DNA of 64,000 nucleotides from Thermococcus indicus (GTDB lineage Archaea > Methanobacteriota_B > Thermococci > Thermococcales > Thermococcaceae): contig NZ_CP040846.1 in assembly GCF_006274605.1 (NCBI RefSeq), forward strand, positions 1,557,041 through 1,621,040. The letters run 5' to 3'. Below are positions 1 through 64,000 of the stretch, piece after piece. How positions within the stretch are numbered: the stretch's first letter is position 1; the number at the start of each line of letters is the position of its first letter. Under the pieces are notes generated by a model. It had not been told where the DNA came from. It worked only from the letters and a program-made list of their open reading frames with translations, and made no database searches. The translations under genes were made by a program, and so were the position numbers.

Positions 1-2112
1 TGGATAAAGGTTTTTGAAGGCCGGGTAAAGGTGGGGGAGAGTCTGGTTATCGGAAATTACACTATTGAGGTTACGCTGGAGAAACCCACCATGGAGCCGT
101 GTGCCATAGTTTACCGGGGGAAGGATATTCTCGACATAGCAAGGCAGTACGAAGTTAAAACCACAGGGGATCTAAGGGTCGTGGTGGGGAGCCACGACAG
201 CTCCCGCGATGATGTTCTGTTGCTGGTGTACTACAAATCCACTGAGGTTAGGGAGCTTAAACCTTCTCCGGGCGGGGTCTTCAGCGTGAATGGATACAGG
301 GTAAAGGTTGTATCCTCAGCCGAGAATGAGGTGGTTCTGGACATCAACGGAAGCCGTTTGAGCGTTGGTTCCAACTCCACCAGAACTTATGAATCGCTGG
401 CCTTCGCCTACAACAATTCAATACTTAAAGTGTACGCCGTGACTGTAAAACCCACCCTTGAAGCGAACGGGGATTACGAGGTTTACTATCCGTTCAACGA
501 GGTAACCCTTCCGCCCTCGGGAGAGGCGGACATTCCCATCACCGTTCACAATACCAGAAATGAAGAGCTCACGCTCCTCGTAAATGTTCTGGAGTTCCCG
601 AAGGGATGGAAAGTTACTGTTGTTGGGGGCAACGGCTATGCGGTTGGCTCCATCAACGTTCAGCCAGGAGGATCCACAACCCTCACCCTCCACGTTGAAG
701 TTCCGGATTCCTACGAGGGAACGGGAAGTGTGGTCGTAACAGTGGGGGACCATGTGGTAACCCTAAAGATTTCCGTCGTTGCGGAGGGCTCCCTGAAGGT
801 TGATGTCCCCGTAACCGTCGTGGAGGTGGAGGCCGGAGAGACCGTCGAGTTCCCTGTAAAAATCACCGGGGGAAAGGCTCAGCTGGTTAGCCTGAGCGTC
901 GACGGGATGCCATCTGGATGGAGCGCCTACTTCCTCTTGGGGGACAAGAGGGTCAGAACGCTGTCCCTGGACGGTGCCGTCCAGGTTTTCCTGGTGGTGG
1001 AAGTTCCCAGGAATGCGAGCGTTGGAAACCACTGGGTGGACTTTTCAGTTGGTGGAAACGAAAAACGCGTCGGAATCTACGTCTACAAAACCCACAGGGG
1101 AGAGCCGGGAGAAATCGAGGTAACGGTCAGGGACGAGGAAGGAAACGCCGTGAAAGGTGCGAAAATAGTGGCCGGTGACAAGAAGATTCTAACCGATGCC
1201 TACGGAAAAGCCAAGCTCAAAGTGCCTCCTGGGAAATACGAGCTGAGGGTGGAAAAGGAAGGCTACGAAGGCACCACCGAGGCGCTGAGCATTGACGATG
1301 GGGAGAAGAAAAGCCTTGAAGTGACCCTGACCAAGTTGCCCTACTACTTCCAGGTCGAGGGCGAGGGGGATACACTCACTGTCTCCACTGGATCCGTAGG
1401 CTCGTACTCGCTGACCATAAAGAATCTCGGAAAGAACGAGGATACCTACTCCTTATCGGTTAGGGGGCTTCCCGAGGAGTGGTCCGTCGAGTTTTACTAC
1501 GCCCAGAGTCCCGTTAGGAGTGTGAGGATAAATCCTGGGGAATCAAAGGACGTGACGCTGAGGATAATACCCCCTTACAACGCCCTCCCAGGCGACCACA
1601 ACCTCACCGTCGTCATCAGGGGTTCGGATGGCGAAAAGACGGTCGAGCTCCTTGTGAAGCTCATCGGTGAGTACGAATTCCACATGTACCCCGACAATCC
1701 AGTGGTGAGCATAAAAGCCGGGCGCGAGGGAGTCACGTACGTTTCGTTGGACAACACGGGCACTGCTCCAGTAACCAACGTGAAATTCGAGGTCAGCACT
1801 CCCCAGGGATGGGAGGTGAGGGTGGTTCCGGAGGTTGTTCCGGAGCTGGGCTCGATGTACATCAGTCGCCCAAGCGGTTCAGAGGTGATTTCGAGCACCC
1901 AGAGAATAACGCTCACCATAAAGGTTCCAAAAACGACACCCGCCGGGACGTATCAGATCACCATCACGGGCAAAGGAGATCAGGCGCAGGCCAGCACCCA
2001 GATAACGGTAAGGGTGACCCAGAGCTCAAAGTCCGCCTACATCGGAGTCCTGATACTCATCCTCACTTTCGGCGTCGTGATATGGATGATGAGGAGGGTC
2101 GGCAGGAGATGA
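1..2112 (+). CDS. NEW3/carboxypeptidase-regulatory-like domain membrane-anchored surface protein (5' end outside window)
   Basis: The frame is open from base 1, and the reading upstream of the first in-window start (GTG at 31) looks like continuous protein, so the gene most likely begins before the window. The body is a chain of beta-sandwich modules with NEW3-like phrases such as 'LTIKNLGKNEDTYSLSV' and 'IPITVHNTRNEELTLLV'. Between them, around residues 375-450, is a carboxypeptidase-regulatory-like repeat (GEIEVTVRDEEGNAVKGAKI). One hydrophobic helix and a basic tail (MMRRVGRR) close the protein, so it is probably extracytoplasmic with a C-terminal anchor. It overlaps the following ABC permease by ATGA, as is common for NEW3 proteins paired with ABC exporters. 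Exact function unknown. Confidence 0.8.
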   Translation, partial: WIKVFEGRVKVGESLVIGNYTIEVTLEKPTMEPCAIVYRGKDILDIARQYEVKTTGDLRVVVGSHDSSRDDVLLLVYYKSTEVRELKPSPGGVFSVNGYRVKVVSSAENEVVLDINGSRLSVGSNSTRTYESLAFAYNNSILKVYAVTVKPTLEANGDYEVYYPFNEVTLPPSGEADIPITVHNTRNEELTLLVNVLEFPKGWKVTVVGGNGYAVGSINVQPGGSTTLTLHVEVPDSYEGTGSVVVTVGDHVVTLKISVVAEGSLKVDVPVTVVEVEAGETVEFPVKITGGKAQLVSLSVDGMPSGWSAYFLLGDKRVRTLSLDGAVQVFLVVEVPRNASVGNHWVDFSVGGNEKRVGIYVYKTHRGEPGEIEVTVRDEEGNAVKGAKIVAGDKKILTDAYGKAKLKVPPGKYELRVEKEGYEGTTEALSIDDGEKKSLEVTLTKLPYYFQVEGEGDTLTVSTGSVGSYSLTIKNLGKNEDTYSLSVRGLPEEWSVEFYYAQSPVRSVRINPGESKDVTLRIIPPYNALPGDHNLTVVIRGSDGEKTVELLVKLIGEYEFHMYPDNPVVSIKAGREGVTYVSLDNTGTAPVTNVKFEVSTPQGWEVRVVPEVVPELGSMYISRPSGSEVISSTQRITLTIKVPKTTPAGTYQITITGKGDQAQASTQITVRVTQSSKSAYIGVLILILTFGVVIWMMRRVGRR

Positions 2113-3032
2113 GCGTCGTCAATATAGCCACAAAGGAGCTTTACACCGCCGTCAAGAGCAAACGTTTCGTTATTTTAATCTCCATATACGTCCTCTTTCT
2201 TCTTTTGCTGGCCTATTCAATCAAGGACGATGTGACGAGGTTCACCGAGCCTTCCGTCGGTTACAACAACCTGGGACTGTTTGGGGCTGGGGGCAACATG
2301 TACATGACCCCCCTATCGTTCATGCTCTCGGTGAACTTCACCTTCTTCACGATACTCGGCGCGATAATGGGGGCGGCCCTGGGGGCGGATGCAATCAACA
2401 GGGAACTGGAGACGGGAACGGTTCGCGTGTTGCTGGGCCATCCGGTTTACAGGGACGAGGTCATAAACGGGAAGTTCCTCGGCAATGCCATTCTCCTTTC
2501 CGTGGTCGTGTTCTCAGGTTACGTATTCACGGTGGCCTTTTTGATGATACTTGGCATTCCCCTGGACGGTGAATCCGTGTTCAGGGGTTTTCTGGCTTTT
2601 CTGGTCACGCTGATATACACCCTCGTGTTCCTGAGCTTCTCACTCCTCCTCTCGACGGTGTTCAGAAAGTCCGAGAGCTCCATGCTTGTGGCAATTGGAA
2701 CCGCCGTTTTCATGACGATGATATACGGCCTTCTGGTATCGCTGATCGCGGAACACCTCGCCGGGGAGATGCCCCCGTATGGAACCCCGGCTTTTGAGGC
2801 CTGGAAGGAGGGGGTAAAACTGTGGGAGGGGCGACTCCACTTCATAAACCCCGCCCACCATTACGCTTCCCTCATGATGGCAGTGTTCTCAGGCGACCCC
2901 GCCGCCAACTACTACACTCCCATGGGGGAGGCATTTGCACTCGCCATCAACAACCTGGCCATGCTGATGGTCTTTCTGCTTCTTCCCTTTGCAGTGGCGT
3001 ACGTCAGATTCATGACGCAGGATCTTCGTTAG
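2109..3032 (+). CDS. ABC-type transport system permease (ABC-2 family)
   Basis: The start at 2109 is the ATG that overlaps the previous stop (ATGA); the open frame further upstream is antisense-like and lacks protein character. The 307-residue product begins with a short cytosolic stretch (IATKELYTAVKSKRF) typical of ABC-2 permeases, followed by about six hydrophobic helices. A polar loop near the first third reads 'GADAINRELETGTVRVLLGHPV', the usual ABC-2 cytoplasmic loop before helix 3. The cognate ATPase is not in the window and would be expected upstream of base 1. Substrate unknown. It ends convergently with rtcB. Confidence 0.85.
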   Translation: MSVVNIATKELYTAVKSKRFVILISIYVLFLLLLAYSIKDDVTRFTEPSVGYNNLGLFGAGGNMYMTPLSFMLSVNFTFFTILGAIMGAALGADAINRELETGTVRVLLGHPVYRDEVINGKFLGNAILLSVVVFSGYVFTVAFLMILGIPLDGESVFRGFLAFLVTLIYTLVFLSFSLLLSTVFRKSESSMLVAIGTAVFMTMIYGLLVSLIAEHLAGEMPPYGTPAFEAWKEGVKLWEGRLHFINPAHHYASLMMAVFSGDPAANYYTPMGEAFALAINNLAMLMVFLLLPFAVAYVRFMTQDLR

Positions 3033-3102
3033 AACTCTGGAATTTCTACCTTTATTGCCTCAATAACGAAATTTGAACAGAGGAGAAACGTGAAATGGGG
3101 AA

Positions 3103-5916
3103 TCAGCCCTTGGCGACGCCCATCGGGCGCATCCTCGCGACGAGCTTAGCTATGCCGGCCCGGTGGACGACGTTGACGACGTTGTCAACGCTCTTGTAGG
3201 CTCCTGGAGCCTCCTCTGCGACGACCCTCAGTGAAGCCGCGCGGACGTAGATTCCCCTCTGGAGGAGCTCGTTTCTAAGCCTGTCACCACGGTACTGCCT
3301 GGTTGCGGCATGCCTGCTCATCAGCCTCCCCGCACCGTGGCAGGAGCTGCCGAAGGTCTCCTTCATCGAGCCCTCCGCACCGGCCAGGACGTAGCTCGCG
3401 GTTCCCATCGAGCCTGGAATCAGGACCGGCTGTCCGACGTCGCGGTAGGCCCTTGGAACGTCGGGGTGGCCGGCAGGGAATGCCCTCGTTGCTCCCTTCC
3501 TGTGGACGACCACCTTGACTTTCTTCCCATCGACCTCGTGCTCCTCGACCTTGGCTATGTTGTGGGCGACGTCGTAGACGATGCTCATCTCCATGTCTTC
3601 AGCCTTCCTCTTGAAGACCTCCTCGAAGCTCTCCCTGACCCAGTGGGTTATCATCTGCCTGTTGGCCCAGGCGAAGTTGGCCGCTGCCTTCATCGCGGAG
3701 AAATAGCGCTGTCCCTCTTCGGTCTGGAAGGGAACGCTCACGAGCTCACGGTCGGGCCACGGAACCCCGTACTTCCGGTTGGCCTTCTCCATTATCCTGA
3801 GGTAGTCGCTCGCCACCTGGTGGCCGAGGCCACGCGAACCTGTGTGAACCATGACAACGACCTGTCCCTCGTAGAGGCCGTAGGCTTTGGCTGTCTCCTC
3901 GTCGTAGATCTTATCAACGACCTGAACCTCGAGGAAGTGGTTTCCTGAGCCGAGGGAACCGAGCTGCGGAGCACCCCTCTGCTTCGCCTTCTGGCTAACG
4001 GCGTTGGGATCGGCGCCCTCCATCCTCCCGCCTTCCTCAAGGTGCTCGAGGTCCTCCTTCCATCCGTAGCCGTTGTCGACGGCCCACTTGGCTCCATCCG
4101 CCAAAACATCGTCGAGCTGGGTCCAGTGGAGCCTCACGCGCCCCTTGCTTCCAAGACCGCTCGGAACGTTCCTGAAGAGGGTATCGACGAGCTCCTTTAT
4201 CTTCGGCCTCACTTCCTTCTCGGTGAGGTTCGTTCTGATTAGGCGAACGCCGCAGTTGTGAACTACCACACCGTTGGCTATGAAGTTGTGGGCACCGTGA
4301 TAGACGCCGATATCGTAGAGCTTTTTGGAGTCGCTTTTTATCTTCCTAATTTCGATTACCCTATCAAGCACGAAGCCGCCTTCAAGCCCGTAGGTTTTGA
4401 GGAAACTCTCGAAGTCAGGTAGAAGTTCTCTCATCTTTCTGTTTCTCCGGACTAAGTTGCTCTCTGAGATGTTTTCTCCTATCACAATTTTTCTTCTCAA
4501 GTATTCCGCGAAAATCAGTGCGTAGGGTTTCTGGGCGGTGTATTCGTAGCCAATCTTGGATAGGAAGTTGTATATCTCTCTTGTGTTGGAGTATATTACA
4601 AGCCTGTACATTACCCGATTGCCGTATTCTTTGACTTTCCTTACATGCGAGGTAACCCCAAACTCTGCCAGCAGTTCTTTAATCGAATTCATGAACTTTA
4701 CAAGGCTTTCTTCAAGTTCCTTGGTCTTAACTGCGGTTAAGGATATAGAATTCGGAGTGTACTTGTAATCGCTGGATATTAATCTTGGCTTGCTTCCGTC
4801 CGCGCCGAAAAGTCCTGCCAAGAAGTTCCGCTTAATCCATTTGGGAGCCTTTTTAACCCACTCTGGGACGTCGAAGTCAACATCAGTTTTCTTGCCCACA
4901 GGGGCACCCAGCTTGATAAGAAGCTTTGAAAACGCCTTTGATGTAACCTTTATTGAGTACTCAGTTCCTGTGGTCTCAAACTCCCCCCATGCAGTCTTGA
5001 TGTTTTCCTTTCTGGTTCTCTTGTAAACTCTGGATGCCTTGATGTTAAAGTAGAACTCAAGATCCTTCCTAAGGGCCTCCAGCCCTTCCTCGTCTCCGTA
5101 GAAGACTGTGACTATCCTTTCCCTTCCATTTTTCTCACGATAAATGTCAAAGGATCCATCACCTATAAAGTATCCCAGTATCCTCGCCAGAATACCTATC
5201 CTTGGGTCGTCCATCCTCAGTGGAAGAAGTTCCCTCTCTTCCAAGTACCTAACCAGCTGCCTGCCCTCGTTTTTGAAATCTTCGTGAGTTAAAAGAACCC
5301 TTGGTTCTGGTTCTTCGTACTCGACTCCTTCGAATGGATAGACTGCTACCAAATCACCGGGCTTTAAGTCCTCTGCCTTTATGTAACCATTCTCAGTAAG
5401 TATAGGGTGGTCTCCTGAGGCCTTAAGAACCCTCCCACTTGCGAGTTTTATTTCATATATCTCCTCGTCGCTATCCCTTTCCGCGACCAACATTATTCTG
5501 GAGTGGTCGTTGTGGCCTTCTTTTGCGTCGTAAACCTTTAGTGGAACCCTTTTGAATGATTCGGGAAGATCCTTTACCTGAATCTTGAACCCCAAATCAC
5601 TTATGACCTCGGTTTCTTCATGGAGACAATTCACATCGTATCCCACACCCCCGGGGCTTATGACGCCCTCTTTCGCGTCAAATGCCGCCACTCCCCCAAT
5701 CGGGAAGCCGTAGCCCTGGTGACCGTCGGGCATGACGATGGAGTACTTGTAGATGCCTGGGAGCATCGAAACGTTCGCTGCCTGCTCAAGGGTTCTGTCT
5801 CCCCTCATCTTCTCTATCAGCTGGTCGTCAGCGTAAACCCTTCCCGGAACCCTCATACGCTTGTCGAACTTGGGAATCTCCCAGCGTATTTTATCTATCC
5901 TCTTCAGCGGCACCAT
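3103..5916 (-). CDS. rtcB: RNA-splicing ligase RtcB, intein-containing precursor
   Basis: RtcB joins 2',3'-cyclic phosphate and 5'-OH RNA ends using GTP and Mn2+, and completes tRNA splicing in archaea. The 937-residue precursor holds an N-extein of 96 residues, a 458-residue intein, and a C-extein starting [18 protein letters not shown]. Mature RtcB would be 479 residues, the usual size. Signature stretches include [37 protein letters not shown] and SSCHGAGR, the last holding the histidine guanylylated during catalysis. The first C-extein residue is the Mn-binding cysteine, so ligase activity needs splicing. A GGAGGTGGG site precedes the start. The archease gene, encoding the RtcB activator, lies three genes upstream on the same strand. 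Confidence 0.95.
4255..5628 (-). other. Intein with LAGLIDADG homing endonuclease, inside rtcB
   Basis: The insert begins at a Cys codon (TGT, 5626-5628) reading [14 protein letters not shown] and ends with ...IANGVVVHN (AAC at 4255-4257) before Cys+1. Block B is seen as SGDHPILT, and block F/G as [22 protein letters not shown]-like sequence. Two dodecapeptide motifs, [11 protein letters not shown] and [11 protein letters not shown], mark a LAGLIDADG endonuclease. All splicing residues (Cys1, block B His, penultimate His, terminal Asn, Cys+1) look intact. The insertion point, just before the catalytic metal-binding Cys, matches the known RtcB intein site of Pyrococcus. Confidence 0.93.
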
Positions 5917-5952
5917 CCTCCCACCTCCTGTTTAGATTACCCTAACGTTATT

Positions 5953-6417
5953 TTAAGCTTTCGCGGGGTCTTCGAGCTTCAGCCTCCTCTCCTTCGGCAC
6001 GTAGTTGATGAGCCTGCCTTCCTTGGCCTTGGCCGAGCCGAGGTAGTAGGAGCGCCACTTGACTATCACCCATCCGTGAAGGTTCTTATCATCGATCTCC
6101 ACGCTCTCGCCGGCCAGATACCGCTTGGCACTCCCGTCGTCCAGCTCAACGACGTTCTTTGTGGCCTTCGGCCCAACGAGGAAGGAGCCTTCGATGCTCA
6201 GCCTTATCCCGTCGCTCTCCACCCTGCCGAAGTACACCCCGTTTCTGTCGGGGCCCCTGATTTCAAGGGAGCAGGGCTTCCATGCGTAGACCTTGTGGTA
6301 CCTCCCTCGTATCTCATAGCGGAGATCCGGCGCATAGCCGTAGTTCTCGATTAGGAGCCTTTTGACGAGTTCGGCGTCATTCGTCTGCCCTATCTCCGCC
6401 CTCGGATTGTCACTCAT
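5953..6417 (-). CDS. PUA-like RNA-binding protein related to the NOL1/NOP2/RsmF C-terminal domain
   Basis: The 154-residue product starts at the ATG overlapping the stop of the upstream methyltransferase gene (ATGA), so the two are translationally coupled. The C-terminal half (GWVIVKWRSYYLGSAKAKEGRLINYVPKERR) resembles the closing PUA-like domain of RsmF/NOP2 methyltransferases, where a 'lG.gK..gg.lkN..Pk.lR' pattern is common. I infer it acts as a detached RNA-binding subunit for the neighbouring methyltransferase. No catalytic motif is visible. The assignment rests on similarity recalled by eye, so the family call is moderate. Confidence 0.65.
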   Translation of the reverse strand: MSDNPRAEIGQTNDAELVKRLLIENYGYAPDLRYEIRGRYHKVYAWKPCSLEIRGPDRNGVYFGRVESDGIRLSIEGSFLVGPKATKNVVELDDGSAKRYLAGESVEIDDKNLHGWVIVKWRSYYLGSAKAKEGRLINYVPKERRLKLEDPAKA

Positions 6418-7349
6418 GCTCCTCCCTCCGGCTTTGCAATCTTTGCGATGAAAAACGCCTCGGTGTCGTTGTCGTTGGGATGAATCCTCAGGGCCTTTCT
6501 CAGCTCCTCCGAGTAAGTTCTCCCCTCCCACTCAAGAACCGGCTCGCTGGTCTTCACGGGCAGGTCTATACGCTCGAGCCTCGCGTCGGTCTTCCGGAGC
6601 AGGTAATCGACGACCTCCTCGTTCTCTATGGGGTCTATGGTGCAGGTGGAGTAAACCAGCGTTCCACCGGGCTTGAGCGCCCTATAAGCCGCCATGATGA
6701 GCCTCTTCTGGATGTTCATGTACCTGACAACCTCTTTCATGCGCCACTCCGTCAGGAACCTCCATTTCTTCCGTATCATGCCAACCGAAGAGCACGGGGC
6801 ATCCAGCAGGATCCTGTCAAAGCGGTTCTCAAAGCGGGCAAAGTAAACGCCGTCCTTCACACTCACCCGGGTGTTCAGAACCCCCATCCTGTTGAGGTTC
6901 GCTATGAGAACGTTCGCCCTGCTTATTTTGGGGTCGTTGGCAATTATGCAGCCCTCGTTATTCATGTACTGGGCCATCTGGCCCGTCTTCGAGCCCGGCG
7001 CGGCGGCCATGTCGAGAACCAGCTCACCAGGTTTGGGGCCGAGGACGACGGGGGGTATCATGGAGCTCGCTTCCTGACCGAAGACGAGGCCCAAACTGTG
7101 CTCCGGCACCTTCGCGAGGTTGTCAACGTTGATGAAAAAGCCCTCGCGGACCCAGGGAATTTGCTGGAGTTCAAACTCCTCCTCAAGCCTCTCAACCACC
7201 ACTTCAAGCGGTGCCTTGAGGGTGTTCACCCTTATGCTCTGCCGCAGGGGTCGGATTATGAACTCCCAGAACTCATCGGTGTCTTCGAGCATCGAATAGC
7301 GCTCGTAAAAGGCGGGATTGGTCTCCTTAATCCTGTCCCTCGCGCTCAT
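6414..7349 (-). CDS. RsmB/NOP-family SAM-dependent RNA m5C methyltransferase (Trm4-like)
   Basis: 311 residues. The SAM-binding motif I is LDMAAAPGSKTGQM (about 112-125). The two cysteines of this family are present in LLDAPCSSVGM (C186) and YSTCTIDPIENEE (C236, the expected nucleophile). The enzyme should methylate cytosine C5 in RNA; the Pyrococcus homologue next to archease is a tRNA m5C methyltransferase whose specificity is improved by archease. The start is 9 bases after the archease stop with GAGGTGG just upstream, so it sits in one operon with archease and the PUA-like protein. Substrate (tRNA versus rRNA) is inferred. Confidence 0.9.
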   Translation of the reverse strand: MSARDRIKETNPAFYERYSMLEDTDEFWEFIIRPLRQSIRVNTLKAPLEVVVERLEEEFELQQIPWVREGFFINVDNLAKVPEHSLGLVFGQEASSMIPPVVLGPKPGELVLDMAAAPGSKTGQMAQYMNNEGCIIANDPKISRANVLIANLNRMGVLNTRVSVKDGVYFARFENRFDRILLDAPCSSVGMIRKKWRFLTEWRMKEVVRYMNIQKRLIMAAYRALKPGGTLVYSTCTIDPIENEEVVDYLLRKTDARLERIDLPVKTSEPVLEWEGRTYSEELRKALRIHPNDNDTEAFFIAKIAKPEGGA

Positions 7350-7358
7350 GGAACCACC

Positions 7359-7787
7359 TCAGATGTCCGGAACCAGCTGCGCCATCCATCTCCCGTCCGG
7401 CAATTGCTCTATCCTCATCTCGTGGTAGGTTATCGCCTTCACCTCTTCCTTCGGCCCATGCTTCTCGTAGTCGAGAACCTCGCCGCAGGCCTTCGCCCTG
7501 AGCCGGTAGCCTTCCTCGGTCTTCTCTATCTCGACGTCAACGTCCCCGAAGACAAGCCCCTCCATGTCATGGAGAACCAGGAGCTCCTCAAGGAAGTTGT
7601 AGAGGAGCGCCATCAAGTCTTCGCCCTCAACTTCCACCTCGCGACATTCTCTGCTCTCGACCTTTTTCACGTCAACCATCACGTCAAAGAGCGCCAGGGC
7701 AACCGCTTCAAATGCCCCCTCGAGGCTCTCGCCGTAGCCGCGGATGCCCACATCGGCCGTGTGCTCGTAGTGCTCCCACTTTCTCAT
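7359..7787 (-). CDS. Archease
   Basis: 142 residues with the typical archease opening ([13 protein letters not shown]) and the closing segments [14 protein letters not shown] and WMAQLVPDI. Archease is a small metal-binding protein that stimulates RtcB guanylylation and turnover, and in Pyrococcus also assists the adjacent tRNA m5C methyltransferase. The conserved acidic residue of the HTADVG motif is present. Its ATG overlaps the stop of vapC (ATGA). Both known clients, RtcB and the Trm4-like enzyme, are encoded within 4.5 kb on the same strand. Confidence 0.95.
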
Positions 7788-8251
7788 GTCCTCCCCCCCA
7801 CGAGAAGTATTGAGTTCAAACCCTCTTTAACCGCCGCTTCATGAAGCCTCTTATCTGCGGTGTAGAAGCTCTCGGCTCCCACGTACTTTGCGGACACTAT
7901 CTGCAGGGCGTCGGCTTGGTACAGGTGGTGCCTTTCAATCAACTCCCACGCATCGGCCAAGAGCAGGGAATGAACGGGGACGACCTCCAGGACACCTAAC
8001 CTCGTGAACCTCTTTACCTCGGCCAGAAAACCCCTCTTCAGAAAGTCAAAGTCCTCCCAGCTGAGATGACCCCTCCTCATCTTCTTGTCGAGTATCCCGA
8101 TTACCTCCCCAATGTTCCAGAAGCTGAATGCCAGCTTCACCTCACCCCTGTAGGCGTCCCTGAAGGCTTTCCTCACGACGTCGCTTCCCTCTTCGTTCAG
8201 GTACCTCTTCAGGATTGCGCTACTGTCCAAGTAAACGCTCTTCCCGGTCAT
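7784..8251 (-). CDS. vapC: VapC-type PIN-domain toxin ribonuclease
   Basis: 155 residues with the PIN start [13 protein letters not shown] (first catalytic Asp near residue 9), a central acidic position in FWNIGEVIG, and a C-terminal acidic cluster ([15 protein letters not shown] ... SFYTADKRL). VapC toxins cut RNA and are held inactive by VapB. The gene overlaps its antitoxin by 32 bases and overlaps the archease start by ATGA, so toxin transcription could read into the archease operon. Confidence 0.88.
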
Positions 8252-8480
8252 CTCTCATCTCCCTCAGGAGCTTTTCACTGCTCTCTCCCCCCACGTCGAG
8301 TGGCTCGAACCACAGTGGGATTTCGGAGTCGTCAATGTCCCTCAGAACCTCGTTTATGAGGTAGTTCATCAGCGCCTCCTCCAGCAATTTGCTGACCTCG
8401 CTTCCCTCCCTGATTGCCAGCTCCTTGAACTCCCTCCACAGTTCTTCATCGACGTAAACGCTCGTCTTGACCTTGCCCAT
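8220..8480 (-). CDS. vapB: VapB-type ribbon-helix-helix antitoxin
   Basis: 86 residues. The N-terminus (VKTSVYVDEELWREFKELAIREGSEVSKLLEEALMNYL) has the strand-helix-helix layout of RHH DNA-binding antitoxins. The acidic C-terminal tail would wrap VapC. It lies directly before vapC with overlapping frames. A TATA box and a perfect palindrome just upstream fit autorepression. Confidence 0.85.
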   Translation of the reverse strand: MGKVKTSVYVDEELWREFKELAIREGSEVSKLLEEALMNYLINEVLRDIDDSEIPLWFEPLDVGGESSEKLLREMRDDREERLLGQ

Positions 8481-8493
8481 GCCACCACCTGTA

Positions 8494-8520
8494 GGTAATT
8501 ACCGACGTTGGTATATAACC
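8494..8520 (-). promoter_or_regulatory. vapBC promoter with GGTAATTACC operator-like palindrome
   Basis: Read on the minus strand, GTTATATACC (about 8511-8520) is a TATA box about 35 bases from the vapB start. The perfect 10-bp palindrome GGTAATTACC (8494-8503) lies between the box and the start, over the expected transcription start. A repressor bound there would block initiation; VapB is the obvious candidate by analogy with other RHH antitoxins. Confidence 0.55.
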
Positions 8521-8569
8521 CTATCGAAACCGTTAATTAGATTGCCGCCCGAGTGTCCACGGTGGTGTT

Positions 8570-9427
8570 ATGAGGGAGGTAACGCCGAGGAAGATCCGGG
8601 AGATGAAGGGAAAGGAAAGGATCACGATGGTGACGGCTTATGATTACCCTTCTGCGCTTTTAGCCGATAAAGCAGGGATTGATATCGTGTTCGTTGGGGA
8701 TTCTATGGCTATGGTGGTTTATGGTGGGGAGAACACGCTAAATCTCTCCATAGACACGGTTGCCATCCACACGAAGGCTGTGGCAAGGGCCGTTAGGCGG
8801 GCGCTTGTTTTGGCGGACATGCCCTTTGCAAGCTATGAAATCAGCGTGGAGGATGGGGTTAGAAACGCCGTTAAGCTGATACAAGCTGGAGCCGACGCCG
8901 TCAAAATCGAAGGTGGCGCTGACCACGAGAGGCTCGTGAAGAAGCTCGTCCGCATGGGGATACCGGTAATGGGTCACACCGGCCTAACGCCGCAGCGTTA
9001 TCTCAGGCTCGGTGGGTACAGGCTCGTCGGTGAGACGGAAGAGGAGATAGAAGAGATCCTCCGCGACGCGAAGGCCCTGGAGCGTGCAGGAGCTTTCGCC
9101 GTTGTCCTTGAGTTCGTTTTGGCGGACGTTGCAAAGCTCGTAACGGAGGAGGTTTCGATCCCAACGATAGGTATCGGAGCCGGTCCCTACGTGGATGGAC
9201 AGGTCCTAGTCTGGCACGACCTGCTCGGCATCTACGAGCGCTCGCCTCCATTCGCAAAGCGCTACGTCGATTTAAGGGGGATGATCCTGCTGGCCCTCGA
9301 GAACTACCGTGATGAAGTTAAGAGCGGTGCCTTCCCGTCTGGCGAGCACTACTGGGAGTTCCTCGATAAGGATGACTTCAGGAAAAAGGCCGCGCGTGCC
9401 CTGGAGAAACTAAGCGAGGAGGATTGA
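8570..9427 (+). CDS. panB: 3-methyl-2-oxobutanoate hydroxymethyltransferase (ketopantoate hydroxymethyltransferase)
   Basis: 285 residues, the family's normal length. Typical PanB segments are [57 protein letters not shown] and [16 protein letters not shown]. The enzyme adds a hydroxymethyl group from methylene-tetrahydro(methano)pterin to 2-oxoisovalerate, the first committed step to pantothenate and CoA. The next gene begins immediately after its stop (TGAATG), so they are likely cotranscribed. Confidence 0.95.
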
Positions 9428-10096
9428 ATGCTGGATGGAAAACGGGTAAGCGTTGTGATTCCAGCGTACAACGAAGAAAGGCGCCTTCCCAGCGTTCTGG
9501 ATAGGGTACCAGGCTTTATCGATGAGGTAGTGGTCGTGGACGATGGCTCAAAGGATGGGACTTACGGGGTGGCACGGGCGTTCTCAGAGAGGGACCCCAG
9601 GATAAAGGCGATTAGACTCGAGAGGAACTGCGGCAAAGGCTGCGCAATGAGAAGGGGCGTTGAGGAGGCCTCTGGGGACGTGATAGTTTTCATAGACGCC
9701 GACGGGCAGCACAGGCCGGAGGAGATAATAAAGCTCGTCGAGCCCATAGTCCGCGGTGAGGCCGATCTGGTGATCGGGGCAAGGAAGGTTGAGGAGGCTG
9801 GAAAAAGGCCGCTGCACAGGAGAATCAGCAACATCCTGACGACACGGCTTATACGCCTCAAACTGGGGCGCTATGTCTATGACACCCAGAGCGGGTTCAG
9901 GGCCTACAGACGGGAGTTTCTTCCGGAAATAGAGAGCGACCGCTACGAGGTCGAGACGGAGATGCTCCTGAAGGCTGCAAAGATGGGCGCCAGGATAAAG
10001 GAAGTTCCTGTGGGCATGATATACGACCCCTCGAGGGAGGGCCGCTTCGGGGTCAGGGACGTGTTCCGCTTCATCAAGGCGTACCTTCGGTTTTGA
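9428..10096 (+). CDS. Family 2 glycosyltransferase (dolichyl-phosphate mannose synthase-like)
   Basis: 222 residues with the GT2 start VVIPAYNEERRLPSVL, the nucleotide-binding stretch VVVDDGSKDGT, the metal-binding DxD in FIDADGQHRPEEI, and the acceptor-side segment YDTQSGFRAYRREFL. No membrane helix is present, so it is the soluble short form of DPM1-like enzymes, probably loading a sugar onto a lipid carrier for N-glycosylation or surface polymers. It directly follows panB. The IS607 element begins a few tens of bases after its stop and leaves it intact. Confidence 0.88.
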   Translation: MLDGKRVSVVIPAYNEERRLPSVLDRVPGFIDEVVVVDDGSKDGTYGVARAFSERDPRIKAIRLERNCGKGCAMRRGVEEASGDVIVFIDADGQHRPEEIIKLVEPIVRGEADLVIGARKVEEAGKRPLHRRISNILTTRLIRLKLGRYVYDTQSGFRAYRREFLPEIESDRYEVETEMLLKAAKMGARIKEVPVGMIYDPSREGRFGVRDVFRFIKAYLRF

Positions 10097-10124
10097 TTGC
10101 ACTTTTAACCTTTATCGCCGTTCT

Positions 10125-10172
10125 GGTTATCCGCTACTTTTGGAACTTTCAAACCAATCGTAGCGGATAACC
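10125..10172 (-). ncRNA. Hairpin at tnpB 3' end, candidate omega-RNA scaffold element
   Basis: GGTTATCCGCTAC (10125-10137) and GTAGCGGATAACC (10160-10172) form a perfect 13-bp inverted repeat with a 22-base loop. It spans the last 15 codons and stop of tnpB. In IS200/605 and IS607 elements the guide RNA is made from the 3' end of tnpB and its downstream flank, so this stem is a plausible scaffold helix. Transcription was not observed; a terminator role is an alternative. Confidence 0.45.
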
Positions 10173-11308
10173 TTCCCCACTCCCGTCTTCATCGTGGGGC
10201 TTTCGGGGGGAACGGGAACTCCCCACATCTTCAAGGCCCTCAAGCGAATATTCCAACTTCCAACCATATCACGGTCGGCTTCAAACCCACACTTTGAGCA
10301 CTTCAAAACCCTGCCCCCATTCGGGCTTAACTTATCCCCACATACCGGGCACAGGGAGGAAGTGAGAGCGGGATTAACAAAAACAACGTTTATTCCTCTC
10401 AACTTCGCCTTGTATTCGATAATGCTTTGAAGCTTCCTAAAACTCCACCTGTGAAGCCTTCCATTCAACTCAGCCGAATACCTGATTGAATCCCTGATTT
10501 CCATCAAATCCTCCAAGGCAATTCCACCGTATTTTTCCGCCAGCTCAACAATCTTGTTCGCCAGCTTGTGGTACAAGTCGTTCAGCCTGTTCTTTTCCCT
10601 CAGCCCATACTTTTCGAGGAGTTCTTTTCTCATCTTCCCAACCTTGATTTTCTGCTGTATTCTCCTCCTCTTCACGAAGTAACCTGTCCTAATCTCCCGC
10701 TCGTGGGTGATGAACTGGACAAACTTCCCGTTAGGAAGAGAAAGCGTAACGTTGTTCTCGTTCAAATCCACTCCGACAAAAGCTTTCAGCTCTTTAACCT
10801 CAACCTCCCCGGAGAAAACAACGTTTAGAAAGACGCCTTTTGACGTTCTAACCAACCAAGCCTGCCCAACCTTCCACTCCCTAAACTTCTCGTGATACTT
10901 GGCAGGATAAAATTCCAACTGGACTCTTCCTTTGGGAGTGGAGAGTTTTACGGTTTTATTCTCCAAATCGAGTTTGAAGAGATGGTCGTCGAGCATAATG
11001 ACGTCTTTTTTGAATACCGGCTTCCCCTTGGCTCTGCCTTTCTTCTTCCTTTTCCTAAAACTCTTGAAGATGGCTGTTGCCATTTGGCAGGCCGTGTAGA
11101 GGTAATGGCTCGGGAGTTCTGGATATTCCTTGCGTAAGCCTTTGTAAGTTTCTTTCTTTAGCCGGTAAAAACTGGTAACGTTGTTTTCAAAAGCGTAAGT
11201 GATGAGAAGGTTCACGATTTCTCGATAGGTTTGGAAAAGCTCATCTAATCCTTTGAGGGTTCCCTTGAGCTTGAATTTTGCTGTTAGTTTAATAGTCTCT
11301 GAGGGCAT
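10127..11308 (-). CDS. tnpB: TnpB RNA-guided nuclease of IS607 element
   Basis: 393 residues. RuvC-I is FVGVDLNENNVTL (D181), RuvC-II is IALEDLMEIR (E266) and RuvC-III is EADRDMVGSWNIR (D345/D347). A zinc ribbon lies between them (C320, C323, C337, C340). All catalytic residues are present, so it should be an active omega-RNA-guided endonuclease that favours retention of the element. The last 15 codons are covered by a perfect hairpin (see separate entry), where the guide RNA scaffold is expected. It overlaps tnpA by 20 bases. Confidence 0.93.
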   Translation of the reverse strand: MPSETIKLTAKFKLKGTLKGLDELFQTYREIVNLLITYAFENNVTSFYRLKKETYKGLRKEYPELPSHYLYTACQMATAIFKSFRKRKKKGRAKGKPVFKKDVIMLDDHLFKLDLENKTVKLSTPKGRVQLEFYPAKYHEKFREWKVGQAWLVRTSKGVFLNVVFSGEVEVKELKAFVGVDLNENNVTLSLPNGKFVQFITHEREIRTGYFVKRRRIQQKIKVGKMRKELLEKYGLREKNRLNDLYHKLANKIVELAEKYGGIALEDLMEIRDSIRYSAELNGRLHRWSFRKLQSIIEYKAKLRGINVVFVNPALTSSLCPVCGDKLSPNGGRVLKCSKCGFEADRDMVGSWNIRLRALKMWGVPVPPESPTMKTGVGKVIRYDWFESSKSSG

Positions 11309-11897
11309 TCTTTACCGCCTCAACGAGGCGTTTTTTCTTGTGCGAACGCATACCATAAAGCTTTCCAGCGAAGGAAGTTACTATGGCTAACAAGTCCTCC
11401 ACGAGTTCCTTTTCTGGTGTTTTCTCCTCATCATCGAAGATTACTTCAATTTCCACCCCGTGAGAGTTAAAGTATTGTTCGAGGTATTTGAAACCGAAGC
11501 GTGTAATTCTGTCCCTGTGAGTTATGACGACCTTGGTAACTTCTCCGCTTTCGATGAGTTTGAAAAGCTGTTTTAATCCTTTCCTGTTCTCGTTCAGGCC
11601 GGAGGAGATATCCGTGAGTATTTTGGCCACTTGGTAACCTTTTGAAGAAGAGTAATTTTTGAGGTATTCGACTTGTCTTTCGAGGTCTTCCTTCTGGTCT
11701 CGGCTTGAGACTCTAGCGTAAATCACAACCTTGTTGGGGATTTTGCCCTCAAGAATTCTTGTGATTTCACTTTCAGGGACTCGGTATTCTTTGCCGATTC
11801 TGTGGGCTTTGAGTTTGCCTGCTTTAATCCAACGGAGGACTGTCATCTTGGAAACTCCAAGTTTCTTTGCGACTTCACCAGTCCGGTAAAGCTTCAC
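11289..11897 (-). CDS. tnpA: IS607 serine-resolvase transposase TnpA
   Basis: 202 residues. Residues 1-50 form a MerR-like DNA-binding domain (YRTGEVAKKLGVSKMTVLRW), followed by a serine resolvase domain with VVIYARVSSRDQKEDLERQ (catalytic Ser at about 64) and a C-terminal segment AIVTSFAGKLYGMRSHKKK. It starts with GTG at 11897. TTTAAATATT at about 11925-11934 (minus strand) is a good TATA box. It catalyses transposition through a circular intermediate. Downstream tnpB overlaps it. Confidence 0.93.
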   Translation of the reverse strand: MKLYRTGEVAKKLGVSKMTVLRWIKAGKLKAHRIGKEYRVPESEITRILEGKIPNKVVIYARVSSRDQKEDLERQVEYLKNYSSSKGYQVAKILTDISSGLNENRKGLKQLFKLIESGEVTKVVITHRDRITRFGFKYLEQYFNSHGVEIEVIFDDEEKTPEKELVEDLLAIVTSFAGKLYGMRSHKKKRLVEAVKNALRDY

Positions 11898-11931
11898 CCC
11901 TCTCGCCCAAAAAAATTAGTGCCAAAAATAT

Positions 11932-12774
11932 TTAAAAGTTTCGCTTGTTACAATTTATGGAACAACCCAGAGTCCCAGCGGTTATGAGGGCGAAACCAGC
12001 GACGTGATAGAGGGTCAGCGTCTCCCCCAGCAGCACACTGACGCCTATTGCAACCGCCGGGGCCGGGGTTATTATGGCCGTTGCCTTGGAGAGGTTGATG
12101 CGCTTTATCGACCCGTACCACACGAGCTGGCCAGCCGCTATAACCAGACCCTCGGCGATTACAAAGCCTGAGAACTCAAGTCCAGACGCAGCCGCCAGAG
12201 GCAGGAGAAGGAGGAAGCCGAAGGTGTTCCGCAGGGCCGCTATCGTCTGAGGGCTGTAGGGAAGCCTCTTGGCTATAACGTGACCCAGCTGCCAGAAGAG
12301 GGGCACGAGGAGGAGCAGAAGATCACCCAGCCTGAGCTCAACCGAATGTCCGGGAACCATGATAAGAACCAGGCCAGCCAGGATAACGAGGGAACACGCC
12401 ACAAGGCGCTTCGTTATCCTCTCTCCCAGGAGGAGCCACGCTAGAAGGAACGACCACAGCACCTCGCTCCTCGTTATGAGGGCGGCGTTTATTGCGGTGC
12501 TCATCCGGGCCCCAAAGGAGTACGCAAGATAAGCGAGCGCAGTTCCGAAGAAACCGACCAGAAACGCCGGTTTTATTCCTGCGGGATTTTCACGGATCTC
12601 ATCCAGCCCTCCACCCCAGCCGACCGCTGTCCAGAGAACGAGTGACGCAACGAGGGCCGAGAGGGCGGCGAAACTGATGGGGCTGGTCGGGTTGGATTTT
12701 ATAACAACTGGCTCAAGTCCGTATATCCCCATCCCCAAGAGCGCCAGGGCGGTCCCCAGAGCTTCGCGCCGCAT
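11932..12774 (-). CDS. EamA/DMT-family transporter, C-terminus possibly altered by the IS607 insertion
   Basis: 280 residues with about ten hydrophobic helices in two EamA repeats (ALLGMGIYGLEPVVIKSN...; AALRNTFGFLLLLPLAAASG...). Such proteins are drug/metabolite exporters; the substrate cannot be told. The last helix (LYHVAGFALITAGTLG) is followed by an odd polar tail (CSINCNKRNF) that runs into the tnpA promoter region, so the original C-terminus may have been cut by the element. A TATA box (TTTATAAAT, 12797-12805) stands about 25 bases before the start, suggesting a leaderless mRNA. Confidence 0.82.
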   Translation of the reverse strand: MRREALGTALALLGMGIYGLEPVVIKSNPTSPISFAALSALVASLVLWTAVGWGGGLDEIRENPAGIKPAFLVGFFGTALAYLAYSFGARMSTAINAALITRSEVLWSFLLAWLLLGERITKRLVACSLVILAGLVLIMVPGHSVELRLGDLLLLLVPLFWQLGHVIAKRLPYSPQTIAALRNTFGFLLLLPLAAASGLEFSGFVIAEGLVIAAGQLVWYGSIKRINLSKATAIITPAPAVAIGVSVLLGETLTLYHVAGFALITAGTLGCSINCNKRNF

Positions 12775-12796
12775 GTTCAGGTTTTGGTTCCGGGAG

Positions 12797-12805
12797 TTTA
12801 TAAAT
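12797..12805 (-). promoter_or_regulatory. TATA box of the EamA transporter gene
   Basis: The near-palindromic TTTATAAAT lies 23-31 bases before the ATG at 12774 (minus strand). The spacing places transcription start at or next to the start codon. Confidence 0.55.
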
Positions 12806-12997
12806 CCCCCAGTAACTCACATGAGGCCGACCGCCAGTCGATGGTACCTGCCGCCGCGGTGCTCCAACATCCTGGATTTTGTCCAAGTACGTGATAAAAC
12901 AGCAAAAATCGAGAATATTAGTGATAAAATCGTCTAAAATCAAGACCTTGAGTCACAATGTTTAAATAGGGCAGATACTATTTTGTAAATCGAGGGA

Positions 12998-13435
12998 ATG
13001 AAGATGGCCGCGATAGCCGTGAGGCCCCTGACCCTGAAAAAAATGGAAGCTCTCGGTTTCTCCCTCATGATAGTGGTAGCCGTGCTTATGGCCGCCGCGG
13101 TGTGGGGGGGCTCTCACAGGTTCCAAGAGGACGTCGTGCTGAACTCCGGGGAGTACTATCTTTACACGCTCAACGGCCATCAGTGGAGCACCGTGTACTT
13201 CTCGATAAAATCCACGGGGCCGGTGACTATCTGCATCACCGATGGAACCGGCGTTGAAATGCTCAAATCCGGAGAAGGCCCCCTGTGCTTCTTTAAGGCG
13301 GAGGGCTTAACCAGCATTGAGAAGATCTGGAGGTTCCCGGAGAAGGGTCCGCTCTACCTGGTGCTAGTCCCGGCCCCAGGTACTCGGCAGGCCAGGGTCT
13401 CAATTACGGTAAAGAGCGGGCTGGTTCTGTGGTGA
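12998..13435 (+). CDS. Small exported or membrane-anchored protein of unknown function
   Basis: 145 residues. A basic N-terminus (KMAAIAVRPLTLKKME) and one hydrophobic helix (LGFSLMIVVAVLMAAAVW) make a signal anchor. The remaining ~100 residues are beta-rich (FQEDVVLNSGEYYLYTLNGH ... GPLYLVLVPAPGTRQARVSITVKSG), with two cysteines that could form a disulfide. I do not recognise the family. A TATA box (TTTAAATA, about 12961-12968) lies 30 bases upstream. Two copies of GTGATAAAA exactly 30 bases apart (12891 and 12921) stand before it. Confidence 0.7.
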   Translation: MKMAAIAVRPLTLKKMEALGFSLMIVVAVLMAAAVWGGSHRFQEDVVLNSGEYYLYTLNGHQWSTVYFSIKSTGPVTICITDGTGVEMLKSGEGPLCFFKAEGLTSIEKIWRFPEKGPLYLVLVPAPGTRQARVSITVKSGLVLW

Positions 13436-13803
13436 GATTCAGAGTTTTGAGTAACGGCAATCAGAGGGCAAACTTTTGAAAATCATGGGTACTTTCCAGT
13501 TAACGCTGAAACTTTGTCAGACAAAGTCAAGTTAATGATTCCTCAACAAAGAGTCAAATGAGAAAAGTTTGCGATCCCAATAAGAGTTTCAAGCAGGAAT
13601 CCACTTTTAGAGCTTTCTGAAATGGGGGGTTTAACTTTAAAAGTGCTCCACGGGAGCACAGGAGAAGCAACCCACTCAGATAAAACAACTTCAAAATGGA
13701 TTCTCCATTAAAAGACCATTCAACAAGGCAAACTTTCTCAAAGGAGCACCTCAAAAAAGAATCACAACTTTTGATCAAACTTTTGCTTGGCAAAAGTTTG
13801 TTG
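13436..13803. repeat. AT-rich intergenic stretch with several hairpins next to tRNA-Thr
   Basis: No gene is supported here. Three perfect inverted repeats are visible: ACTTTGT-cag-ACAAAGT (13511-13527), GTGCTCC-acg-GGAGCAC (13643-13659) and CAAACTTTTG-cttgg-CAAAAGTTTG (13776-13800). Fragments of the last motif (AAACTTT / AAAGTTT) recur several times along the stretch. This resembles a decayed dispersed repeat or MITE. The last hairpin sits three bases beyond the tRNA 3' end and could act in termination or processing. Confidence 0.45.
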
Positions 13804-13880
13804 TGGAGCCGGGAGCGGGATTTGAACCCGCGACCTGCGGATTACGAGTCCGCCGCCCTGCCGAGCTAGGCTACCCCGGC
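13804..13880 (-). tRNA. tRNA-Thr (anticodon CGT), CCA encoded
   Basis: On the minus strand the gene runs from GCCGGGGTAGCC to CCCGGCTCCA. The acceptor stem pairs GCCGGGG with TCCCGGC region. The anticodon arm is GCGGA-CTCGTAA-TCCGC with anticodon CGT, reading ACG (Thr). The T arm is GCGGG-TTCAAAT-CCCGC. The CCA end is encoded (13804-13806). No intron is present. A TATA box (CTTATAAAC, about 13905-13913) stands upstream. Confidence 0.95.
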
Positions 13881-13920
13881 ACCCGATGTTAAAGACCAGC
13901 GGGGAGTTTATAAGCTTTTC

Positions 13921-14736
13921 TCAGGGGGCACCGAGGAGCCCCCCGAAGATGGCCAGGGCCCTGGCGGGATCGGCCGCCACTATCAGGACTATGACCGCGA
14001 GGAGGAAGTTTAAGACTGTGACCCTCTGGAGCGAGGAAACCTCCCACCGGTATATGCTCGCGGATATCCTCGCGCCCCATTCCCAGGAGGTTCTTGACAC
14101 GGCAATACCCAGGAGAAAGCCTGTGAGGACATCATAGATCCAGTGGTGCCCCAGGAACACCGTTGCGAGCGGTATGAGGCTGTTCGTGAGTATCAGGGCC
14201 TTTCCGCCAAGGCGCTTCCGGTATTTCCACAGGGTGATTATGTTTATCATTATGAACGTGTTGTGAAGGGAGGGGAGGACAAATTCCTGCCTCGTTAGGA
14301 GGGTATTGGTGGAGGTGTAGCCCGGCAGGTTGTAGACTATATGCGGGGCGTAGATGTGGGCTATCAAATATACCGAGCCCGCGACGGCATACGCCATCAG
14401 ATACCGGGCAAGCAACCGGTCGGACGCCTCCAGATCCCTCAGGTACAGCAGGAGGTATGCAACGATAAGGGCTATGGAACCGGCAAAGCCGAGATAGTAC
14501 ACGACGGTAAAGAGTGCGTGGAGGGGCGGCACGCTCTTGGTGAACTCCACCAGGCCAACGACCAGATCCTCCGACGTGAGGGGGAGTCTGAGAAACTGTG
14601 GCGTCAGGTCCAGGCTCCAGCGCCCGATGACGCCGTACAGAACGCCGAAGGCAACCCATCCAAAGTAGCTGAGGAAGAACGCGTTCAGCCGTACAAGCAC
14701 CTCCGGATCTTCAAGGCGCCGCTGGAGCATATTCAT
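13921..14736 (-). CDS. PAP2-superfamily membrane phosphatase / inositolphosphotransferase-like protein
   Basis: 271 residues with about six helices. The PAP2 signature is seen as FVLPSLHNTFIMIN (PSxH) and FLGHHWIYDVLTGFLLG (H-x3-D), placed between the last helices as in Aur1/PAP2 enzymes. It probably acts on a phospholipid or prenyl pyrophosphate at the outer membrane face. It is transcribed away from the tRNA promoter region; the gene stands alone. Confidence 0.85.
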   Translation of the reverse strand: MNMLQRRLEDPEVLVRLNAFFLSYFGWVAFGVLYGVIGRWSLDLTPQFLRLPLTSEDLVVGLVEFTKSVPPLHALFTVVYYLGFAGSIALIVAYLLLYLRDLEASDRLLARYLMAYAVAGSVYLIAHIYAPHIVYNLPGYTSTNTLLTRQEFVLPSLHNTFIMINIITLWKYRKRLGGKALILTNSLIPLATVFLGHHWIYDVLTGFLLGIAVSRTSWEWGARISASIYRWEVSSLQRVTVLNFLLAVIVLIVAADPARALAIFGGLLGAP

Positions 14737-14844
14737 AACTTCTACCCCCGAGTAGTCAGGCCCTTAACTCCACCTTCTTGAACATTGCAGGTTTAACTCC
14801 AAGCCTTAAAAACCTTACACTCCAACCTGTGATGGTGAAAGGGT

Positions 14845-15291
14845 ATGGAGATTCCGAACTACGGTAACCTGGAGATAAATGCGGTACTTTTTGACCTGAA
14901 CGGCACCCTGGCGGAGGGCGGAAGGATCGATGCCGAAGTTAAACACCTCCTGGAGAGGCTCGCGGATAAATACACGGTCGTGGTTCTGAGCGCGGACACC
15001 TTTGGAACGCTGGAGGAGGAGTTCAAGGGGCTTCCCGTGAGGATAGAGAGGGTTTCGAGCGGTGCCGAGAAGGTGGAAATCGCGAGGGGCTACGAACCGT
15101 ACATAGCCGTTGGAAACGGAAACAACGACGTGGCCATGCTAGAAGGGGCTGAGCTGGCCTTCTGCGTGATAGGGCCGGAGGGAGCGACAACCGACGCCAT
15201 CCTCGCCAGCGACGTGATTGTGAAGGACGTTAAGGACGCCATAGGCATGCTCCTCGACGAGAGAAAGCTCATCGCGACTCTCAGAGGGTGA
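14845..15291 (+). CDS. HAD-superfamily protein, soluble P-type-ATPase-like
   Basis: 148 residues. HAD motif I is VLFDLNGTLAEGG (D17); the second Asp of the usual DxD is Asn, as in P-type ATPase-like HAD proteins. Motif II is VVLSADTF and motif IV is GNGNNDVAMLEGAELAF. There is no cap or membrane domain, so it is a soluble phosphohydrolase-like protein of unknown substrate (COG4087 type). It is followed within 6 bases by the YigZ-family gene. Confidence 0.8.
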   Translation: MEIPNYGNLEINAVLFDLNGTLAEGGRIDAEVKHLLERLADKYTVVVLSADTFGTLEEEFKGLPVRIERVSSGAEKVEIARGYEPYIAVGNGNNDVAMLEGAELAFCVIGPEGATTDAILASDVIVKDVKDAIGMLLDERKLIATLRG

Positions 15292-15297
15292 ATTCCC

Positions 15298-15933
15298 TTG
15301 GACGGCTACCGGACGCTGAAGGGAATTGGAACGGCGGAGCTGGTGATCAAGAAGTCGGTCTTCATAGGCTATGCCTCACCTGCCAGTACAGAGGAGGAAG
15401 CGAAGGCCTTCATAACGAAGATAAAGACCTACCACAACGACGCGACCCACAACGTTTCAGCCTACCTCATCAACGACGGAAAGAACTTCGCGGTTCGCTA
15501 CGATGACGACGGGGAGCCGAAGGGCTCCGCTGGAAAGCCCGTGCTCAAAGTGATCCAGAACAGGGGGCTGAGCAACGTTGTCGTGGTCGTTACGAGGTAC
15601 TTCGGCGGGATAAAGCTCGGCTACGGTGGTCTGGTCAAGGCTTACAGCGATGCCGCCAGCTTGGCCATCGAAAACGCGGGCATCGTTGAGGTTTACGAGA
15701 CGGAGCGCTTCCAGGTCACATTCCCCTACGGCCTCTTTCACCTCGTCAGAGAGACCGTTGAGAACACTGGAGGACGGGTCGTTGGGGAGGACTACGGCGA
15801 GCTGGTGACATTCACCATTGAAACGAGGAAAGGGGAGGCGGAGAAGCTGATGGAGCTTTTGACGGAGAGGACAAGGGGAAGGGCAAAGCTCAGGGCGCTC
15901 TTTTGGAGGTCCGCGGGGAGGGTTTTTAAGTAG
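15298..15933 (+). CDS. YigZ/IMPACT (UPF0029) family protein
   Basis: 211 residues, TTG start six bases after the upstream stop. The family core is clear: KKSVFIGYASPASTEEEAKAFI, HNVSAYLINDG, DDGEPKGSAGKPVL and VVTRYFGGIKLGYGGLVKAYS. A second domain follows (residues about 135-205). Bacterial and eukaryotic relatives are linked to translation stress; the archaeal role is not known. The 3' end overlaps the convergent neighbour by 8 bases. Confidence 0.88.
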   Translation: MDGYRTLKGIGTAELVIKKSVFIGYASPASTEEEAKAFITKIKTYHNDATHNVSAYLINDGKNFAVRYDDDGEPKGSAGKPVLKVIQNRGLSNVVVVVTRYFGGIKLGYGGLVKAYSDAASLAIENAGIVEVYETERFQVTFPYGLFHLVRETVENTGGRVVGEDYGELVTFTIETRKGEAEKLMELLTERTRGRAKLRALFWRSAGRVFK

Positions 15934-16789
15934 GCCCGCTCCGGCCATTTCTTCCCAATGCCCTTAGCTTCAGGTAGATCAATGCCAGCGGGTAGAGGAG
16001 TTTGGGGACAGCATAGAAGACTGCCCCCTCCGGGGTTTTAAGGGCGACGAGCTTGTAGAACCGCGGATTTAGCCCCTTCGCCTGGAGGAGTTCCTTCTCG
16101 TACTCCATGTGGGCCTCTATGACCAGGTCAAGGGCCCCCTCCGCCGATACCCTGCGCTTTTTGAGTGCCTCCACAAGCTCCCTGCAGGTCGATATCTCCC
16201 CCTCGATTTCATCGTTGGGGATAGTTTCCCTCAGCACATCCCGCCTGGTTTTGCTTCCCATGGCCTCACAGGCCCTCTCGGCGATGTCCCACTGTTCCAG
16301 GTCCCGGGCCTCGTTGAAGACCATCTCCAGTCGCCAGTCCCTGTTCGAGCGGCCCCTAACGTGTCTCGCCCACTTCAGCGCCAGTTCCAGTGCGTTCCGG
16401 GCGAGGTCGGGCTTCTCTTCCCCGGCACACCTTGCGATGTCCAGGAGAACCTCTGTCTTGCTCTCGGGTTTTATGAGGCGGTAGTGCTCTTTGAAGGCAT
16501 TCACAGCCTTTTCAGGACTGCACTCGTCGAGGTATTCCCGGAAAACGCGCCACAGGGCCCAGTCAAATTGCTCCCCGTCCAGGATTCCCACGAAGTCGAG
16601 GGCCCCCTTGAGGTCACCCCCACTTGCGAGGGCCACAGCCGTATCAACAACCTCGTACGTGAGTTCCTCGTTCACGTATTCCCTCGGGAGGCCTTTTATG
16701 AGTGCGATTGCTCCATTAACCTCCCCCTTCTCAACCATCTCCCCGATTCTGCTCCTTAAATCCTCGGGCAGTTCGTTATTCGCCTGCAT
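15926..16789 (-). CDS. Alpha-helical repeat protein of unknown function
   Basis: 287 residues, nearly all helix, with repeated pairs such as GEVNGAIALIKGLPREYVNEEL and GDLKGALDFVGILDGEQFDW that look like degenerate TPR/alpha-solenoid units. No catalytic motif or signal peptide is visible. It lies just downstream of a second helical protein on the same strand and may be a divergent partner of it. I do not recognise the family. Confidence 0.65.
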   Translation of the reverse strand: MQANNELPEDLRSRIGEMVEKGEVNGAIALIKGLPREYVNEELTYEVVDTAVALASGGDLKGALDFVGILDGEQFDWALWRVFREYLDECSPEKAVNAFKEHYRLIKPESKTEVLLDIARCAGEEKPDLARNALELALKWARHVRGRSNRDWRLEMVFNEARDLEQWDIAERACEAMGSKTRRDVLRETIPNDEIEGEISTCRELVEALKKRRVSAEGALDLVIEAHMEYEKELLQAKGLNPRFYKLVALKTPEGAVFYAVPKLLYPLALIYLKLRALGRNGRSGPT

Positions 16790-16838
16790 AGTTTTCGAAA
16801 AATCAGGAGGAATAAAAGTTTTTCGCTGAAATTAAACC

Positions 16839-17672
16839 CTACCACTTAAAAATTAAGTAAACCGGGCGGCCCCACCTGTGCGGAGACAGCGCCAGGTAAA
16901 GCAGGGCCCTCCAGAACAGCTCCATACGTGCGGCCCTCAGGACCTCACCCGGTCGTTTGAAGAACCCCCTAAGGAAGTAGGCCTTGAGCGCCTCGACGGA
17001 CGCTCCGTGAGGGTCTCTGACAAGGTCTAAGGCCTCGCTCAGCTTACCTTCCTCGGCGAGCTCCACGCACCTGTTCCAGAACCCCTCCTCCCGGTTTGCC
17101 TCGATAAGGGCCTCGGCAAGCTCCCTGCAGCCGGTTGCCCTGAACTCGGAGAGGAGCTTCATTCTCGTTGGTTTTAAAAGGGAGGAGCAGGCCTCTTCAA
17201 TCAGCTTTTTGTCCCCTAAGAGAAGGCCGTAACGAACAACGGCGAGCCTGCAGAGTTCCCTGGGGTAGTTTCCCCTGGCCAGGGAGCAGAGGTCAAGCAC
17301 CTCCTTAGGGTCAAGGTATCGGAAAGTCCCGGCCACGGTGCTGAAGACTTCCTCTGGCCCTTCTATGAGGTGGAGGGCCTCAAGCGTACCAACGACGTCT
17401 CCGGTGTTCCACAGGTATTCCAGGACCGCCCTGTTTCCGGGGAGGTTGCAGGCTTCCAGTACTCCAAACGCCCTCCTGTCGCCCGTTTTGGCGAGCAGTT
17501 CGGCCTCCCACCCAATTGACACCTTCAGCCCTTCAGGACAGCCGTATCGTCTTAAGAGCCTTATGAGTTCGTCGTACTGTCCCTTCCTCATGAAGCGCCT
17601 CGCGAGCTTTTCGATGATGGGGTCCAAATCTGCCTCAGAGATGATTATTTCAGGCAGTAGAATCCTCTCCAT
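16839..17672 (-). CDS. Alpha-helical repeat protein of unknown function
   Basis: 277 residues from the ATG at 17672; the open frame reaches 31 codons further up, but that part is not protein-like and runs toward the operator region. Helical pairs (GQYDELIRLLRRYG, GDRRAFGVLEACNLPGNRAVLEYL, GKLSEALDLVRDPHGAS) suggest a solenoid. It is transcribed divergently from the broken ATPase, and the two share the 17673-17790 control region. Family not recognised. Confidence 0.62.
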   Translation of the reverse strand: MERILLPEIIISEADLDPIIEKLARRFMRKGQYDELIRLLRRYGCPEGLKVSIGWEAELLAKTGDRRAFGVLEACNLPGNRAVLEYLWNTGDVVGTLEALHLIEGPEEVFSTVAGTFRYLDPKEVLDLCSLARGNYPRELCRLAVVRYGLLLGDKKLIEEACSSLLKPTRMKLLSEFRATGCRELAEALIEANREEGFWNRCVELAEEGKLSEALDLVRDPHGASVEALKAYFLRGFFKRPGEVLRAARMELFWRALLYLALSPHRWGRPVYLIFKW

Positions 17673-17754
17673 CACCGATGGTTGGTCCCATCGAATTAAA
17701 ACCTTTGCGCCTTTCCCGCTGTGTACCCTGTTTTCTGCCCAGAAACCTTTAAAT

Positions 17755-17801
17755 TTACATGGCATGTAATTTACATTGGGTGTAAATTACATGGGGTGTA
17801 A
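17755..17801. promoter_or_regulatory. Three tandem TTACA-N5-TGTAA palindromes, operator-like
   Basis: The units are TTACATGGCATGTAA (17755-17769, perfect), TTTACATTGGGTGTAAA (17770-17786) and TTACATGGGGTGTAA (17787-17801). Their centres are 16 bp apart. They start at the TATA-like TTTAAATTTA (about 17748) of the rightward ATPase and cover its expected transcription start and first codons. This is the layout of a cooperative repressor site. The bound protein is unknown; autoregulation by the ATPase locus is a guess. Confidence 0.6.
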
Positions 17802-18920
17802 AAACTTCTTCTGGACGAGGCCCGTGATGGAGGAGGAGTGCCTGTGGGGGGAGGGGCATAAAAGGGCCGTTGAAGACCTTCTTAGAGCAGTCCTTCGAGG
17901 CAACACCGCGGTTCTCCTCGGCCCGAGAAGGGTGGGGAAAACGAGCGTGGTCAGCGTGATGGCGGAAAACTGAGGAGAAAGAGGGGACACCACTACGTCT
18001 ATTTCAACTTCTCCCGCTTCATGGGCTCAAGGGCGATTTCAATATCGGACATAGAACCAAAGAGGGCATCGCTGAAGATGATAACGACGAGCAAGAGCTA
18101 TACAATATCCTTCAGGGGTCTCAGCGTCGAGGTGAGAAAGACGAGCATCGAGGAGTTCAGCAGTGACTTTTCAACGCTGGTCAGGGCCCTATCTCAGAAC
18201 GCCAAACTGGGTGTTTTGATATTCGATGAGGCCCAGGTTCTGGCGAGGCTGAAGAACCTTGACTTCAGGGGCCTTCTCCAGGAGATAACGGACAGTTATC
18301 CGAACATCTCCCTCGTTTTCACCGGCTCAATGCCTGGTATGCTGGTCGAATACCTGAATCCAAGCGCTGAAAAGCCCAACTTCATGCGCTCGGCGGAAAT
18401 CTTCACCCTTCCGAGGTGGAGCATCGAGGAGGGGAAAGGTTACCTCATGGAGGGGTTCAGAAGTTATGGAATAACCGTGACAAACGAGCTGGAGCTATCG
18501 AGGGCCGTTGAAGAGCTGGGAGGGGTTCCAGGGTTTATCTCCCACTACGGTATGACTGCCGTTAACTTCGTGAGGGATGGAAAAAGCCCGGAAGAAGCGC
18601 TCCCCATGGCCCTTGAGGAAAGCAGGAGGTATGCCCTTGAGGAATGGCGGAAGGACATAGAGGCCTTTCTAAACGTCTACAATAGTGATGTTTACTTAGG
18701 AGTCCTCAGAGTTTTAGCTGAGGCTTACCCCAGCGCCCTCAGGGGGGCTGAGATATACAGGAGGCTTCAAACCCTCGGTCTTGCCCCCACCAGGGTGCAG
18801 CACGTCTATAAATACCTTGAAACGCTGGAAAAGATGGGCTTCGTTCGTTCATCGGAAAGAAGGTACTGGGTTGAAGATCCACTCCTAAGGGAGGCAGTTA
18901 AGGAATTCATTCCCTACTGA
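17791..18920 (+). pseudogene. Archaeal AAA-type ATPase (PF01637-like), broken by one frameshift
   Basis: The first part encodes the Walker A motif (AVLLGPRRVGKTSVVSVMAEN) and then stops at 17971-17973. The rest continues in another frame from about 17967 (KLRRKRGHHYVYFNFSRF...), with Walker B in LGVLIFDEAQVLARL and a C-terminal winged-helix-like region ending VEDPLLREAVKEFIPY. Adding one A to the AAAA run at about 17966-17969 restores a single frame of roughly 377 residues. So this is a recent single-base deletion, a sequencing error, or a slippage site. Such ATPases are common orphan genes in Thermococcales. Confidence 0.8.
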
Positions 18921-21606
18921 GGCCCTCTTCTTTGTTTTCCAGAATCTTTTCCCACACCCTTATCGCGGTCCACTTGTCTAAAAACTCGTTGAAAGTGCCG
19001 CACTTCGGGGAGAGCGTGCAGACCGGACAGCCGTCCTGGCAAGGGCAGGAACGGAGGTGCTCAAGGCTCTTCTCCATCAGTCTCTCGGCGTTCTCGTAGA
19101 TTATCTGCGCGAGGCCCGCCCCTCCTTCGTTGCCGTCGTAGATGAACACGACCGGCCTTCCGACGTGGGGTAAGCCCGGGAAGCTCGCGTAGCTGTAGCC
19201 GCCTAGCTCCCTTGAATCCACGTAGGTGAAGATGGGGGCGATCTTTATCATGTTGTGCTCTATCGCATGCAAAGCGGAGCCGATTCCGTCCTTGCTGTCA
19301 ACCATCTTCTTTATCGCAAAGGCCAGCTCCCCGTCGCTGATTCCGAGCCTCTGGAGGGTATCACCTATGGTTTTCCTTATGACGTAGGTGGTCGTCCCGA
19401 GATAGAGAGGGAAGAGCTTCCTCCTGTCGAGGTTGCTGTAGAGGGTGAAGGCGGGGTCTTCAAGGCCCTTCTCAACGGTCACGTTGAAGAACTCCCTGAA
19501 TTCCTCGCTCGTAACTTCCCTTATCGAGTCCGGAAAGACGAGCCATATTCCCTCCGTCTCGAACTCCCGGACGTAGGGCTCCTCGAACTTCACCTTCGCG
19601 AACTTCTCCCAGTTGAGGATCGAGAAGTCCTCCTCCACATCTACACTCTCGCCCGTCATCGGGGAGTGTATCTCTGCCCTGAGGATTCCACTCTCCCTCA
19701 ATTTCAGGAGCTCCTTGACGTAGTTCCCGGTGTCTGCCCCTTTGACGGCGAAACCTGTATAGACATGCCTGACCCTCAGCCTGCCGAGGTGTATCTCAAC
19801 TCCCCGGTGGGTTTTCTCCTCCCTGCTCTCCAGTATCTCGACTTCCTCCCTCTTGGCCACGAAGGTCTCCACGTCCCAGAAGCGGTTAAGTCCCCTTGCG
19901 AAGACGAAGTGGAACTTTCCGAGGGAGAGCCTGTCCCCGGCCATGTAAAGCTCTCCCCGTGAGAAGTAGGCCATTCCCGGGAGGAGCGAGCGGTGGTACT
20001 CGTCGGAATCTACCTCCTCGATTATGTATCCCTTGAGCTTGAGCCAGTTGATGAAGTTGAGCAACTCTCTGAGTGAAGACTTCTCCATCAGCCTGCCCCG
20101 CATCCACGGCTCGTCCCTAACGAGGAAAAAGGTCTCGTCGCTCGCCGTTCTCAGGGAAGAGTAGCTGAAGGCCGGCTTCCTGAGGCGGAGCTCCAGCTTC
20201 CCTGTGATGGGGTTCTTCCGGAGGTCGGCCTTCCGCTCGATGACGAGCCTCTCTGCAATCTTCCTCTCGAACTCGTCAAGCTCGTCCCAGTCGATTATTC
20301 CCAGCTCGGTGAGAAGGTAGTGGATGTGCTTCTCGGCTATGCGCTCGTTCTCCAGGTTAACCGGCATGTACTCGATTATTCCGCGCTCAAGCCTCCCGAT
20401 GAGCTCCTCAAAGTGCTCCCGGTAGTAGTAGTCGAGCCCGTTCTTCCTGAGGACTACGGCGTTCAAGGCTTCCCTTTCCGTTTTTCTCCCGGCCCGGCCA
20501 AAGCGCTGAATCAGCGAGAAGAGCCCGTCCGGGGGAATTCCATAGTTGATGACGGCATCGAGGTCGCCGATATCTATGCCGAGCTCGAGGGCGTTGGTCG
20601 TTAGGAGAACGAGCAGCTTGCCCTCCTTGAAGTCCCGCTCTATCTCCCAGCGGACGTTCTTGGGCAGGGTTCCCTTATAGGTGGTCACCTTCGAGAAAAC
20701 CTTCGAACCGAGGAGGAAGCGAAGGAGCTTTTCAGCCCCCCTGCGGCTGTCGAAGAACACCAGCGTCTTAACCTTCTCCCCGGCGAGTCTCTCGATGGCC
20801 ATCCGAAGGAGCTGCCTCTCGTCCAGGTTCCTCGGCTCGAAGAGGACGAGGTATCTACTCGGAAAGGGGTTGGTGGCGTGGCTTATTGCACTGAACCTCC
20901 TCCTGAAGAGCTTCTCGGCAAACTCCCGGGGGTTCCTCAGGGTTGCCGAGAGCGCTATTATCTGGGGCTTTGCTCCAAGCCTCTTCAGCCTGAAGTCAAG
21001 GCGGCGGAAGAGGTACGCGAAGTTGCTCCCGAAGACGCCCCTGTAAACGTGAAGCTCGTCAACAACCAGGTAGCGGAGGTTCCTGAGGAGCCACTCGTAG
21101 TCTCTCCAGCGACGCAGAATGTTGTAGTGGAGCATGTCCGGCGTTGTAAAGATAACCCTCGGCTTCTCGCGGATTAAAGTTCTCCTCTCCTCCCACGGGA
21201 CATCGCCTGTCAGGATTCTCGCGCTCACGAGCTTTCCGGTGAGGCGGTAGAAGACGAGGTTCTGGATGGAGAACTTTTCAAGCTGGTTGTTTATGAGGGC
21301 CCTCGTGGGGTATATGAGCAGGTAAGTCGCGCGGGGGTCGGAGAGGTAGGAATCGAAAATGGCCAGCCGGAATATCTCGCTCTTGCCGCTGGCGGTCGGG
21401 GTTGTTACAACGATGTTCTTCCCGGAGTAGAGCTTCTCCAGCGCCTCAACCTGATGGCGGTAGAGGGTGAAGCCCAGCTCGTTGAGGAGCTCGTTTATCT
21501 CGGGGTTGTTGAACCGAAAATCGGAGAACTCGCCTTCCTTGGGCGGGAAAACGTGAACCCTCGCTATCTCCGACTTGAGGGGTTTGAGCGTCTCGAAGAG
21601 CGACAT
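18907..21606 (-). CDS. DEAD/DEAH-box helicase with C-terminal DUF1998 (MrfA/Hrq1-like)
   Basis: 899 residues. Helicase motifs: Q-like LYRHQVEAL, Walker A TTPTASGKS, VVDELHVYRG (motif II), ALSATLRNP (III), TTNALELGIDIG (V) and QRFGRAGRK (VI). The C-terminal DUF1998 region carries four cysteines (CPCQDGCPVCTLSPKCG), the metal site of MrfA and Hrq1 repair helicases. It is a 3'-5' helicase probably working in DNA damage repair. It starts 45 bases after the cas6 stop on the same strand, so both may share a transcript. Confidence 0.92.
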   Translation of the reverse strand: MSLFETLKPLKSEIARVHVFPPKEGEFSDFRFNNPEINELLNELGFTLYRHQVEALEKLYSGKNIVVTTPTASGKSEIFRLAIFDSYLSDPRATYLLIYPTRALINNQLEKFSIQNLVFYRLTGKLVSARILTGDVPWEERRTLIREKPRVIFTTPDMLHYNILRRWRDYEWLLRNLRYLVVDELHVYRGVFGSNFAYLFRRLDFRLKRLGAKPQIIALSATLRNPREFAEKLFRRRFSAISHATNPFPSRYLVLFEPRNLDERQLLRMAIERLAGEKVKTLVFFDSRRGAEKLLRFLLGSKVFSKVTTYKGTLPKNVRWEIERDFKEGKLLVLLTTNALELGIDIGDLDAVINYGIPPDGLFSLIQRFGRAGRKTEREALNAVVLRKNGLDYYYREHFEELIGRLERGIIEYMPVNLENERIAEKHIHYLLTELGIIDWDELDEFERKIAERLVIERKADLRKNPITGKLELRLRKPAFSYSSLRTASDETFFLVRDEPWMRGRLMEKSSLRELLNFINWLKLKGYIIEEVDSDEYHRSLLPGMAYFSRGELYMAGDRLSLGKFHFVFARGLNRFWDVETFVAKREEVEILESREEKTHRGVEIHLGRLRVRHVYTGFAVKGADTGNYVKELLKLRESGILRAEIHSPMTGESVDVEEDFSILNWEKFAKVKFEEPYVREFETEGIWLVFPDSIREVTSEEFREFFNVTVEKGLEDPAFTLYSNLDRRKLFPLYLGTTTYVIRKTIGDTLQRLGISDGELAFAIKKMVDSKDGIGSALHAIEHNMIKIAPIFTYVDSRELGGYSYASFPGLPHVGRPVVFIYDGNEGGAGLAQIIYENAERLMEKSLEHLRSCPCQDGCPVCTLSPKCGTFNEFLDKWTAIRVWEKILENKEEGLSRE

Positions 21607-21650
21607 GGAGATAAGTTCGGTTGGATGGCTAAAAAAGTAGCGGACTGACG

Positions 21651-22439
21651 TTATGGCCTTTTCCTGTTTCGTTGCTCCATTTTTCTTTTAGCCTTGTACT
21701 TCCGGGCGGGGGATGAAGCCAGTGGATTCAGGAACCCAAAACCCAGGGAGTTCAGCTCGCCTATTCCGGTGTCCATGAGGAAGGCGTAGAAGTCCCTGTT
21801 GTCCGGAGTTATCTTCTTCTCAAGGAGTCTCCAGGTGCTGCTGGGGATTAAAAAGCTAGAACCGTGCATCCTCACCCTGACGTAGATGTCCACCCTGCCG
21901 TTCTTCCTCACCCTAGGAATCATTCTGTCGAATATCGGCCCGTCGAGCTCGAAGTCCTCCCCCGTGAACACTCTGTACTTCTTCAGGGCGTTCTCGGTGA
22001 GCCTGGTTATGAAATACTCCAGGCTCTCCTCGTGGTAGAATGAGAAAAAGCCCTTCCTTTCCCTGTTCATCGAGCGGACGACGACTGGAGAGCCGGTTAT
22101 AAACCTTCCCGTTGGCCTGAGGGAGAACCTCTTGAGCTTTACAACCTCAACCTTCATCTTTCCAAGGTAGAGACTTTCCCTCTCGTTAAACCTCTCGTAA
22201 AGCGTCTCTATGAAGTTTTCATCGGGGGAGCTGATGATAAAGCTCTTTTCCTCGCCCGTCCTGAAGTCCTCAGGAGGGAAAATGTCTGAAAAGCAGAAGA
22301 ACTTGAAGCGGGCCTCGTCGTGCCTCCTCCAGTATTCGGTGTCCCAGAGGTGGGAGTAGATCAGACCTTGGACGGTGTGCTTCGTTACCGCATCGGCTGG
22401 AAGGCTTTCGACTGGCCGAAAAGTGAGAAGCAACCTCAT
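21651..22439 (-). CDS. cas6: CRISPR pre-crRNA endoribonuclease Cas6
   Basis: 262 residues. Two ferredoxin-like halves are expected; the N-terminal part has FCFSDIFPPEDF and IISSPDENFIETL, and the C-terminus carries the glycine-rich loop GIGELNSLGFGFLNPL diagnostic of Cas6. A histidine near the start (KHTVQGLIYSHLWD) is a candidate for catalysis. The enzyme cuts repeat RNA to make crRNAs for the type III-B complex. It points away from the leader of the two-repeat array. Confidence 0.93.
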   Translation of the reverse strand: MRLLLTFRPVESLPADAVTKHTVQGLIYSHLWDTEYWRRHDEARFKFFCFSDIFPPEDFRTGEEKSFIISSPDENFIETLYERFNERESLYLGKMKVEVVKLKRFSLRPTGRFITGSPVVVRSMNRERKGFFSFYHEESLEYFITRLTENALKKYRVFTGEDFELDGPIFDRMIPRVRKNGRVDIYVRVRMHGSSFLIPSSTWRLLEKKITPDNRDFYAFLMDTGIGELNSLGFGFLNPLASSPARKYKAKRKMEQRNRKRP

Positions 22440-23088
22440 GCTTGACGGGAGGAGTTGGAGTTAAAAAGGCTTTCGGGAATTTTGACTCTCGATAATTGTA
22501 ATTCTTTTAGCAGAATCTCGATTACAAATATTGGGATTGGAGCCTGTTTTCGGTTTTTGGAGTCGTTTTGATTTAAACTTTTTTAGAAAGTAAAGTGCTA
22601 AGTCTTTAAAAATTGTAAAATTTCAGACATTTTGGGAAACGCCTTCCGGAACCTCTTCAAACCAAATCAGGTTTCTAAGAGCGTTTTCGGCCCGGTTAAT
22701 CGTTCTGATCCGAGCTTTAGAATCCGGACTTTTTAATCCCTTTTTGAGGCTTTTCAAGGCTTTTCCAGGAATCCCGATTACGAATTTCTTGAGGCGGAAG
22801 TGTGTTGACGGTTTAAGGCTTTTTCCTTCCGGACTTTTGTTGTTCGTAAAGCGCTTGATCAAAGGCAGTATTAAAATCTTCGATGGGGCTTTGTTTGGCG
22901 GTTCGGAAATTCTGGGTGGTGTTCTGGGGTTGTGGGGCTTTTTTATTCCTTTGTTTTATTCGTTGGATCCTTTTCTCTCTCCGTGATGCCTTTGGGGTTG
23001 TTCCAGTTGAATTCCTTTCTGGAGAGCGCAAGTTTTTTAAGAGGTTGTTTTGTATTTTTATTCGCCCGAAGGGACTTTCGGAAGTATG
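22440..23088 (+). promoter_or_regulatory. CRISPR leader of the two-repeat array
   Basis: This AT-rich 649-base stretch lies between cas6 and the first repeat and holds no credible gene. It resembles the leader of the second array over several blocks: AGGAATCCCGATT, GTAAAGCGCTTGAT versus GTAAGGCGCTTGAT, and TTTTTTAAGAGGTTG near the repeat. The last, TATA-like block lies about 45-60 bases before repeat 1, fitting an array promoter. The shared blocks suggest duplication of one leader. Confidence 0.7.
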
Positions 23089-23185
23089 GTTTACGCAGAA
23101 CATAGTTGTTTGGAAACTACTGTACCGTCTTTGAGTAGTCCAATGTTCCCATTGTATGTTTACGCAGAACATAGTTGTTTGGAAA
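23089..23185 (+). CRISPR. Short CRISPR array: two repeats, one spacer
   Basis: Repeats at 23089-23116 and 23158-23185 are identical 28-base units (GTTTACGCAG ... GTTTGGAAA) and flank one 41-base spacer. The same repeat forms the long array at 34442-35480. No third copy follows. The array lies directly upstream of cas1. Confidence 0.95.
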
Positions 23186-23325
23186 AAGCGGGCCAAGGTT
23201 AGCTACTATTTCGAATCCCCACTGGGGAGAAACAGGTAAAGCCAGTTGCCCCGCTCTCAAGAACCCCTGTCCCCGAACGTGCTACCGAGTTCTCTTCTGT
23301 TCCTCAGTGCCCACACTCAGAAAAA

Positions 23326-23337
23326 TTTATATATCCT
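23326..23337 (+). promoter_or_regulatory. TATA box of the cas1-cas2-cmr operon
   Basis: AATTTATATATCC at about 23326-23338 is a strong archaeal TATA box. The expected transcription start is near 23355, which makes the second in-frame ATG of cas1 (23368) a better start than the first (23350). Confidence 0.55.
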
Positions 23338-23367
23338 AATCTCTGCCTTATGAAGAGGGCTTCCGCG

Positions 23368-24321
23368 ATGAAGTATCCCCTCTTTATAACCCAGCATGGT
23401 GAACTGAGGCGCGAGAGCAATGCCCTCATCTTTTCGGGTGAACTGGTGAAAAGACCAATCCCACTCGCCCAGATTAACGAAATCCACTGTTTGGCCAGGG
23501 TCTCACTGACGAGCGGTGCCATCGACCTGCTCAGCGAGAAAGGCATTCCCGTCCATTTCTACACCACGAGGGGCGACTACAAGGGGCCGTTCATCAACGA
23601 CGCCTCACCGAGGGGAAAGCTCCACCTGAGCCAGGCCGAGCATTACCTGAACCCTGAAAAGAGGCTTTACCTGGCTAAAGAAATCGTCGAGGGAATCCAG
23701 AACACGATGGCCTTCGTTCTCTCGCGCTGGGGTGTCAATCCGGTAAAGCTCAACTCCGTAACTGTTGATGGAGAGAGCGTCGAGGAAATAATGGGCAAGG
23801 AGGCCGAGCTGTGGAGCCACTTCTACCGCTACTTCGGTGAGGCCATAGAAGTTGATGACTTCAGGAGAACCAGGAGGCCTCCTGAGGACGAGGTGAACGC
23901 GCTGATAAGCTACGCCAACGCCGTAACCTACGGACTGGCCTTCTCCTCCAGCGTTAAGGCCGGCCTCGATCCTTCGATAGGCTTCCTCCATGCTGTGAAC
24001 GACAGGAGGCATTCCCTTCCCCTCGATTTAGCAGACATCTTCAAGCCCCTCTACGTCTTCTCCACGGTCAAGGCGATGCTGAAAACAAACGGGCTGAAAA
24101 GTTCCGACTTCTCGAAGAAAGGAAAAGCCGTCTACCTCTCCAGGGAGGGCAAGAGAAAGCTCCTATCTGCCCTGACAGACACCCTCAGGAGAACTGTCTA
24201 CTATAAGCCCTGGAAGAGGAGCATGAGCTACCGCTTCATGATGGATTACGAGGCCCGAAGACTGAAGAGGCATCTCCTCGGAAGGGGTAAGTATAAGGCC
24301 TTCAGGCCGTGGTGGAGATGA
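23368..24321 (+). CDS. cas1: CRISPR integrase Cas1
   Basis: 317 residues from the ATG at 23368 (MKYPLFITQHGELRRE matches the usual N-terminus); an ATG at 23350 adds six residues. The metal-binding positions expected for Cas1 lie in GKEAELWSHFYRYF (Glu), SIGFLHAVND (His) and LDLADIFKPL (acidic). With Cas2 it integrates new spacers at the leader end of arrays. It overlaps cas2 by ATGA and heads the cmr operon, so this type III-B locus has its own adaptation module. Confidence 0.95.
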   Translation: MKYPLFITQHGELRRESNALIFSGELVKRPIPLAQINEIHCLARVSLTSGAIDLLSEKGIPVHFYTTRGDYKGPFINDASPRGKLHLSQAEHYLNPEKRLYLAKEIVEGIQNTMAFVLSRWGVNPVKLNSVTVDGESVEEIMGKEAELWSHFYRYFGEAIEVDDFRRTRRPPEDEVNALISYANAVTYGLAFSSSVKAGLDPSIGFLHAVNDRRHSLPLDLADIFKPLYVFSTVKAMLKTNGLKSSDFSKKGKAVYLSREGKRKLLSALTDTLRRTVYYKPWKRSMSYRFMMDYEARRLKRHLLGRGKYKAFRPWWR

Positions 24322-24584
24322 GGTACTACATAGTCGTCTACGACGTCAACGAGAAGAGGGTCGTGAAGGTGCACCGCGTGCTTAGGGCTTACCTCCAGTG
24401 GCGCCAGAGGAGCGTCTTCGAGGGCTACCTGAGCGACGACGAGCTGGCGGAGCTAATCCGGAAGCTGGACAGTATAATCAACGAGTCGGAGGATTCCGTT
24501 GTCTTCTACTCCCTCCCGAATGATAAAATCGTCAGGAGCTTTCACATTGGCGCTCCTCCCGATAGGTTTGAGAACGTCCTGTGA
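24318..24584 (+). CDS. cas2: CRISPR adaptation protein Cas2
   Basis: 88 residues starting at the ATG that overlaps the cas1 stop. It shows the Cas2 ferredoxin-like pattern: RYYIVVYDVNEKRVVKVHRVLRAYLQWRQRSVFEG with the conserved Asp after the first strand, then EDSVVFYSLPN. It is the structural partner of Cas1 in spacer integration. cmr1 follows 9 bases later. Confidence 0.95.
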   Translation: MRYYIVVYDVNEKRVVKVHRVLRAYLQWRQRSVFEGYLSDDELAELIRKLDSIINESEDSVVFYSLPNDKIVRSFHIGAPPDRFENVL

Positions 24585-24593
24585 GGTGTTCGC

Positions 24594-25703
24594 ATGTATA
24601 GGGCCGAGTTCGAGCTCGAAACGATTACGCCCCTTTTCATGAGGGGTGCCGACCAGAGTAAGGCCGAGTTCCGTCCAGCGAGCGTCAAGGGAGTGATGCG
24701 GTGGTGGTTCAGGGCTCTCACTCATGCTGTTCTCCTGGGCAACGTCGGGGAGAAGGATGCGCTTTCCATTGTGAAGGGCCTGGAGTCTAAGCTCTTTGGG
24801 AGCACTGGCCAGAGGTCTCGTGTTTTGATCAGAACGTCATTCAAAAAGAAAGGGGAAGTTGATGTTCGGGAACTGGGGGCGAGGTATCTGAGCTTCGGCC
24901 TCTCTGGCGGGGGGCTCGTTGGAACGGCAAGGATCGAACTTCTCTCCCACAAACGCGAATACCTTGAAATGGCAAAGGTAGTTGCGGAGGTTGCCTTTGC
25001 CTTCGGTGGACTGGGGGCCAGAACGACCCGTGGAATGGGGAGCGTTCAGCCCCTCGGTGAGGGAGTAACACCATTATACCTTAAGAATGTTTATCAATCG
25101 GCCGTTGAGGTCGTCGGTGATTACTTTGGGTATAACCTGAATAGAGCATCCAAGGCTGAGCTTCCCGAGTTCCCTGCGCTCCACCCGAGGTTCTTCAGGG
25201 TTAAGCTCGGCTCGGAGAAATACACCGTCCCCTACGGCAGTGGCAGTGCCCTCTCGGCAATAGAAAGAGAGTTTCACAGATTCAGGCACAGTGGTCCAGA
25301 GCACGAGAGAATGATTAAGGGTAGATGGATATCGTACAGGATCACAGCGCAGTATGATGCGGTTAAGAAAGCTTATAATGGCGATTCCAATGTTGAACTT
25401 CCCTACTCAGCCTTTGGTCTTCCCCACCAGTACAACTTCTTTTCCTCCAATGTTAGGGGTCTGATGATAGAGGGTGAGGTTCATGGAAGACGGGCCTCCC
25501 CGGTCAGGTTCAAGGTGGTGAGGGACTCTAACGGAAAATACCGTGTGATGATCATCTACCTTAAGTACAGGTTCCTGCCTGCGGATGAAAGGTTAAAGGT
25601 AAGGATTAGGCGGAATACCTTGGCAAAGGGCATCCCACAGCCAGATTACAGCGCAGTCGAACGCTTCGTTGGTAATTTTTCAGGTTTGGAGGTGTTCCAA
25701 TGA
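24594..25703 (+). CDS. cmr1: Type III-B RAMP protein Cmr1 (Cas7 group)
   Basis: 369 residues. The N-terminus (FELETITPLFMRGADQSKAEFRPASVKGVMRWWFRAL) is the typical Cmr1 opening with the 'RWWFRA' signature. A glycine-rich loop (FGGLGARTTRGMGSVQPL) follows in the centre. Cmr1 caps the 3' end of the Cmr effector and contacts the crRNA end and target RNA. It overlaps cmr2 by ATGA and has GTGAGGTG before its start. Confidence 0.94.
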   Translation: MYRAEFELETITPLFMRGADQSKAEFRPASVKGVMRWWFRALTHAVLLGNVGEKDALSIVKGLESKLFGSTGQRSRVLIRTSFKKKGEVDVRELGARYLSFGLSGGGLVGTARIELLSHKREYLEMAKVVAEVAFAFGGLGARTTRGMGSVQPLGEGVTPLYLKNVYQSAVEVVGDYFGYNLNRASKAELPEFPALHPRFFRVKLGSEKYTVPYGSGSALSAIEREFHRFRHSGPEHERMIKGRWISYRITAQYDAVKKAYNGDSNVELPYSAFGLPHQYNFFSSNVRGLMIEGEVHGRRASPVRFKVVRDSNGKYRVMIIYLKYRFLPADERLKVRIRRNTLAKGIPQPDYSAVERFVGNFSGLEVFQ

Positions 25704-28546
25704 ACCCCTGGAACTCCTACGCTCGGGCCCTCAGGGAGGTTGCTCCTTCAAAACTTCTCGGGAGCTTGATTGGGAGAAACGACCTCCCAGAGGAGTGGAG
25801 GCACCTTTCAAGCTATCCGGCTCTGGAAAACCCAGAGCTTGATAAGTTTGTTCTCAAGCACCCCATAAGCGCCGACGGGAAGCCCCTTGAGAACCTCAGC
25901 GTTTTCTGGTTCAATGCCAGCGATGAGCAAAGGGGGCGCTTCTTGGAAGCAATATCGAGGGCGGAGGAAAGAATTGCCACCGAAATAGAGAACTCTTCCT
26001 CTGTCGAAAAATTTGCAAAGCTATGGAACGGCCTGCCAGCGAAGCTGAAGGAGGAATACAGGAAAGTTCTTGAAGAGGGGAGATTTAAAAACGCCGATGC
26101 AATCGCTGAAGAGCTCGTTCATTTTCCAGCCGAGCCGGCTTTACCCGACCACGACTGGCTGAGCAGGCTGGACGTTTACGCCCTCGTGAGAACAGGAAAG
26201 GTCAAGCTTCTCCGCTTCAAGCTCTCGCCGGTTCAGGGGTTCATAGCCAACGCGAGAACCGAGCGGGACCTCTGGGCCGGCAGCCACATGCTGAGCCTGC
26301 TCACCTATCTCGCCATCTCGGAAATCTGGCGCTCCTTTGGACCGAACGCCCTTGTGATCCCCCATCTAAGGGGCCAACCTTTCTTCGAGCATGAGCTTGA
26401 TCTCAAGTCCCTGGAAGAGGAGCTTCACGTCGCCAACATGCCCAACAAGATCCTGGCTATGGTCCCAGAAAGTGCCAATATTGAGGCATTGAGGCACAGG
26501 ATAGAATCCAGGCTCAGGGACTTCATGGAGACCATCTTCCGCTCCGCCTGGGAGTTCTACGACATGGACCTGGAGTTCAAAATGGAGAGCGTTTACCTTG
26601 ACACCATTAGGGGACACTTCTCCGTAACCGTTGAGACTGTTCCTCTGGTGAAGCTCAATGAAGTCATAGAGGAGCCTCTTCGAGCTTACCTTGAAAAGCT
26701 CCCCGACGAGTTTGAGGGAGACGTTCACCATTACCCAGAGCTATTTGCGGTTCTTGACCAGAAGACCGATTTCTCCTCCCTCAACCATGAGAAACCTGAA
26801 CAGCCAATGGGATTCCGGTGCACGCTGTGCGGTGAGCACCTTGCCATAGGGGGAAGAGCCAACTACAAGGCTGTCTCAAAGGCGTGGGAAGAACTCAGGA
26901 AGCGCCTCACGATCAGGAAGGTTTACGACATCAAGGACAAGGAGCGCCTCTGCCCCGTCTGTCTCGCAAAGCGCTTCTATCCGAGGTTCTACTCCCTGTG
27001 GGTAGATGACTTCTCATGGGTTTCACGGGACTTCGGAGCGATTGCCAAAAAGACCAAACAGTCCGGGAATCTCAGGTTGAAGCGCTTCCGCTCGGTCAGT
27101 GAGGTTGCGATGAGGAGGCCAACGGAGAAAGCCTGGAGGCTCTTTGAGAGGGGCGAACTGGAGGTAAACGGAAGGCCCGTTACCTGGTACGATGTCTTCC
27201 TTTATATCGCCCTCGACTTCGTCCAGGAATGGCGCGGAACCTTCTCAAAGCCTACCTTCTCGGGAACCATTGCGGGGGAGTTTGAATCAACGCTGAAAAA
27301 TCTGGAGAAAGAGTTTGAGCCACTCTTCAGGAATCTGTCCCCGAACTCTGAGGCCCTCTACGTGGAGAACATCAGAGACACCGAAGCCCTGGCCAAGGTA
27401 TACGGGGTCGGGATTCAGGAGTTGCCTGAGAACGTCAGCCTGGACTCAATAGCAGCGATAATTTCCCGGATATCTGAACTGATAGGGGAACCCCCCAAGT
27501 ACTACGCGGTTCTCAAGATGGACGGCGATAACATGGGAAAGGTTCTCAGTGGTTCAAAGGCTGTGAAGGACGTTGGGGAATACTTTGTCAGTGAATCTAA
27601 AGTCGGCGCACTCAGACCAGTCACACCGGTAATCCACACAGCGATAACCCGTTCCCTGAGCAGGTTCGCCGTTGGACTGGTGCCGAACGTTGCCGAGACC
27701 CACGACGCGGAGCTTCTCTACGCGGGTGGCGACGATGTTCTGGCTCTCGTGCCCATTGACAGAGCGTTTTCCCTGTCCTACGATGTCCGGGGAGAGTTCA
27801 GCGAGAACTGGATTGGCCACGAGCCCCTCCAGGGCGACACAAGAAGCATGAGCGGCGGGCTTTTAATAAGCTATTACAAGGAGCCTCTCTACGCTATTAT
27901 CCCGGATGTTAACAAACTCGAACACCTCGCCAAGGAATCCGGGAGGAACGCCCTGGCCATCGGCTACAGGAAGCACAGTGGAGCGTTCTACAAGGTGGTC
28001 GTGAACTGGGAGACCTTCGAGAATGCCCGCTACGTCTATCTCCTCGATGCCCTTAGGAATGGAAAGCTCAGCAGAAAGCTGGCGTACGAACTGAACACGG
28101 AAACGTGGCCCAACGAACCATGGGCCGTTCTCAACCTGCTGAAGTACGAGTTCAGTAGGCACTCGAATTACGGGAGGGACGAAAGAGAAGAGTTCACCAA
28201 GATCCTGGCGTCTTTCCTATGGCTCGTAAAAAACGTGAGGGTGGTTCTAACGAGGGAGGAGCTGGGGGCAACAACGGAAAAGTCCCCCGAGGAAGTGAAC
28301 AAGGAGATAGCGAAAGTCGTGGCCAGCGACCCGGAGAGAGAATTCATCAGCCCGTTTAATAGCGTTGTCAGCGTTGCCAGGGCGCTGGTGGAGAACAGAA
28401 TGCCAGAGGCGATTGCAGAAAAGCAGTGGTTTGACGTGCTCTCCGAGAAGGTAGGGAGCAGAGTAGCTGGGATGGTGGTGAAAAAACAGGTCGCCGGAGC
28501 GGCCGTGCTCCTCAAAGTTCTCCTCGAAACGGGGGTGAGGAAATGA
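25700..28546 (+). CDS. cmr2: Type III-B Cas10 (Cmr2) with cyclase palm; HD nuclease motif not seen
   Basis: 948 residues. A zinc site is formed by CTLCGEHL (about 373) and CPVCLAKRF (about 418). The first palm motif is VLKMDGDNMGKVLSG (about 605) and the second is LLYAGGDDVLALVP (GGDD at 676-679), so synthesis of cyclic oligoadenylate on target RNA binding is expected. The Cmr2-typical stretch LLRFKLSPVQGFIANARTERDLWAGSHML is present. The N-terminal HD signature of Pyrococcus Cmr2 (LHDPPDK-like) is absent; the first 60 residues read MNPWNSYARALREV... instead, and the ATGA overlap with cmr1 leaves no room for a longer start. It probably lacks DNase activity. Confidence 0.95.
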   Translation: MNPWNSYARALREVAPSKLLGSLIGRNDLPEEWRHLSSYPALENPELDKFVLKHPISADGKPLENLSVFWFNASDEQRGRFLEAISRAEERIATEIENSSSVEKFAKLWNGLPAKLKEEYRKVLEEGRFKNADAIAEELVHFPAEPALPDHDWLSRLDVYALVRTGKVKLLRFKLSPVQGFIANARTERDLWAGSHMLSLLTYLAISEIWRSFGPNALVIPHLRGQPFFEHELDLKSLEEELHVANMPNKILAMVPESANIEALRHRIESRLRDFMETIFRSAWEFYDMDLEFKMESVYLDTIRGHFSVTVETVPLVKLNEVIEEPLRAYLEKLPDEFEGDVHHYPELFAVLDQKTDFSSLNHEKPEQPMGFRCTLCGEHLAIGGRANYKAVSKAWEELRKRLTIRKVYDIKDKERLCPVCLAKRFYPRFYSLWVDDFSWVSRDFGAIAKKTKQSGNLRLKRFRSVSEVAMRRPTEKAWRLFERGELEVNGRPVTWYDVFLYIALDFVQEWRGTFSKPTFSGTIAGEFESTLKNLEKEFEPLFRNLSPNSEALYVENIRDTEALAKVYGVGIQELPENVSLDSIAAIISRISELIGEPPKYYAVLKMDGDNMGKVLSGSKAVKDVGEYFVSESKVGALRPVTPVIHTAITRSLSRFAVGLVPNVAETHDAELLYAGGDDVLALVPIDRAFSLSYDVRGEFSENWIGHEPLQGDTRSMSGGLLISYYKEPLYAIIPDVNKLEHLAKESGRNALAIGYRKHSGAFYKVVVNWETFENARYVYLLDALRNGKLSRKLAYELNTETWPNEPWAVLNLLKYEFSRHSNYGRDEREEFTKILASFLWLVKNVRVVLTREELGATTEKSPEEVNKEIAKVVASDPEREFISPFNSVVSVARALVENRMPEAIAEKQWFDVLSEKVGSRVAGMVVKKQVAGAAVLLKVLLETGVRK

Positions 28547-29598
28547 TTGAGATAATCCCCAACGACGTTCTCTTCTTCAGAGAGAGCCGGGACTTCACAG
28601 CCGGTCAGAACCACGTGGGCAGGACGATTGAGCCACTCCCCCACACCGTTGCCGGAGCGCTGATGGGAGCGCTCTTTGTGAGGGATCATCTGGAGATTCT
28701 CAACCTGGAAATCTCAGACGGTAGGATCGTGAAGGTTTCGGAAAACGGGGGCAACTGGCATCCAGGCTTTTCAATAGAGGGAGTTTTCTTCCACGACGGC
28801 ACGGGACCACTCTTCAGAATTCCGATGGACATCGTTGAGACCGAGGGCGGCATCGCCGAGCTGAGGCCATATAATCCCATTGAAGGGGAGCGTGCCGTTT
28901 TCGCCCGCGGAAATGATGGTTCCAGAACTCTGAGGTTCTCACCGCTCAACGGCTTTACGAGCTGGGATTTTATCAGGGGATACCTTGAAGGAAGGCCAAA
29001 CTTCGATGGAATTCACGCCGAGATACCATATGTGAAGGAGGAACGCGTTGGGATAGCCCTTGACAGATCAAGAACGACGGTGCGAGGGTTACTCTACAGG
29101 GCCGAGTTCCTTAGACTCCTTGAGGTGGAAAGAAGGTTTAGAATAGCTGTTTACCTTTCCCAAGGTGACGAAGAGAAATTGATGGAAGCGCTAGGGAAGG
29201 AGGGGAAGCTGAAGCTCGGGGGCGAATCGAGGTTCGCGGGCTTCAGGTTCACCGACGGAAAATTGCCCGCTGCCATGGGCAGAAGCGTCAATGCAGGCGA
29301 CATCATAAGGGTTTATCTGGCCACGCCCGCCGTTGGAAAGGTGGAGGAACTGAAGGAAGGGATAACCTCCAGGCTGGGAGGTAAGGTCAGGTTCCTTAGG
29401 CTCTTCACAGGACGGAGAATACTGGTTACAGGATGGGACATGGTTGAGAGGATGCCAAAGCCCCTCAAGTACGCCCTGCCAGCAGGGACGGTCCTCTGGT
29501 TCGAGGCAAAGGAGCCCCTTAACATTTCCGGAAAGCTCCGTATCGGCGAGATGACATGGGCCGGTTACGGTCTTGTCTTCATGGGGGTGCTAGGTTGA
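28543..29598 (+). CDS. cmr3: Type III-B RAMP protein Cmr3 (Cas5 group)
   Basis: 351 residues. Begins IEIIPNDVLFFRESRDFTAGQNHVGRTIEPLPHTVAGAL, the standard Cmr3 N-terminus, and has the C-terminal RAMP loop (EMTWAGYGLVFMG). Cmr3 sits with Cmr2 at the crRNA 5'-tag end. It overlaps cmr2 upstream (ATGA) and csx1 downstream (TTGA). Confidence 0.95.
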   Translation: MIEIIPNDVLFFRESRDFTAGQNHVGRTIEPLPHTVAGALMGALFVRDHLEILNLEISDGRIVKVSENGGNWHPGFSIEGVFFHDGTGPLFRIPMDIVETEGGIAELRPYNPIEGERAVFARGNDGSRTLRFSPLNGFTSWDFIRGYLEGRPNFDGIHAEIPYVKEERVGIALDRSRTTVRGLLYRAEFLRLLEVERRFRIAVYLSQGDEEKLMEALGKEGKLKLGGESRFAGFRFTDGKLPAAMGRSVNAGDIIRVYLATPAVGKVEELKEGITSRLGGKVRFLRLFTGRRILVTGWDMVERMPKPLKYALPAGTVLWFEAKEPLNISGKLRIGEMTWAGYGLVFMGVLG

Positions 29599-31127
29599 AA
29601 AGGGTTCTTGTGGCTACCTGGGGGAACCCGTTCCAGTGGGAGGCCATAGAATACAGCGCTGATTGCAAATCGCTAGGACTCAGCGACTGTCAAAATGTGA
29701 AGGAGGAAAACGTGAGCACGCTGCCTGTTCTTTTGAAGGCCTTGAAACCTCAGAAAACCATAATACTCGTCCTTGACACCCTGGCGAACCTGACGCTCAG
29801 GAACGACGTCCCAGCTAGGAAGATGGAAAGCTACGATAACGTCAAGGCGGACGTCGAGGAAAGGGTCAGGTGGTTCATAGAGAACCGCGTAAATCCATAC
29901 ATGAGTGAAGAGGACCGCGCCCTGCTCGATGACGTCGAGATAGTGGTTCTGCCTGGTGTTGGAGAGTTCAGCAACGTCAGCGTGGAGGGCGACGTTCTTG
30001 ACTTCTACTCCTCTGTCCTGAAGGTTCTCGCCGAGAGGCTCCCGGTTGAGGACACCGAAGTAATCCTTGACTTAACCCACGGGATAAACTTCATGCCTGT
30101 TCTGACTTACCGGGCGCTCAATGCTCTGCTCGGTATACTAGCTTACCTCCGCACCGCGAGGCTGTACGTGGTAAACTCTGAACCCTTCCCTCAGGGAGAA
30201 AGGGAGTGGAAGGAGAAAATAAAGCCCCTCTCTGTTCTCAACATGAAGCTCGTGGAGTACCTTGAGCTGAGGCCCAGACCGCTCTACTCGACGATTTCGA
30301 GCAGGCCAAAATGGTCGGCCTTCATAAGCTCCGTTACCAACGGTTTTCCGCTGGCGTTCGCAACTTTCTATCCTTCGCAGAAGGAGGTTGAGGAGTACTT
30401 GGAGAGAGAGCACCTCGATTTCCTCAACAACATTGTGGTGTCCTTTAGACCCGATCCCACTGGGGTAATGAAGCTCCACGTTCTCCGCGGAAAATCCCTG
30501 AGCAAGGACTTCAGAACCGCTGTAAAGCTCCACTACATGTTAAGGGTCTTTGGAACGGAGTTCAAAGGTTACCCGAAGAAAGAGGTTACCCTCGACGAGC
30601 TCGTGAGGATAACGAACAGGCTCTTCTCCAGGATGCCCAGGATTGGCATAGTCGTTGGAGACCAGCTGAGGGAACTCTGCAGGCTCATCAAAGGAGGCTA
30701 TGAATACGTTAATGGCACGAGCCGGTTCAGGCCGGGGGTTCTCGACAGACTTTCGGGGAAGCATGTTGATAAGCCATTGCTTCCCCTCAAGAGGGGCAAG
30801 AAAATAGCCCTTGGGAAACTGAGGAGTGCCATGCGATTAACTTCCCCGTCGGTGGGTTCAGTGAACCCCACCCCTGACATCAGGAACTTCATAGCCCACT
30901 CCGGCTTTGAGTACAACCTGGTCTTCGTGAGGTACGATGGAACGGACATCTACTGGTCATACGGAAAAATGGGGTGTGGCAAGCTCGTGAAGGCCGATGA
31001 AAACTGCGAGAGCAGGTGCGCGAGAATTGACGAAACCCTCTCCACGTGCTCCTGCTCAGACGACGTTGTTGTTTGCTTCCTCATAGGCGCGCTCAAGATG
31101 AAAAATTCAAAGGGGGTGGTCTGCTGA
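29595..31127 (+). CDS. csx1: Csx1-family CARF-HEPN ribonuclease with cysteine-rich tail
   Basis: 510 residues from a TTG that overlaps the cmr3 stop (TTGA). The N-terminal CARF-type domain reads KRVLVATWGNPFQWEAIEYS ... EVILDLTHGINFMPVLTYRA. The C-terminal HEPN domain has the R-x4-H active site in RNFIAHSGF (R430, H435). Csx1 enzymes are RNases switched on by cyclic oligoadenylate from Cas10. After HEPN comes a tail with seven cysteines in the last ~52 residues (ENCESRC, STCSC and others), unusual for a cytosolic hyperthermophile protein. It lies inside the cmr operon, between cmr3 and cmr4. Confidence 0.9.
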   Translation: MKRVLVATWGNPFQWEAIEYSADCKSLGLSDCQNVKEENVSTLPVLLKALKPQKTIILVLDTLANLTLRNDVPARKMESYDNVKADVEERVRWFIENRVNPYMSEEDRALLDDVEIVVLPGVGEFSNVSVEGDVLDFYSSVLKVLAERLPVEDTEVILDLTHGINFMPVLTYRALNALLGILAYLRTARLYVVNSEPFPQGEREWKEKIKPLSVLNMKLVEYLELRPRPLYSTISSRPKWSAFISSVTNGFPLAFATFYPSQKEVEEYLEREHLDFLNNIVVSFRPDPTGVMKLHVLRGKSLSKDFRTAVKLHYMLRVFGTEFKGYPKKEVTLDELVRITNRLFSRMPRIGIVVGDQLRELCRLIKGGYEYVNGTSRFRPGVLDRLSGKHVDKPLLPLKRGKKIALGKLRSAMRLTSPSVGSVNPTPDIRNFIAHSGFEYNLVFVRYDGTDIYWSYGKMGCGKLVKADENCESRCARIDETLSTCSCSDDVVVCFLIGALKMKNSKGVVC

Positions 31128-32128
31128 TGAAGAGCCTAGTCTTGGGTCTCTACGCCGTGACTCCCCTGCACCCGGGGAGCGGCTCGGAGATAAGCGTTAT
31201 CGACCTGCCGATACAGAGGGAAAGACACACCGGCTTTCCCGTGATATGGGGTCAGAGCCTCAAGGGTGTTCTCAGGAGTGCATTCGGAGATTATGAACTT
31301 GAAAGTAGGGAAGAAAGCGGACAGAAGCTCCGGGAGATCATTAAAGCAGAGCTCTTAGAGATAGAGAAGAAACTAAAATCTGACATACCCGAAGAAGAAG
31401 TCAAGGAGCTGATAACAAGGAAAACCGAGCTAGAAAATCTCCTTCTCTCACCACCGATGACGACGGCAATATTCGGACCCCCAACCAACAGAGCCAGCGA
31501 ACACGCGGGAGCGATAGCTGTCGGCGACGCGAAGATACTCCTCTTCCCTGTCAGGAGCGCAAATGGCGTCTTCGCCTACGTCACCAGCCCGATGGTGCTT
31601 GAGCGGTTTAAGAGAGACCTCCAGCTCGCGGGCCGCAACGCTGATTTTGAAGTCCCTGCGGTCGGGAAGGGCAAGGCGCTCGTTACCGGTAATTCCGACG
31701 TTGAAAACAACGGCAGGGTAATTCTTGAGGAGCTGGTTCTCGACGTTGAGGACAGGGTTGACGAGAAGGTGATAGATGCAATCAAACTCGTCCTCCCGGA
31801 GGGCATCGACGTTTCCAGGAGGATCGTCATAGTGGACGACGACGTCTTCTCAACCTTCGTGAGGCTCTCCACCGAGATAGTGGCAAGGGTTGCGATAGAC
31901 GCCTCGAAGGGGACGGTAAAGCAGGGTGGCCTCTGGTACGAGGAGTTCCTACCCAGCGATACGCTGCTCTACTCTGTGATAATCGTTGGCAACCCAAGGG
32001 GAGGGGCGCTGAAGAGCGAAGAGGAAGTAGAAGAGACTCTGAGGGGATTCATCACGGATACCAGATACCTCCAGGTCGGGGGCGACGAGACTGTTGGGAA
32101 GGGCTTCGTTCTGGCGAAGCCGGGGTGA
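31127..32128 (+). CDS. cmr4: Type III-B RAMP protein Cmr4 (Cas7 backbone)
   Basis: 333 residues starting at the ATG that shares a base with the csx1 stop. Opening LGLYAVTPLHPGSGSEISVIDLPIQRERHTGFPVIWGQSLKGVLR is diagnostic of Cmr4. The loop ending HTGFPVIWG is followed by a helix-rich insert (residues about 50-105) with heptad-like charge pattern. Cmr4 forms the backbone and cuts target RNA; the catalytic Asp of this family is expected near IDLPIQRE. It ends GGDETVGKGFV, the glycine-rich RAMP loop. Confidence 0.95.
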   Translation: MKSLVLGLYAVTPLHPGSGSEISVIDLPIQRERHTGFPVIWGQSLKGVLRSAFGDYELESREESGQKLREIIKAELLEIEKKLKSDIPEEEVKELITRKTELENLLLSPPMTTAIFGPPTNRASEHAGAIAVGDAKILLFPVRSANGVFAYVTSPMVLERFKRDLQLAGRNADFEVPAVGKGKALVTGNSDVENNGRVILEELVLDVEDRVDEKVIDAIKLVLPEGIDVSRRIVIVDDDVFSTFVRLSTEIVARVAIDASKGTVKQGGLWYEEFLPSDTLLYSVIIVGNPRGGALKSEEEVEETLRGFITDTRYLQVGGDETVGKGFVLAKPG

Positions 32129-32694
32129 TGAGGATGGACATCAAGACGCTTGACCAGGAGCGGGCCGAGTTCGCCTACAGGAGCGTTCTTGAAGTTGCAA
32201 ACCTCTCAGTAAAGGACAGTAAAGGCAATGATAGAGGCTCTGAGGTTGGGAGCAAGTACCGCTCTTACGTCAAGAGTGCCCCTGTGCTGATCCTCACCAA
32301 CGGCCTTGGGCAGGCGCTGGCCTTTTACAGATCAAAAATAAAACCTGAAGCTAACATTGTTGGACCTAATGAGAACACAGACAATCAGAATAATTCAGTA
32401 CTCTACACTAAGCTTCCAGAATGGATAATCAAGATGATGACTGAGACCAAAACTGATAAGACACCAAAGTTCTCAGCTGACAGACTTGCTTATGCCTACC
32501 TCTACAAGCACATAGCCGAGTGGCTCGGCGAGAGGGGTCTCACCGACGGAAAGGACCCGCTGAAGGCCTACACCGAGAAGAACGCCCTCAATGCTGTCCT
32601 TTTGACCGAGGAGACCATAGCCTTTCTCAACTGGTTGAGACGCTTCGCAGATGCGATGCTGGAGGAGGACAAGGAAAGCGGTGAAGGGGCATGA
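32128..32694 (+). CDS. cmr5: Type III-B small subunit Cmr5 (Cas11)
   Basis: 188 residues from the ATG at 32128, which overlaps the cmr4 stop; an ATG at 32134 is also possible. All-helical with the family pattern LDQERAEFAYRSVLEVA ... KYRSYVKSAPVLILTNGLGQALAFYRSK ... AYAYLYKHIAEWL. Cmr5 lines the inner filament of the effector complex. It overlaps cmr6 by ATGA. Confidence 0.94.
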   Translation: MRMDIKTLDQERAEFAYRSVLEVANLSVKDSKGNDRGSEVGSKYRSYVKSAPVLILTNGLGQALAFYRSKIKPEANIVGPNENTDNQNNSVLYTKLPEWIIKMMTETKTDKTPKFSADRLAYAYLYKHIAEWLGERGLTDGKDPLKAYTEKNALNAVLLTEETIAFLNWLRRFADAMLEEDKESGEGA

Positions 32695-33770
32695 GGAGAA
32701 ACTTCAAAGACAGCGCGTGGGGGAACAGGAGACCCGATAGAAAAAGCCGAGGCTTCCACCGTAAGGTGAGGAGGAAGGGGGAAAGCAGGAATCGAAACGC
32801 CTGCTACTATCTCCCAAGAGACACCTTGAGTGCCCTTGAAATCTCCAACCCGAGTGAAAAGTTCCTAAACACCAAAGACGTCAAAAACCTCTCCCTGCTC
32901 CTCGACAAGTTTGCCCCCTATTCCAAAGAAAAGGGCTTAGTAAACGACTGCCACTCCGAAAACCCCAAGGCCAGCGGGAACGTTCTCAAAACCCTCCTCG
33001 GGGAAATAAAGGTGCCTGGAGAAGCAGTCTCGCTGTACAAGGACTACTTCAGGCTCTATGAAATGTTTGTGAACAGTATCGGGGCGGAAAAAGAAATCCT
33101 TGCTTCAAGGACGAGGCTCGTGGTTGGCCTCGGCGATGAGAGCGTCTATGAGACCAGCATAAGGCTCCTCAGGAACTACGGCGTTCCCTACATCCCCGGC
33201 TCGGCACTGAAGGGAATAACGAGGGCATGGGCAACGGAGATGATGGCGGAGCTGTTGGATGGGGCCGGTGGTTTCAGCGGGGACTTCTACGAGCGCGCGG
33301 GCCAGGTTCAGAAGTTTCTCAGCGAGGGAAAAGCCGGGAAATTTCCGGAGAATTCTGAAGTAACTCCCTCCGGAGAGATTGAGGAGTTCGTGAACACCGT
33401 TGGGGTCGGAAATAGCCCCAGAAGAATAGCAGAGAAACTCGTTGAACTCTTTGGAACGACTAAAAACCGGGGCAAGGCCATCTTCCTCGATGCTCTGCCG
33501 GTTCCTCCTGGCAGGGGCGACTGGCACCTTTTCGAGTGGGACATAATGAACCCCCACTACGGGCCGTACTACCAGAGAGGTGAACCTCCAGGCGACTGGC
33601 ACAGCCCCGTTCCGGTAATCTTCCTGACGGTAAAGGCCAAAACGCCGTTCCTCTTTGGAGTCGCTGGCGAGATGAAGGAGACCGCCTGGGAACTGCTCAA
33701 ACTGGCCATCGAAAATCACGGCGTTGGGGCTAAAACGACCCTCGGCTACGGGCGTTTCAACGTTCCCTGA
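32691..33770 (+). CDS. cmr6: Type III-B RAMP protein Cmr6 (Cas7 group)
   Basis: 359 residues. The RAMP core reads RTRLVVGLGDESVYETSIRLLRNYGVPYIPGSALKGITRAW, with the 'PGSALKG' signature, and the C-terminal loop GVGAKTTLGYGRFNV. The first ~40 residues are very basic (RRNFKDSAWGNRRPDRKSRG) and may touch RNA. It is the last gene of the cas1-cas2-cmr1-2-3-csx1-4-5-6 operon and ends where the second leader begins. Confidence 0.94.
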   Translation: MRRNFKDSAWGNRRPDRKSRGFHRKVRRKGESRNRNACYYLPRDTLSALEISNPSEKFLNTKDVKNLSLLLDKFAPYSKEKGLVNDCHSENPKASGNVLKTLLGEIKVPGEAVSLYKDYFRLYEMFVNSIGAEKEILASRTRLVVGLGDESVYETSIRLLRNYGVPYIPGSALKGITRAWATEMMAELLDGAGGFSGDFYERAGQVQKFLSEGKAGKFPENSEVTPSGEIEEFVNTVGVGNSPRRIAEKLVELFGTTKNRGKAIFLDALPVPPGRGDWHLFEWDIMNPHYGPYYQRGEPPGDWHSPVPVIFLTVKAKTPFLFGVAGEMKETAWELLKLAIENHGVGAKTTLGYGRFNVP

Positions 33771-34441
33771 GGTTTCCATCAATTTCCCCATAACGCCAGC
33801 ATCAACGAAACCCAGCGTTGTTGCCCTGTCCTTCTTAACTTTTCTTAATTGTAATTTATCTGGTGGGATCCCGATTATGGATGTCTGGGTTTGGCCCTGT
33901 TTCTAGATTTTAGTATTTTATTGGCCTAGACTTTTTGCTATAGTAAAGCGCTGAGCTCGGCAAGATTGTAAAATTTTGGAAGAGCTAAAAAACATCTTTT
34001 TAGGACTTTTTGGGCTGAAATGAGATTTTAAGAACGTTTTAACGTGAGTTGGGAGTTTTACTCATAGTTTAGAGATTGAGGGATTTTTGTCCCTTTTTTC
34101 AGACCTTGAAGGTTTTTGCAGGAATCCCGATTGTGGATTTTTGAAAACTTCGGAGTTTTTGGATTTTGAGACTCTGTACCTCTAGACTTTAGGCGCTCGT
34201 AAGGCGCTTGATTAAAAGCAGTCTTAAATTTCTTGGGAGGGATTCTCTCGGCTGTTTAAGGATTCCAGTCGAAGTTCCAAGTTTGTAGGCTTATAGTTTC
34301 TTCCCGTTTTTCATACCGGTTCCATTTCTTCTTTCGTGTCCATTTTAATGTTTCTTCCATTGAATTCGTCTCCCGCAAGCGTAATGTTTTTAAGAGGTTG
34401 ATTTGCATCTTTACTTACCTAAAGGGGTCTCCAGAGGCATG
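33771..34441 (+). promoter_or_regulatory. CRISPR leader of the long array
   Basis: 671 AT-rich bases without a credible gene, between cmr6 and repeat 1. It shares ordered blocks with the other leader (GATCCCGATTATGG-like, GCAGGAATCCCGATT, GCGCTTGATTAAAAGCAGT, TTTTTAAGAGGTTG). The TTTTTAAGAGG block lies about 50 bases before the first repeat and is the likely array promoter. Confidence 0.7.
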
Positions 34442-35480
34442 GTTTACGCAGAACATAGTTGTTTGGAAACCTCGTATGAGATCGTTTTTGGGACAGCAAA
34501 AACATGTCTTATGTTTACGCAGAACATAGTTGTTTGGAAACCCAACCCTGTAAAAGTAGCCATTCATCAGTTTCTCCATCCCATGGTTTACGCAGAACAT
34601 AGTTGTTTGGAAACAAAATATCCTTGTCCAAGGCCACCATGATTATTTTGGCTTTGATGTTTACGCAGAACATAGTTGTTTGGAAACCTTCTCTGCAACT
34701 CCAGGAATTTTCGCACTCACTGGTGAGTCAACATGTTTACGCAGAACATAGTTGTTTGGAAACCTCTATGTACTCCCGGTCACAGCTTAAGAGCCACTTT
34801 GCCCGTTTACGCAGAACATAGTTGTTTGGAAACGCCTTTGAAGGAACTTACGGGCCATTTGAACTTGGGAAGTTTACGCAGAACATAGTTGTTTGGAAAC
34901 CCCCTCCGGATCAAAAAATACGTAAATCCTATCACTTTCTATTTTCACGTTTACGCAGAACATAGTTGTTTGGAAAATGCCGATCATACGCGATAAGCCC
35001 CAGTCTGATTGCTCTTCAGTTTACGCAGAACATAGTTGTTTGGAAAAGTTTGCTTCCGTTGGCTCCTTCAACGCGTCCTCCATGAGCTTCGTTTACGCAG
35101 AACATAGTTGTTTGGAAAAGTCTTATTTTTTCGGTGAGATTTCTCGCTACCTCCTCCGCGTTTACGCAGAACATAGTTGTTTGGAAAAGCATCCCATTCC
35201 TTGTCCGCCCACCTTCTGCTATCTTGTCTGTCGTTTACGCAGAACATAGTTGTTTGGAAACCTCCTTGGCAGGCTTTCCAGAATCATAGCAAATGTGGTC
35301 GAAAGTTTACGCAGAACATAGTTGTTTGGAAACACCCATGTGCCCTTCTCTGGGAGCTCCGGGGCTTCTGTTTCAAGTTTACGCAGAACATAGTTGTTTG
35401 GAAACTGCAAGCCTGTGCAAGTCGGCGATATGCCTGCCCAACTTCCATTGACGTTTACGCAGAACATAGTTGTTTGGAAA
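34442..35480 (+). CRISPR. CRISPR array: 15 repeats, 14 spacers
   Basis: Identical 28-base repeats (GTTTACGCAG ... GTTTGGAAA) start at 34442, 34513, 34586, 34659, 34735, 34805, 34872, 34949, 35019, 35091, 35160, 35233, 35305, 35377 and 35453. Spacers are 39-49 bases, the long and variable kind seen with type III systems. The base after the repeat is C in most copies, A in copies 8-11 and G in the last. No degenerate repeat is seen at the far end. The leader is on the left, so the newest spacers are at the left. Confidence 0.97.
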
Positions 35481-35621
35481 GCTGCTTAAGAACCCGTCAA
35501 GAGTCTTTTTAACGATCTCTTGTGGAGTTTACCAAAGACATGGTGTCCTTTAGGCGGGGAAAGCATTCCTCCCCAATGGACGCTGGGAGGGTTTGAGGCT
35601 GTGCTCCAGTGGGGTGGTGCT

Positions 35622-37067
35622 ATGAGGGCCTACGTTACCGTCGTTGGAACGACCCCCGAGGCGGTCTTCAACCCCCTCTGGTATCTGGCCGAGGTTTACT
35701 CGTGGATTCCCGAGAGGGTCTACCTCCTCTGGAACGATGACGTAACCGAGCAGCTTGAGCTGGTGAAGAGACTTATCGGGAAGCTTTCAGAGGCCTACAG
35801 GGTTTCTATTGAGGTGATAGCCGACGAAGGCATGAGCTTCACCGAGGAAGACCCCGTCCAGTTCAGGGAAAGGGCTGGGGAGCTGATAAGAAAGCTGAAG
35901 GCAGAGGGGCACGAGGTCGTCGTTGATATAACCCCCGGCAGAAAGTTCATGAGCGCGCTCCTCCTCGGCGCGGCGATCTCTATGGGCGCGGATGAAGTTA
36001 CATACCTCCACCTGGGGAACTTCAGGAGGTACGCGGGAAGGCTTCTCTTCGAGGTCCCGATGGCGGAGCAGAGGCTCTTCCGGAGGGAGGAACTCACCGG
36101 GAGGAAGGGCGCGCTGAAACTCGGCCGGCGGAAGAAAGATTCCCCTAAGAGCCTGGTGGTGAGCAGAGAGAACCTAATGGCCCTCCTCAACTCCCTTTAC
36201 CTCGACGGTCAGCGGAGGTTCAGGCTGGCAGTCAGGAGCGAGGAGATAGCGTCCGTGAAGCTGGGCGAGCGGGCGAGGATACGGGTCGGGGAGTACATAA
36301 CCCTCGACAGGGAACTCCACGGCGGGCACTCGATGGTGAAGGAGGCCATAATAGCTGGAATGGGGAGCTTCCGGAACTGGGACGGGCTGAAGGAAGAGGT
36401 TAAAGCTCTGCTCCACTCGGGAAGGCCGCTCTACATCGGCTTCGACACCAACGCCCTCCTCTTCCGCGTTCCATCGAAGCTCTTGGCCGAAAATGACTTT
36501 TACCGCAACGGTAACCTGGTCTTTGACTTCGTTTACTCCGACGAGGTTCAGGTCGAGATAGGGAGGCAGGTGAACGAGAAGTTACCCTTCGATCGGGAGC
36601 TTGGGTTTTACTCCAACCAGCCGACGCCAAGGGCGAGGTTGGCCTCTCTCGGCAGGGTGGAGCTTTACAGGCTGAGGGAGATGGGTGCGGAAAGAGCCGA
36701 CAGCAGGAGGGGCGAGAGGGGCGACACCAAGATAGCCCTGGACTACAAGTCCTTCGCGGAGGAGAAGGATGCGAACGTTCTGGTTATAACCCTCGACGAC
36801 AGGGCTTATGCGGAAATGGACGCGCTCAGGGGGAGCGGGCTGGTTCCCTTCAGGCTGGAGTGGGACTTTTCCTTTGGGGGAACCATTGAGGGGACGTGGG
36901 AGGGGCTAAGGGACACGCTTTACACGCTGGCGTCGGTTCTCGGGGAGCTGAACGTCCACACCTACAAGCTCTACGGTCTCTGGCACGGAAAGAATTCGGA
37001 GGACTGGAAAAGAGAAATGGTGAAGCTGAACGGCTTTGAATATGGCAGGATTTTCAGGGTTCTCTAA
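35622..37067 (+). CDS. CARF-PIN fusion, putative cyclic-oligoadenylate-controlled nuclease
   Basis: 481 residues from the ATG at 35622; earlier in-frame codons run back into the CRISPR end. The N-terminal ~150 residues look like a CARF domain: MRAYVTVVGTTPEAVFNPLW at the start and EVVVDITPGRKFMSALLLGA with the conserved D-I-T-P-G-R-K loop. The C-terminal half looks like a PIN nuclease, with PLYIGFDTNALLFRV (D275) and a late acidic cluster GDTKIALDYKSF ... VLVITLDDRAY (D392/D393). It starts 141 bases after the last repeat, so it is probably a type III effector. CARF-PIN combinations are catalogued in genome surveys; I know of no biochemistry. Fold calls are by motif only. Confidence 0.72.
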   Translation: MRAYVTVVGTTPEAVFNPLWYLAEVYSWIPERVYLLWNDDVTEQLELVKRLIGKLSEAYRVSIEVIADEGMSFTEEDPVQFRERAGELIRKLKAEGHEVVVDITPGRKFMSALLLGAAISMGADEVTYLHLGNFRRYAGRLLFEVPMAEQRLFRREELTGRKGALKLGRRKKDSPKSLVVSRENLMALLNSLYLDGQRRFRLAVRSEEIASVKLGERARIRVGEYITLDRELHGGHSMVKEAIIAGMGSFRNWDGLKEEVKALLHSGRPLYIGFDTNALLFRVPSKLLAENDFYRNGNLVFDFVYSDEVQVEIGRQVNEKLPFDRELGFYSNQPTPRARLASLGRVELYRLREMGAERADSRRGERGDTKIALDYKSFAEEKDANVLVITLDDRAYAEMDALRGSGLVPFRLEWDFSFGGTIEGTWEGLRDTLYTLASVLGELNVHTYKLYGLWHGKNSEDWKREMVKLNGFEYGRIFRVL

Positions 37068-37539
37068 GCCTTTTCAGCCTCTCGTTTATTATCTCCACGT
37101 GGAGGCAGCCGTCTATCTCCTCCGGCCCGGTCTGGACGTCGCGGCACCGGTTTCTGGGCAGAATGGTTGAAAAACTCGCCAGCTTCACGCGGAAGAGCTT
37201 GAGCTGAAGCTCAAGGTCCCTTGGAAGGGCATCGTCGCAGTTGAGCTTCTCAATCCCAGCCATTTTCAAGTTTCTTGCTGTCGAATTAAGGAGTCCCTCA
37301 AACTCGTCGAACCACCTTACGACCTTAATCATGAGCCTTTCGGCCTCCTCTTGTGGCAGCAGGCAGAGGGAGCAGAAGCCCCGGAACTCCCTCAGTCCGC
37401 CGAGATACTCCCTCGCCTCCCTGCCGAAGAAGGTTCTAACCGCGGGGTAATCGGAGATGGAAAATACCATAACCGAGTGCTTGAAGACGAAGAAAATGTC
37501 GCCGCCGACCGATCTCTTCCGACAGTGGCCGACCAGCAA
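37054..37539 (-). CDS. Hypothetical protein, convergent with the CARF-PIN gene
   Basis: 161 residues from a TTG at 37539 preceded by GGGGGTGG; an ATG at 37470 (138 residues, MVFSISDYPAVRTFFG) is the alternative but has no ribosome site. The chain is mixed alpha/beta early and helical later (EEAERLMIKVVRWFDEFEGLLNSTARNLK), with a FCSLC pair and later cysteines that might bind metal. The 3' end overlaps the CARF-PIN gene by 14 bases, tail to tail. I do not recognise the family. Confidence 0.5.
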   Translation of the reverse strand: MLVGHCRKRSVGGDIFFVFKHSVMVFSISDYPAVRTFFGREAREYLGGLREFRGFCSLCLLPQEEAERLMIKVVRWFDEFEGLLNSTARNLKMAGIEKLNCDDALPRDLELQLKLFRVKLASFSTILPRNRCRDVQTGPEEIDGCLHVEIINERLKRLREP

Positions 37540-37591
37540 GGCACCACCCCCGGATTTGGATTGGAGCGCGTGATTTAAGAAAAGAAAGGGG

Positions 37592-37702
37592 TCAGCGCCT
37601 GCGGAGCCAGCGGAGCAGGAGAAAGTCCCTGGTGAAGTCGGCGTCGCTGAGGGGCGAAGCAACGAAGAACCGGAGCAGTCTAAGGAGCCTCCTAATCCCC
37701 AT
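37592..37702 (-). CDS. 36-residue basic, leucine/arginine-rich small ORF
   Basis: The reading MGIRRLLRLLRFFVAS...FLLLRWLRRR is amphipathic and strongly basic. It has a GGAGGTG ribosome site directly before the ATG at 37702 (short spacing) and a TATA box (CTTATAAAA) near 37765-37773 on the minus strand. The site lies in one arm of a perfect 10-bp hairpin. It may be a membrane-active or RNA-binding peptide, or the second ORF of a short operon with the gene ending at 37054. Coding status is inferred from the signals only. Confidence 0.45.
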   Translation of the reverse strand: MGIRRLLRLLRFFVASPLSDADFTRDFLLLRWLRRR

Positions 37703-37704
37703 CA

Positions 37705-37739
37705 CCTCCGGGCGGTTGTCTCACACCTTCGCCCGGAGG
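37705..37739 (-). promoter_or_regulatory. 5'-leader hairpin covering the ribosome site of the 36-residue ORF
   Basis: CCTCCGGGCG (37705-37714) and CGCCCGGAGG (37730-37739) are perfect complements with a 15-base loop. On the minus strand, the arm next to the ATG holds GGAGG, the ribosome site. Folded RNA would hide it. The element lies between a TATA box and the ORF, so it would be in the mRNA leader. Confidence 0.5.
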
Positions 37740-37781
37740 CGATTTATCCCTGACAACTTTTGGTTTTATAAGTTTTTCGGT

Positions 37782-38879
37782 TCATAGGATGGATATACCG
37801 AACAACCCCGATAACCATATCCCAGCTAACAGGACTTCAGGTATCCCCAGGAAAGAGATGTCCTCTTTTTCAATCCTAGAGAGCAGGAGGACCCAGAGGG
37901 AAAAAGTTATCGCTATAACGGGGACAATGAGGGTAGCGTGTTCGAGAACATAGGGTATTGTTAAGAAAACCGCGATGCCGTCAATTAGTGCCCTCAGCTC
38001 ACCCGGCGTTACCGTGCTGAATCCATGGTAGTGGAGGAATCCGCCGGCAGTCTTTCTTACCGCAATCATCGCAATTCCAAAGGCCGGAAGGAGTAGTGGT
38101 ATTCCTCCGCTTATCGCCCACAGGGGAAGGAACACAATGAAAGTCAAAAAGAAAAAGGAAAAGAGCATCGCCCCCTGTCCGTATCTGGAGATGTAGATCA
38201 GCGCCAACAGGCCGACAACTGCGGAAAGGGCCGTAAGCGTATCGTTTGGATACCCTAAAGAGACAGGGCCCGTTTTGAGAACTGGGACCGAGAGCACGAA
38301 CATAGCCGCCCCCACAGGATAGAAGCGAATCCCGTAGGAATCCTTCAAGAAGAACGCATAACCTACGGCATCCCTCGCGGCATATTGGATGACCGCCAGT
38401 GGACCGAGAAGCGCGAAATACAGGGCGGTCAGGTATATGTCGCCCTCCGCTGTGTCCTCCATCACGACGTTCTCCGTGTAGCCGATCATCAGTCCGACAA
38501 GCATCCATGAGGCAGTCTGTGAGGCGGGCCAGAGTCTTGAGCTTATGAATGCCGCGGGCAGGGCTATGACGGTGAGGGCATAGGCGATCCTTTCCTTTCC
38601 AGATGTCAGCGCCAGGGTGAATGCCCAGAACAGAGGGAGCAGAAAGTACGAATGAAGAAACGATTCGAAGCTGATTATGGACATCGAGATGAACGCCGCG
38701 TAGATGATTTTCGTGGGAACTGCTTGGTTCAAATAGTCGCTCCATGCCGTTGCCGCGATTACCAGAACTGGGAAAATCGTCGAAGGGGATCGCCAGAAAT
38801 GGGGTTCAAGGATAACCCACAGGCTTGCAACGGCCATTATGATGAAAGAAACGTAGCGCCTGTAACCTATGCCCCCCAT
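37782..38879 (-). CDS. Multi-pass membrane protein of unknown function
   Basis: 365 residues with roughly ten to eleven hydrophobic segments and short loops, no signature of a known transporter. Helices include LVIAATAWSDYLNQAVPTKIIYAAF and AISGGIPLLLPAFGIAMIAV. It lies 73 bases downstream of the membrane CARF-like gene on the same strand, so the two are probably cotranscribed. The pairing suggests a membrane complex. Confidence 0.65.
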   Translation of the reverse strand: MGGIGYRRYVSFIIMAVASLWVILEPHFWRSPSTIFPVLVIAATAWSDYLNQAVPTKIIYAAFISMSIISFESFLHSYFLLPLFWAFTLALTSGKERIAYALTVIALPAAFISSRLWPASQTASWMLVGLMIGYTENVVMEDTAEGDIYLTALYFALLGPLAVIQYAARDAVGYAFFLKDSYGIRFYPVGAAMFVLSVPVLKTGPVSLGYPNDTLTALSAVVGLLALIYISRYGQGAMLFSFFFLTFIVFLPLWAISGGIPLLLPAFGIAMIAVRKTAGGFLHYHGFSTVTPGELRALIDGIAVFLTIPYVLEHATLIVPVIAITFSLWVLLLSRIEKEDISFLGIPEVLLAGIWLSGLFGISIL

Positions 38880-38952
38880 ACAACACCCCCATTAGTGAGC
38901 CATCGTTACCTCATAGGGATAAATAAAGTTTTCGGGGATGTGGAATTTCCCG

Positions 38953-40071
38953 CTACAGCCTCCGGTTGAGATTTCTCGCGACTTCGTTCAGAAGGTCCTT
39001 AAGGGAGTGTACGTCAAGGTCAACGCGGTAGAGGCTCTCCTCCGGTTCAACGTCTTGAACGTCTTGCCTCGTGTACTCCGCCTGGCAGTCGCCCTTTATC
39101 GCTTCAAGAACCATCGCGGCGCTTACCAGGGTCTTTCCGCCGGTTATGTCAAATGTCACCTCCCAGCTTTCCTCTTCGATGTGCCCTCCCACCGCTTCTT
39201 TTATGGCATCCCTGCACTCTTCAATGTCGTTGAAGTCCCCCGCGGAAACCAGTATGAACTCAATGACTCCTTCACCACTCCCGAGGCTCTCCCTCCTGCC
39301 ATCGGACCATCTGACGAGGATAGGCCTTCTGATGCATTCGGAGAGCTTTGTGAGAAAGGCCTTGAACTTGGTCTCGAAGGGGGACCTTCCGGTGTTGATT
39401 CCCCTCTCTTTGAGGTAATCCTCCTCGAACGAGACGTTCCCTCCCCATTCTAAAATGGACTTGGACACGAGGAGATAGACCCGCTCAAGCTTGGGCAGGT
39501 GATAGCTCACCGCTTGGAAAAGAGGCACTATGTTCTGTCTCCTTTCGTTCTCGTTCAACTCTGCGCTGTTCCTCCTGAGCTTTTCGCAGTTCGCGTTGAG
39601 AACAATCCCGGCGTTCCAGTTCGGCATGCTCAGCGCGGTTACGAGGTACTTTGTCCTCTTTAGCTCCCGGTTTTTGGTCTTTCCGGGGACAGGCTCCACC
39701 AGCCAGTATGTCAGCAGGAGAACCGAGAGTGTGTAAAGAATCGTCCCCGCGGTTTTCAGGGGTTCGCCATCGGAGATGCTGTCGGGAAGCCAGGCAGTTA
39801 AAACCCCCGCAAGGAGTATGAAGAGCAGGACACCCATGAGGCTCTCCACCTGCCCCAGGATCAGACCGATGAACTGCACCGAGAGAAACGTCTCAAGGCT
39901 AACGTCAGACCGCTTTCTGGCTCTATGATACAAGATCACTGAGACGAGAAAAACCGCCATCGATGCTATCAAAAACGGTAGATACGCTATCCTCTCCAAG
40001 GGCACGTAAAAAGCAGCTGGGGGAATCAGCAGAAGCACCGTCCAGAGGAGGGTTCTCCTGTCAGGCCGCAT
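38953..40071 (-). CDS. Four-helix membrane protein with cytosolic CARF-like domain
   Basis: 372 residues. Four hydrophobic segments lie at about 8-25, 28-48, 58-95 (two crossings possible) and 104-127, followed by a basic stop-transfer stretch. The rest is soluble. It contains ERVYLLVSKSILEWGG, EFILVSAGDFNDIEECRDAI and WEVTFDITGGKTLVSAAMVLEAI, with D308-I-T-G-G-K313 matching the ligand loop of CARF-type domains. Membrane CARF proteins such as Cam1 respond to cyclic oligoadenylate, but those have a single helix. A role as a type III effector is inferred from the domain and its place 3.5 kb from the array. Divergent from ABCE1. Confidence 0.68.
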   Translation of the reverse strand: MRPDRRTLLWTVLLLIPPAAFYVPLERIAYLPFLIASMAVFLVSVILYHRARKRSDVSLETFLSVQFIGLILGQVESLMGVLLFILLAGVLTAWLPDSISDGEPLKTAGTILYTLSVLLLTYWLVEPVPGKTKNRELKRTKYLVTALSMPNWNAGIVLNANCEKLRRNSAELNENERRQNIVPLFQAVSYHLPKLERVYLLVSKSILEWGGNVSFEEDYLKERGINTGRSPFETKFKAFLTKLSECIRRPILVRWSDGRRESLGSGEGVIEFILVSAGDFNDIEECRDAIKEAVGGHIEEESWEVTFDITGGKTLVSAAMVLEAIKGDCQAEYTRQDVQDVEPEESLYRVDLDVHSLKDLLNEVARNLNRRL

Positions 40072-40132
40072 GGATTAGAATATCCCGCAACCCTTTAAAA
40101 GGGCTTTCGGTAGGCTAAGTCGGTGGTGAGTG

Positions 40133-41908
40133 ATGAGGATAGCGGTCATCGATTACGACAGGTGCAATCCGGACAAGTGCGGCAACTTCCTGTGTGAGAG
40201 GGTTTGCCCCGTCAATCGAATGGGCGGAGAGGCGATAATCATAGACGAGGAGAACTACCGCCCGGTGATTCAGGAGGCGAGCTGTACCGGCTGCGGAATC
40301 TGTGTGCATAAGTGTCCCTTCAACGCGATAACCATAGTGAACCTCCCTGAGGAGCTTGAGGAGGGCTGTGTGCATCGCTACGGAGTAAACGCCTTCGTCC
40401 TCTACAGGCTTCCGGTTGTCAAGGACGGCATGGTGGTCGGTATCCTCGGACCGAACGGAACCGGTAAGACTACCGCGGTTAAGATACTCTCCGGCCAGCT
40501 CCTGCCGAACCTGTGCGGCGACAACGAGGACTGGGACAACGTTATCAGGGCATTCCGCGGCAACGAGCTCCAGAACTACTTCGAGAAGCTCAAGAACCGG
40601 CAGATTAAACCTGTGGTCAAGCCCCAGTACGTGGACTTAATCCCCAAGGCGGTCAAGGGCAAGGTTCGGGACCTGCTCAAGAGGGCCGACGAGGCGGGCA
40701 AGTTCGAGGAGGTCGTAAGGGAGCTCGAGCTGGAGAACGTCCTCGACAGGGACATAAAACACCTCTCCGGCGGTGAGCTTCAGCGCGTGGCCATAGCCGC
40801 GGCGATACTCAGGGACGCGCACTTCTACTTCTTCGATGAGCCGTCCAGTTACCTCGACATAAAGCAGAGGCTCAAGGTGGCCAGGATAATCCGCCATCTG
40901 GCAGATTCGGGCAAGGCGGTTCTCACCGTTGAGCACGACCTGGCGGTCCTGGATTACCTCAGCGATGTTATCCACGTCGTCTACGGTAAGCCCGGCGCCT
41001 ACGGTATATTCTCCCAGCCGAAGGGCACGCGCAACGGAATAAACGAGTTCCTGCGCGGCTATCTGAAGGACGAGAACGTCCGCTTCAGGCCCCAGGAGAT
41101 AAGGTTCACAAAATCCAGCGAGAGGAAGAGCCAGGAGGGCGAGATACTGGTTGAGTACCCGAGGCTGGTGAAGGACTACGGCGGCTTCAGGCTCGAGGCC
41201 GAGCCCGGAACGCTCTACATGGGCGAAGTTGTGAGCATCGTCGGCCCCAACGGAATCGGTAAGACGACCTTCGTGAAGATGCTCGCGGGCGTCGAGAAGC
41301 CCACCGAGGGAGAGGTCGATTGGGAGCTGAAGGTTTCCTACAAGCCGCAGTACATCAAGGTTGACTACGAGGGGACCGTTTACGATCTCCTGAGCAAGAT
41401 AAACGCGGGGAAGCTCCTCAACAGCTTCTACAAGACCGAGCTCCTGAACCCGCTCGGCGTCCCGGACCTCTACGACAAGAAGGTGAACGAACTCTCGGGC
41501 GGTGAACTTCAGAGGGTTGCAATAACCGCCGCCCTCATCCGCGACGCGGACCTGTACCTGCTCGACGAGCCCTCCGCTTACCTCGACGTCGAGCAGAGGT
41601 TGGCGGTTTCGAGGGCGATAAGGCACCTGATGGAGAAGGAGGGCAAGACCGCTCTCGTCGTCGAGCACGACGTTCTCATGATAGACTACATCAGCGACAG
41701 GCTGATGGTCTTCGAGGGCGAACCCGGAAAGCACGGCAAAGCTTTGCCGCCCACCGGGATGCGCGAGGGAATGAACCGCTTCCTCGCGGGGGTCGGCATA
41801 ACCTTCCGCCGCGACCCGGACACGGGCAGGCCCAGGGCCAACAAGGAGAACAGCGTCAAGGACAGGGAGCAGAAGGAGATGGGCGAGTACTACTACGTCG
41901 CCCCGTGA
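40133..41908 (+). CDS. Ribosome recycling ATPase ABCE1 / RNase L inhibitor homologue
   Basis: 591 residues from the ATG at 40133 (GTG at 40130 also in frame). Two 4Fe-4S clusters are set by CNPDKCGNFLCERVCPVN and CTGCGICVHKCPFN. Two ABC cassettes follow with Walker A GPNGTGKT and GPNGIGKT, signature LSGGELQR twice, and Walker B FFDEPSSYLD and LLDEPSAYLD. ABCE1 splits 70S ribosomes after termination with aRF1 or Pelota. Length and all motifs are normal. Confidence 0.97.
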   Translation: MRIAVIDYDRCNPDKCGNFLCERVCPVNRMGGEAIIIDEENYRPVIQEASCTGCGICVHKCPFNAITIVNLPEELEEGCVHRYGVNAFVLYRLPVVKDGMVVGILGPNGTGKTTAVKILSGQLLPNLCGDNEDWDNVIRAFRGNELQNYFEKLKNRQIKPVVKPQYVDLIPKAVKGKVRDLLKRADEAGKFEEVVRELELENVLDRDIKHLSGGELQRVAIAAAILRDAHFYFFDEPSSYLDIKQRLKVARIIRHLADSGKAVLTVEHDLAVLDYLSDVIHVVYGKPGAYGIFSQPKGTRNGINEFLRGYLKDENVRFRPQEIRFTKSSERKSQEGEILVEYPRLVKDYGGFRLEAEPGTLYMGEVVSIVGPNGIGKTTFVKMLAGVEKPTEGEVDWELKVSYKPQYIKVDYEGTVYDLLSKINAGKLLNSFYKTELLNPLGVPDLYDKKVNELSGGELQRVAITAALIRDADLYLLDEPSAYLDVEQRLAVSRAIRHLMEKEGKTALVVEHDVLMIDYISDRLMVFEGEPGKHGKALPPTGMREGMNRFLAGVGITFRRDPDTGRPRANKENSVKDREQKEMGEYYYVAP

Positions 41909-42130
41909 TTCTTTTTTCTGTTTACTCCCCTTCACATCCTCCACAGCCAAAACCACCGGGTTCTGTACCTCTGTAAACTTAAATAAACGTTGGCTAACGT
42001 TGTTTAACGATAAGCTATGAAAAAGCCCGCAAAGAGGGACTATGCTGAACAAACATGAATCTAAGACTACGATTTCGTGAAAAAAGCTTAAATATGACTG
42101 TCTTCAAAAAGAAAAGCGAGGTGAAGCGCC

Positions 42131-43306
42131 ATGGTATGGAAAAAAGCTATTGCATTGCTCTTTGGTTTGATGATGGTGGCGACGACCGCCTCCTTCGGCC
42201 ACGTGTCCGCCGCAGATACCAGCGTGACCGTCATATTCGTCAGCGACAACGAGGCTGACTGCACACTGGCCCAGTACCTCGCCAACATGACCGGTGCGGT
42301 GGTCGTGACGACCCCCTGGGGTGTCTATGACCCGAACGTCACGGCGAGCGTGATGAGCTACGGCCCTGATAATGTTATAATAATCGGCGGACCCGATGCC
42401 GTCGTCGACAGGTACCTGGATGATCTTAATGAGCTCAACATCACCGTCGAGCGCTGGTGGGGCAGGAACAGGTACGAGACCAACCTGGCGGCCATAGGAA
42501 ACGCAACCGCCAAGCTCAGGATAAAGTTTGAGAACCACGTGATAGTGGTTCCCGGCAACGACACCGCCGCGATCAGGGTCGCCCTCAGGAAGGCCGTGAA
42601 GGTTCACGGGGTGATAATCTTCGCCAACGACACCACCAACGTAACCCGGGTCATGATGAAGATAGAGGCCCACCCGAAGAGCATGACCCTAGTCAGGAGC
42701 CAGGTCATGAGGGGAATGGCCTGGCGGCTCGGGGAGAGGTTCGGGGCCAACGTCACGGAGGTCAATGTCAACATAACCCCGGAGATGGCGATGGAGGCCA
42801 TCAACACGAGCGAAGAGCGCATTGCATCCGCCGAGGAGCTGCTCGCGAACGTTACCCTGCCGCCTCAGATGGAGCGGGTCGCGGGGAAGATGCTGGACCT
42901 TGCCAAGAGGGAGCTTGAAAGCGCCAGGGAAGCCTATGACGAGGAGAGGTATGGAAAGGCCTACGGACAGGCCATAGCCGCCAAGGCCCACGCCGAGTTC
43001 GTCATAAGGATGGCCTCGAAGGAGTGGCAGAGCAGGGTAAGGCTGGACGCTACCGCCATGGCAACGGTGTTCCTGCACCGCGTGGAGATACAGCTCAGGA
43101 TCATGGAGAAGTCGGGGATGAACGTCACCAAGATAGAGGCCCTCGTTGACCAGCTCAGGATCGCCATCGAGAACAAGGACTACGACGCTATCGATGCCCT
43201 GATGGGACAGATCAGGCAGGAGCTGCTCCAGATGTACGCCCACGGAAAAGGCAAGTTCAGGGAGCACATTCGTCTTCCGGACCGTGCCGGACGCTGGCAG
43301 CCGTGA
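42131..43306 (+). CDS. Secreted protein with CWB2-like (cell-wall-binding repeat 2) domain and helical C-terminus
   Basis: 391 residues. A Sec signal peptide (KKAIALLFGLMMVATTASFGHVSAADT) is clear. Residues about 30-200 carry CWB2-like repeats (NVIIIGGPDAVVDRYLDDL, RWWGRNRYETNLAAIGN), and many NxT/NxS sites for N-glycosylation. Residues 230-370 form long amphipathic helices, possibly coiled coil (ELLANVTLPPQMERVAGKML...). Probably an S-layer-associated protein. A TATA box (CTTAAATATG, about 42088) and GAGGTGAAG ribosome site precede it. The 222 bases before it hold no gene; AACGTT repeats lie near 41990. Confidence 0.75.
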   Translation: MVWKKAIALLFGLMMVATTASFGHVSAADTSVTVIFVSDNEADCTLAQYLANMTGAVVVTTPWGVYDPNVTASVMSYGPDNVIIIGGPDAVVDRYLDDLNELNITVERWWGRNRYETNLAAIGNATAKLRIKFENHVIVVPGNDTAAIRVALRKAVKVHGVIIFANDTTNVTRVMMKIEAHPKSMTLVRSQVMRGMAWRLGERFGANVTEVNVNITPEMAMEAINTSEERIASAEELLANVTLPPQMERVAGKMLDLAKRELESAREAYDEERYGKAYGQAIAAKAHAEFVIRMASKEWQSRVRLDATAMATVFLHRVEIQLRIMEKSGMNVTKIEALVDQLRIAIENKDYDAIDALMGQIRQELLQMYAHGKGKFREHIRLPDRAGRWQP

Positions 43307-43445
43307 GGGCTGCCTCTCCCGTTCTTTCATATTCTCGCCGCTCCGCCCGACAACCGCCTGTTCTGAAACCACGCATCCCCGGGCAAAGTCTTTAAGCATT
43401 CACCCGCTATGTCGTACAGACACAGCGAAATTCAGGGGGATCAAG

Positions 43446-44438
43446 ATGCTGCCTGCGGGTAAAATTCCACCGGAAAAGCTCAGAGAGATTGTTTTCAACC
43501 GCCTCGGGGCCAGGGGAGAGAGGGTGATAATCGGAGCCGACCTCGGGGTGGATGCGGCCGCGATAGACTTCGGAGAGACTGTTCTCGTTGCATCGACAGA
43601 CCCAATAACCGGTGCCGGGGAGGGAATAGGTTTCTACGCGGTTCACGTCAACGCCAACGACGTGGCCACCTTCGGGGCCAGGCCGAAGTGGTTCCTCGCT
43701 TCAATTCTCCTCCCCGAGAACTCCGACGAGGCCATTCTCTCGGGGATAATGGAGGAGCTCCACAGGAGTGCCGCAAAACTCGGCGTCGCCATAGTGGGCG
43801 GCCACACGGAGGTGACGCCGGGCCTCGACAGACCGATAGTCGTCGGGACGATGCTCGGAGAGGTGCAGAGGGAAAAGCTCGTGACGTCGAACGGCTCGAA
43901 GCCCGGGGACGCGATAATACTCACCAAGTGGGCCGGCCTGGAGGGAACGTCGATAATAGCGAGCGAGAGGGCGGAGGAGCTTGAGGGGGCCTTCGGAAGG
44001 GGGTTCGTCGAGAGGGCAAGGAAGTTCATCGAGATGATAAGCGTCGTGGAAGACGCCCTCACGGCCAACGAGGTCGGCGTTCACGCCATGCACGACCCGA
44101 CGGAGGGGGGAATAGCGAACGGCCTTCACGAGATGGCCGACGCAGCCGGCCTGGGCTTCAGGGTTTACGCCGAAAGAATACCCATACGGGAGGAGACGCT
44201 GGAAATATGCCGCTTCTACGGTCTAAACCCCCTAGCCCTGATAAGCTCCGGGGCCCTGATGATAGCCGCCCCGAGGGACGGCGTGGATGATATCCTGAAC
44301 GCCCTTGGAGAGAAGGGCATAAACGCCTCCGTCATAGGAGAGTTTGTGGAAGACCCCGGCGTCAGGGTCATCGTTGAGAACGGCGAAGAGAGGCCCCTTG
44401 AGAGACCTGAGAGCGATGAGCTCTGGAAGGTGGTCTGA
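43446..44438 (+). CDS. AIR synthase-related protein (HypE-like)
   Basis: 330 residues from the ATG at 43446, chosen because the upstream frame is non-coding in character. It has the AIR-synthase/HypE fold signatures VIIGADLGVDAAAIDF, VNANDVATFGARPKWFL, GHTEVTPGLDRPIV and HAMHDPTEGGIANGLHEMADAAG. The C-terminal Cys-box of true HypE (PRIC) is missing; the chain ends DELWKVV, so it is unlikely to carry the thiocyanate of hydrogenase maturation. Function unknown within the superfamily. Confidence 0.82.
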   Translation: MLPAGKIPPEKLREIVFNRLGARGERVIIGADLGVDAAAIDFGETVLVASTDPITGAGEGIGFYAVHVNANDVATFGARPKWFLASILLPENSDEAILSGIMEELHRSAAKLGVAIVGGHTEVTPGLDRPIVVGTMLGEVQREKLVTSNGSKPGDAIILTKWAGLEGTSIIASERAEELEGAFGRGFVERARKFIEMISVVEDALTANEVGVHAMHDPTEGGIANGLHEMADAAGLGFRVYAERIPIREETLEICRFYGLNPLALISSGALMIAAPRDGVDDILNALGEKGINASVIGEFVEDPGVRVIVENGEERPLERPESDELWKVV

Positions 44439-44442
44439 ACAA

Positions 44443-45315
44443 TCAAATCTCGACAGATATCCTGAGCTTTTCCTCTTCCTCCAGCTTTTTGAGTACCTCC
44501 AGGGCGGTCTCGGGGCTGAGCGACATTCTCCTGATGTGCTCGTAGGCCCTCCGTATCTCCTCCCGCTCGTACCCCTGGGCGCGCTTCTCCAGATACAGCA
44601 GGATGGAGAGAAGAACCCCCTTGATGCTCCTTTCCTGGAGGGGAAGGAGCTTCCATCCACCGTCATAGACATAGGCCGCCCTGGGCGTCTCGTCCCCTTT
44701 CAGCTCCCCAACGGGAACCGTGTTCATGCCCTCCCGCGACGTCAGGTACTCGATCAGCATCTCCTCGGAGTAGCCCTCTCCCCTGAGCCCCAGAAAGCTC
44801 AGTTCAAGCGCCCTCAGAAGGGAGGCAATCCGCTCCATCTCGGTTATCCTGGACTTCGAGAGAATGGACAGCTTCAACACGGCCTTCTCAATGGGCTCTT
44901 CCTCGATGTTGACGGTGACGAGAACCCTGTCCCTCAGGCGTGAGCCCTCTTCAAAGGCCTTCACCGCTATCCACACGGCACCGTTCGTGAGGATGCCGTA
45001 TTTAACGCCGGAGTTGAAGCAGTAGCGCGCCAGCTGGCGGAGGGGCTCGTCCCGCTTGATTATGTTGACCCCGAGGTTCTTGGCCTCGACATAGGCAAAG
45101 ACCTCTCCGTCCAGGATGAGCGCGTAGTCCGCCCTCCCGTCCTCCGTCCGCTCCTCCGGTCTGACCTCCTCCGGGTTGTTCCAGTCCCATCCCAGTGCCT
45201 GAAAGACCTCCCCGATGAGGTGCTGCTTCACCGCCTCCTCGTTCTTGGCGTAGAGTTCCCGGTGTGAACGGATTTTCCTCCTGACGCTGGCCACGGCCTT
45301 GGTAAGCCCCTCCAT
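44443..45315 (-). CDS. Stand-alone type I restriction HsdR N-terminal-like PD-(D/E)XK protein
   Basis: 290 residues from the ATG at 45315 (GGGGGT six bases upstream); an ATG at 45321 adds two. The N-terminal nuclease-like domain reads GRADYALILDGEVFAYVEAKNLGVN (D ... ExK) with KYGILTNGAVWIAV, as in HSDR_N_2 proteins. The C-terminal half is helical and variable. No helicase is attached. It shares its promoter region, including AAAAGCTTTT at about 45356, with the divergent amidotransferase gene. Confidence 0.78.
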   Translation of the reverse strand: MEGLTKAVASVRRKIRSHRELYAKNEEAVKQHLIGEVFQALGWDWNNPEEVRPEERTEDGRADYALILDGEVFAYVEAKNLGVNIIKRDEPLRQLARYCFNSGVKYGILTNGAVWIAVKAFEEGSRLRDRVLVTVNIEEEPIEKAVLKLSILSKSRITEMERIASLLRALELSFLGLRGEGYSEEMLIEYLTSREGMNTVPVGELKGDETPRAAYVYDGGWKLLPLQERSIKGVLLSILLYLEKRAQGYEREEIRRAYEHIRRMSLSPETALEVLKKLEEEEKLRISVEI

Positions 45316-45398
45316 GCCCATACCCCCGACCGCTTTAGTGCTCTCCCCACGACCTAAAAGCTTTTGGGCGGTGGGTTCAAATTGCTCCGGTGGGACAC

Positions 45399-46190
45399 AT
45401 GTGCAGGATAATGTTTGCGGCGGGTGACGGAAAGCTGATTCGTCCGCTGCTGGATGCCCTGGTAAAGTCCTCCGAAAATGACCCGTACAAGGAGCGGAGG
45501 GGAAGGGGGGATCAGCACAGGGACGGATGGGGGTACGTCCTCCTGAAGGAGGGTTCGGTGAAGCACTACCGCTCGCTGAGGCCAATATTTGAGGACGCCG
45601 CCGCCCTCGGCTCCCTCAGAGAGGAGCTTGAGGGCTTCACCGTTCTGATGGCCCACACGAGGGCGGCCAGCCAGGGGGCCAGGAGTCTCTTCAACGTCCA
45701 CCCCTTCGCGTTCTCGTCCAGACACGGCTTCACGTTCTGGCTGCTTCACAACGGCGACCTCGACAAGGAGAGGATTATGGAGCTCGCCGAGCTGGACGGG
45801 AAGGAGCTGGGGAACACTTCAGACACCTACGCCTTCGCCACCTACCTGTGCAGGAGGCTCCCCAGCCCGTCGCTCGATGACGTTCTGGAGCAGTACAGGA
45901 TCATCAACGGGACGGTGAAGTCCCTCTTCAACACCGTCACCCTGTTCCAGGATTCCGAGGGAAGCTTCTCCGCGTTCATAACCGCCAGCATGAGCGAGAA
46001 ATATGCCGAGAACCAGCTGAACTACGACTACGGCAGGCTGCTCCTCGTTGAAGGTGAGGACCTCTTCGCGGTGACGTCCTCAACCTTCGAGCTGTACCAC
46101 CCCGCGGACTACCGGGTAATACCAAACGGAACCGCGTTCTACGTCAGACTTGGTGAGGACGGCTTCGACGTTGAGACCGTTCACCTGTGA
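45399..46190 (+). CDS. Class II glutamine amidotransferase family protein
   Basis: 263 residues. The ATG at 45399 is preferred over GTG at 45390 because it puts Cys at position 2 (MCRIMFAAGDG), the N-terminal nucleophile. Further motifs are QHRDGWGYVLL, MAHTRAASQG and FWLLHNGDL, typical of YafJ/GATase-like Ntn hydrolases. No partner synthase domain is attached, so the amide acceptor is unknown. Confidence 0.85.
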   Translation: MCRIMFAAGDGKLIRPLLDALVKSSENDPYKERRGRGDQHRDGWGYVLLKEGSVKHYRSLRPIFEDAAALGSLREELEGFTVLMAHTRAASQGARSLFNVHPFAFSSRHGFTFWLLHNGDLDKERIMELAELDGKELGNTSDTYAFATYLCRRLPSPSLDDVLEQYRIINGTVKSLFNTVTLFQDSEGSFSAFITASMSEKYAENQLNYDYGRLLLVEGEDLFAVTSSTFELYHPADYRVIPNGTAFYVRLGEDGFDVETVHL

Positions 46191-46234
46191 AACGTTATAT
46201 ACGATGCCGTCCCACTTTTATTTTGGGTGGGAAT

Positions 46235-46642
46235 ATGGAGGGGGATGCCCCGATCAAGGTTTACATGACGAGAAAGCTGATAGGCGTTTCTCCGGACGAC
46301 AGCGTAAAGCGAGCCTGCGAGGTTATGGTGGAGTTCGACATAGGCTCCCTCGTTGTCGTTGAAGAAAACAGGGTGGTGGGATTCTTCACGAAGAGCGACA
46401 TAATCCGACGCGTCGTCATCCCGGGGCTGTCGAACGGCACCCCTGTCAGGGAGATAATGAGCGGGGAGCTGATAACCGTTAACGCGAACACCCCCGTGAG
46501 GGACGTCCTCGACCTGATGGCCAAGAAAGGGATCAAGCACATGCTCATAGAGGAAGAGGGAGAGATAGTCGGAATATTCAGCCTGAGCGACCTTCTGACC
46601 GCCAGCAGGCGGCGGCTTGAGACAGCAATAGCGGCCGAGTGA
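46235..46642 (+). CDS. Tandem CBS-domain protein
   Basis: 135 residues from the ATG at 46235, preceded by GGGTGGG and a TATA box (GTTATATA, about 46193-46200). Two CBS units: APIKVYMTRKLIGVSPDDSV ... GFFTKSDIIRR and REIMSGELITVNANTPVRD ... GIFSLSDLL. CBS pairs bind adenine nucleotides and sense energy state. The next gene's start overlaps its stop (TGATG), so it may regulate or accompany the metallophosphoesterase. Confidence 0.9.
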   Translation: MEGDAPIKVYMTRKLIGVSPDDSVKRACEVMVEFDIGSLVVVEENRVVGFFTKSDIIRRVVIPGLSNGTPVREIMSGELITVNANTPVRDVLDLMAKKGIKHMLIEEEGEIVGIFSLSDLLTASRRRLETAIAAE

Positions 46643-48159
46643 TGGCTATGATACGGATAGCGCACATAAGCGACACCCACATAACCGGCGAGAGCGCCTA
46701 CAAGGGCTACGCCTACGACCTCATAGTCAACGACGTGAACCGCGGGGACTTCGACTTCGTGATACACACCGGCGACGTGACCAACCAGGGCCTCCGCGAG
46801 GAGTATGAGCGGGCCTCGTACGAGCTTGGAAAAATAAAGAAGCCGCTCGTTGTCATTCCTGGTAACCACGATGTCAGGAACGTCGGCTACAAGCTGTTCG
46901 AGAAGTTCATAGGCCCGCTTAACGGCGTTTACGAGTTCCGTGATGGGGTCGTCATCTGGGTTGACTCGACCATACCCGACCTGAGCGACGGCAGGGTGGG
47001 CGGTCACAAGTTCCGGTGGCTCAAGGCGAGACTCGAGGAGTACTCCGAGAAAAAGTTCAAAATCGTCGCCGCACACCATCACCTCGTCCCGCTGCCCGAC
47101 ACCGGGCGGGAGAGAAACGTTCTGTACAACGCCGGCGACGTCCTCGACCTCCTCCTCAGGCACGAGGTGAGCCTCTACACCTGCGGCCACAAGCACGTGC
47201 CCAACGTCTACCGCATCGAGGATATGGTGGTTGACAACGCGGGGTGCACATCCTGCAGGAAGACGAGGAAGGGGGACGTGAACAGCTACAACATCGTCAC
47301 CATCCACGACGACGGCAGGATCGAGGTTACGATAAAACGCGTGACCGGGGACAAGGTGCGGAAGGAACACAGACCCATAAAGCCGAAGATCTTCGTGCCC
47401 CGCGGGGAGCGCCTGCTCCGGATAGTCCAGATGAGCGAGAGCAACGTCTCGGAAAGGATGTACTTCAGAAGGAAGGTACTTGAAAACGCTATCAGGACTA
47501 TAAACGAAAAGCTGAGGCCCGACATAGTGATCCACAACGGTGACATCGTGGATATGGGGATAGAGCGCTACTACGAGAAGGCCTACGAGTTCTACGAGAA
47601 GATCAAAGCTGAAAAGCTCGTCGTTCCCGGCCACAACGACATAACCTACCTGGGCTACGACCTGTTTCTGGAGTACTTCGGCGAACCGGAAATCGTGGAG
47701 ATGAAGGGATTCACGTTCCTTCCGGTGATAAGCGCCCAGTACGAAACTCCAATAGGAGTCGTCGGGCGGATAGGCCAGCGAAAAATAGCGAAGCACCTCG
47801 AGGAGTATCGCGAGAACTTTACGGTGGTCGTCCTGCACCACAACATCGTTCCGATTCCACGGAGCAGGGAGGTGGGATTCCTCGAAGACGCTGGCGACGT
47901 GCTGAGGACACTGACGCGGGGAGAGGCCAACCTCGTGCTGACCGGCCACGGGGGCAACTCCTTCGCGGTCAAGGTTGAGAAAACACCCATAGTCAACGCG
48001 GGCTCGATAAGCTGGGAGCTCCACAGGAATCCCTTCGGAAACAGCTTCAACCTTATAGACGTATACCCCGGAATGATAGTCGTCTTTGAGGTTCAGGCCA
48101 CGTGGGGGAGCGGAAGGCTCCTTGGAATATGGAAGGTAAAGGGCCCGTTCACCCCCTGA
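46642..48159 (+). CDS. Tandem metallophosphoesterase, second domain degenerate
   Basis: 505 residues. Domain 1 (about 1-250) has a complete calcineurin-like set: [39 protein letters not shown] and CGHKHVPN. Domain 2 (about 260-500) repeats the plan but differs at the ligands: IVQMSESNV in place of the D-x-[11 protein letters not shown] kept, VPGHNDITY with the NH order swapped, LHHNIVPIP kept, TGHGGNSF altered. So domain 2 may be structural or bind a different metal set. Substrate unknown. It overlaps the CBS gene stop. Confidence 0.88.
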
Positions 48160-49039
48160 CGTCCCTTCCCACCTTTCTCATCAGCCGCTCCATCATGTCC
48201 TCCATTATGGCATCCACCGTGCTCTCGAGTTCGACGTTGTTTATCACCCGAACCCCGTGCTCCCTTGCCATCTCCACGATGAAGTCCTGTATCTCCATAA
48301 TGGCGTCTATGTGCTCGATGTAGTACTCGGCGGGCCTCCTGCTGTAGCGCGCCCTTTCGTAGAATCTGGCCTCCAGGTCCCGCTTGCTGCCCACCGTTAT
48401 CACGTACATGAAGTCCCTGTCGTCCAGCTCCACGTAGCCGGGAACCAGGTGTATGCCCTCGATGACCGTGTTGAAGCCCTCCTTGTGGGCCCTCTCAAGG
48501 ACCGCCTTGAGGCCAACGGATACGTGACGGACCTGCTCCTCGAAGCCCCTGATCAGGGGGGAGTCCTTTCCCTTCACCCTGCCAGCGGCCGTCCAGGCGA
48601 GGAAGGACGACGTGTGGAGGTCGGGGAGAAGTTCGGGTGCTATTATCTTCCTCATGACCTCCCTTACCGTGTCCGTCCCTATAACGCTCCTTATGCCGAG
48701 GCGGAACGCCAGCTCGGTCGCTATCGTTGACTTACCTACACCCGTTGCCCCGCCAAGGAGAATAGTTATTGGCACCTTCAGGCGGCGGAGCTGGCGCCAG
48801 AACAGGTAGCGCTTCGCTGCCTCCCTGAGGCCGTGGTCAATGAGCTTCCTGTACGTCAGTTCCCGTATCTCCTCCGTGGTGACGAACTTGGCCTTCCTGG
48901 AATTCAGCTCCTTCTGAACCTCCGTGGCTATACCGTAGGCGATGCCAACGTCAACCCCCGCAAGGGTTATGGAGCGCGTGAGGATCCCCCTCGAGAACGG
49001 GAGTCTGGCCCTGCTCTCGGGGTCGGTTACGATTATCAT
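48149..49039 (-). CDS. 2-phosphoglycerate kinase
   Basis: 296 residues. An N-terminal ATP-cone-like segment ([32 protein letters not shown]) precedes a P-loop kinase domain ([30 protein letters not shown]). This layout is that of archaeal 2-phosphoglycerate kinase, which makes 2,3-diphosphoglycerate. It overlaps the upstream cyclic 2,3-diphosphoglycerate synthetase gene by ATGA, so the pair supplies the compatible solute cyclic 2,3-diphosphoglycerate. Its 3' end overlaps the convergent phosphoesterase gene by 11 bases. Confidence 0.9.
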
Positions 49040-50343
49040 CCTCTCCCCTCCAGTATCGAGTGGCCGAGCCTCAAAACGGCCCCTCTCAGGTCCTTCCCAT
49101 CGATGTTGACCGGCTCGTTGTCCAGGTAAATCACCTCGATTCCCCTCTCAAGTGCCCACCTGGTAACAACGTCCACTGCGGCTGCCTTGAGCTCAACGGC
49201 CACCGCGTCGATGCCCTCGAATCCCTCCAGGTCCCTTCTCAGTGCGGGCCTTCTAGACAGGTTGCCGGAGGTGTAAACCACATCCGCCCCCATATCCTCG
49301 ATGTACCTCCTTGCCCCCTCGAGGGCCAGCCCCGACGTCATCACGAGGGCCAGCCTCTTCCCGGAAACGTCCCCGAGGGGCCTTGGTCTGAACGCGGTCA
49401 AATGCACGTCCGCGTCGGGGTTCGTCTCCCGGATTATTCCCTCAAGCTCCCTCAGCCGCTCCTGGGGTACCGAGTCGGCCATCGTGACGACAACTATGTC
49501 CGCCAGAGAGAGCCTGAAGGGGCTGAAGTAGCCGCCTATGAAGTCGGGCTTCTGGGCGGCGCTGACCATGAGGACGTACCCATCCGCACGGTAAGCGGGA
49601 AACGTTGCCCCGCTGCCCTCGAGGATTATGAGGTCGTTTGGCAGGCTCTCGGCCAGCTTAACTCCCTCGTCCACAACATCGAAGAAGGAAAACCCCGCCA
49701 TGCCTCCCCCACAGCGGCGGCACCCGATGGTCACCACGCGTGAAGTGAGCGCGTTCTCAAAGTGGTCAGAGGCGGCGTGCTTCCCGCTCTCAGCGAGCTT
49801 GAGGAGGAACTCGGGGGTTATCTCAAACTTGTCCCCCTCTATCAGCTCCGGCTCTTCAGGACCTCCGCGGCCCATCGTGACTATGACTGGGTTGGCTATC
49901 TCCTTGAGGGTCCTGGCTATGAAGCCGCTTACGGCTGTCTTGCCGACCCTCTTCCCCGTCCCTATGACGGCAAGGCTCGGCTTTCCCGTCCTCTTCAGCG
50001 GCCTGGGGGTGAACGTGAAGTCCGCCCCCCTGTAGGCCACACCGTGGAGCATGCACAGGGATGCAATCCTAAACCTGTCCTCGTAGTTCAGGACGGGCTC
50101 GTCGCTCAGGTCAACGACCTCGCAAACGTTGTTCTCCCTGAGGGCCCTCGCGAGGGCGGCAAGATAGTCCCCCGCGTAATACACGGGGATCCTTAACCTC
50201 TCCTCGATGTCCCTAATGTCCCCAATCTTCTCGCTTCCGCCCAGAAAGACGGCGCAGCAGACACCACCGAGCCTTTCCACCGCCCACGCGGTAACGTCCG
50301 GATAGTGCTCGCCGTCGATAAGGACGAGCCTCCGATTTTTCAT
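49036..50343 (-). CDS. cpgS: Cyclic 2,3-diphosphoglycerate synthetase
   Basis: 435 residues from the ATG at 50343 (GGTGGTG upstream). Segments [38 protein letters not shown] (P-loop), [15 protein letters not shown] and [17 protein letters not shown] are typical of CpgS. It closes 2,3-diphosphoglycerate to the cyclic form with ATP. In methanogens the product stabilises proteins at high temperature. Operon with 2-phosphoglycerate kinase. Confidence 0.92.
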
Positions 50344-50523
50344 GCCACCACCGTAACCACTATCTTCATGGAGCATTTAACATTTTGGAGTGTGGCTCCA
50401 GTGGCACCTCTCCGTAGGGGATAGGTACACCACCCCGGGAACCGCAGGAAGGGTTATAAACCCCAAGGAGGTATGATTATTGGCGGCCGCCCAAAGCGGC
50501 CCCGCTGAAAGGAGGTGTGTGGA

Positions 50524-50703
50524 ATGGCTGAGATGATTGTTAAGAGCAAGGTTAAGGAGGCCATTAAGGCCATCGACCCCGAGATGAGGGTCAACCCGGA
50601 GTTCTACGAGGCCCTTGAGGCCGAGATCAAGACCCTCGTTGAGAAGGCCGTCAAGAGGGCCAAGGACGAGGGCAAGAAGACCCTCTACCCGAGGCACGTC
50701 TGA
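50524..50703 (+). CDS. DUF1931/histone-fold-like small protein
   Basis: 59 residues from the ATG at 50524 with a strong AAAGGAGGTG site. The sequence is helix-loop-helix (IVKSKVKEAIKAIDPEMRVNPEFYEALEAEIKTLVEKAVKRA) ending KDEGKKTLYPRHV, which resembles half of a histone fold. The leader holds a hairpin GGCCGC-ccaaa-GCGGCC (50485-50501) just before the ribosome site, and TATA-like TTATAAACC at about 50454. It may bind DNA, but it is not a canonical archaeal histone. Confidence 0.72.
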   Translation: MAEMIVKSKVKEAIKAIDPEMRVNPEFYEALEAEIKTLVEKAVKRAKDEGKKTLYPRHV

Positions 50704-50779
50704 GGCCTCCCCTTTTCCTGCTTTTTCCATTCCATCGATGGCCTTTTATTCTCCTTTTCCTAACTTTCGCGGTGGTAAC

Positions 50780-51661
50780 ATGGCGCTCAGAAAGCTCGGA
50801 GATTCTACCTACCTGTACCCGGGCAGTCCCTCCACCATGATAAAGGTTCTCAAGGAGGGGGCGGTTCTGATCGACCCCGGCCACGGGAGCGGGCGGCACA
50901 AGGATCTGAAAAGGGAGGTTCGGAAGCTCTGGGTCGAAATAAAGGCCCAGCTTGCGACGCACGGCCACGCAGACCACATATCGGTTGCGCCGAGGATCGA
51001 CGCTCCTCTGTTCATGCACCGCTTCGAGTTCTCGGTAGCCGAGAGTCCGCTGAACAGGGAACTGCTCACCTTCGGCTCGAAGGCGCCGAAAGGGTTCCTC
51101 GTCTTCCAGTTCCCCGAGGAGGTCAAGGTTCATGCGGTTTTCGAGTGGGGTGACAAACCATTTGGCTTAAAGGCCATCAAGCTAAACGGCCATTCGCCGG
51201 GGATGACGGGGTTCTTAGACGGAGAAAACGGGGTTATCTACGCGGGGGATTCTTTCTTCGGGGAGCGGGTCATAACCTCGGTCGGCCTGCCCTACCTGGT
51301 CGATCCAGAATTGTTCAAAGCTTCAATTACAGAATTAAAGAATTATGCAGAGGACGGCTTTCTCCTGATACCCTCCCACGGCAGGCCGGTGGAGGGGGAG
51401 GAGGCGCTCGAACTGCTCGACTTCAACCTCAACCGTGTCGAGGAGACCGAAAGCCTCATCCTGGACATCCTGAGGGAGGGCCCGATGGGCATCGACGGTA
51501 TCGCCTTCCGCATAATGAAGCATTACGGGGCCGAGGTCACGCCCCAGAAGCTCGCCCTCAACCTCGTTCCGATGAGGGCATTCATTGCAAAGCTTCACAA
51601 CGAGGAAAGAATAGAAGCGGTAATAGACGGAGGGCTGAAGTGGAGGATCAGAAGGGATTGA
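50780..51661 (+). CDS. Metallo-beta-lactamase-fold hydrolase
   Basis: 293 residues from the ATG at 50780 (GGTGGTAAC upstream). The zinc motif is AQLATHGHADHISVAP (HxHxDH), with further ligands in NGHSPGMTGF, IYAGDSFF and IPSHGRPVEG. A C-terminal helical part (LILDILREGPMGIDGIAFRIMKHYG) looks like a winged helix. Hydrolase of unknown substrate. It overlaps the convergent ATPase gene by 14 bases. Confidence 0.87.
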   Translation: MALRKLGDSTYLYPGSPSTMIKVLKEGAVLIDPGHGSGRHKDLKREVRKLWVEIKAQLATHGHADHISVAPRIDAPLFMHRFEFSVAESPLNRELLTFGSKAPKGFLVFQFPEEVKVHAVFEWGDKPFGLKAIKLNGHSPGMTGFLDGENGVIYAGDSFFGERVITSVGLPYLVDPELFKASITELKNYAEDGFLLIPSHGRPVEGEEALELLDFNLNRVEETESLILDILREGPMGIDGIAFRIMKHYGAEVTPQKLALNLVPMRAFIAKLHNEERIEAVIDGGLKWRIRRD

Positions 51662-52925
51662 AAACCGTGAGGAACTTCCAGAGGGGGACCACGTCTATTT
51701 TAACCCCTTCCCTGGTTATCTCTTCTTCATCTTCCCACGTGACAACCAGACCCCTCCTCATCCCGAGCGATTTTGCCACGCGGATTATGTTTCCGACCTC
51801 CCTATCGGTGTTTCCGTCCAGTTGGTACGTCACTTGAATTGGGAGAAGCTCACCGTTGCGTTTAAGTATGAAGTCAACCTCGCCCCTCTCATCCCTCCAG
51901 TAGAAGATCTCACCGGAGGTGAATGAATAACTCATCCTTCTCATCAGCTCAAGGTACACCGCAAGCTCAATTATCCTGCCCCTTTCCGGATGGGCTTTCA
52001 TGGATAGGGTTCTGGCGAGCCCAACATCGACGGGATAAACTTTACGGGGAGAATTAAGCTGGGCCTTTGGCTTGAAGGAGAACCTCCTGACCTGAAAGAG
52101 CAGATAGGCTTCTTCGAGGTATGATACGTAATCTCGAACGGTGTGCACATCCCTAATGCCGACCAATGACCCGAGTCTGGAATAAGTGAACTCGTTGGAA
52201 TAGTTTGACATAAGATATCTGGCCAGCTCCCTGAGGGCACTTCTGTGCCTTACCGAATGCCTGAGCATGATGTCCCTTTCGACTATATCCCTGTATATAA
52301 GTGACAGGTAGACCTTCCCGAATCTGACAGACTCGGGGAATCCACCGGCCTCAAGGTACTCTTCGAGCAGGGAAATTACCCTGGATACCATCCTGTCGGA
52401 ATATGTCCATCCGAGGTCCAAATTAAAACCTCTGAAGAGCAGGAACTCCCTGAAGGAGAACGGAAAGAGCGTTAAGTCAATGTGTCTCCCAGTTAAATAC
52501 GTTCCCAACTCTCCGGATAGAAGCCTCGAAGAGGAACCGGTCACTATGACTTTATAATTCAGCCCCAACCTCGAAACGAACCGTTCCCATCCAGTTATCT
52601 CCTGCACCTCGTCGAGGACTATGAACTCCGGCTCTCCCCAGAGCTGCCTCGCCGCGTTTAAGAGCCTTTCAAAATCGCTTGCTTTAAAGTTGGACAGTCT
52701 CTCATCAAAGAAGTTCACATAGAGCTTCTTCTCCCCACTTGCCCGCCAGGAGAGAACGGACTTCCCGGAGCGTCTGACGCCAAGGATAGCAAGAATGCCA
52801 CCGGAAGAAATTAGGCTCACAACGTCATTTTCAGGCTCCCTTGAGACTATCCGTTCCCTTCTCACGAACTCTTCCATCTCCTCCCTCTGAGAAACCAGCA
52901 CCCTCTTAATCTCCTCAACCCGCAT
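51648..52925 (-). CDS. AAA_14/DUF4143 family ATPase
   Basis: 425 residues. Walker A ILGVRRSGKSVLSW, Walker B EFIVLDEVQEITGWERFV, sensor KVIVTGSSSRLLSGELGTYLTGR and the family's FPFSFREFLLFRG. The C-terminal DUF4143 part (DVHTVRDYVSYLEEAYLLFQVRRFS) ends with EVDFILKRNGELLPIQVTYQ, a nuclease-like D-x-Q core. Such genes are mobile, orphan ATPases frequent in Thermococcales. Function unproven. Repeated operator-like elements lie before it. Confidence 0.9.
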   Translation of the reverse strand: MRVEEIKRVLVSQREEMEEFVRRERIVSREPENDVVSLISSGGILAILGVRRSGKSVLSWRASGEKKLYVNFFDERLSNFKASDFERLLNAARQLWGEPEFIVLDEVQEITGWERFVSRLGLNYKVIVTGSSSRLLSGELGTYLTGRHIDLTLFPFSFREFLLFRGFNLDLGWTYSDRMVSRVISLLEEYLEAGGFPESVRFGKVYLSLIYRDIVERDIMLRHSVRHRSALRELARYLMSNYSNEFTYSRLGSLVGIRDVHTVRDYVSYLEEAYLLFQVRRFSFKPKAQLNSPRKVYPVDVGLARTLSMKAHPERGRIIELAVYLELMRRMSYSFTSGEIFYWRDERGEVDFILKRNGELLPIQVTYQLDGNTDREVGNIIRVAKSLGMRRGLVVTWEDEEEITREGVKIDVVPLWKFLTVFNPF

Positions 52926-52954
52926 GATTTGAACTTGGCTTTGAACCTCTTAAA

Positions 52955-53004
52955 GTTTGTGATTAGCAACCACAAGCTTTTCCAAAAAGTTTGTGATTAA
53001 CAAC
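52955..53004 (-). promoter_or_regulatory. Two TTTGTGATTA(G/A)CAAC repeats before the AAA_14 ATPase gene
   Basis: GTTTGTGATTAGCAAC (52955-52970) and GTTTGTGATTAACAAC (52989-53004) differ at one base and are 34 bp apart. The first continues into CACAA, giving a partial palindrome (TTGTG ... CACAA). They sit just upstream of the TATA-like ACTTTAAG (about 52948-52955) on the minus strand, where a regulator would bind. This parallels the palindromes ahead of the other ATPase at 17755. Confidence 0.45.
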
Positions 53005-53014
53005 ACCAAATACC

Positions 53015-53656
53015 TCACTCCTCGTCGGGATAGCACAGGTAGCGGTAGGGGCAGAACTTACACAGGTAGGAGTACTCCCCCTTAGGGGGCTTTCCCCTTT
53101 CGTAGGCCTTCTTGACGGAGTAGAAATGCTTGAGGGTCTCGCGGAAGAGCTTGCCGTCGTAGGGGACTTCAAAGGCCCTGAAGTTCGGCCCCTTCACGAT
53201 GGGGAAACGCGAAAAGTCGATCTTGCTTATCACCTTCATGGGTTCCTCGTGGAGCTTTATGTAGTAGAGATAGCCGTACTCCGCCTCCGCCCAGCGCATG
53301 TAAATGTTGAGCTGGGCCATGTGGTAGTCGTAGGGTTTGCTGGGGAGGCTGGTCTTGCCCTTTATCTCGATCGGGAAGTCCCCTATGGCGTCTATCCTGC
53401 CGTGTATCTCGAAACCGAGTCTCTGGGACCTGAGAACGAGGTGCTTCTCAAGCTCGAAGCCGAAGCGTTTCTGCAGGATCTCACCGAGGACGTTGTGGGT
53501 ATTTACCCCCTGGTTCAGCCGCACCTTTACAAACTCCGGCCATCTCTCGGGATAGCCCTTGAGCCTGAAGTATATCCTCCGCGGGCACGTCAGGGCCTCG
53601 CTGGCGTAGAACTCGATGAGACTATCGTTCCCGTTGCTTCCGTCATTTCCGGCCAT
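53015..53656 (-). CDS. Cas4/RecB-like PD-(D/E)XK nuclease, stand-alone
   Basis: 213 residues from the ATG at 53656 (GGAGGGAG upstream); an in-frame ATG at 53686 is possible. A single Cys near the start (EALTCPRRIYFRL) and three near the end (YLCKFCPYRYLCYP) can hold a 4Fe-4S cluster, as in Cas4. Nuclease residues are in HGRIDAIGDFPIEIKGK (D ... ExK) and in YHMAQLNIYM (QxxxY-like). Cas4 trims prespacers when next to cas1; here it lies about 18 kb from the array, so a CRISPR role is uncertain. Confidence 0.85.
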   Translation of the reverse strand: MAGNDGSNGNDSLIEFYASEALTCPRRIYFRLKGYPERWPEFVKVRLNQGVNTHNVLGEILQKRFGFELEKHLVLRSQRLGFEIHGRIDAIGDFPIEIKGKTSLPSKPYDYHMAQLNIYMRWAEAEYGYLYYIKLHEEPMKVISKIDFSRFPIVKGPNFRAFEVPYDGKLFRETLKHFYSVKKAYERGKPPKGEYSYLCKFCPYRYLCYPDEE

Positions 53657-53833
53657 TCCGCTCCCTCCAGGAAGGGGGCGGGTCATCGGCCCGCGAACCT
53701 CTCCGCCCCTGCGTCAGCTAATACCGACGTCATCACCCATCAGACTGGGCAAGGGTCGTCATCCGCTTGGAGGGTTAAGGCTAACCCGGCATTTAAACCT
53801 TTGGGAAAAAGGTCGAACGAAGGGAGAAGGAAA

Positions 53834-54178
53834 TCAGAGTATGGTACCCTTCTTCCTCTTGAGCGAGTAGCTCAGCCCGTACGCCGGCCAGATACTCGGC
53901 GGCTGCTCGTAGTGGTGGAGGTTCCTCAGTATCTTCTCCGCGGTCTTTTTATTCCTGGCCTTCACCCTCAGAACGCCGTCCTCGAGCTCAACCGTCCCGT
54001 TGGACAGCCTCAGGGTGAGCTTTGAGCCGTTCACCTCGGGCCGGGCCTTCATTAAAAGCGCCCTGTAGTCCTCGTATGCCTCCCTGCTGAGCTTCTGCTC
54101 AAGAAAGACGGGTTTCTCACGTGACTTAAACAGGCGGGAGAACCAACTACTTGAAGGTTCTTCATCCATACTCCTCAT
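53834..54178 (-). CDS. Small hypothetical protein
   Basis: 114 residues (an ATG nine bases later at 54169 is possible). It begins polar and acidic (MDEEPSSSWFSRLFKSREKP), then shows alpha/beta alternation (SKLTLRLSNGTVELEDGVLRVKARNKKTAEKILRNLHHY). It resembles a small RNA- or protein-binding module but has no signature I recognise. GGAGGT lies just upstream. Divergent from taw2. Confidence 0.6.
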   Translation of the reverse strand: MRSMDEEPSSSWFSRLFKSREKPVFLEQKLSREAYEDYRALLMKARPEVNGSKLTLRLSNGTVELEDGVLRVKARNKKTAEKILRNLHHYEQPPSIWPAYGLSYSLKRKKGTIL

Positions 54179-54296
54179 CTACCTCCGGAGGATTTCTCGT
54201 TTTAAATTCGCCGTTCCGCTTTTTAAGGCTTTCTCCTCGCTTTTTGCCGAAATGACGGGAGAAGGCTTTTTAAAGTTTCCCGGCTGAGTAACGCCG

Positions 54297-55136
54297 ATGA
54301 GAAGCACCAGAGTCATAAAGCCCCGCATTCGGGAAACGTTGTCCCGTGAACTCCCAGGAGGGTTAGTTGAACTGCTCCCAAAACATTGGGTCCAGATAGG
54401 GGATGTCCTAATCCTCCCGCTTCGGCCAGAGCTTGAGCCGTACAAGCACCGCATCGCCGAGGTCTACGCCCAAGTAATTGGAGTCAAAACCGTCCTGAGG
54501 AAGGGCAGAATAGGCGGCGAGTTCCGCGAGACGAACTACGAGGTTCTCTACGGGAGCGATACGGTAACGGTGCACGTTGAGAACGGAATCAGATACAAGC
54601 TGGACGTTGCCAAAGTCATGTTCTCCCCGGCCAACGTCAAAGAGCGCGTTAGAATGGCAAAGGTCGCGAAGTCCGGGGAGCTGGTCGTGGACATGTTCGC
54701 CGGAATCGGACACCTCAGCCTCCCGATGGCCGTCCACGGGAAGGCCAGGGTCATTGCAATAGAGAAGAGCCCATACACATTCCAGTTCCTCGTCGAGAAT
54801 ATCGAGCTGAACCGGGTTCAGGACAGAATGACGGCCTACAACATCGACAACCGCGACTTCCCGGGGGAGAACATAGCCGACAGGATTCTGATGGGCTACG
54901 TCGTCACAACCCATGAGTTCATCCCCAAGGCCCTCAGCATAGCAAAGGACGAGGCGGTGATCCACTACCACAACACCGTGCCGGAGAGGCTGATGCCGGA
55001 GGAGCCCTTTAGGACGTTCAGGGAAATCGCGAGGGAGCACGGCTACGAGGCCGAGAAGCTCAACGAGCTGGTCATCAAGCGCTACGCCCCCGGGGTCTGG
55101 CATGTCGTCGTTGACGTGAGGGTCTTCAAGAAATGA
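54297..55136 (+). CDS. taw2: tRNA(Phe) 4-demethylwyosine aminocarboxypropyltransferase (Taw2/Tyw2-like)
   Basis: 279 residues. SAM-binding motif VVDMFAGIGHLSLPMAVHG and the Trm5/Tyw2 core RVIAIEKSPYTFQFLVENIELN. The motif MGYVVTTHEFIPKAL, in place of the NLP motif of Trm5 methyltransferases, marks the Tyw2 group, which moves the aminocarboxypropyl group of SAM onto imG-14 at position 37 of tRNA-Phe. Cytosolic. No operon partner is evident. Confidence 0.88.
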   Translation: MRSTRVIKPRIRETLSRELPGGLVELLPKHWVQIGDVLILPLRPELEPYKHRIAEVYAQVIGVKTVLRKGRIGGEFRETNYEVLYGSDTVTVHVENGIRYKLDVAKVMFSPANVKERVRMAKVAKSGELVVDMFAGIGHLSLPMAVHGKARVIAIEKSPYTFQFLVENIELNRVQDRMTAYNIDNRDFPGENIADRILMGYVVTTHEFIPKALSIAKDEAVIHYHNTVPERLMPEEPFRTFREIAREHGYEAEKLNELVIKRYAPGVWHVVVDVRVFKK

Positions 55137-55344
55137 ACCTTTCTTCTATGTTCCCGTTGGAATGCCCCATCCATCCGAACGGCGGCGTTCCAGCGACCGT
55201 TTAAACCTTCCCCTTGGGTTCATCCATGGAACTTTCTGTCCCATCGGACAAACTTTTGGTCCGTTGTGCCGGAGGCGGTTCGCCGGTGGTTAACAATTGA
55301 ACTTAACTTAACATATACTGTGAAACGCTTCCTTTTGCGAAGAC

Positions 55345-55353
55345 CTTATATCC
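55345..55353 (+). promoter_or_regulatory. TATA box of the tungsten oxidoreductase gene
   Basis: CTTATATCC lies 34-42 bases before the ATG at 55387. Transcription would start near 55375, leaving room for the GAGGTGAT ribosome site. The rest of 55137-55386 holds no gene; a GTTAACAATTGAACTTAAC stretch at about 55290 is partly palindromic. Confidence 0.5.
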
Positions 55354-55386
55354 TCCAACCCGAAAATCTTTCGAGGTGATTCTGGT

Positions 55387-57288
55387 ATGGAGGCGAAAGG
55401 TGGTTACTGGGGCAGGATTCTGAGGGTCAACCTGACCACCGGGGAGATAAAGGTGGAACCCCTCTCCGAGGAGTTCCCCAGGAAGTACCTCGGAGGCGTC
55501 GGCTTTGGAACCAGACTTCTCTACGACGAAGTTCCGGCCGGAGCTGATCCGCTTGGGCCGGAGAACAAGATGATAATCACACCTGGCCTGTTCGTCGGAA
55601 CCGGCATCGGAACCGGCTCAAAGACAGCCTTCAACTTCAAGAGCCCGCTCACCGGTGCCTATGGCCGCTCGATGGCCGGAGCCAAGATGGGCGAGGAGCT
55701 CAAGAAGGCAGGCTACGACGTCCTTATCATCGAGGGCCAGAGCGAGAAACCTGTTCTCCTCGTTGTAGAGGACGACGAGGTTAAGCTCGTTCCGGCCGAT
55801 GGTTACTGGGGTCTCACGACCGGCGAGGCCAGGAAGAAGGCCAAGGAGGAGTACCCCGGCTTCGCAACGGCCTTTATCGGCCCGGCCGGTGAGAACCTCA
55901 GCAGGATAGCCACGATAGAGACCGACGACAGGCAGGCCGGTAGAGGTGGCCCCGGTGCCGTCCTCGGAAGCAAGAAGCTCAAGGGAATCCTCGTAAAGGG
56001 AACCAAGAAGATACCGATAGCCCAGCCCGAGAAGCTCCGCGAGCTCATCAAGGAGTGGGCGATGGTCTTTAAGGACCACCCGGCCACCAAGGCAGACATG
56101 GAGTACGGAAGCGGCGAGTTCCTCGACTGGATGAACCGCGAGAGGGGAACCTTCCCGGTCAGGAACTGGCAGATGGGCTTCTTCAAGAAGGCCTACGAGA
56201 AGGCCAAGGAGGAGGGCAGGGAGCACATCGGAATCGACCCCTACTTCTGGGCGCCGAAGTACCGCGCCGGCAGGAGGCCGTGCCCGCTCTGTAACAAGCC
56301 GTGCAGCCAGTACATCAAGGTCGAGAGCGAGCGCTGGGGCACCTTCATGACGGATGGACCGGAGTACGAGACCCTCTACTCATTCGGCGGTGTGCTCGAG
56401 CTTGACGACTTCGAGACGGTAGCGTACCTCAACTACCTGGCTGACGAGCTCGGCCTCGACACCATCTCGGCCGGTGTCACCATCGCCTGGGCCATGGAGG
56501 CCTACGAGAGGGGACTGCTCACCAAGGAGGAAGCTGACGGCCTTGAGCTCACCTTCGGAAATGGCGAGGCCGCCGTCGAGGCCCTCAAGAAGATGGCCTA
56601 CCGTGAGGGCAACCTCGGAAAGCTCCTCGCCGACGGTGTCAAGAGGGCCAGCGAGAGGCTCGGCAAGGGCAGCGAGAAGTTCGCCATGCACGTCAAGGGC
56701 ATGGAGCCGCCTGCCTATGACGTCCGCGGTATAAAGGGAATGGCCCTCGCCTTCGCCGTGAACGTCCGCGGTGCCGACCACCTCACCAGCGGCGCCTACG
56801 GAACTGAGCTGGTCGGCAAGTGGTGGAAGTTCGATGGCGTGGACAGAACCAGGGGCGAGAACAAGGGCTTTGAGATTGCCTTCCACGAGAACCTCATGGC
56901 GATCTATGACGCCACCGGCGTCTGTAAGTTCTCAAGGCACATGTACTTCCTCGAGGGCTTCCCGCCGCTCGTCGAGGCCGTTACCGGCATGAACATCGGC
57001 GAGGCCGAGCTGATGGTCATCGGCGAGAGGATAATGAACGTCGCCAGGGCCTTCAACGTCAGGGAAGGCTTCACCAGGAAGGACGACACGCTCCCGTACA
57101 GGATCATGTGGGAGCCGATTCCTGAAGGAGTCAGCAAGGGCTTCCACGTCCCGCCGTGGGAGCTCGACAGGATGCTCGACGAGTACTACCAGGCCCGCGG
57201 CTGGAGCAGGGATGGAATCCCGACCAAGGCCAAGCTCATCGCCCTCGATTTACCGGACATCGCCGAGGACATTGGGGCTGGTATTTGA
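55387..57288 (+). CDS. Tungsten-dependent aldehyde:ferredoxin oxidoreductase family enzyme
   Basis: 633 residues. The N-terminus (GGYWGRILRVNLTTGEIKVEPL) and FIGPAGENLSRIATIETDDRQAGRGGPGAVLGSKKLKGI are typical of the AOR family. The 4Fe-4S ligands are C299, C302, C306 (CPLCNKPC) and C513 (DATGVCKF). The enzyme binds bis-tungstopterin and oxidises aldehydes to acids with ferredoxin. Which paralogue (AOR, FOR, WOR4, WOR5, GAPOR) it is cannot be decided by eye. Confidence 0.9.
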   Translation: MEAKGGYWGRILRVNLTTGEIKVEPLSEEFPRKYLGGVGFGTRLLYDEVPAGADPLGPENKMIITPGLFVGTGIGTGSKTAFNFKSPLTGAYGRSMAGAKMGEELKKAGYDVLIIEGQSEKPVLLVVEDDEVKLVPADGYWGLTTGEARKKAKEEYPGFATAFIGPAGENLSRIATIETDDRQAGRGGPGAVLGSKKLKGILVKGTKKIPIAQPEKLRELIKEWAMVFKDHPATKADMEYGSGEFLDWMNRERGTFPVRNWQMGFFKKAYEKAKEEGREHIGIDPYFWAPKYRAGRRPCPLCNKPCSQYIKVESERWGTFMTDGPEYETLYSFGGVLELDDFETVAYLNYLADELGLDTISAGVTIAWAMEAYERGLLTKEEADGLELTFGNGEAAVEALKKMAYREGNLGKLLADGVKRASERLGKGSEKFAMHVKGMEPPAYDVRGIKGMALAFAVNVRGADHLTSGAYGTELVGKWWKFDGVDRTRGENKGFEIAFHENLMAIYDATGVCKFSRHMYFLEGFPPLVEAVTGMNIGEAELMVIGERIMNVARAFNVREGFTRKDDTLPYRIMWEPIPEGVSKGFHVPPWELDRMLDEYYQARGWSRDGIPTKAKLIALDLPDIAEDIGAGI

Positions 57289-57372
57289 AGGTCCTTACCC
57301 CCTCTTTTCTTTGCTTCTTCCCGGAGTTAAATATAAGAACCTGGGGGGAGTATCCTCCCGTTGGTGTTAATC

Positions 57373-58923
57373 ATGGAGAGGAAGCTCACCGATTTCATCG
57401 GCCATGCCTCCAAGAAGGATAACGGTTTAACCCGTGAGGAGCTTGAGAGGGTTCTTAAGAAGGCCGCGGATTTAATCAGGACGAGAGTTGATTACAAGTA
57501 CATCCTCCTCCTGCTGTTCTTGAAGAGACTGAGCGACGAGTGGGAGAAGGAGTTTGAGGAGTACGTTAGGAAGCTCACCAAGGAAGGCCTGGACAGAAAG
57601 ACCGCCGAAGAGCTTGCCCTCAAAGACAGGGAAGCGTACACGATTAACTATCCACCCGAATACCTCTGGAGGAAGCTCCGCGAGAAGGACATCGAGAGCC
57701 TTCCCCAGAACCTTTCGCAGGCCCTCAAGAAGCTCGCCGAGCTCAACCCCAACCTACGGGGTGTCGTTGACCGCTTTGACTTCATGGAGTTCATGCTCCA
57801 CAGGGACAACGCCGAGATACTCAGGCAGCTCTTCGAGCTCTTCAGCGGGCTTGACTTAAAGAACGCCTCTCCAGATGTCCTTGGCGATGCCTACGAGTGG
57901 ATTCTCCGCTACTTTGCCCCGCAGAAGGCCAAGGAGGGTGAGGTTTACACTCCAAGGGAGGTTATCAGGCTCCTAGTTGAAATCCTTAAGCCGGAGCCGG
58001 GGAATGAGGTTTACGACCCTGCGATGGGTTCCGGCGGCATGCTCATCGGGGCTTATCTCTACGTTAAGGAGCACCGCGGAGCGGATGAGGCTAAAAAGCT
58101 CTTCCTCTACGGCCAGGAGGTCAACCCGACCACCTACGCTTTAGCCGAGATGAACATGATACTCCACGGCATTAAGTCGCCGAAGCTTGCTGTCGGCGAT
58201 ACACTTCTCAGGCCAGCCTTTAAGGAGGAAGAAAGGCTCAAGCGCTTCGATGTGGTTATAGCAAACCCGCCCTGGAACCAGGACGGCTACGGCGAGGCGA
58301 CCCTCAAAAAGGCCGAGTTTACCGAGCGCTTCAAGTACGGCTATCCCCCGAACAATTCGGCAGACTGGGCGTGGATACAGCACATGCTCGCGAGCGCCAA
58401 AGATGATGGAAGGGTCGGCATCGTCATAGACAACGGCGCGCTCTTCAGGGGCGGGGCCGAGAAGAAGATAAGGGCGAAGATACTCAAGGACGACCTACTT
58501 GAGGCGGTAATTCTGCTCCCCGAAAAGCTCTTCTACAACACCGGCGCGCCGGGAGCTATAATGATATTCAACAGGAACAAGCCGGAGGGCAGGAAGGGGA
58601 AAGTCCTCTTCATCAACGCCTCGCAGGAGTATGAAAAGCACCCCGAGATAAGGAAGCTGAACAGACTCGGCGAGGAGCACATCAGAAAAATCGCTGAAGC
58701 CTTCGAGAAGTTCGAGAACGTTGAGGGCTTTGCGCGCGTCGTTGAGCTGGACGAGATAAAGGAGAATGACCACAACCTAAACGTCACCCTCTACGTCTTC
58801 CCGATGGAGGAAGAGGAGGAGATCGACGTTAAGGCCGAGTGGGAGGAGCTGAAGAGGATTAACGAGGAGCTTGCGAGGGTTGATGAGAAGATTGAGGGAT
58901 ATTTGAGGGAGCTGGGGTATTGA
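57373..58923 (+). CDS. hsdM: Type I restriction-modification DNA methyltransferase subunit
   Basis: 516 residues from the ATG at 57373; in-frame TTG/GTG codons lie up to 12 bases earlier. N-terminal HsdM helices (LERVLKKAADLIRTRVDYKYILLLLFLKRLSDEW), then motif I VYDPAMGSGGMLIG and motif IV VVIANPPWNQDG of N6-adenine methyltransferases. With HsdS it methylates the bipartite target. A TATA box (TTAAATATA, about 57327) precedes it. Confidence 0.95.
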   Translation: MERKLTDFIGHASKKDNGLTREELERVLKKAADLIRTRVDYKYILLLLFLKRLSDEWEKEFEEYVRKLTKEGLDRKTAEELALKDREAYTINYPPEYLWRKLREKDIESLPQNLSQALKKLAELNPNLRGVVDRFDFMEFMLHRDNAEILRQLFELFSGLDLKNASPDVLGDAYEWILRYFAPQKAKEGEVYTPREVIRLLVEILKPEPGNEVYDPAMGSGGMLIGAYLYVKEHRGADEAKKLFLYGQEVNPTTYALAEMNMILHGIKSPKLAVGDTLLRPAFKEEERLKRFDVVIANPPWNQDGYGEATLKKAEFTERFKYGYPPNNSADWAWIQHMLASAKDDGRVGIVIDNGALFRGGAEKKIRAKILKDDLLEAVILLPEKLFYNTGAPGAIMIFNRNKPEGRKGKVLFINASQEYEKHPEIRKLNRLGEEHIRKIAEAFEKFENVEGFARVVELDEIKENDHNLNVTLYVFPMEEEEEIDVKAEWEELKRINEELARVDEKIEGYLRELGY

Positions 58924-58974
58924 GAGAAGGGTTTATTAAATTCTCAACCCAAAAAATTATCAGGTGTGAGGAAA

Positions 58975-59151
58975 ATGGCAACAAAAAAGAAACCTAAGAA
59001 AAAGTACAAGCGCATCCACAACCCGCTCACAGGAAAATACTACCTCGCCGAGATTCAGCCCGATGGGCGGTATAAAATAGTGGGACTATGGCATCCTCCC
59101 AAGAAGAAGAGCACAAGGAAAAAAGGGTCGATTTGGGATCTTCTGGGTTGA
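58975..59151 (+). CDS. Small very basic protein within the type I RM locus
   Basis: 58 residues from the ATG at 58975 (GGTGTGAGG upstream). Sequence begins MATKKKPKKKYKRIHNPLTGKYY, with a lysine-rich start and a second basic patch (HPPKKKSTRKKGS). The middle (HNPLTGKYYLAEIQPDGRYKIVGLW) looks like a small beta-sheet. It may bind DNA. Family not recognised. Confidence 0.6.
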   Translation: MATKKKPKKKYKRIHNPLTGKYYLAEIQPDGRYKIVGLWHPPKKKSTRKKGSIWDLLG

Positions 59152-59157
59152 TGGACT

Positions 59158-59313
59158 ATGGTTAAGGTGTTCGTTGATACGAACACAATAGTCCACTGGG
59201 CGATTTTAAAGAAGGGCATCGAGAGGCTTTTGGTCTGCATTGAGCGGGTTATTTGTCATTGTCGAGCTTATCGTGGGTTTGATAGTTTTGGGAGTTATTA
59301 TTCTCATAATTAG
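59158..59313 (+). pseudogene. Truncated PIN-domain (VapC-like) remnant
   Basis: The frame reads MVKVFVDTNTIVHWAILKKG, the first strand and active-site Asp of a PIN domain, then loses the family pattern after about 26 codons and stops at 51. The later acidic residues are missing, so it cannot be an active nuclease. It lies between the small basic gene and hsdS. Confidence 0.55.
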
Positions 59314-59326
59314 AGGGGATGCTTAA
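59240..59326 (+). CDS. Possible 28-residue single-helix membrane peptide
   Basis: In a second frame over the PIN remnant, a TTG at 59240 opens a reading with the hydrophobic run LFVIVELIVGLIVLGVIIL and a charged end (RGDA). Its stop shares bases with the hsdS start (TAATG). GAGAGG lies about ten bases upstream. It could be a real small membrane protein or a chance reading. Confidence 0.3.
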   Translation: MSGLFVIVELIVGLIVLGVIILIIRGDA

Positions 59327-60600
59327 TGGCAGGACTCAAGAAAACTCCAATCGGCGAGATTCCCGAGGATTGGGAGGTTGTAGAGCTTGAGGAGATTGCG
59401 GAGAGGTTCGTCGGCGGAGGAACGCCATCAACAAAGAAACCAGAATACTGGAATGGTGACATTCCATGGATCACAAGTGCCATAATTTCTGGATACTACA
59501 TAACTGATGGGGAAAAATATATCACTGAGAAAGGTCTCAACAACAGCTCCACTAATATCGTTCCAAAGGGCAATATAGTAGTAGCCACCCGAGTGGGACT
59601 TGGAAAGGCAGCGATAACTAAAATTGACGTGGCAATAAATCAAGATTTAACCGGTGTAATTTTGAAAAAGGAGCTTGTAGATCCTGAATATCTCGTTAGG
59701 TATGTCACTTCTCCGTTTGTTGTTAAATTTATTCTCTCGGCGGCTAGGGGAACAACTATAAAGGGGATCTCTCGAAAAGAGCTTGCAAAACTAAAAATCC
59801 CCCTCCCACCCCTCCCCGAGCAGAAGAAAATCGCTGAAATCCTGCGTACCGTTGATGAGGACATCGAGAAGACCGACGAGGCCATCGAGCGGACGGAGCG
59901 TCTAAAGAAGGGCCTCATGCAGAGGCTTTTGACCAAGGGGATCAAGCACGAGCGGTTCAAGAAGACGGAGCTGGGCGAGATTCCGGAGGAGTGGCGGGTT
60001 GTAAGGTTGGAAGAGATTTCAAATATTTATTATGGTCTCTCACAGCCTCTTCCAGAGTTAGAATCAGGAGTCCCCATGATACGTGCTACAAATATAAGAG
60101 CAGGTAAGGTTTATCGGGAAGGGTTGATAAAGGTTGATATTTCGGAGCTTCCTGCTAATAAGAGGCATGTAATACTCCAAGAAGGAGACATTATAGTCGT
60201 CAGGAGTGGAGCGTACACCGGAGACATTGGTATAATCTCTAGAGAATTCGAGGGTTCAATTGCAGGCTACGACCTAATTGTCAGACTTAATCACGAAAAA
60301 GCTTACCCCGAATATACCACATATTACCTCCTCTCTCCACATGTTCAGTCCTATTTTACTACACTCAGGACTAGATCCGCACAACCTCATTTGAACTCAA
60401 AGCAACTGAAGAATACAAAAATCCCCCTCCCACCCCTCTCCGAACAAAAACAAATCGCCGAAATCCTTTCCACTGTCGATAGAAAGCTCGAACTCCTGAG
60501 GAAGCGCAGGGAGAAGCTTGAGAAGGTCAAGAAGGGCCTGATGAAAGATTTGCTGACGGGAAGGAGGAGGGTGAAACATTACGGTGACCAAAAAATTTAA
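59326..60600 (+). CDS. hsdS: Type I restriction-modification specificity subunit
   Basis: 424 residues in two similar halves. TRD1 starts TPIGEIPEDWEVVELEEIAE and TRD2 starts TELGEIPEEWRVVRLEEISN. Each ends in the conserved PLPPLPEQKKIAEIL / PLPPLSEQKQIAEIL followed by a coiled-coil spacer (LRTVDEDIEKTDEAIERTERLKKGLM). The central TRD coding is more AT-rich than hsdM, as expected for exchanged recognition domains. Both domains look intact, so the subunit should read a bipartite site. Confidence 0.95.
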   Translation: MAGLKKTPIGEIPEDWEVVELEEIAERFVGGGTPSTKKPEYWNGDIPWITSAIISGYYITDGEKYITEKGLNNSSTNIVPKGNIVVATRVGLGKAAITKIDVAINQDLTGVILKKELVDPEYLVRYVTSPFVVKFILSAARGTTIKGISRKELAKLKIPLPPLPEQKKIAEILRTVDEDIEKTDEAIERTERLKKGLMQRLLTKGIKHERFKKTELGEIPEEWRVVRLEEISNIYYGLSQPLPELESGVPMIRATNIRAGKVYREGLIKVDISELPANKRHVILQEGDIIVVRSGAYTGDIGIISREFEGSIAGYDLIVRLNHEKAYPEYTTYYLLSPHVQSYFTTLRTRSAQPHLNSKQLKNTKIPLPPLSEQKQIAEILSTVDRKLELLRKRREKLEKVKKGLMKDLLTGRRRVKHYGDQKI

Positions 60601-60620
60601 ATATACTACATGGAAAAGTT

Positions 60621-60776
60621 ATGTTAGTCCCGGTGGGTTTCCTCCTCTTGATGACAAAAGGCATGCTGCCCCCAGCAACAGTTACAGCAGTGGTGGAGGT
60701 GATGGACATGGTTTTCAAAGTTACAGAGAACGTCCCGAAAGTGGGGGCGGCCCTCCTCCGGGTTGTGGGGGCGTAG
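60621..60776 (+). CDS. Possible small protein downstream of hsdS
   Basis: A 51-codon frame ends at TAG 60774. Its start is unclear: ATG at 60621 lies about 20 bases after the TATA box TTTAAATATA (60595-60604), while ATG at 60711 has a perfect GGAGGTGA site and would give 22 residues (MVFKVTENVPKVGAALLRVV...). The reading is helical and protein-like. Its end overlaps the tRNA-like structured element. Could be a real small ORF or the tail of a lost gene. Confidence 0.35.
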   Translation: MLVPVGFLLLMTKGMLPPATVTAVVEVMDMVFKVTENVPKVGAALLRVVGA

Positions 60777-60870
60777 GGACCAATGCTTTCGAGGGGGAAA
60801 CCCAGGGCTACAGCCCGGGAGGGCTGCCCTAGGAGGGCGTGGTGATGGGGGTTCGAATCCCCCCGCCCCA
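60767..60870 (+). ncRNA. Structured tRNA-like element with a perfect T arm
   Basis: GGGGG-TTCGAAT-CCCCC (60847-60863) is a perfect T arm and is flanked by GGGCG (60835-60839) pairing with CGCCC (60864-60868). GGGGCG at 60768-60773 can pair with the same 3' strand, closing about 100 bases. Inside is a hairpin CAGCCC-GGGA-GGGCTG. There is no D arm or anticodon arm, so it is not a normal tRNA. It may be the remnant of an integration site in a tRNA 3' end, or a stable RNA. Confidence 0.35.
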
Positions 60871-60892
60871 CGAAAAAGTTTGAGGGAGAGTC

Positions 60893-62095
60893 ATGTCAAA
60901 TAATAGCATCTGGAATTCTTGGATTGAGCTCACAAAAAATGGTGCTCTCCCACTAGTTGCACTTACTTATTTGTTAGCAGTCTGGAAAATAAGTGAAACT
61001 TGCACCACTAACAAATGTTTTATAGAGTCTTTCGTAATCGTTTCAATTGTTATCATGCTCTTGTTGTATCCGATGCTCAGATATGCTAGGACCGTTTTAG
61101 GTCTCAAGATCAAGGTGGAAAAAGAACAAGTAAAGAAATCCACACTGAAAATTATTGACAAGCATTTTTCTCCACGAATTAGAGCATTTTTTGGAGTTCT
61201 AGAGCGCAGAGGAGTCATGAATTTAGAAAAGCTGGAAAATGATATTTTCAAAAATCTCTCTTTGGCATTTATTATGTTAGAACGAGGGGAAGCTCTTGAT
61301 GGTCATTTGAAATATCGCATTAGTAACGTTCTTGAAGGAAAGGCACCTAATGAATACAGAAGGATACCTAGCCTCTCAACTCTATTTAGACATTTTATGT
61401 TGAATGAAGTAGTAACATGGCAAGAAGTGGATAATGTCATCCCCATAAAGATTAGGCAGGGTTTTTCTATATTTCTTGTTATACCATCAAAACATGCCCC
61501 CCATCTTGGAGATCTTATTATAGGCGGGTATAGGAATTATGTTAGGAATATCTATGATAAGATACAAAATAACCCTGACATCTCAGAGGAGGATAAGCAG
61601 AAATTTCGTGAATGGTACAGCAAGTTTAACCCTCCTATAAATCCGGCCATCTTGGTTTTGTTCCCTTATCAAACATCTATTGAGGTCATACTTGAATATC
61701 TTTCTGAAGGTAGCTCTGAGGACATTAAACTAGTTTTTGCTCCTAAGATTGAGACCATTTTAAAACAAACGCTAGATGTTGGCAGGATTAAGCTCGCTTA
61801 TTTATTTGAAACAGTTGGATATGCTGATAAAATTGTCAACAGGTTGATAGAGTTAGACAGAGATATCAAGGTAAAGATCAACGGAAACCCTGAATTAACT
61901 CTAAATGATTTCCTAGCTCTTTCTCAGCCATATAAACATCTAATGAGGGCAATAAAGTTAGTTGATCCTTCTCTATTCAATGAGGTTGTTCAATATGAGG
62001 GGTATCTAGGGGAACTTAGAAATCTCATTAGAGATTTAGAAATTACAGTTCATGGAAAGACATTAACTCCTGATAATACCACCATAACACGCTAG
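60893..62095 (+). CDS. AT-rich membrane-anchored protein of unknown function
   Basis: 400 residues. Two hydrophobic helices near the start (ALPLVALTYLLAVW, about 18-31; FIESFVIVSIVIMLLLYPML, about 43-62), then a mostly helical soluble part with no motif I recognise. The DNA is clearly more AT-rich than its neighbours, with many ATA and TTA codons, so it is probably a recent acquisition. It sits within the type I RM locus directly after the tRNA-like element. It could be a defence accessory gene. Confidence 0.65.
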   Translation: MSNNSIWNSWIELTKNGALPLVALTYLLAVWKISETCTTNKCFIESFVIVSIVIMLLLYPMLRYARTVLGLKIKVEKEQVKKSTLKIIDKHFSPRIRAFFGVLERRGVMNLEKLENDIFKNLSLAFIMLERGEALDGHLKYRISNVLEGKAPNEYRRIPSLSTLFRHFMLNEVVTWQEVDNVIPIKIRQGFSIFLVIPSKHAPHLGDLIIGGYRNYVRNIYDKIQNNPDISEEDKQKFREWYSKFNPPINPAILVLFPYQTSIEVILEYLSEGSSEDIKLVFAPKIETILKQTLDVGRIKLAYLFETVGYADKIVNRLIELDRDIKVKINGNPELTLNDFLALSQPYKHLMRAIKLVDPSLFNEVVQYEGYLGELRNLIRDLEITVHGKTLTPDNTTITR

Positions 62096-62157
62096 AACCA
62101 GCACACAACCTCCTAGTTATTTGATGATACAAGAACTATTTTGCTGAATTTCATTTT

Positions 62158-62249
62158 GTTAATCTCTTAACATCCCTTCGTTATTTTGTCTCTTTTGTTA
62201 ATACATTAACCACAACTCTTTTATATGGCTTTAATGTTAACCCATTAAC
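62158..62249 (+). promoter_or_regulatory. Promoter with three GTTAA-N4-TTAAC palindromes spaced exactly 39 bp
   Basis: Copies at 62158-62171 (N4 = TCTC), 62197-62210 (TACA) and 62236-62249 (CCCA). Arms are identical in all three, and starts are 39 bp apart. A TATA box (TTTTATATGG, 62218-62227) lies between copies 2 and 3, so copy 3 covers the expected transcription start of the nucleotidyltransferase-hsdR pair. The pattern fits a repressor that binds cooperatively or loops DNA. The regulator is not evident in the window. Confidence 0.7.
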
Positions 62250-62298
62250 ATGATAGTATGGGTAGCAGTCGACGACCGCATTTTGGTGGCGATTAGAA

Positions 62299-62907
62299 AT
62301 GATGTCATCAGACTTAAAGAAAAAATTGAGTGAGCTTGCTAAGGATTTCAAGGAGAAAAATCCGAACGTTTGGGATATCCTTCTCTACGGTTCCATAGTT
62401 AAGGGAAAAGAAGCCCCCAACGACATAGACATTGCCGTAATTTTGACCGAGGGGGATCCGTTCGAAGTGGCGTTCCACTTTAAGAGGGTGCTAGAAGAGA
62501 GGGGCTTCTCTCCTGAAGAGCTGGACGTCAAAGGCTTCCTGATGGGCGAACTTTTCAGCGAGAACAACCTGATAAGTTTTGCACTGCTCGTTGAAGGTTA
62601 TTCCCTGACAAAAAACGAATTCCTCCATAAGGCTCTCAACGCCAAAGGATACACCCTCTTTAAGTTCTCATACTCTGGTCTTACTGGCAGCGAAAAGGTG
62701 AGGTTCATATATAGCCTGAGGGGGAGAAGGGGAGGTGAGGGGATACTCAAAAAGCTCAATGCCGTGGAGCTTGCCGCAGGGGTAGTTTTGGTGCCGGTGC
62801 ATGCGACGTTTGAATTCAGGGAATTTCTGTCGCTCTGGGGACTGAGTTACGAGTACGCACCGATATTAGTCGGAGAGTTCTCCCGGGAGGTGCCTTCCCT
62901 TGAATGA
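62299..62907 (+). CDS. Minimal nucleotidyltransferase (MNT-like) protein
   Basis: 202 residues with GGTGG upstream. The nucleotidyltransferase core is LLYGSIVKGKEAPNDIDIAVILTEG (G-S ... D-x-D). The C-terminal ~90 residues are a separate helical domain (GSEKVRFIYSLRGRRGGEGILKKLNAVELAAGVVLVPV). MNT proteins often serve as antitoxins that modify HEPN toxins by adding AMP; no HEPN gene is adjacent. Its last bases overlap the hsdR start, so translation of the two is coupled. Confidence 0.8.
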   Translation: MMSSDLKKKLSELAKDFKEKNPNVWDILLYGSIVKGKEAPNDIDIAVILTEGDPFEVAFHFKRVLEERGFSPEELDVKGFLMGELFSENNLISFALLVEGYSLTKNEFLHKALNAKGYTLFKFSYSGLTGSEKVRFIYSLRGRRGGEGILKKLNAVELAAGVVLVPVHATFEFREFLSLWGLSYEYAPILVGEFSREVPSLE

Positions 62908-64000
62908 AACCCCCGAATACCTCCAGTGCGAGAAGCCCATCATCGAGCGGCTGGAATCGAAGGGCTGGACTTACAGGAGGGGCATTGAGGTTCTCGAAAA
63001 CGAAAACGAGCCCCTCTTAATCTCAAGGTTAAAGGATGCAATAATGAGGATAAACGGAGTTGGCGAGAGGGAAGCGGAGGAGGCAATCAACCTCCTTGAG
63101 GCTGCTCATTTTGGCGTTGAAGGGTCGAGAAGGGTTCTCGACTACCTCAAGAACGGCGTTCCCGTGAAGGATGAAGAAACCGCTCAACCGAAGAGGCTGA
63201 TGCTCATTGACTATGAAAACCTCGGAAACAACGAGTTCCTCGTTGCCAACCAGGTCGGCTACCCGTTTAAGACCAAGATACCCGACCTAGTCCTCTACGT
63301 CAACGGCATCCCGCTGGTCATCATCGAGTGCAAAAAGCTCGATGTGAGCTGGAAAAAGGCCTACGAGCAGATTAAAAGCTATGAGAAGGAGATGCCCGAG
63401 CTCTTTAAGTACGTGCAGATCGGCGTTGCGGTTGGAGATAAACCCGTCTATTTCCCCATAGTGCCGTGGCTCGGGAGCGTCCCGGTCTACGAATGGAAGG
63501 GCGAGAGCTTTGATGAGCTGGACAACCTGGTTGAGCTTTTAAAACCTGGGACTCTCCTTGACGTCCTCCGCTACTTCACCTTTTACCGTGAGAGCGGTGG
63601 GGCTTTTACAAAGGTTCTGCCGAGGTACATGCAGTACCGGGCGGTTAGAGAGATAGTGAGCATCGCTCTGGCCTACGCGAGGGGAGAAACCGAAAGAAAC
63701 AGGGGCTTAATATGGCACTGGCAGGGAAGCGGAAAAACCTTGACCATGATATTCTCCGCCTATAAAATCAAGCGCCTGCTCGGCAACCCCACGATTTTCT
63801 TCGTCGTTGACAGGAAGGAACTTGAGAGACAGCTGAGCGGCGAGCTTAAAGCCGTGGGGCTGAGCTTTGAAGTTATAGATTCAATTGAGAAGCTCAGGGA
63901 AGTCCTAACCCACGCCGATGGAAAGAGGGGAACGTTCATCACGCTCATCCACAAGTTCCGCGCCGAGGACCTCAATGACGTGCTGGAGGGCCTCAAGAGG
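62900..64000 (+). CDS. hsdR: Type I restriction endonuclease subunit (3' end outside window)
   Basis: The frame starts at a TTG (62900) inside the previous gene's end, with GGGAGGTG seven bases upstream, and is open to the window end (367 codons). It opens NETPEYLQCEKPIIERLESKGW. The nuclease motif is KIPDLVLYVNGIPLVIIECKK (D ... ExK), followed by Walker A IWHWQGSGKTLTMIFSAYK and FFVVDRKELERQL of the translocase. It completes the RM system with hsdM and hsdS. The remaining helicase domains lie beyond base 64000. Confidence 0.93.
   Translation, partial: MNETPEYLQCEKPIIERLESKGWTYRRGIEVLENENEPLLISRLKDAIMRINGVGEREAEEAINLLEAAHFGVEGSRRVLDYLKNGVPVKDEETAQPKRLMLIDYENLGNNEFLVANQVGYPFKTKIPDLVLYVNGIPLVIIECKKLDVSWKKAYEQIKSYEKEMPELFKYVQIGVAVGDKPVYFPIVPWLGSVPVYEWKGESFDELDNLVELLKPGTLLDVLRYFTFYRESGGAFTKVLPRYMQYRAVREIVSIALAYARGETERNRGLIWHWQGSGKTLTMIFSAYKIKRLLGNPTIFFVVDRKELERQLSGELKAVGLSFEVIDSIEKLREVLTHADGKRGTFITLIHKFRAEDLNDVLEGLKR

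Follow-up and report, generated by a model that had tools for sequence, protein, structure and literature searches.

Gene content of the locus

The window (the whole 64,000-nucleotide stretch of Thermococcus indicus contig NZ_CP040846.1 that was analyzed) contained a cluster of cmr genes as well as a CRISPR array, and downstream of both the minus strand carried two genes, designated P1 and P2. Upstream of the array, the plus strand encoded Cas10/Cmr2 (25700..28546; PF22335 match at genome position C1:1584540-1584998, corresponding to 27500-27958 of the window), Csx1, a CARF-HEPN protein (29556..31127; Pfam Csx1_CARF, 2e-37; NCBIfam TIGR01897, 4e-76), and Cmr4, Cmr5, and Cmr6 (31046..33770; PADLOC E=1e-78, 7e-33, and 2e-59, respectively). 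The array (34429..35488), recognized by its repeat copies in the sequence, comprised 15 repeats at a spacing of ~72 nt. Between the array and P2, a plus-strand gene (35520..37067) encoded a CARF-PIN protein (CARF_m1--CARF_PIN), which was identified by PADLOC model PDLC01973 (E=1.4e-203) and by gene neighbourhoods.

P1 (38953..40071) and P2 (37782..38879) were ATG-started open reading frames of 372 and 365 amino acids, respectively, with P2 following P1 after a gap of 73 bases (38880-38952). Both were accepted as genes because conserved protein homologues are encoded elsewhere, in further genomes. The coordinates and description given by the first-pass annotation were accurate, as the two reading frames, the gap, the helices, and the array were all found.

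A gene encoding a 592-aa ABC-ATPase started divergently at 40130, 58 bases from the start of P1; its iron-sulphur and ABC motifs lead us to take this ATPase to be RLI/ABCE1-like. Between the two starts, a nearly palindromic stretch centred on TTTAAA (40091-40103) may be a shared TATA region. A small open reading frame between the CARF-PIN gene and P2 (37054-37662; 202 aa, probably shorter in reality) had no family matches and was kept next to CARF-PIN in two further genomes (L040:10649-11377 and L046:11901-12389). Outside the window, the same genome (G000) carried a second Cas10 at C1:1209093-1209521, and the same messengers may therefore also be supplied by another type III system.

P1 belongs to a catalogued family of membrane CARF proteins

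P1 was matched over its full length (residues 5-370 of 372) by PADLOC model PDLC01944, CARF8--CARF_TM (E=1.8e-94), and this model and further CARF_TM models were matched by all 15 aligned homologues. Membership of P1 in this family was thus observed directly, and the earlier proposal of a type III-linked membrane protein with a CARF domain was borne out by it and by the presence of Cas10 in most carrier genomes, as described below. Generic CARF models matched residues ~240-340, and most of the 15 homologues were matched on the same C-terminal stretch. Profile searches of Pfam and NCBIfam gave P1 no name, and no catalytic domain besides CARF was seen with Pfam, NCBIfam, or PADLOC.

The C-terminal CARF domain (residues 139-372; 38956..39657, minus strand) was supported by the generic models and by a Rossmann-like order of strands and helices in a low-confidence structure model. 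It contained the D-I-T-G-G-K loop at residues 308-313 (39133..39150, minus strand; FDITGGK, 307-313), whose DITGG motif was conserved, with T310, G312, and S317 invariant across the 15 homologues. The AlphaFold2 model, built from a two-sequence alignment, was poor (pLDDT 47). When it was searched with Foldseek, no match was significant; the CARF domain of cA4-bound Cam1 (8t65) had the highest probability (0.96, E=0.04) among the 50 matches listed, which we count as weak support only, since matches obtained with low-confidence models are, by the tool's own caution, meaningless. The CARF assignment of the predicted soluble part is based on sequence profiles, and P1 probably senses the CRISPR alarm molecule, cyclic oligoadenylate.

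The membrane domain (residues 7-125; 39697..40053, minus strand) was predicted to hold ~4 transmembrane helices from hydropathy, the family profile, and the alignment. Five hydrophobic stretches preceded the CARF domain (7-25, 28-46, 57-75, 77-95, and 107-125), with positive charge at the N-terminus, at 48-56, and after 125, and negative charge at 97-105. This charge pattern favours a topology in which four helices span the membrane, both termini are cytosolic, and 57-75 would be interfacial. Within the domain, the LTAWLPD region (residues ~91-97) was invariant in the homologue alignment.

Invariant residues in the membrane domain are more than an anchor would need, and they bear on a reading in which P1 is not an effector but a regulator anchored in the membrane, which would bind the messenger or break it down in the manner of a ring nuclease. 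A weak NCBIfam similarity of P1 to the ring nuclease Crn1 (E=0.02) points in that direction, as does the usual position of P1 beside other effectors (Csx1 and CARF-PIN) that would need damping. The full-length CARF_TM match and the lack of a visible catalytic domain besides CARF argue against it, however, and we regard a regulatory role as very unlikely.

The first-pass annotation held that a four-helix sensor with a separate multi-pass partner would be a different design, known membrane CARF effectors such as Cam1 having one helix. P1 is not a new design, and the one-helix premise did not hold: the protein was already catalogued as CARF8--CARF_TM, and PADLOC holds several multi-helix classes (CARF8--CARF_TM, "CARF, 2 TMs", and models combining TM and CARF). 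CARF8--CARF_TM is reportedly a class of Makarova's 2020 classification of the CARF superfamily. A literature search on CARF8 returned nothing relevant; the P1 family is catalogued but, as far as the literature searched shows, unstudied. A single-sequence scan of prokaryotic genome contigs and a search of viral contigs gave no match to P1, and a PDLC01944 search of 115 genomes of the phylum found nothing outside Thermococcales. One genome (G022, L041:9232-11652) carried two tandem P1 paralogues that were strongly diverged (28% identical).

P2 is a multi-pass membrane protein with conserved acidic residues

P2 contained ten hydrophobic stretches above a strict threshold, and ~12 helices were present in a low-confidence model (two-sequence alignment, pLDDT 40). 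Searches of Pfam, NCBIfam, and PADLOC with P2 alone or via 14 homologues gave no family beyond scattered chance matches, in agreement with its first description as a protein of about ten helices and no known domain. No solved relative was found, and Foldseek with the poor model returned an empty result. A scan of prokaryotic genome contigs with the P2 alignment matched a Thermococcus MAG only; the collection may omit near relatives, and only its lack of matches elsewhere is informative. No match was found in viral contigs or plasmids.

The aligned homologues had in common AWxDY, with invariant Asp48 (38736..38738), ExA (E96), E141, an invariant Gly146-Asp147 (38439..38444) within the motif AEGD...LGP, FxxLGP (155-160), PV (188-189), and a C-terminal LHYhGxS (residues 282-288; 38016..38036; Y284 and S288 invariant), all on the minus strand. 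Identity between subgroups was 25-30%, and hydrophilic invariants in such a fast-diverging hydrophobic protein suggest that Asp48, Glu141, Gly146-Asp147, and Tyr284/Ser288 form a conserved functional site and that P2 is not a passive anchor. By the positive-inside rule, which does not place the C-terminal half, D48, E96, E141, and D147 may face the cytosol.

The arrangement of these residues raised the question of whether P2 is a membrane enzyme, most likely similar to intramembrane aspartyl proteases of the GxGD type, acting as a defence effector or as a processor of a module protein. The invariant Asp48 (followed six residues later by I/V), the Gly-Asp147 followed by LGP, and then (Y)PxGP in most members occurred in the same order as D...GxGD...FGP in prepilin peptidases (Pfam Peptidase_A24), and a literal GSGD was read in a distant relative. 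Most members, however, had AEGD at the GxGD position, and the two aspartates of P2 were 99 residues apart, a longer spacing than the ~60 of the peptidases. Profile-profile comparison of P2 with 12-21 A24 peptidases in hhalign was not significant, the core comparison was equalled by 13 of 100 block shuffles, and in an hmmsearch rank test, with open reading frames of the fetched loci as decoys, the A24 profile did not place P2 above the decoys. Pfam gave no A24 match for 14 P2 members, and the Foldseek search was equally empty. Because every quantitative homology test was negative, P2 was not filed as a peptidase; we consider the protease reading unlikely and keep it as a lead only.

The distant relative, a protein of 284 aa in genome G041 (L058:9158-10012), was encoded away from CRISPR, among genes for a serine resolvase, coiled-coil proteins, and an SNF2/NO-VEIN helicase. 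From this setting, an origin of P2 from a mobile element is possible.

Co-occurrence with type III systems and CARF-PIN

Among 94 Thermococcales genomes, P1 was carried by 19, P2 by 15, Cas10 by 36, and CARF-PIN, counting matches of full or nearly full strength, by 19. Cas10 was present in 17 of the 19 P1 carriers (p=4e-7) and in all 15 P2 carriers (p=6e-8), and P1 was present in 14 of the 15 P2 carriers (p=9e-12), these and the following co-occurrence p values being uncorrected for phylogeny. Full-length CARF-PIN was associated with both P2 (p=9e-12) and P1 (p=6e-9). P2 was located directly upstream of CARF-PIN at least as often as downstream of P1, and the P1/P2 module has a third recurring member in the CARF-PIN nuclease. 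The linkage to type III systems and the association of the three genes are direct observations from these genomes. Homologues from different clades were only 25-35% identical, which indicated that the genes have stayed associated while diverging over a long time.

Equal frequency of homologues in genomes lacking type III systems would have spoken against the first-pass annotation, but was not observed. The only P1 carriers without Cas10 were G010, a 77%-complete assembly, and G014, a complete genome with a 157-codon remnant interrupted by stops (L043:9364-9834; 72% identical to P1 over residues 1-130). The presence of a remnant in a Cas10-less genome suggests that P1 decays once the type III system is lost.

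With such strong associations, P1 and P2 appear extremely unlikely to be mere neighbours that share a CRISPR island and have no link beyond both serving type III defence. The independent exchange and reshuffling of the two genes, described below, would fit co-residence, but the association of P1 with P2 was still found when the sample was restricted to Cas10-containing genomes (p=2e-6). The genes also stayed within kilobases of each other even where the island was far from Cas10: the distance between P1 and P2 was at most ~3.5 kb in 13 of 14 genomes, and the module was ~0.94 Mb from Cas10 in G007 and 20-24 kb in G005 and G011.

A probable exchangeable module rather than a locked pair

The first-pass annotation had proposed a sensor with a separate multi-pass partner. 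In that reading, P1 and P2 would make up one heteromeric channel or transporter gated by cyclic oligoadenylate, with P1 as sensor and gate and P2 as conduit. Besides the presence of P1 in nearly all P2 genomes, the tight spacing of the genes agrees with a heteromer, as P1 and P2 were adjacent on the same strand in the window (73 bp) and in G067 and G072 (22-37 bp). Decayed P2 also persisted beside P1 in G058, where minus-strand fragments of P2 were found just downstream of P1 (L042:8519-9173).

The orientation of the two genes varied, however. They were convergent with a 17-bp overlap in G005, G007, and G011, and in five genomes (G017, G022, G036, G039, and G044; loci L040, L041, L044, L046, and L047) P2 instead immediately preceded CARF-PIN on the same strand. 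Each gene also occurred alone, P1 in G016 and P2 in G006. Pairwise identities of P1 and P2 were uncorrelated (Spearman 0.08, p=0.44), whereas each correlated weakly with those of CARF-PIN (0.39 for P1 and 0.32 for P2). Between G017 and G039, P2 was 95% and CARF-PIN 97% identical, yet P1 was only 33% identical; between G000 and G044, CARF-PIN was 86% identical, P1 37%, and P2 29%.

Independent exchange of the genes was in this way seen directly, and such gene-by-gene exchange of alleles is what one usually sees in co-selected effectors rather than in a tight heteromeric channel. The shuffled order and orientation, the uncorrelated divergence of P1 and P2, and the G017/G039 pair argue against an obligate P1:P2 channel, which we judge unlikely. 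Of the proposed sensor and partner, linkage beyond chance thus stood, and a dedicated pair did not: alleles were exchanged independently, orientation varied, and P2 was operonic with CARF-PIN at least as often as with P1. P1 and P2 seem to be components of a single defence module and not partners in a fixed pair.

A further, tentative idea concerns P2. It could conceivably represent a new class of type III membrane effector or accessory protein, polytopic and with an acidic site that is conserved and faces the cytosol. Such a protein might be an intramembrane aspartyl protease, and it would work with CARF sensors that can replace one another, CARF8-TM or CARF-PIN, the three genes forming a mix-and-match module.

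Proposed mechanism and comparison with known systems

Our preferred reading, which we consider reasonably probable, is that P1 is a membrane effector of the CARF8-TM class gated by cyclic oligoadenylate, like Cam1 and Cap1, and that P2 is a separate accessory or effector of the same module and not an obligate subunit of P1. Upon recognition of target RNA, Cmr2/Cas10 would make cyclic oligoadenylate, which a cytosolic dimer of P1 CARF domains would bind through the DITGG and first-strand loops. The membrane domains, each of four helices and assembled in a higher oligomer, would then rearrange so that the membrane is permeabilised or depolarised, and this attack would arrest the infected cell, as for Cam1 and Cap1. 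P2 would be a second, separate membrane component of an exchangeable defence module that includes the CARF-PIN nuclease, and might act as an effector, as a regulator, or in protecting the host. We infer the ligand, the oligomer, and the pore of P1, as well as any function of P2.

The literature searched gave no mention of P2 or of the association of the three genes. What appears new here is the distribution of P2, CARF-PIN as a third member, the shuffled gene order with uncorrelated divergence of P1 and P2, and the finding that P1 without Cas10 occurs only in a remnant or an incomplete genome. CARF-TM effectors are common in sequence catalogues and few have been studied (Cam1 and Cap1 in the literature searched); a four-helix archaeal CARF-TM protein with a recurring, unannotated polytopic companion offers a testable case of type III membrane attack in hyperthermophiles. 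The pattern of allele swapping predicts which gene pairs should function together.

Several known systems can be compared with the module. P1 is a member of CARF8--CARF_TM (PDLC01944), and no difference from that class was found. CARF or CARF-like domains gate small membrane pores after cA4 binding in Cam1 (PMC10808066) and Cap1 (PMC12642688). Cam1 has 206 aa, one transmembrane helix, and a putative tetrameric pore with D17 (Baca et al. 2024, PMC10808066). P1 shares with it an N-terminal membrane part, a C-terminal CARF domain predicted to be cytosolic (the Cam1 CARF domain being also the non-significant Foldseek match), and the link to type III systems, but is larger, with 372 aa and ~four helices. 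Cap1 has two transmembrane helices, which also contradicts the supposed one-helix rule, a DUF4579 domain, and a cA4-gated pore (PMC12642688, 2025 preprint). P1 likewise combines a multi-helix membrane domain with a CARF-like sensor; it differs in having ~four helices and no DUF4579 match found. By analogy, P1 most likely follows the same logic as Cam1 and Cap1 with a larger membrane domain, as a membrane-permeabilising effector gated by cyclic oligoadenylate. The order of the D...GxGD...GP-like motifs in P2 resembles that of Peptidase_A24, without significant profile similarity. A companion comparable to P2 is Cam3, a multi-pass protein of unknown role that is encoded next to Cami1 and always travels with a type III effector (Hoikkala 2024, PMC11229360). 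Cam3 has an N-terminal soluble domain and ~six transmembrane helices (PMC11229360), whereas P2, which is also a multi-pass membrane protein accompanying a type III effector, differs from that description in having no visible soluble N-terminal domain and ten or more hydrophobic segments.

Follow-up and report, generated by a model that had tools for sequence, protein, structure and literature searches.

A palindrome array of fixed 39-bp pitch as candidate operator of a HEPN-MNT module nested in a type I restriction locus of Thermococcus

HEPN-MNT modules have been described as the most abundant type of prokaryotic toxin-antitoxin system (PMC7641770). As to their transcriptional control, a DNA-binding domain is missing from most MNTs, and in 2009 a component acting in trans was put forward (PMC2701414). 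In Shewanella, the MNT antitoxin SO_3165 is reported to bind its own promoter, where two palindromes lie, and to repress it weakly, 1.6-fold (PMC4621449). In type II restriction systems, controller (C) proteins of the C.Csp231I/C.EcoO109I type, which are small helix-turn-helix (HTH) proteins, act at palindromic operators whose arms are 5 bp long and whose long spacer is of fixed length, in front of an operon where the regulator gene precedes the restriction gene; the C.Csp231I operator (CTAAG-N5-CTTAG) has an 18-bp spacer and that of C.EcoO109I a 25-bp spacer, and it is spacer length that matters, not spacer sequence (PMC4321490).

Little transcriptional regulation is known for type I restriction. 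The PrrC gene lies between hsdS and hsdR, and we know of no operator array described for it. PrrC itself, encoded in the type I locus EcoprrI, is an anticodon nuclease of ABC-HEPN type, and it is the restriction complex that holds it, not an MNT partner (PMC3710099). The hsdR gene of EcoKI is transcribed apart from hsdMS, without operator array or dedicated regulator, and the delay of restriction is mainly a matter of proteolysis, under ClpXP control (PMC12707154). In archaea, the Lrp-type regulator Ah-BarR, encoded next to its sites, has three of them regularly spaced upstream of its target; they are 15-bp semipalindromes with spacings of 17 and 27-29 bp (PMC10201364).

The locus compared here with these systems lies in the last part of the window, that is, the whole stretch of 64,000 nucleotides of Thermococcus indicus DNA that was analysed (Table 1). 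As the sequence-only reading had described, the palindrome GTTAA-N4-TTAAC occurs three times at a pitch of 39 bp, both spacers being exactly 25 bp long, and a TATA box lies between copies 2 and 3. Every intact HEPN-MNT promoter of family I has its TATA box at this position; given archaeal TATA-to-start spacing, transcription presumably starts at about 62249-62251. The genes downstream had been taken for an MNT-hsdR pair. The array does precede MNT and then hsdR, but the pair is, by alignment with four intact copies, HEPN-MNT-hsdR minus HEPN, a derivative left by a 257-bp deletion (junction after 62265) that took most of the HEPN gene. What remains of that gene loses its frame after 12 codons; this short frame (62258-62296) ends just before the MNT start.

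Table 1. Coordinates of the restriction genes, the palindrome array and its promoter in the window
Feature	Position	Strand	Description
hsdM	57361..58923	+	own TATA-like TTAAATATAAG in the 72-bp gap upstream; no array
hsdS	59326..60600	+	two dissimilar target-recognition domains (26% identity)
400-aa ORF	60893..62095	+	between hsdS and array; no Pfam match
Palindrome copy 1	62158..62171	none	GTTAATCTCTTAAC
Palindrome copy 2	62197..62210	none	GTTAATACATTAAC; just upstream of TATA box
TATA box	62220..62227	+	TTTATATG; between copies 2 and 3
Palindrome copy 3	62236..62249	none	GTTAACCCATTAAC; between TATA box and expected transcription start
HEPN gene remnant	62258..62333	+	start codon and last 21 codons, joined by the 257-bp deletion
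MNT gene	62299..62907	+	202 aa; minimal nucleotidyltransferase domain (GSX10DXD) plus uncharacterised ferredoxin-like C-terminal domain
hsdR	62900..64000	+	TTG start, overlaps MNT stop; 982 aa, runs past window end

The MNT carries its GSX10DXD motif as GSIVKGKEAPNDID (residues 31-44), matches Pfam Polbeta/NTP_transf_2 above cutoff and NCBIfam MntA below cutoff only, and matches the MNT antitoxins 7ae9 and 8xeo in structure. All type I restriction-modification components are present (Pfam N6_Mtase, Methylase_S and HSDR_N above cutoff), and HsdR is intact. A search with the window MNT led to a relative (G036) in which the three palindromes recur at identical pitch and an intact gene of 110 aa comes next, then MNT and hsdR; the HEPN deleted in the window stands intact beside MNT in this genome and in G013, G031, G023, G075 and G117. 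The 110-aa gene product resembles HEPN proteins; PF05168 matches are weak and below cutoff in a distant family (E 0.0025-0.007), the window's own family giving none. The RX4HXY motif of HEPN-MNT class I (HepT) is absent from the HEPN alignment; the HEPN of window-type modules resembles class II, for which toxicity is not established (PMC7641770).

Like the Shewanella SO_3166-SO_3165 (HepT/MntA) module (PMC4621449, PMC7641770), these loci have a GSX10DXD MNT beside a HEPN and palindromes in the promoter. Unlike it, they have HEPN in front of MNT, an extra C-terminal domain in MNT, a HEPN lacking RX4HXY, and three matching palindromes at rigid pitch in place of two dissimilar ones; hsdR is appended, and HEPN is deleted in the window. 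With C.Csp231I and C.EcoO109I the array shares the 5-bp palindromic arms, the long fixed spacer and the place before a regulator and a restriction gene, the candidate MNT likewise preceding hsdR. It differs in having three copies, an archaeal promoter and a type I enzyme, and the operon holds no HTH gene, its candidate being a nucleotidyltransferase-type antitoxin. As with PrrC, a HEPN gene is nested in a type I locus beside the restriction subunit; as in EcoKI, hsdR is transcribed apart from hsdMS; as with Ah-BarR, three regularly spaced sites lie upstream of the target, but no regulator gene, Lrp-type ones included, adjoins the array in the contexts examined. Autoregulated toxin-antitoxin promoters and controller-protein operators are already known kinds. 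In the open-access literature searched we met neither a rigid array with matched site dialects, nor the MNT C-terminal domain, nor the link to hsdR.

The window contains 79 palindromes of the form 5-N4-5, and the only identical-arm pairs at 20-80 bp pitch are those of the array (39, 39 and 78 bp). By chance, 0.03 occurrences of GTTAA-N4-TTAAC are expected in the window, and three were reached in 0 of 100 shuffles. The whole genome (2.23 Mb) has five such sites, the three array copies and two singletons, one within a transposon-type (TnpB-like) ORF and one adjoining a small membrane-protein ORF. Pairs are confined to the array; the sequence-only reading had named a motif frequent elsewhere at the same spacing as its refutation, and this check did not refute it. 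A genome-wide regulon of exact sites was rejected, the two singletons being near chance expectation.

We scanned 115 genomes of the phylum for GTTWA-N4-TWAAC pairs with gaps of 15-40 bp allowed. The scan gave 32 pairs in 24 genomes, all Thermococcaceae, of which 31 had exactly 25 bp between copies; the reversed pattern gave 0 pairs in the same 115 genomes. The lone exception, in G012, adjoins an MNT remnant and is evidently a decayed scar. HEPN-MNT modules that are distant, at 40-48% identity, carry a different palindrome, GTTATCATGATAAC or GTAGGAATTCCTAC, which is still 14 bp long and at 39-bp pitch. Each of the 20 HEPN-MNT promoters that were examined shows 14-bp palindromes at precisely this pitch, and between the final two copies an AT-rich element that resembles a TATA box; four palindrome sequences occur among them. 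Arrays of GTTATCATGATAAC are present in 21 genomes. Eleven of their contexts were inspected: at six, HEPN and MNT are both present and intact or nearly so; G073 has part of a HEPN ORF; in G029, G031 and G081 the array stands without a module, at or near the gene by which the module is flanked in G017; and in G072 it lies upstream of a DNA methylase gene. A viral collection yielded two matches, both within coding sequence and likely due to chance.

Arrays of the GTTWA type stand in several contexts. Three copies precede HEPN-MNT, with or without hsdR, in G000, G036, G013, G031, G023, G075 and G117. Two copies stand directly before hsdR at nine loci (G005, G016, G023, G025, G027, G078, G079, G081 and G086), with a common AGGTG ribosome-site junction after copy 2, and two copies precede an AF2212-type/PIN pair and then hsdR in G108 and G110. 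In genus g12 (L088-L090, L104), two GTTAA-type copies lie between a divergent ABC-transporter gene and a small MNT gene, not intact in some, or its remnant. Gene-less scars with the array were found in G007, G012, G014, G022 and G082. Among 17 close orthologues of hsdR, 14 have the array upstream. It adjoins the gene directly in nine, is separated from it by HEPN-MNT or MNT in three (G000, G013, G036) and by AF2212-PIN in two; G020 and G063 have no array and G107 has a degenerate trace only. The suggestion that hsdR is controlled separately from hsdM holds up in these data, hsdM having its own TATA-like sequence and no array nearby while many relatives have the array directly before hsdR. The AF2212-type antitoxin and PIN toxin genes (L092:4519-5308 in G108; L093:4617-5406 in G110) fill the slot between array and hsdR that is occupied elsewhere by HEPN-MNT; these are different toxin-antitoxin modules swapped at one position of a type I locus.

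The palindrome type is uniform in nearly every array. On the EF-2 species tree, the distribution of GTTAA and GTTTA takes 8 changes, against a mean of 8.2 for shuffled labels, and a core-genome regulator following the species phylogeny is not supported. On the MNT tree, the four types take 3 changes, the minimum, and none of 200 shuffles was as low; the HEPN tree takes 5. Alignment columns that separate GTTAA from GTTTA loci number 0 in HEPN, 6 in the MNT N-terminal domain and 17 in the C-terminal domain, a contrast between 4 and 3 MNT sequences. HsdR has 3 such columns in 982, HsdM 2 and YgjP 0, and with almost no covarying columns these three were dismissed as setting the dialect. Linkage alone is insufficient to explain the covariation of MNT, because HEPN sits between the array and MNT and yet has no separating column. 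Site type tracks MNT and not the species tree, HEPN, HsdR, HsdM or HsdS; therefore MNT is the best candidate reader, and Shewanella SO_3165 offers a precedent for it (PMC4621449). The dedicated regulator proposed earlier gains from the rigid pitch, the empty control and arms conserved above spacers; what had not been foreseen is the HEPN-MNT module, with MNT itself as the candidate.

Several of the separating MNT residues are hydrophobic, and these may be structural. The model of the C-terminal domain has a ferredoxin-like fold (mean pLDDT 83), for which neither sequence nor fold comparison gave confident relatives among solved structures, DNA-binding ones included. DNA binding by this domain therefore rests on the covariation and is unsupported by the fold. 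MNT, its C-domain model, the HEPN proteins of relatives and the 400-aa ORF all showed no HTH family or domain; the last was discarded as a regulator, unrelated ORFs occupying its slot in other loci.

On balance we favour, with moderate confidence, an array that would serve as the autoregulatory operator of a Thermococcaceae HEPN-MNT module nested between hsdS and hsdR, be read by MNT (or by the HEPN-MNT complex) and set hsdR apart from hsdM-hsdS. Arrays without the module count against this. Local HEPN-MNT is absent at the nine hsdR and the two AF2212-PIN-hsdR loci with two copies, and four of the genomes with two-copy hsdR arrays (G005, G078, G081, G086) have no MNT C-domain protein at E<=0.1. 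In hsdR-only arrays, mismatches are rarer in the arms than in the spacers, at 2/120 vs 26/150 for the T type (p=1e-5) and 2/60 vs 14/75 for the A type (p=0.007), and the type has switched at a homologous locus with similar spacer. Given such conserved arrays in MNT-less genomes, a second or trans-acting reader somewhere is likely: either the arrays there have another reader, perhaps one that acts everywhere, or they are recent relics. One possibility, unlikely though to be taken seriously, is that all the arrays are read by some other DNA-binding protein whose gene lies in trans and which varies horizontally or comes in several paralogues of differing specificity, MNT and HEPN being just its target genes. 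The missing modules, the four genomes without an MNT C-domain protein, the selection on the arms of these arrays and the lack of a visible HTH domain in MNT or its C-domain model would fit such a regulator, as would the DNA-binding component acting in trans that Makarova et al. (2009) suggested for MNT-HEPN (PMC2701414). It would, however, need at least four specificities that match the MNT tree exactly but not the species tree, and no autoregulated regulator gene carrying an array was found among the contexts inspected.

We give distinctly less credence to a mixed scheme in which MNT reads the HEPN-MNT arrays, acts in trans on hsdR-only ones, and has left recent relics of a come-and-go module in MNT-less genomes. 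Turnover of HEPN-MNT is fast, with two-palindrome scars lacking the module in G007, G012, G014, G022, G082, G029 and G031, and in G023 an MNT and an hsdR-only array, both of T type, occupy separate loci; yet in G023, the sole genome with both, the hsdR-only array is the most degenerate (2 mismatches), whereas MNT-less genomes have perfect ones. Since the palindromes precede hsdR in a type I locus, they might instead be recognition sites of the cognate enzyme, with promoter methylation controlling hsdR. Comparison of the HsdS domains largely refutes this and makes it very improbable: the two recognition domains are dissimilar (26%), and near-identical domains go with opposite palindrome types (G036/G079, 88%; G013/G108, 75%). 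Arrays also stand at HEPN-MNT modules without any hsd genes. Least credible of all is chance, or the end of a mobile element in place of an operator. Two copies are indeed kept in empty scars, but the exact pitch of 31 of the 32 pairs, the reversed control, the fixed TATA placement and the occurrence of four sequences with one geometry refute a chance origin.

For the autoregulatory operator, what we observe is the sequence, the geometry, the conservation, the covariation with MNT and the deletion; we infer binding by MNT, its oligomerisation, the sign of control and the effect on hsdR levels. With HEPN gone, the window promoter would drive only MNT and the overlapping hsdR. MNT would bind the copies; its C-terminal domain would probably make the contact, and MNT would probably form an oligomer that holds the palindromes at the fixed pitch; by analogy with C.Csp231I and C.EcoO109I (PMC4321490), binding over 39 bp could be cooperative. 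A filled copy 3, within the TATA-to-start interval, would block transcription, while copies 1 and 2, upstream of the TATA box, might add cooperativity or stabilisation, or else activate. Because MNT and hsdR overlap, hsdR would follow MNT and so come under an antitoxin-type protein, independently of hsdM-hsdS. The toxin gene being lost in the window, the antitoxin or another partner now probably governs the restriction enzyme only. Methylation ahead of restriction after transfer is possible; such a delay would need activation by copies 1 and 2, and simple autorepression would predict the opposite, an early, derepressed hsdR on entry. More tentatively, and with rather less confidence than in the operator itself, we propose that the MNT C-terminal domain may be a new type of sequence-specific DNA-binding domain, with a rigid 39-bp pitch and at least four dialects, and that the toxin-less antitoxin of the window may have been recruited as transcriptional controller of the type I restriction subunit.

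Dozens of relatives repeat this exact 39-base layout, with no fewer than four site sequences among them. Some forty promoters share one fixed geometry and four matched site sequences, and with them comes a domain whose residues change with the site; the question of HEPN-MNT control therefore becomes directly testable by specificity swaps. The array would also tie a toxin-antitoxin operator to the control of type I restriction.

The restriction locus (window 55387-57288 onward; L060, L061, L096, L103) lies in a hotspot that has a tungsten-oxidoreductase-type (AOR) gene on one side and a cluster of tRNA, ribosomal protein S10 and EF-1 alpha genes on the other; in other species this hotspot holds palindrome scars only, or HEPN-MNT alone. 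In almost every one of these loci, the gene after hsdR encodes a YgjP-like metallopeptidase (L006:6829-7542 and orthologues; L091:4612-5058), and an EVE-domain gene is found in some. In G036, a MazE/AbrB-type domain protein, considered as a possible regulator, is encoded just upstream of hsdM (L044:4618-4935). On a contig of Thermococcus sp. JdFR-02 (G117, L094), the three-copy array and HEPN-MNT are followed by genes for a PLD-domain/helicase protein, an 85-aa protein and an SMC-like ATPase, likely a different defence operon led by HEPN-MNT. The hsdR of G027 (L099:8110-11069) is in two frames, its first part 82% similar to that of the window and the rest 96%, which suggests a frameshift together with recombination. 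The DNA methylase gene of G072 is preceded, at a distance of about 90 bp, by two perfect GTTATCATGATAAC copies with the 39-bp pitch (L197:1501-1553), although this genome has no MNT C-domain protein.
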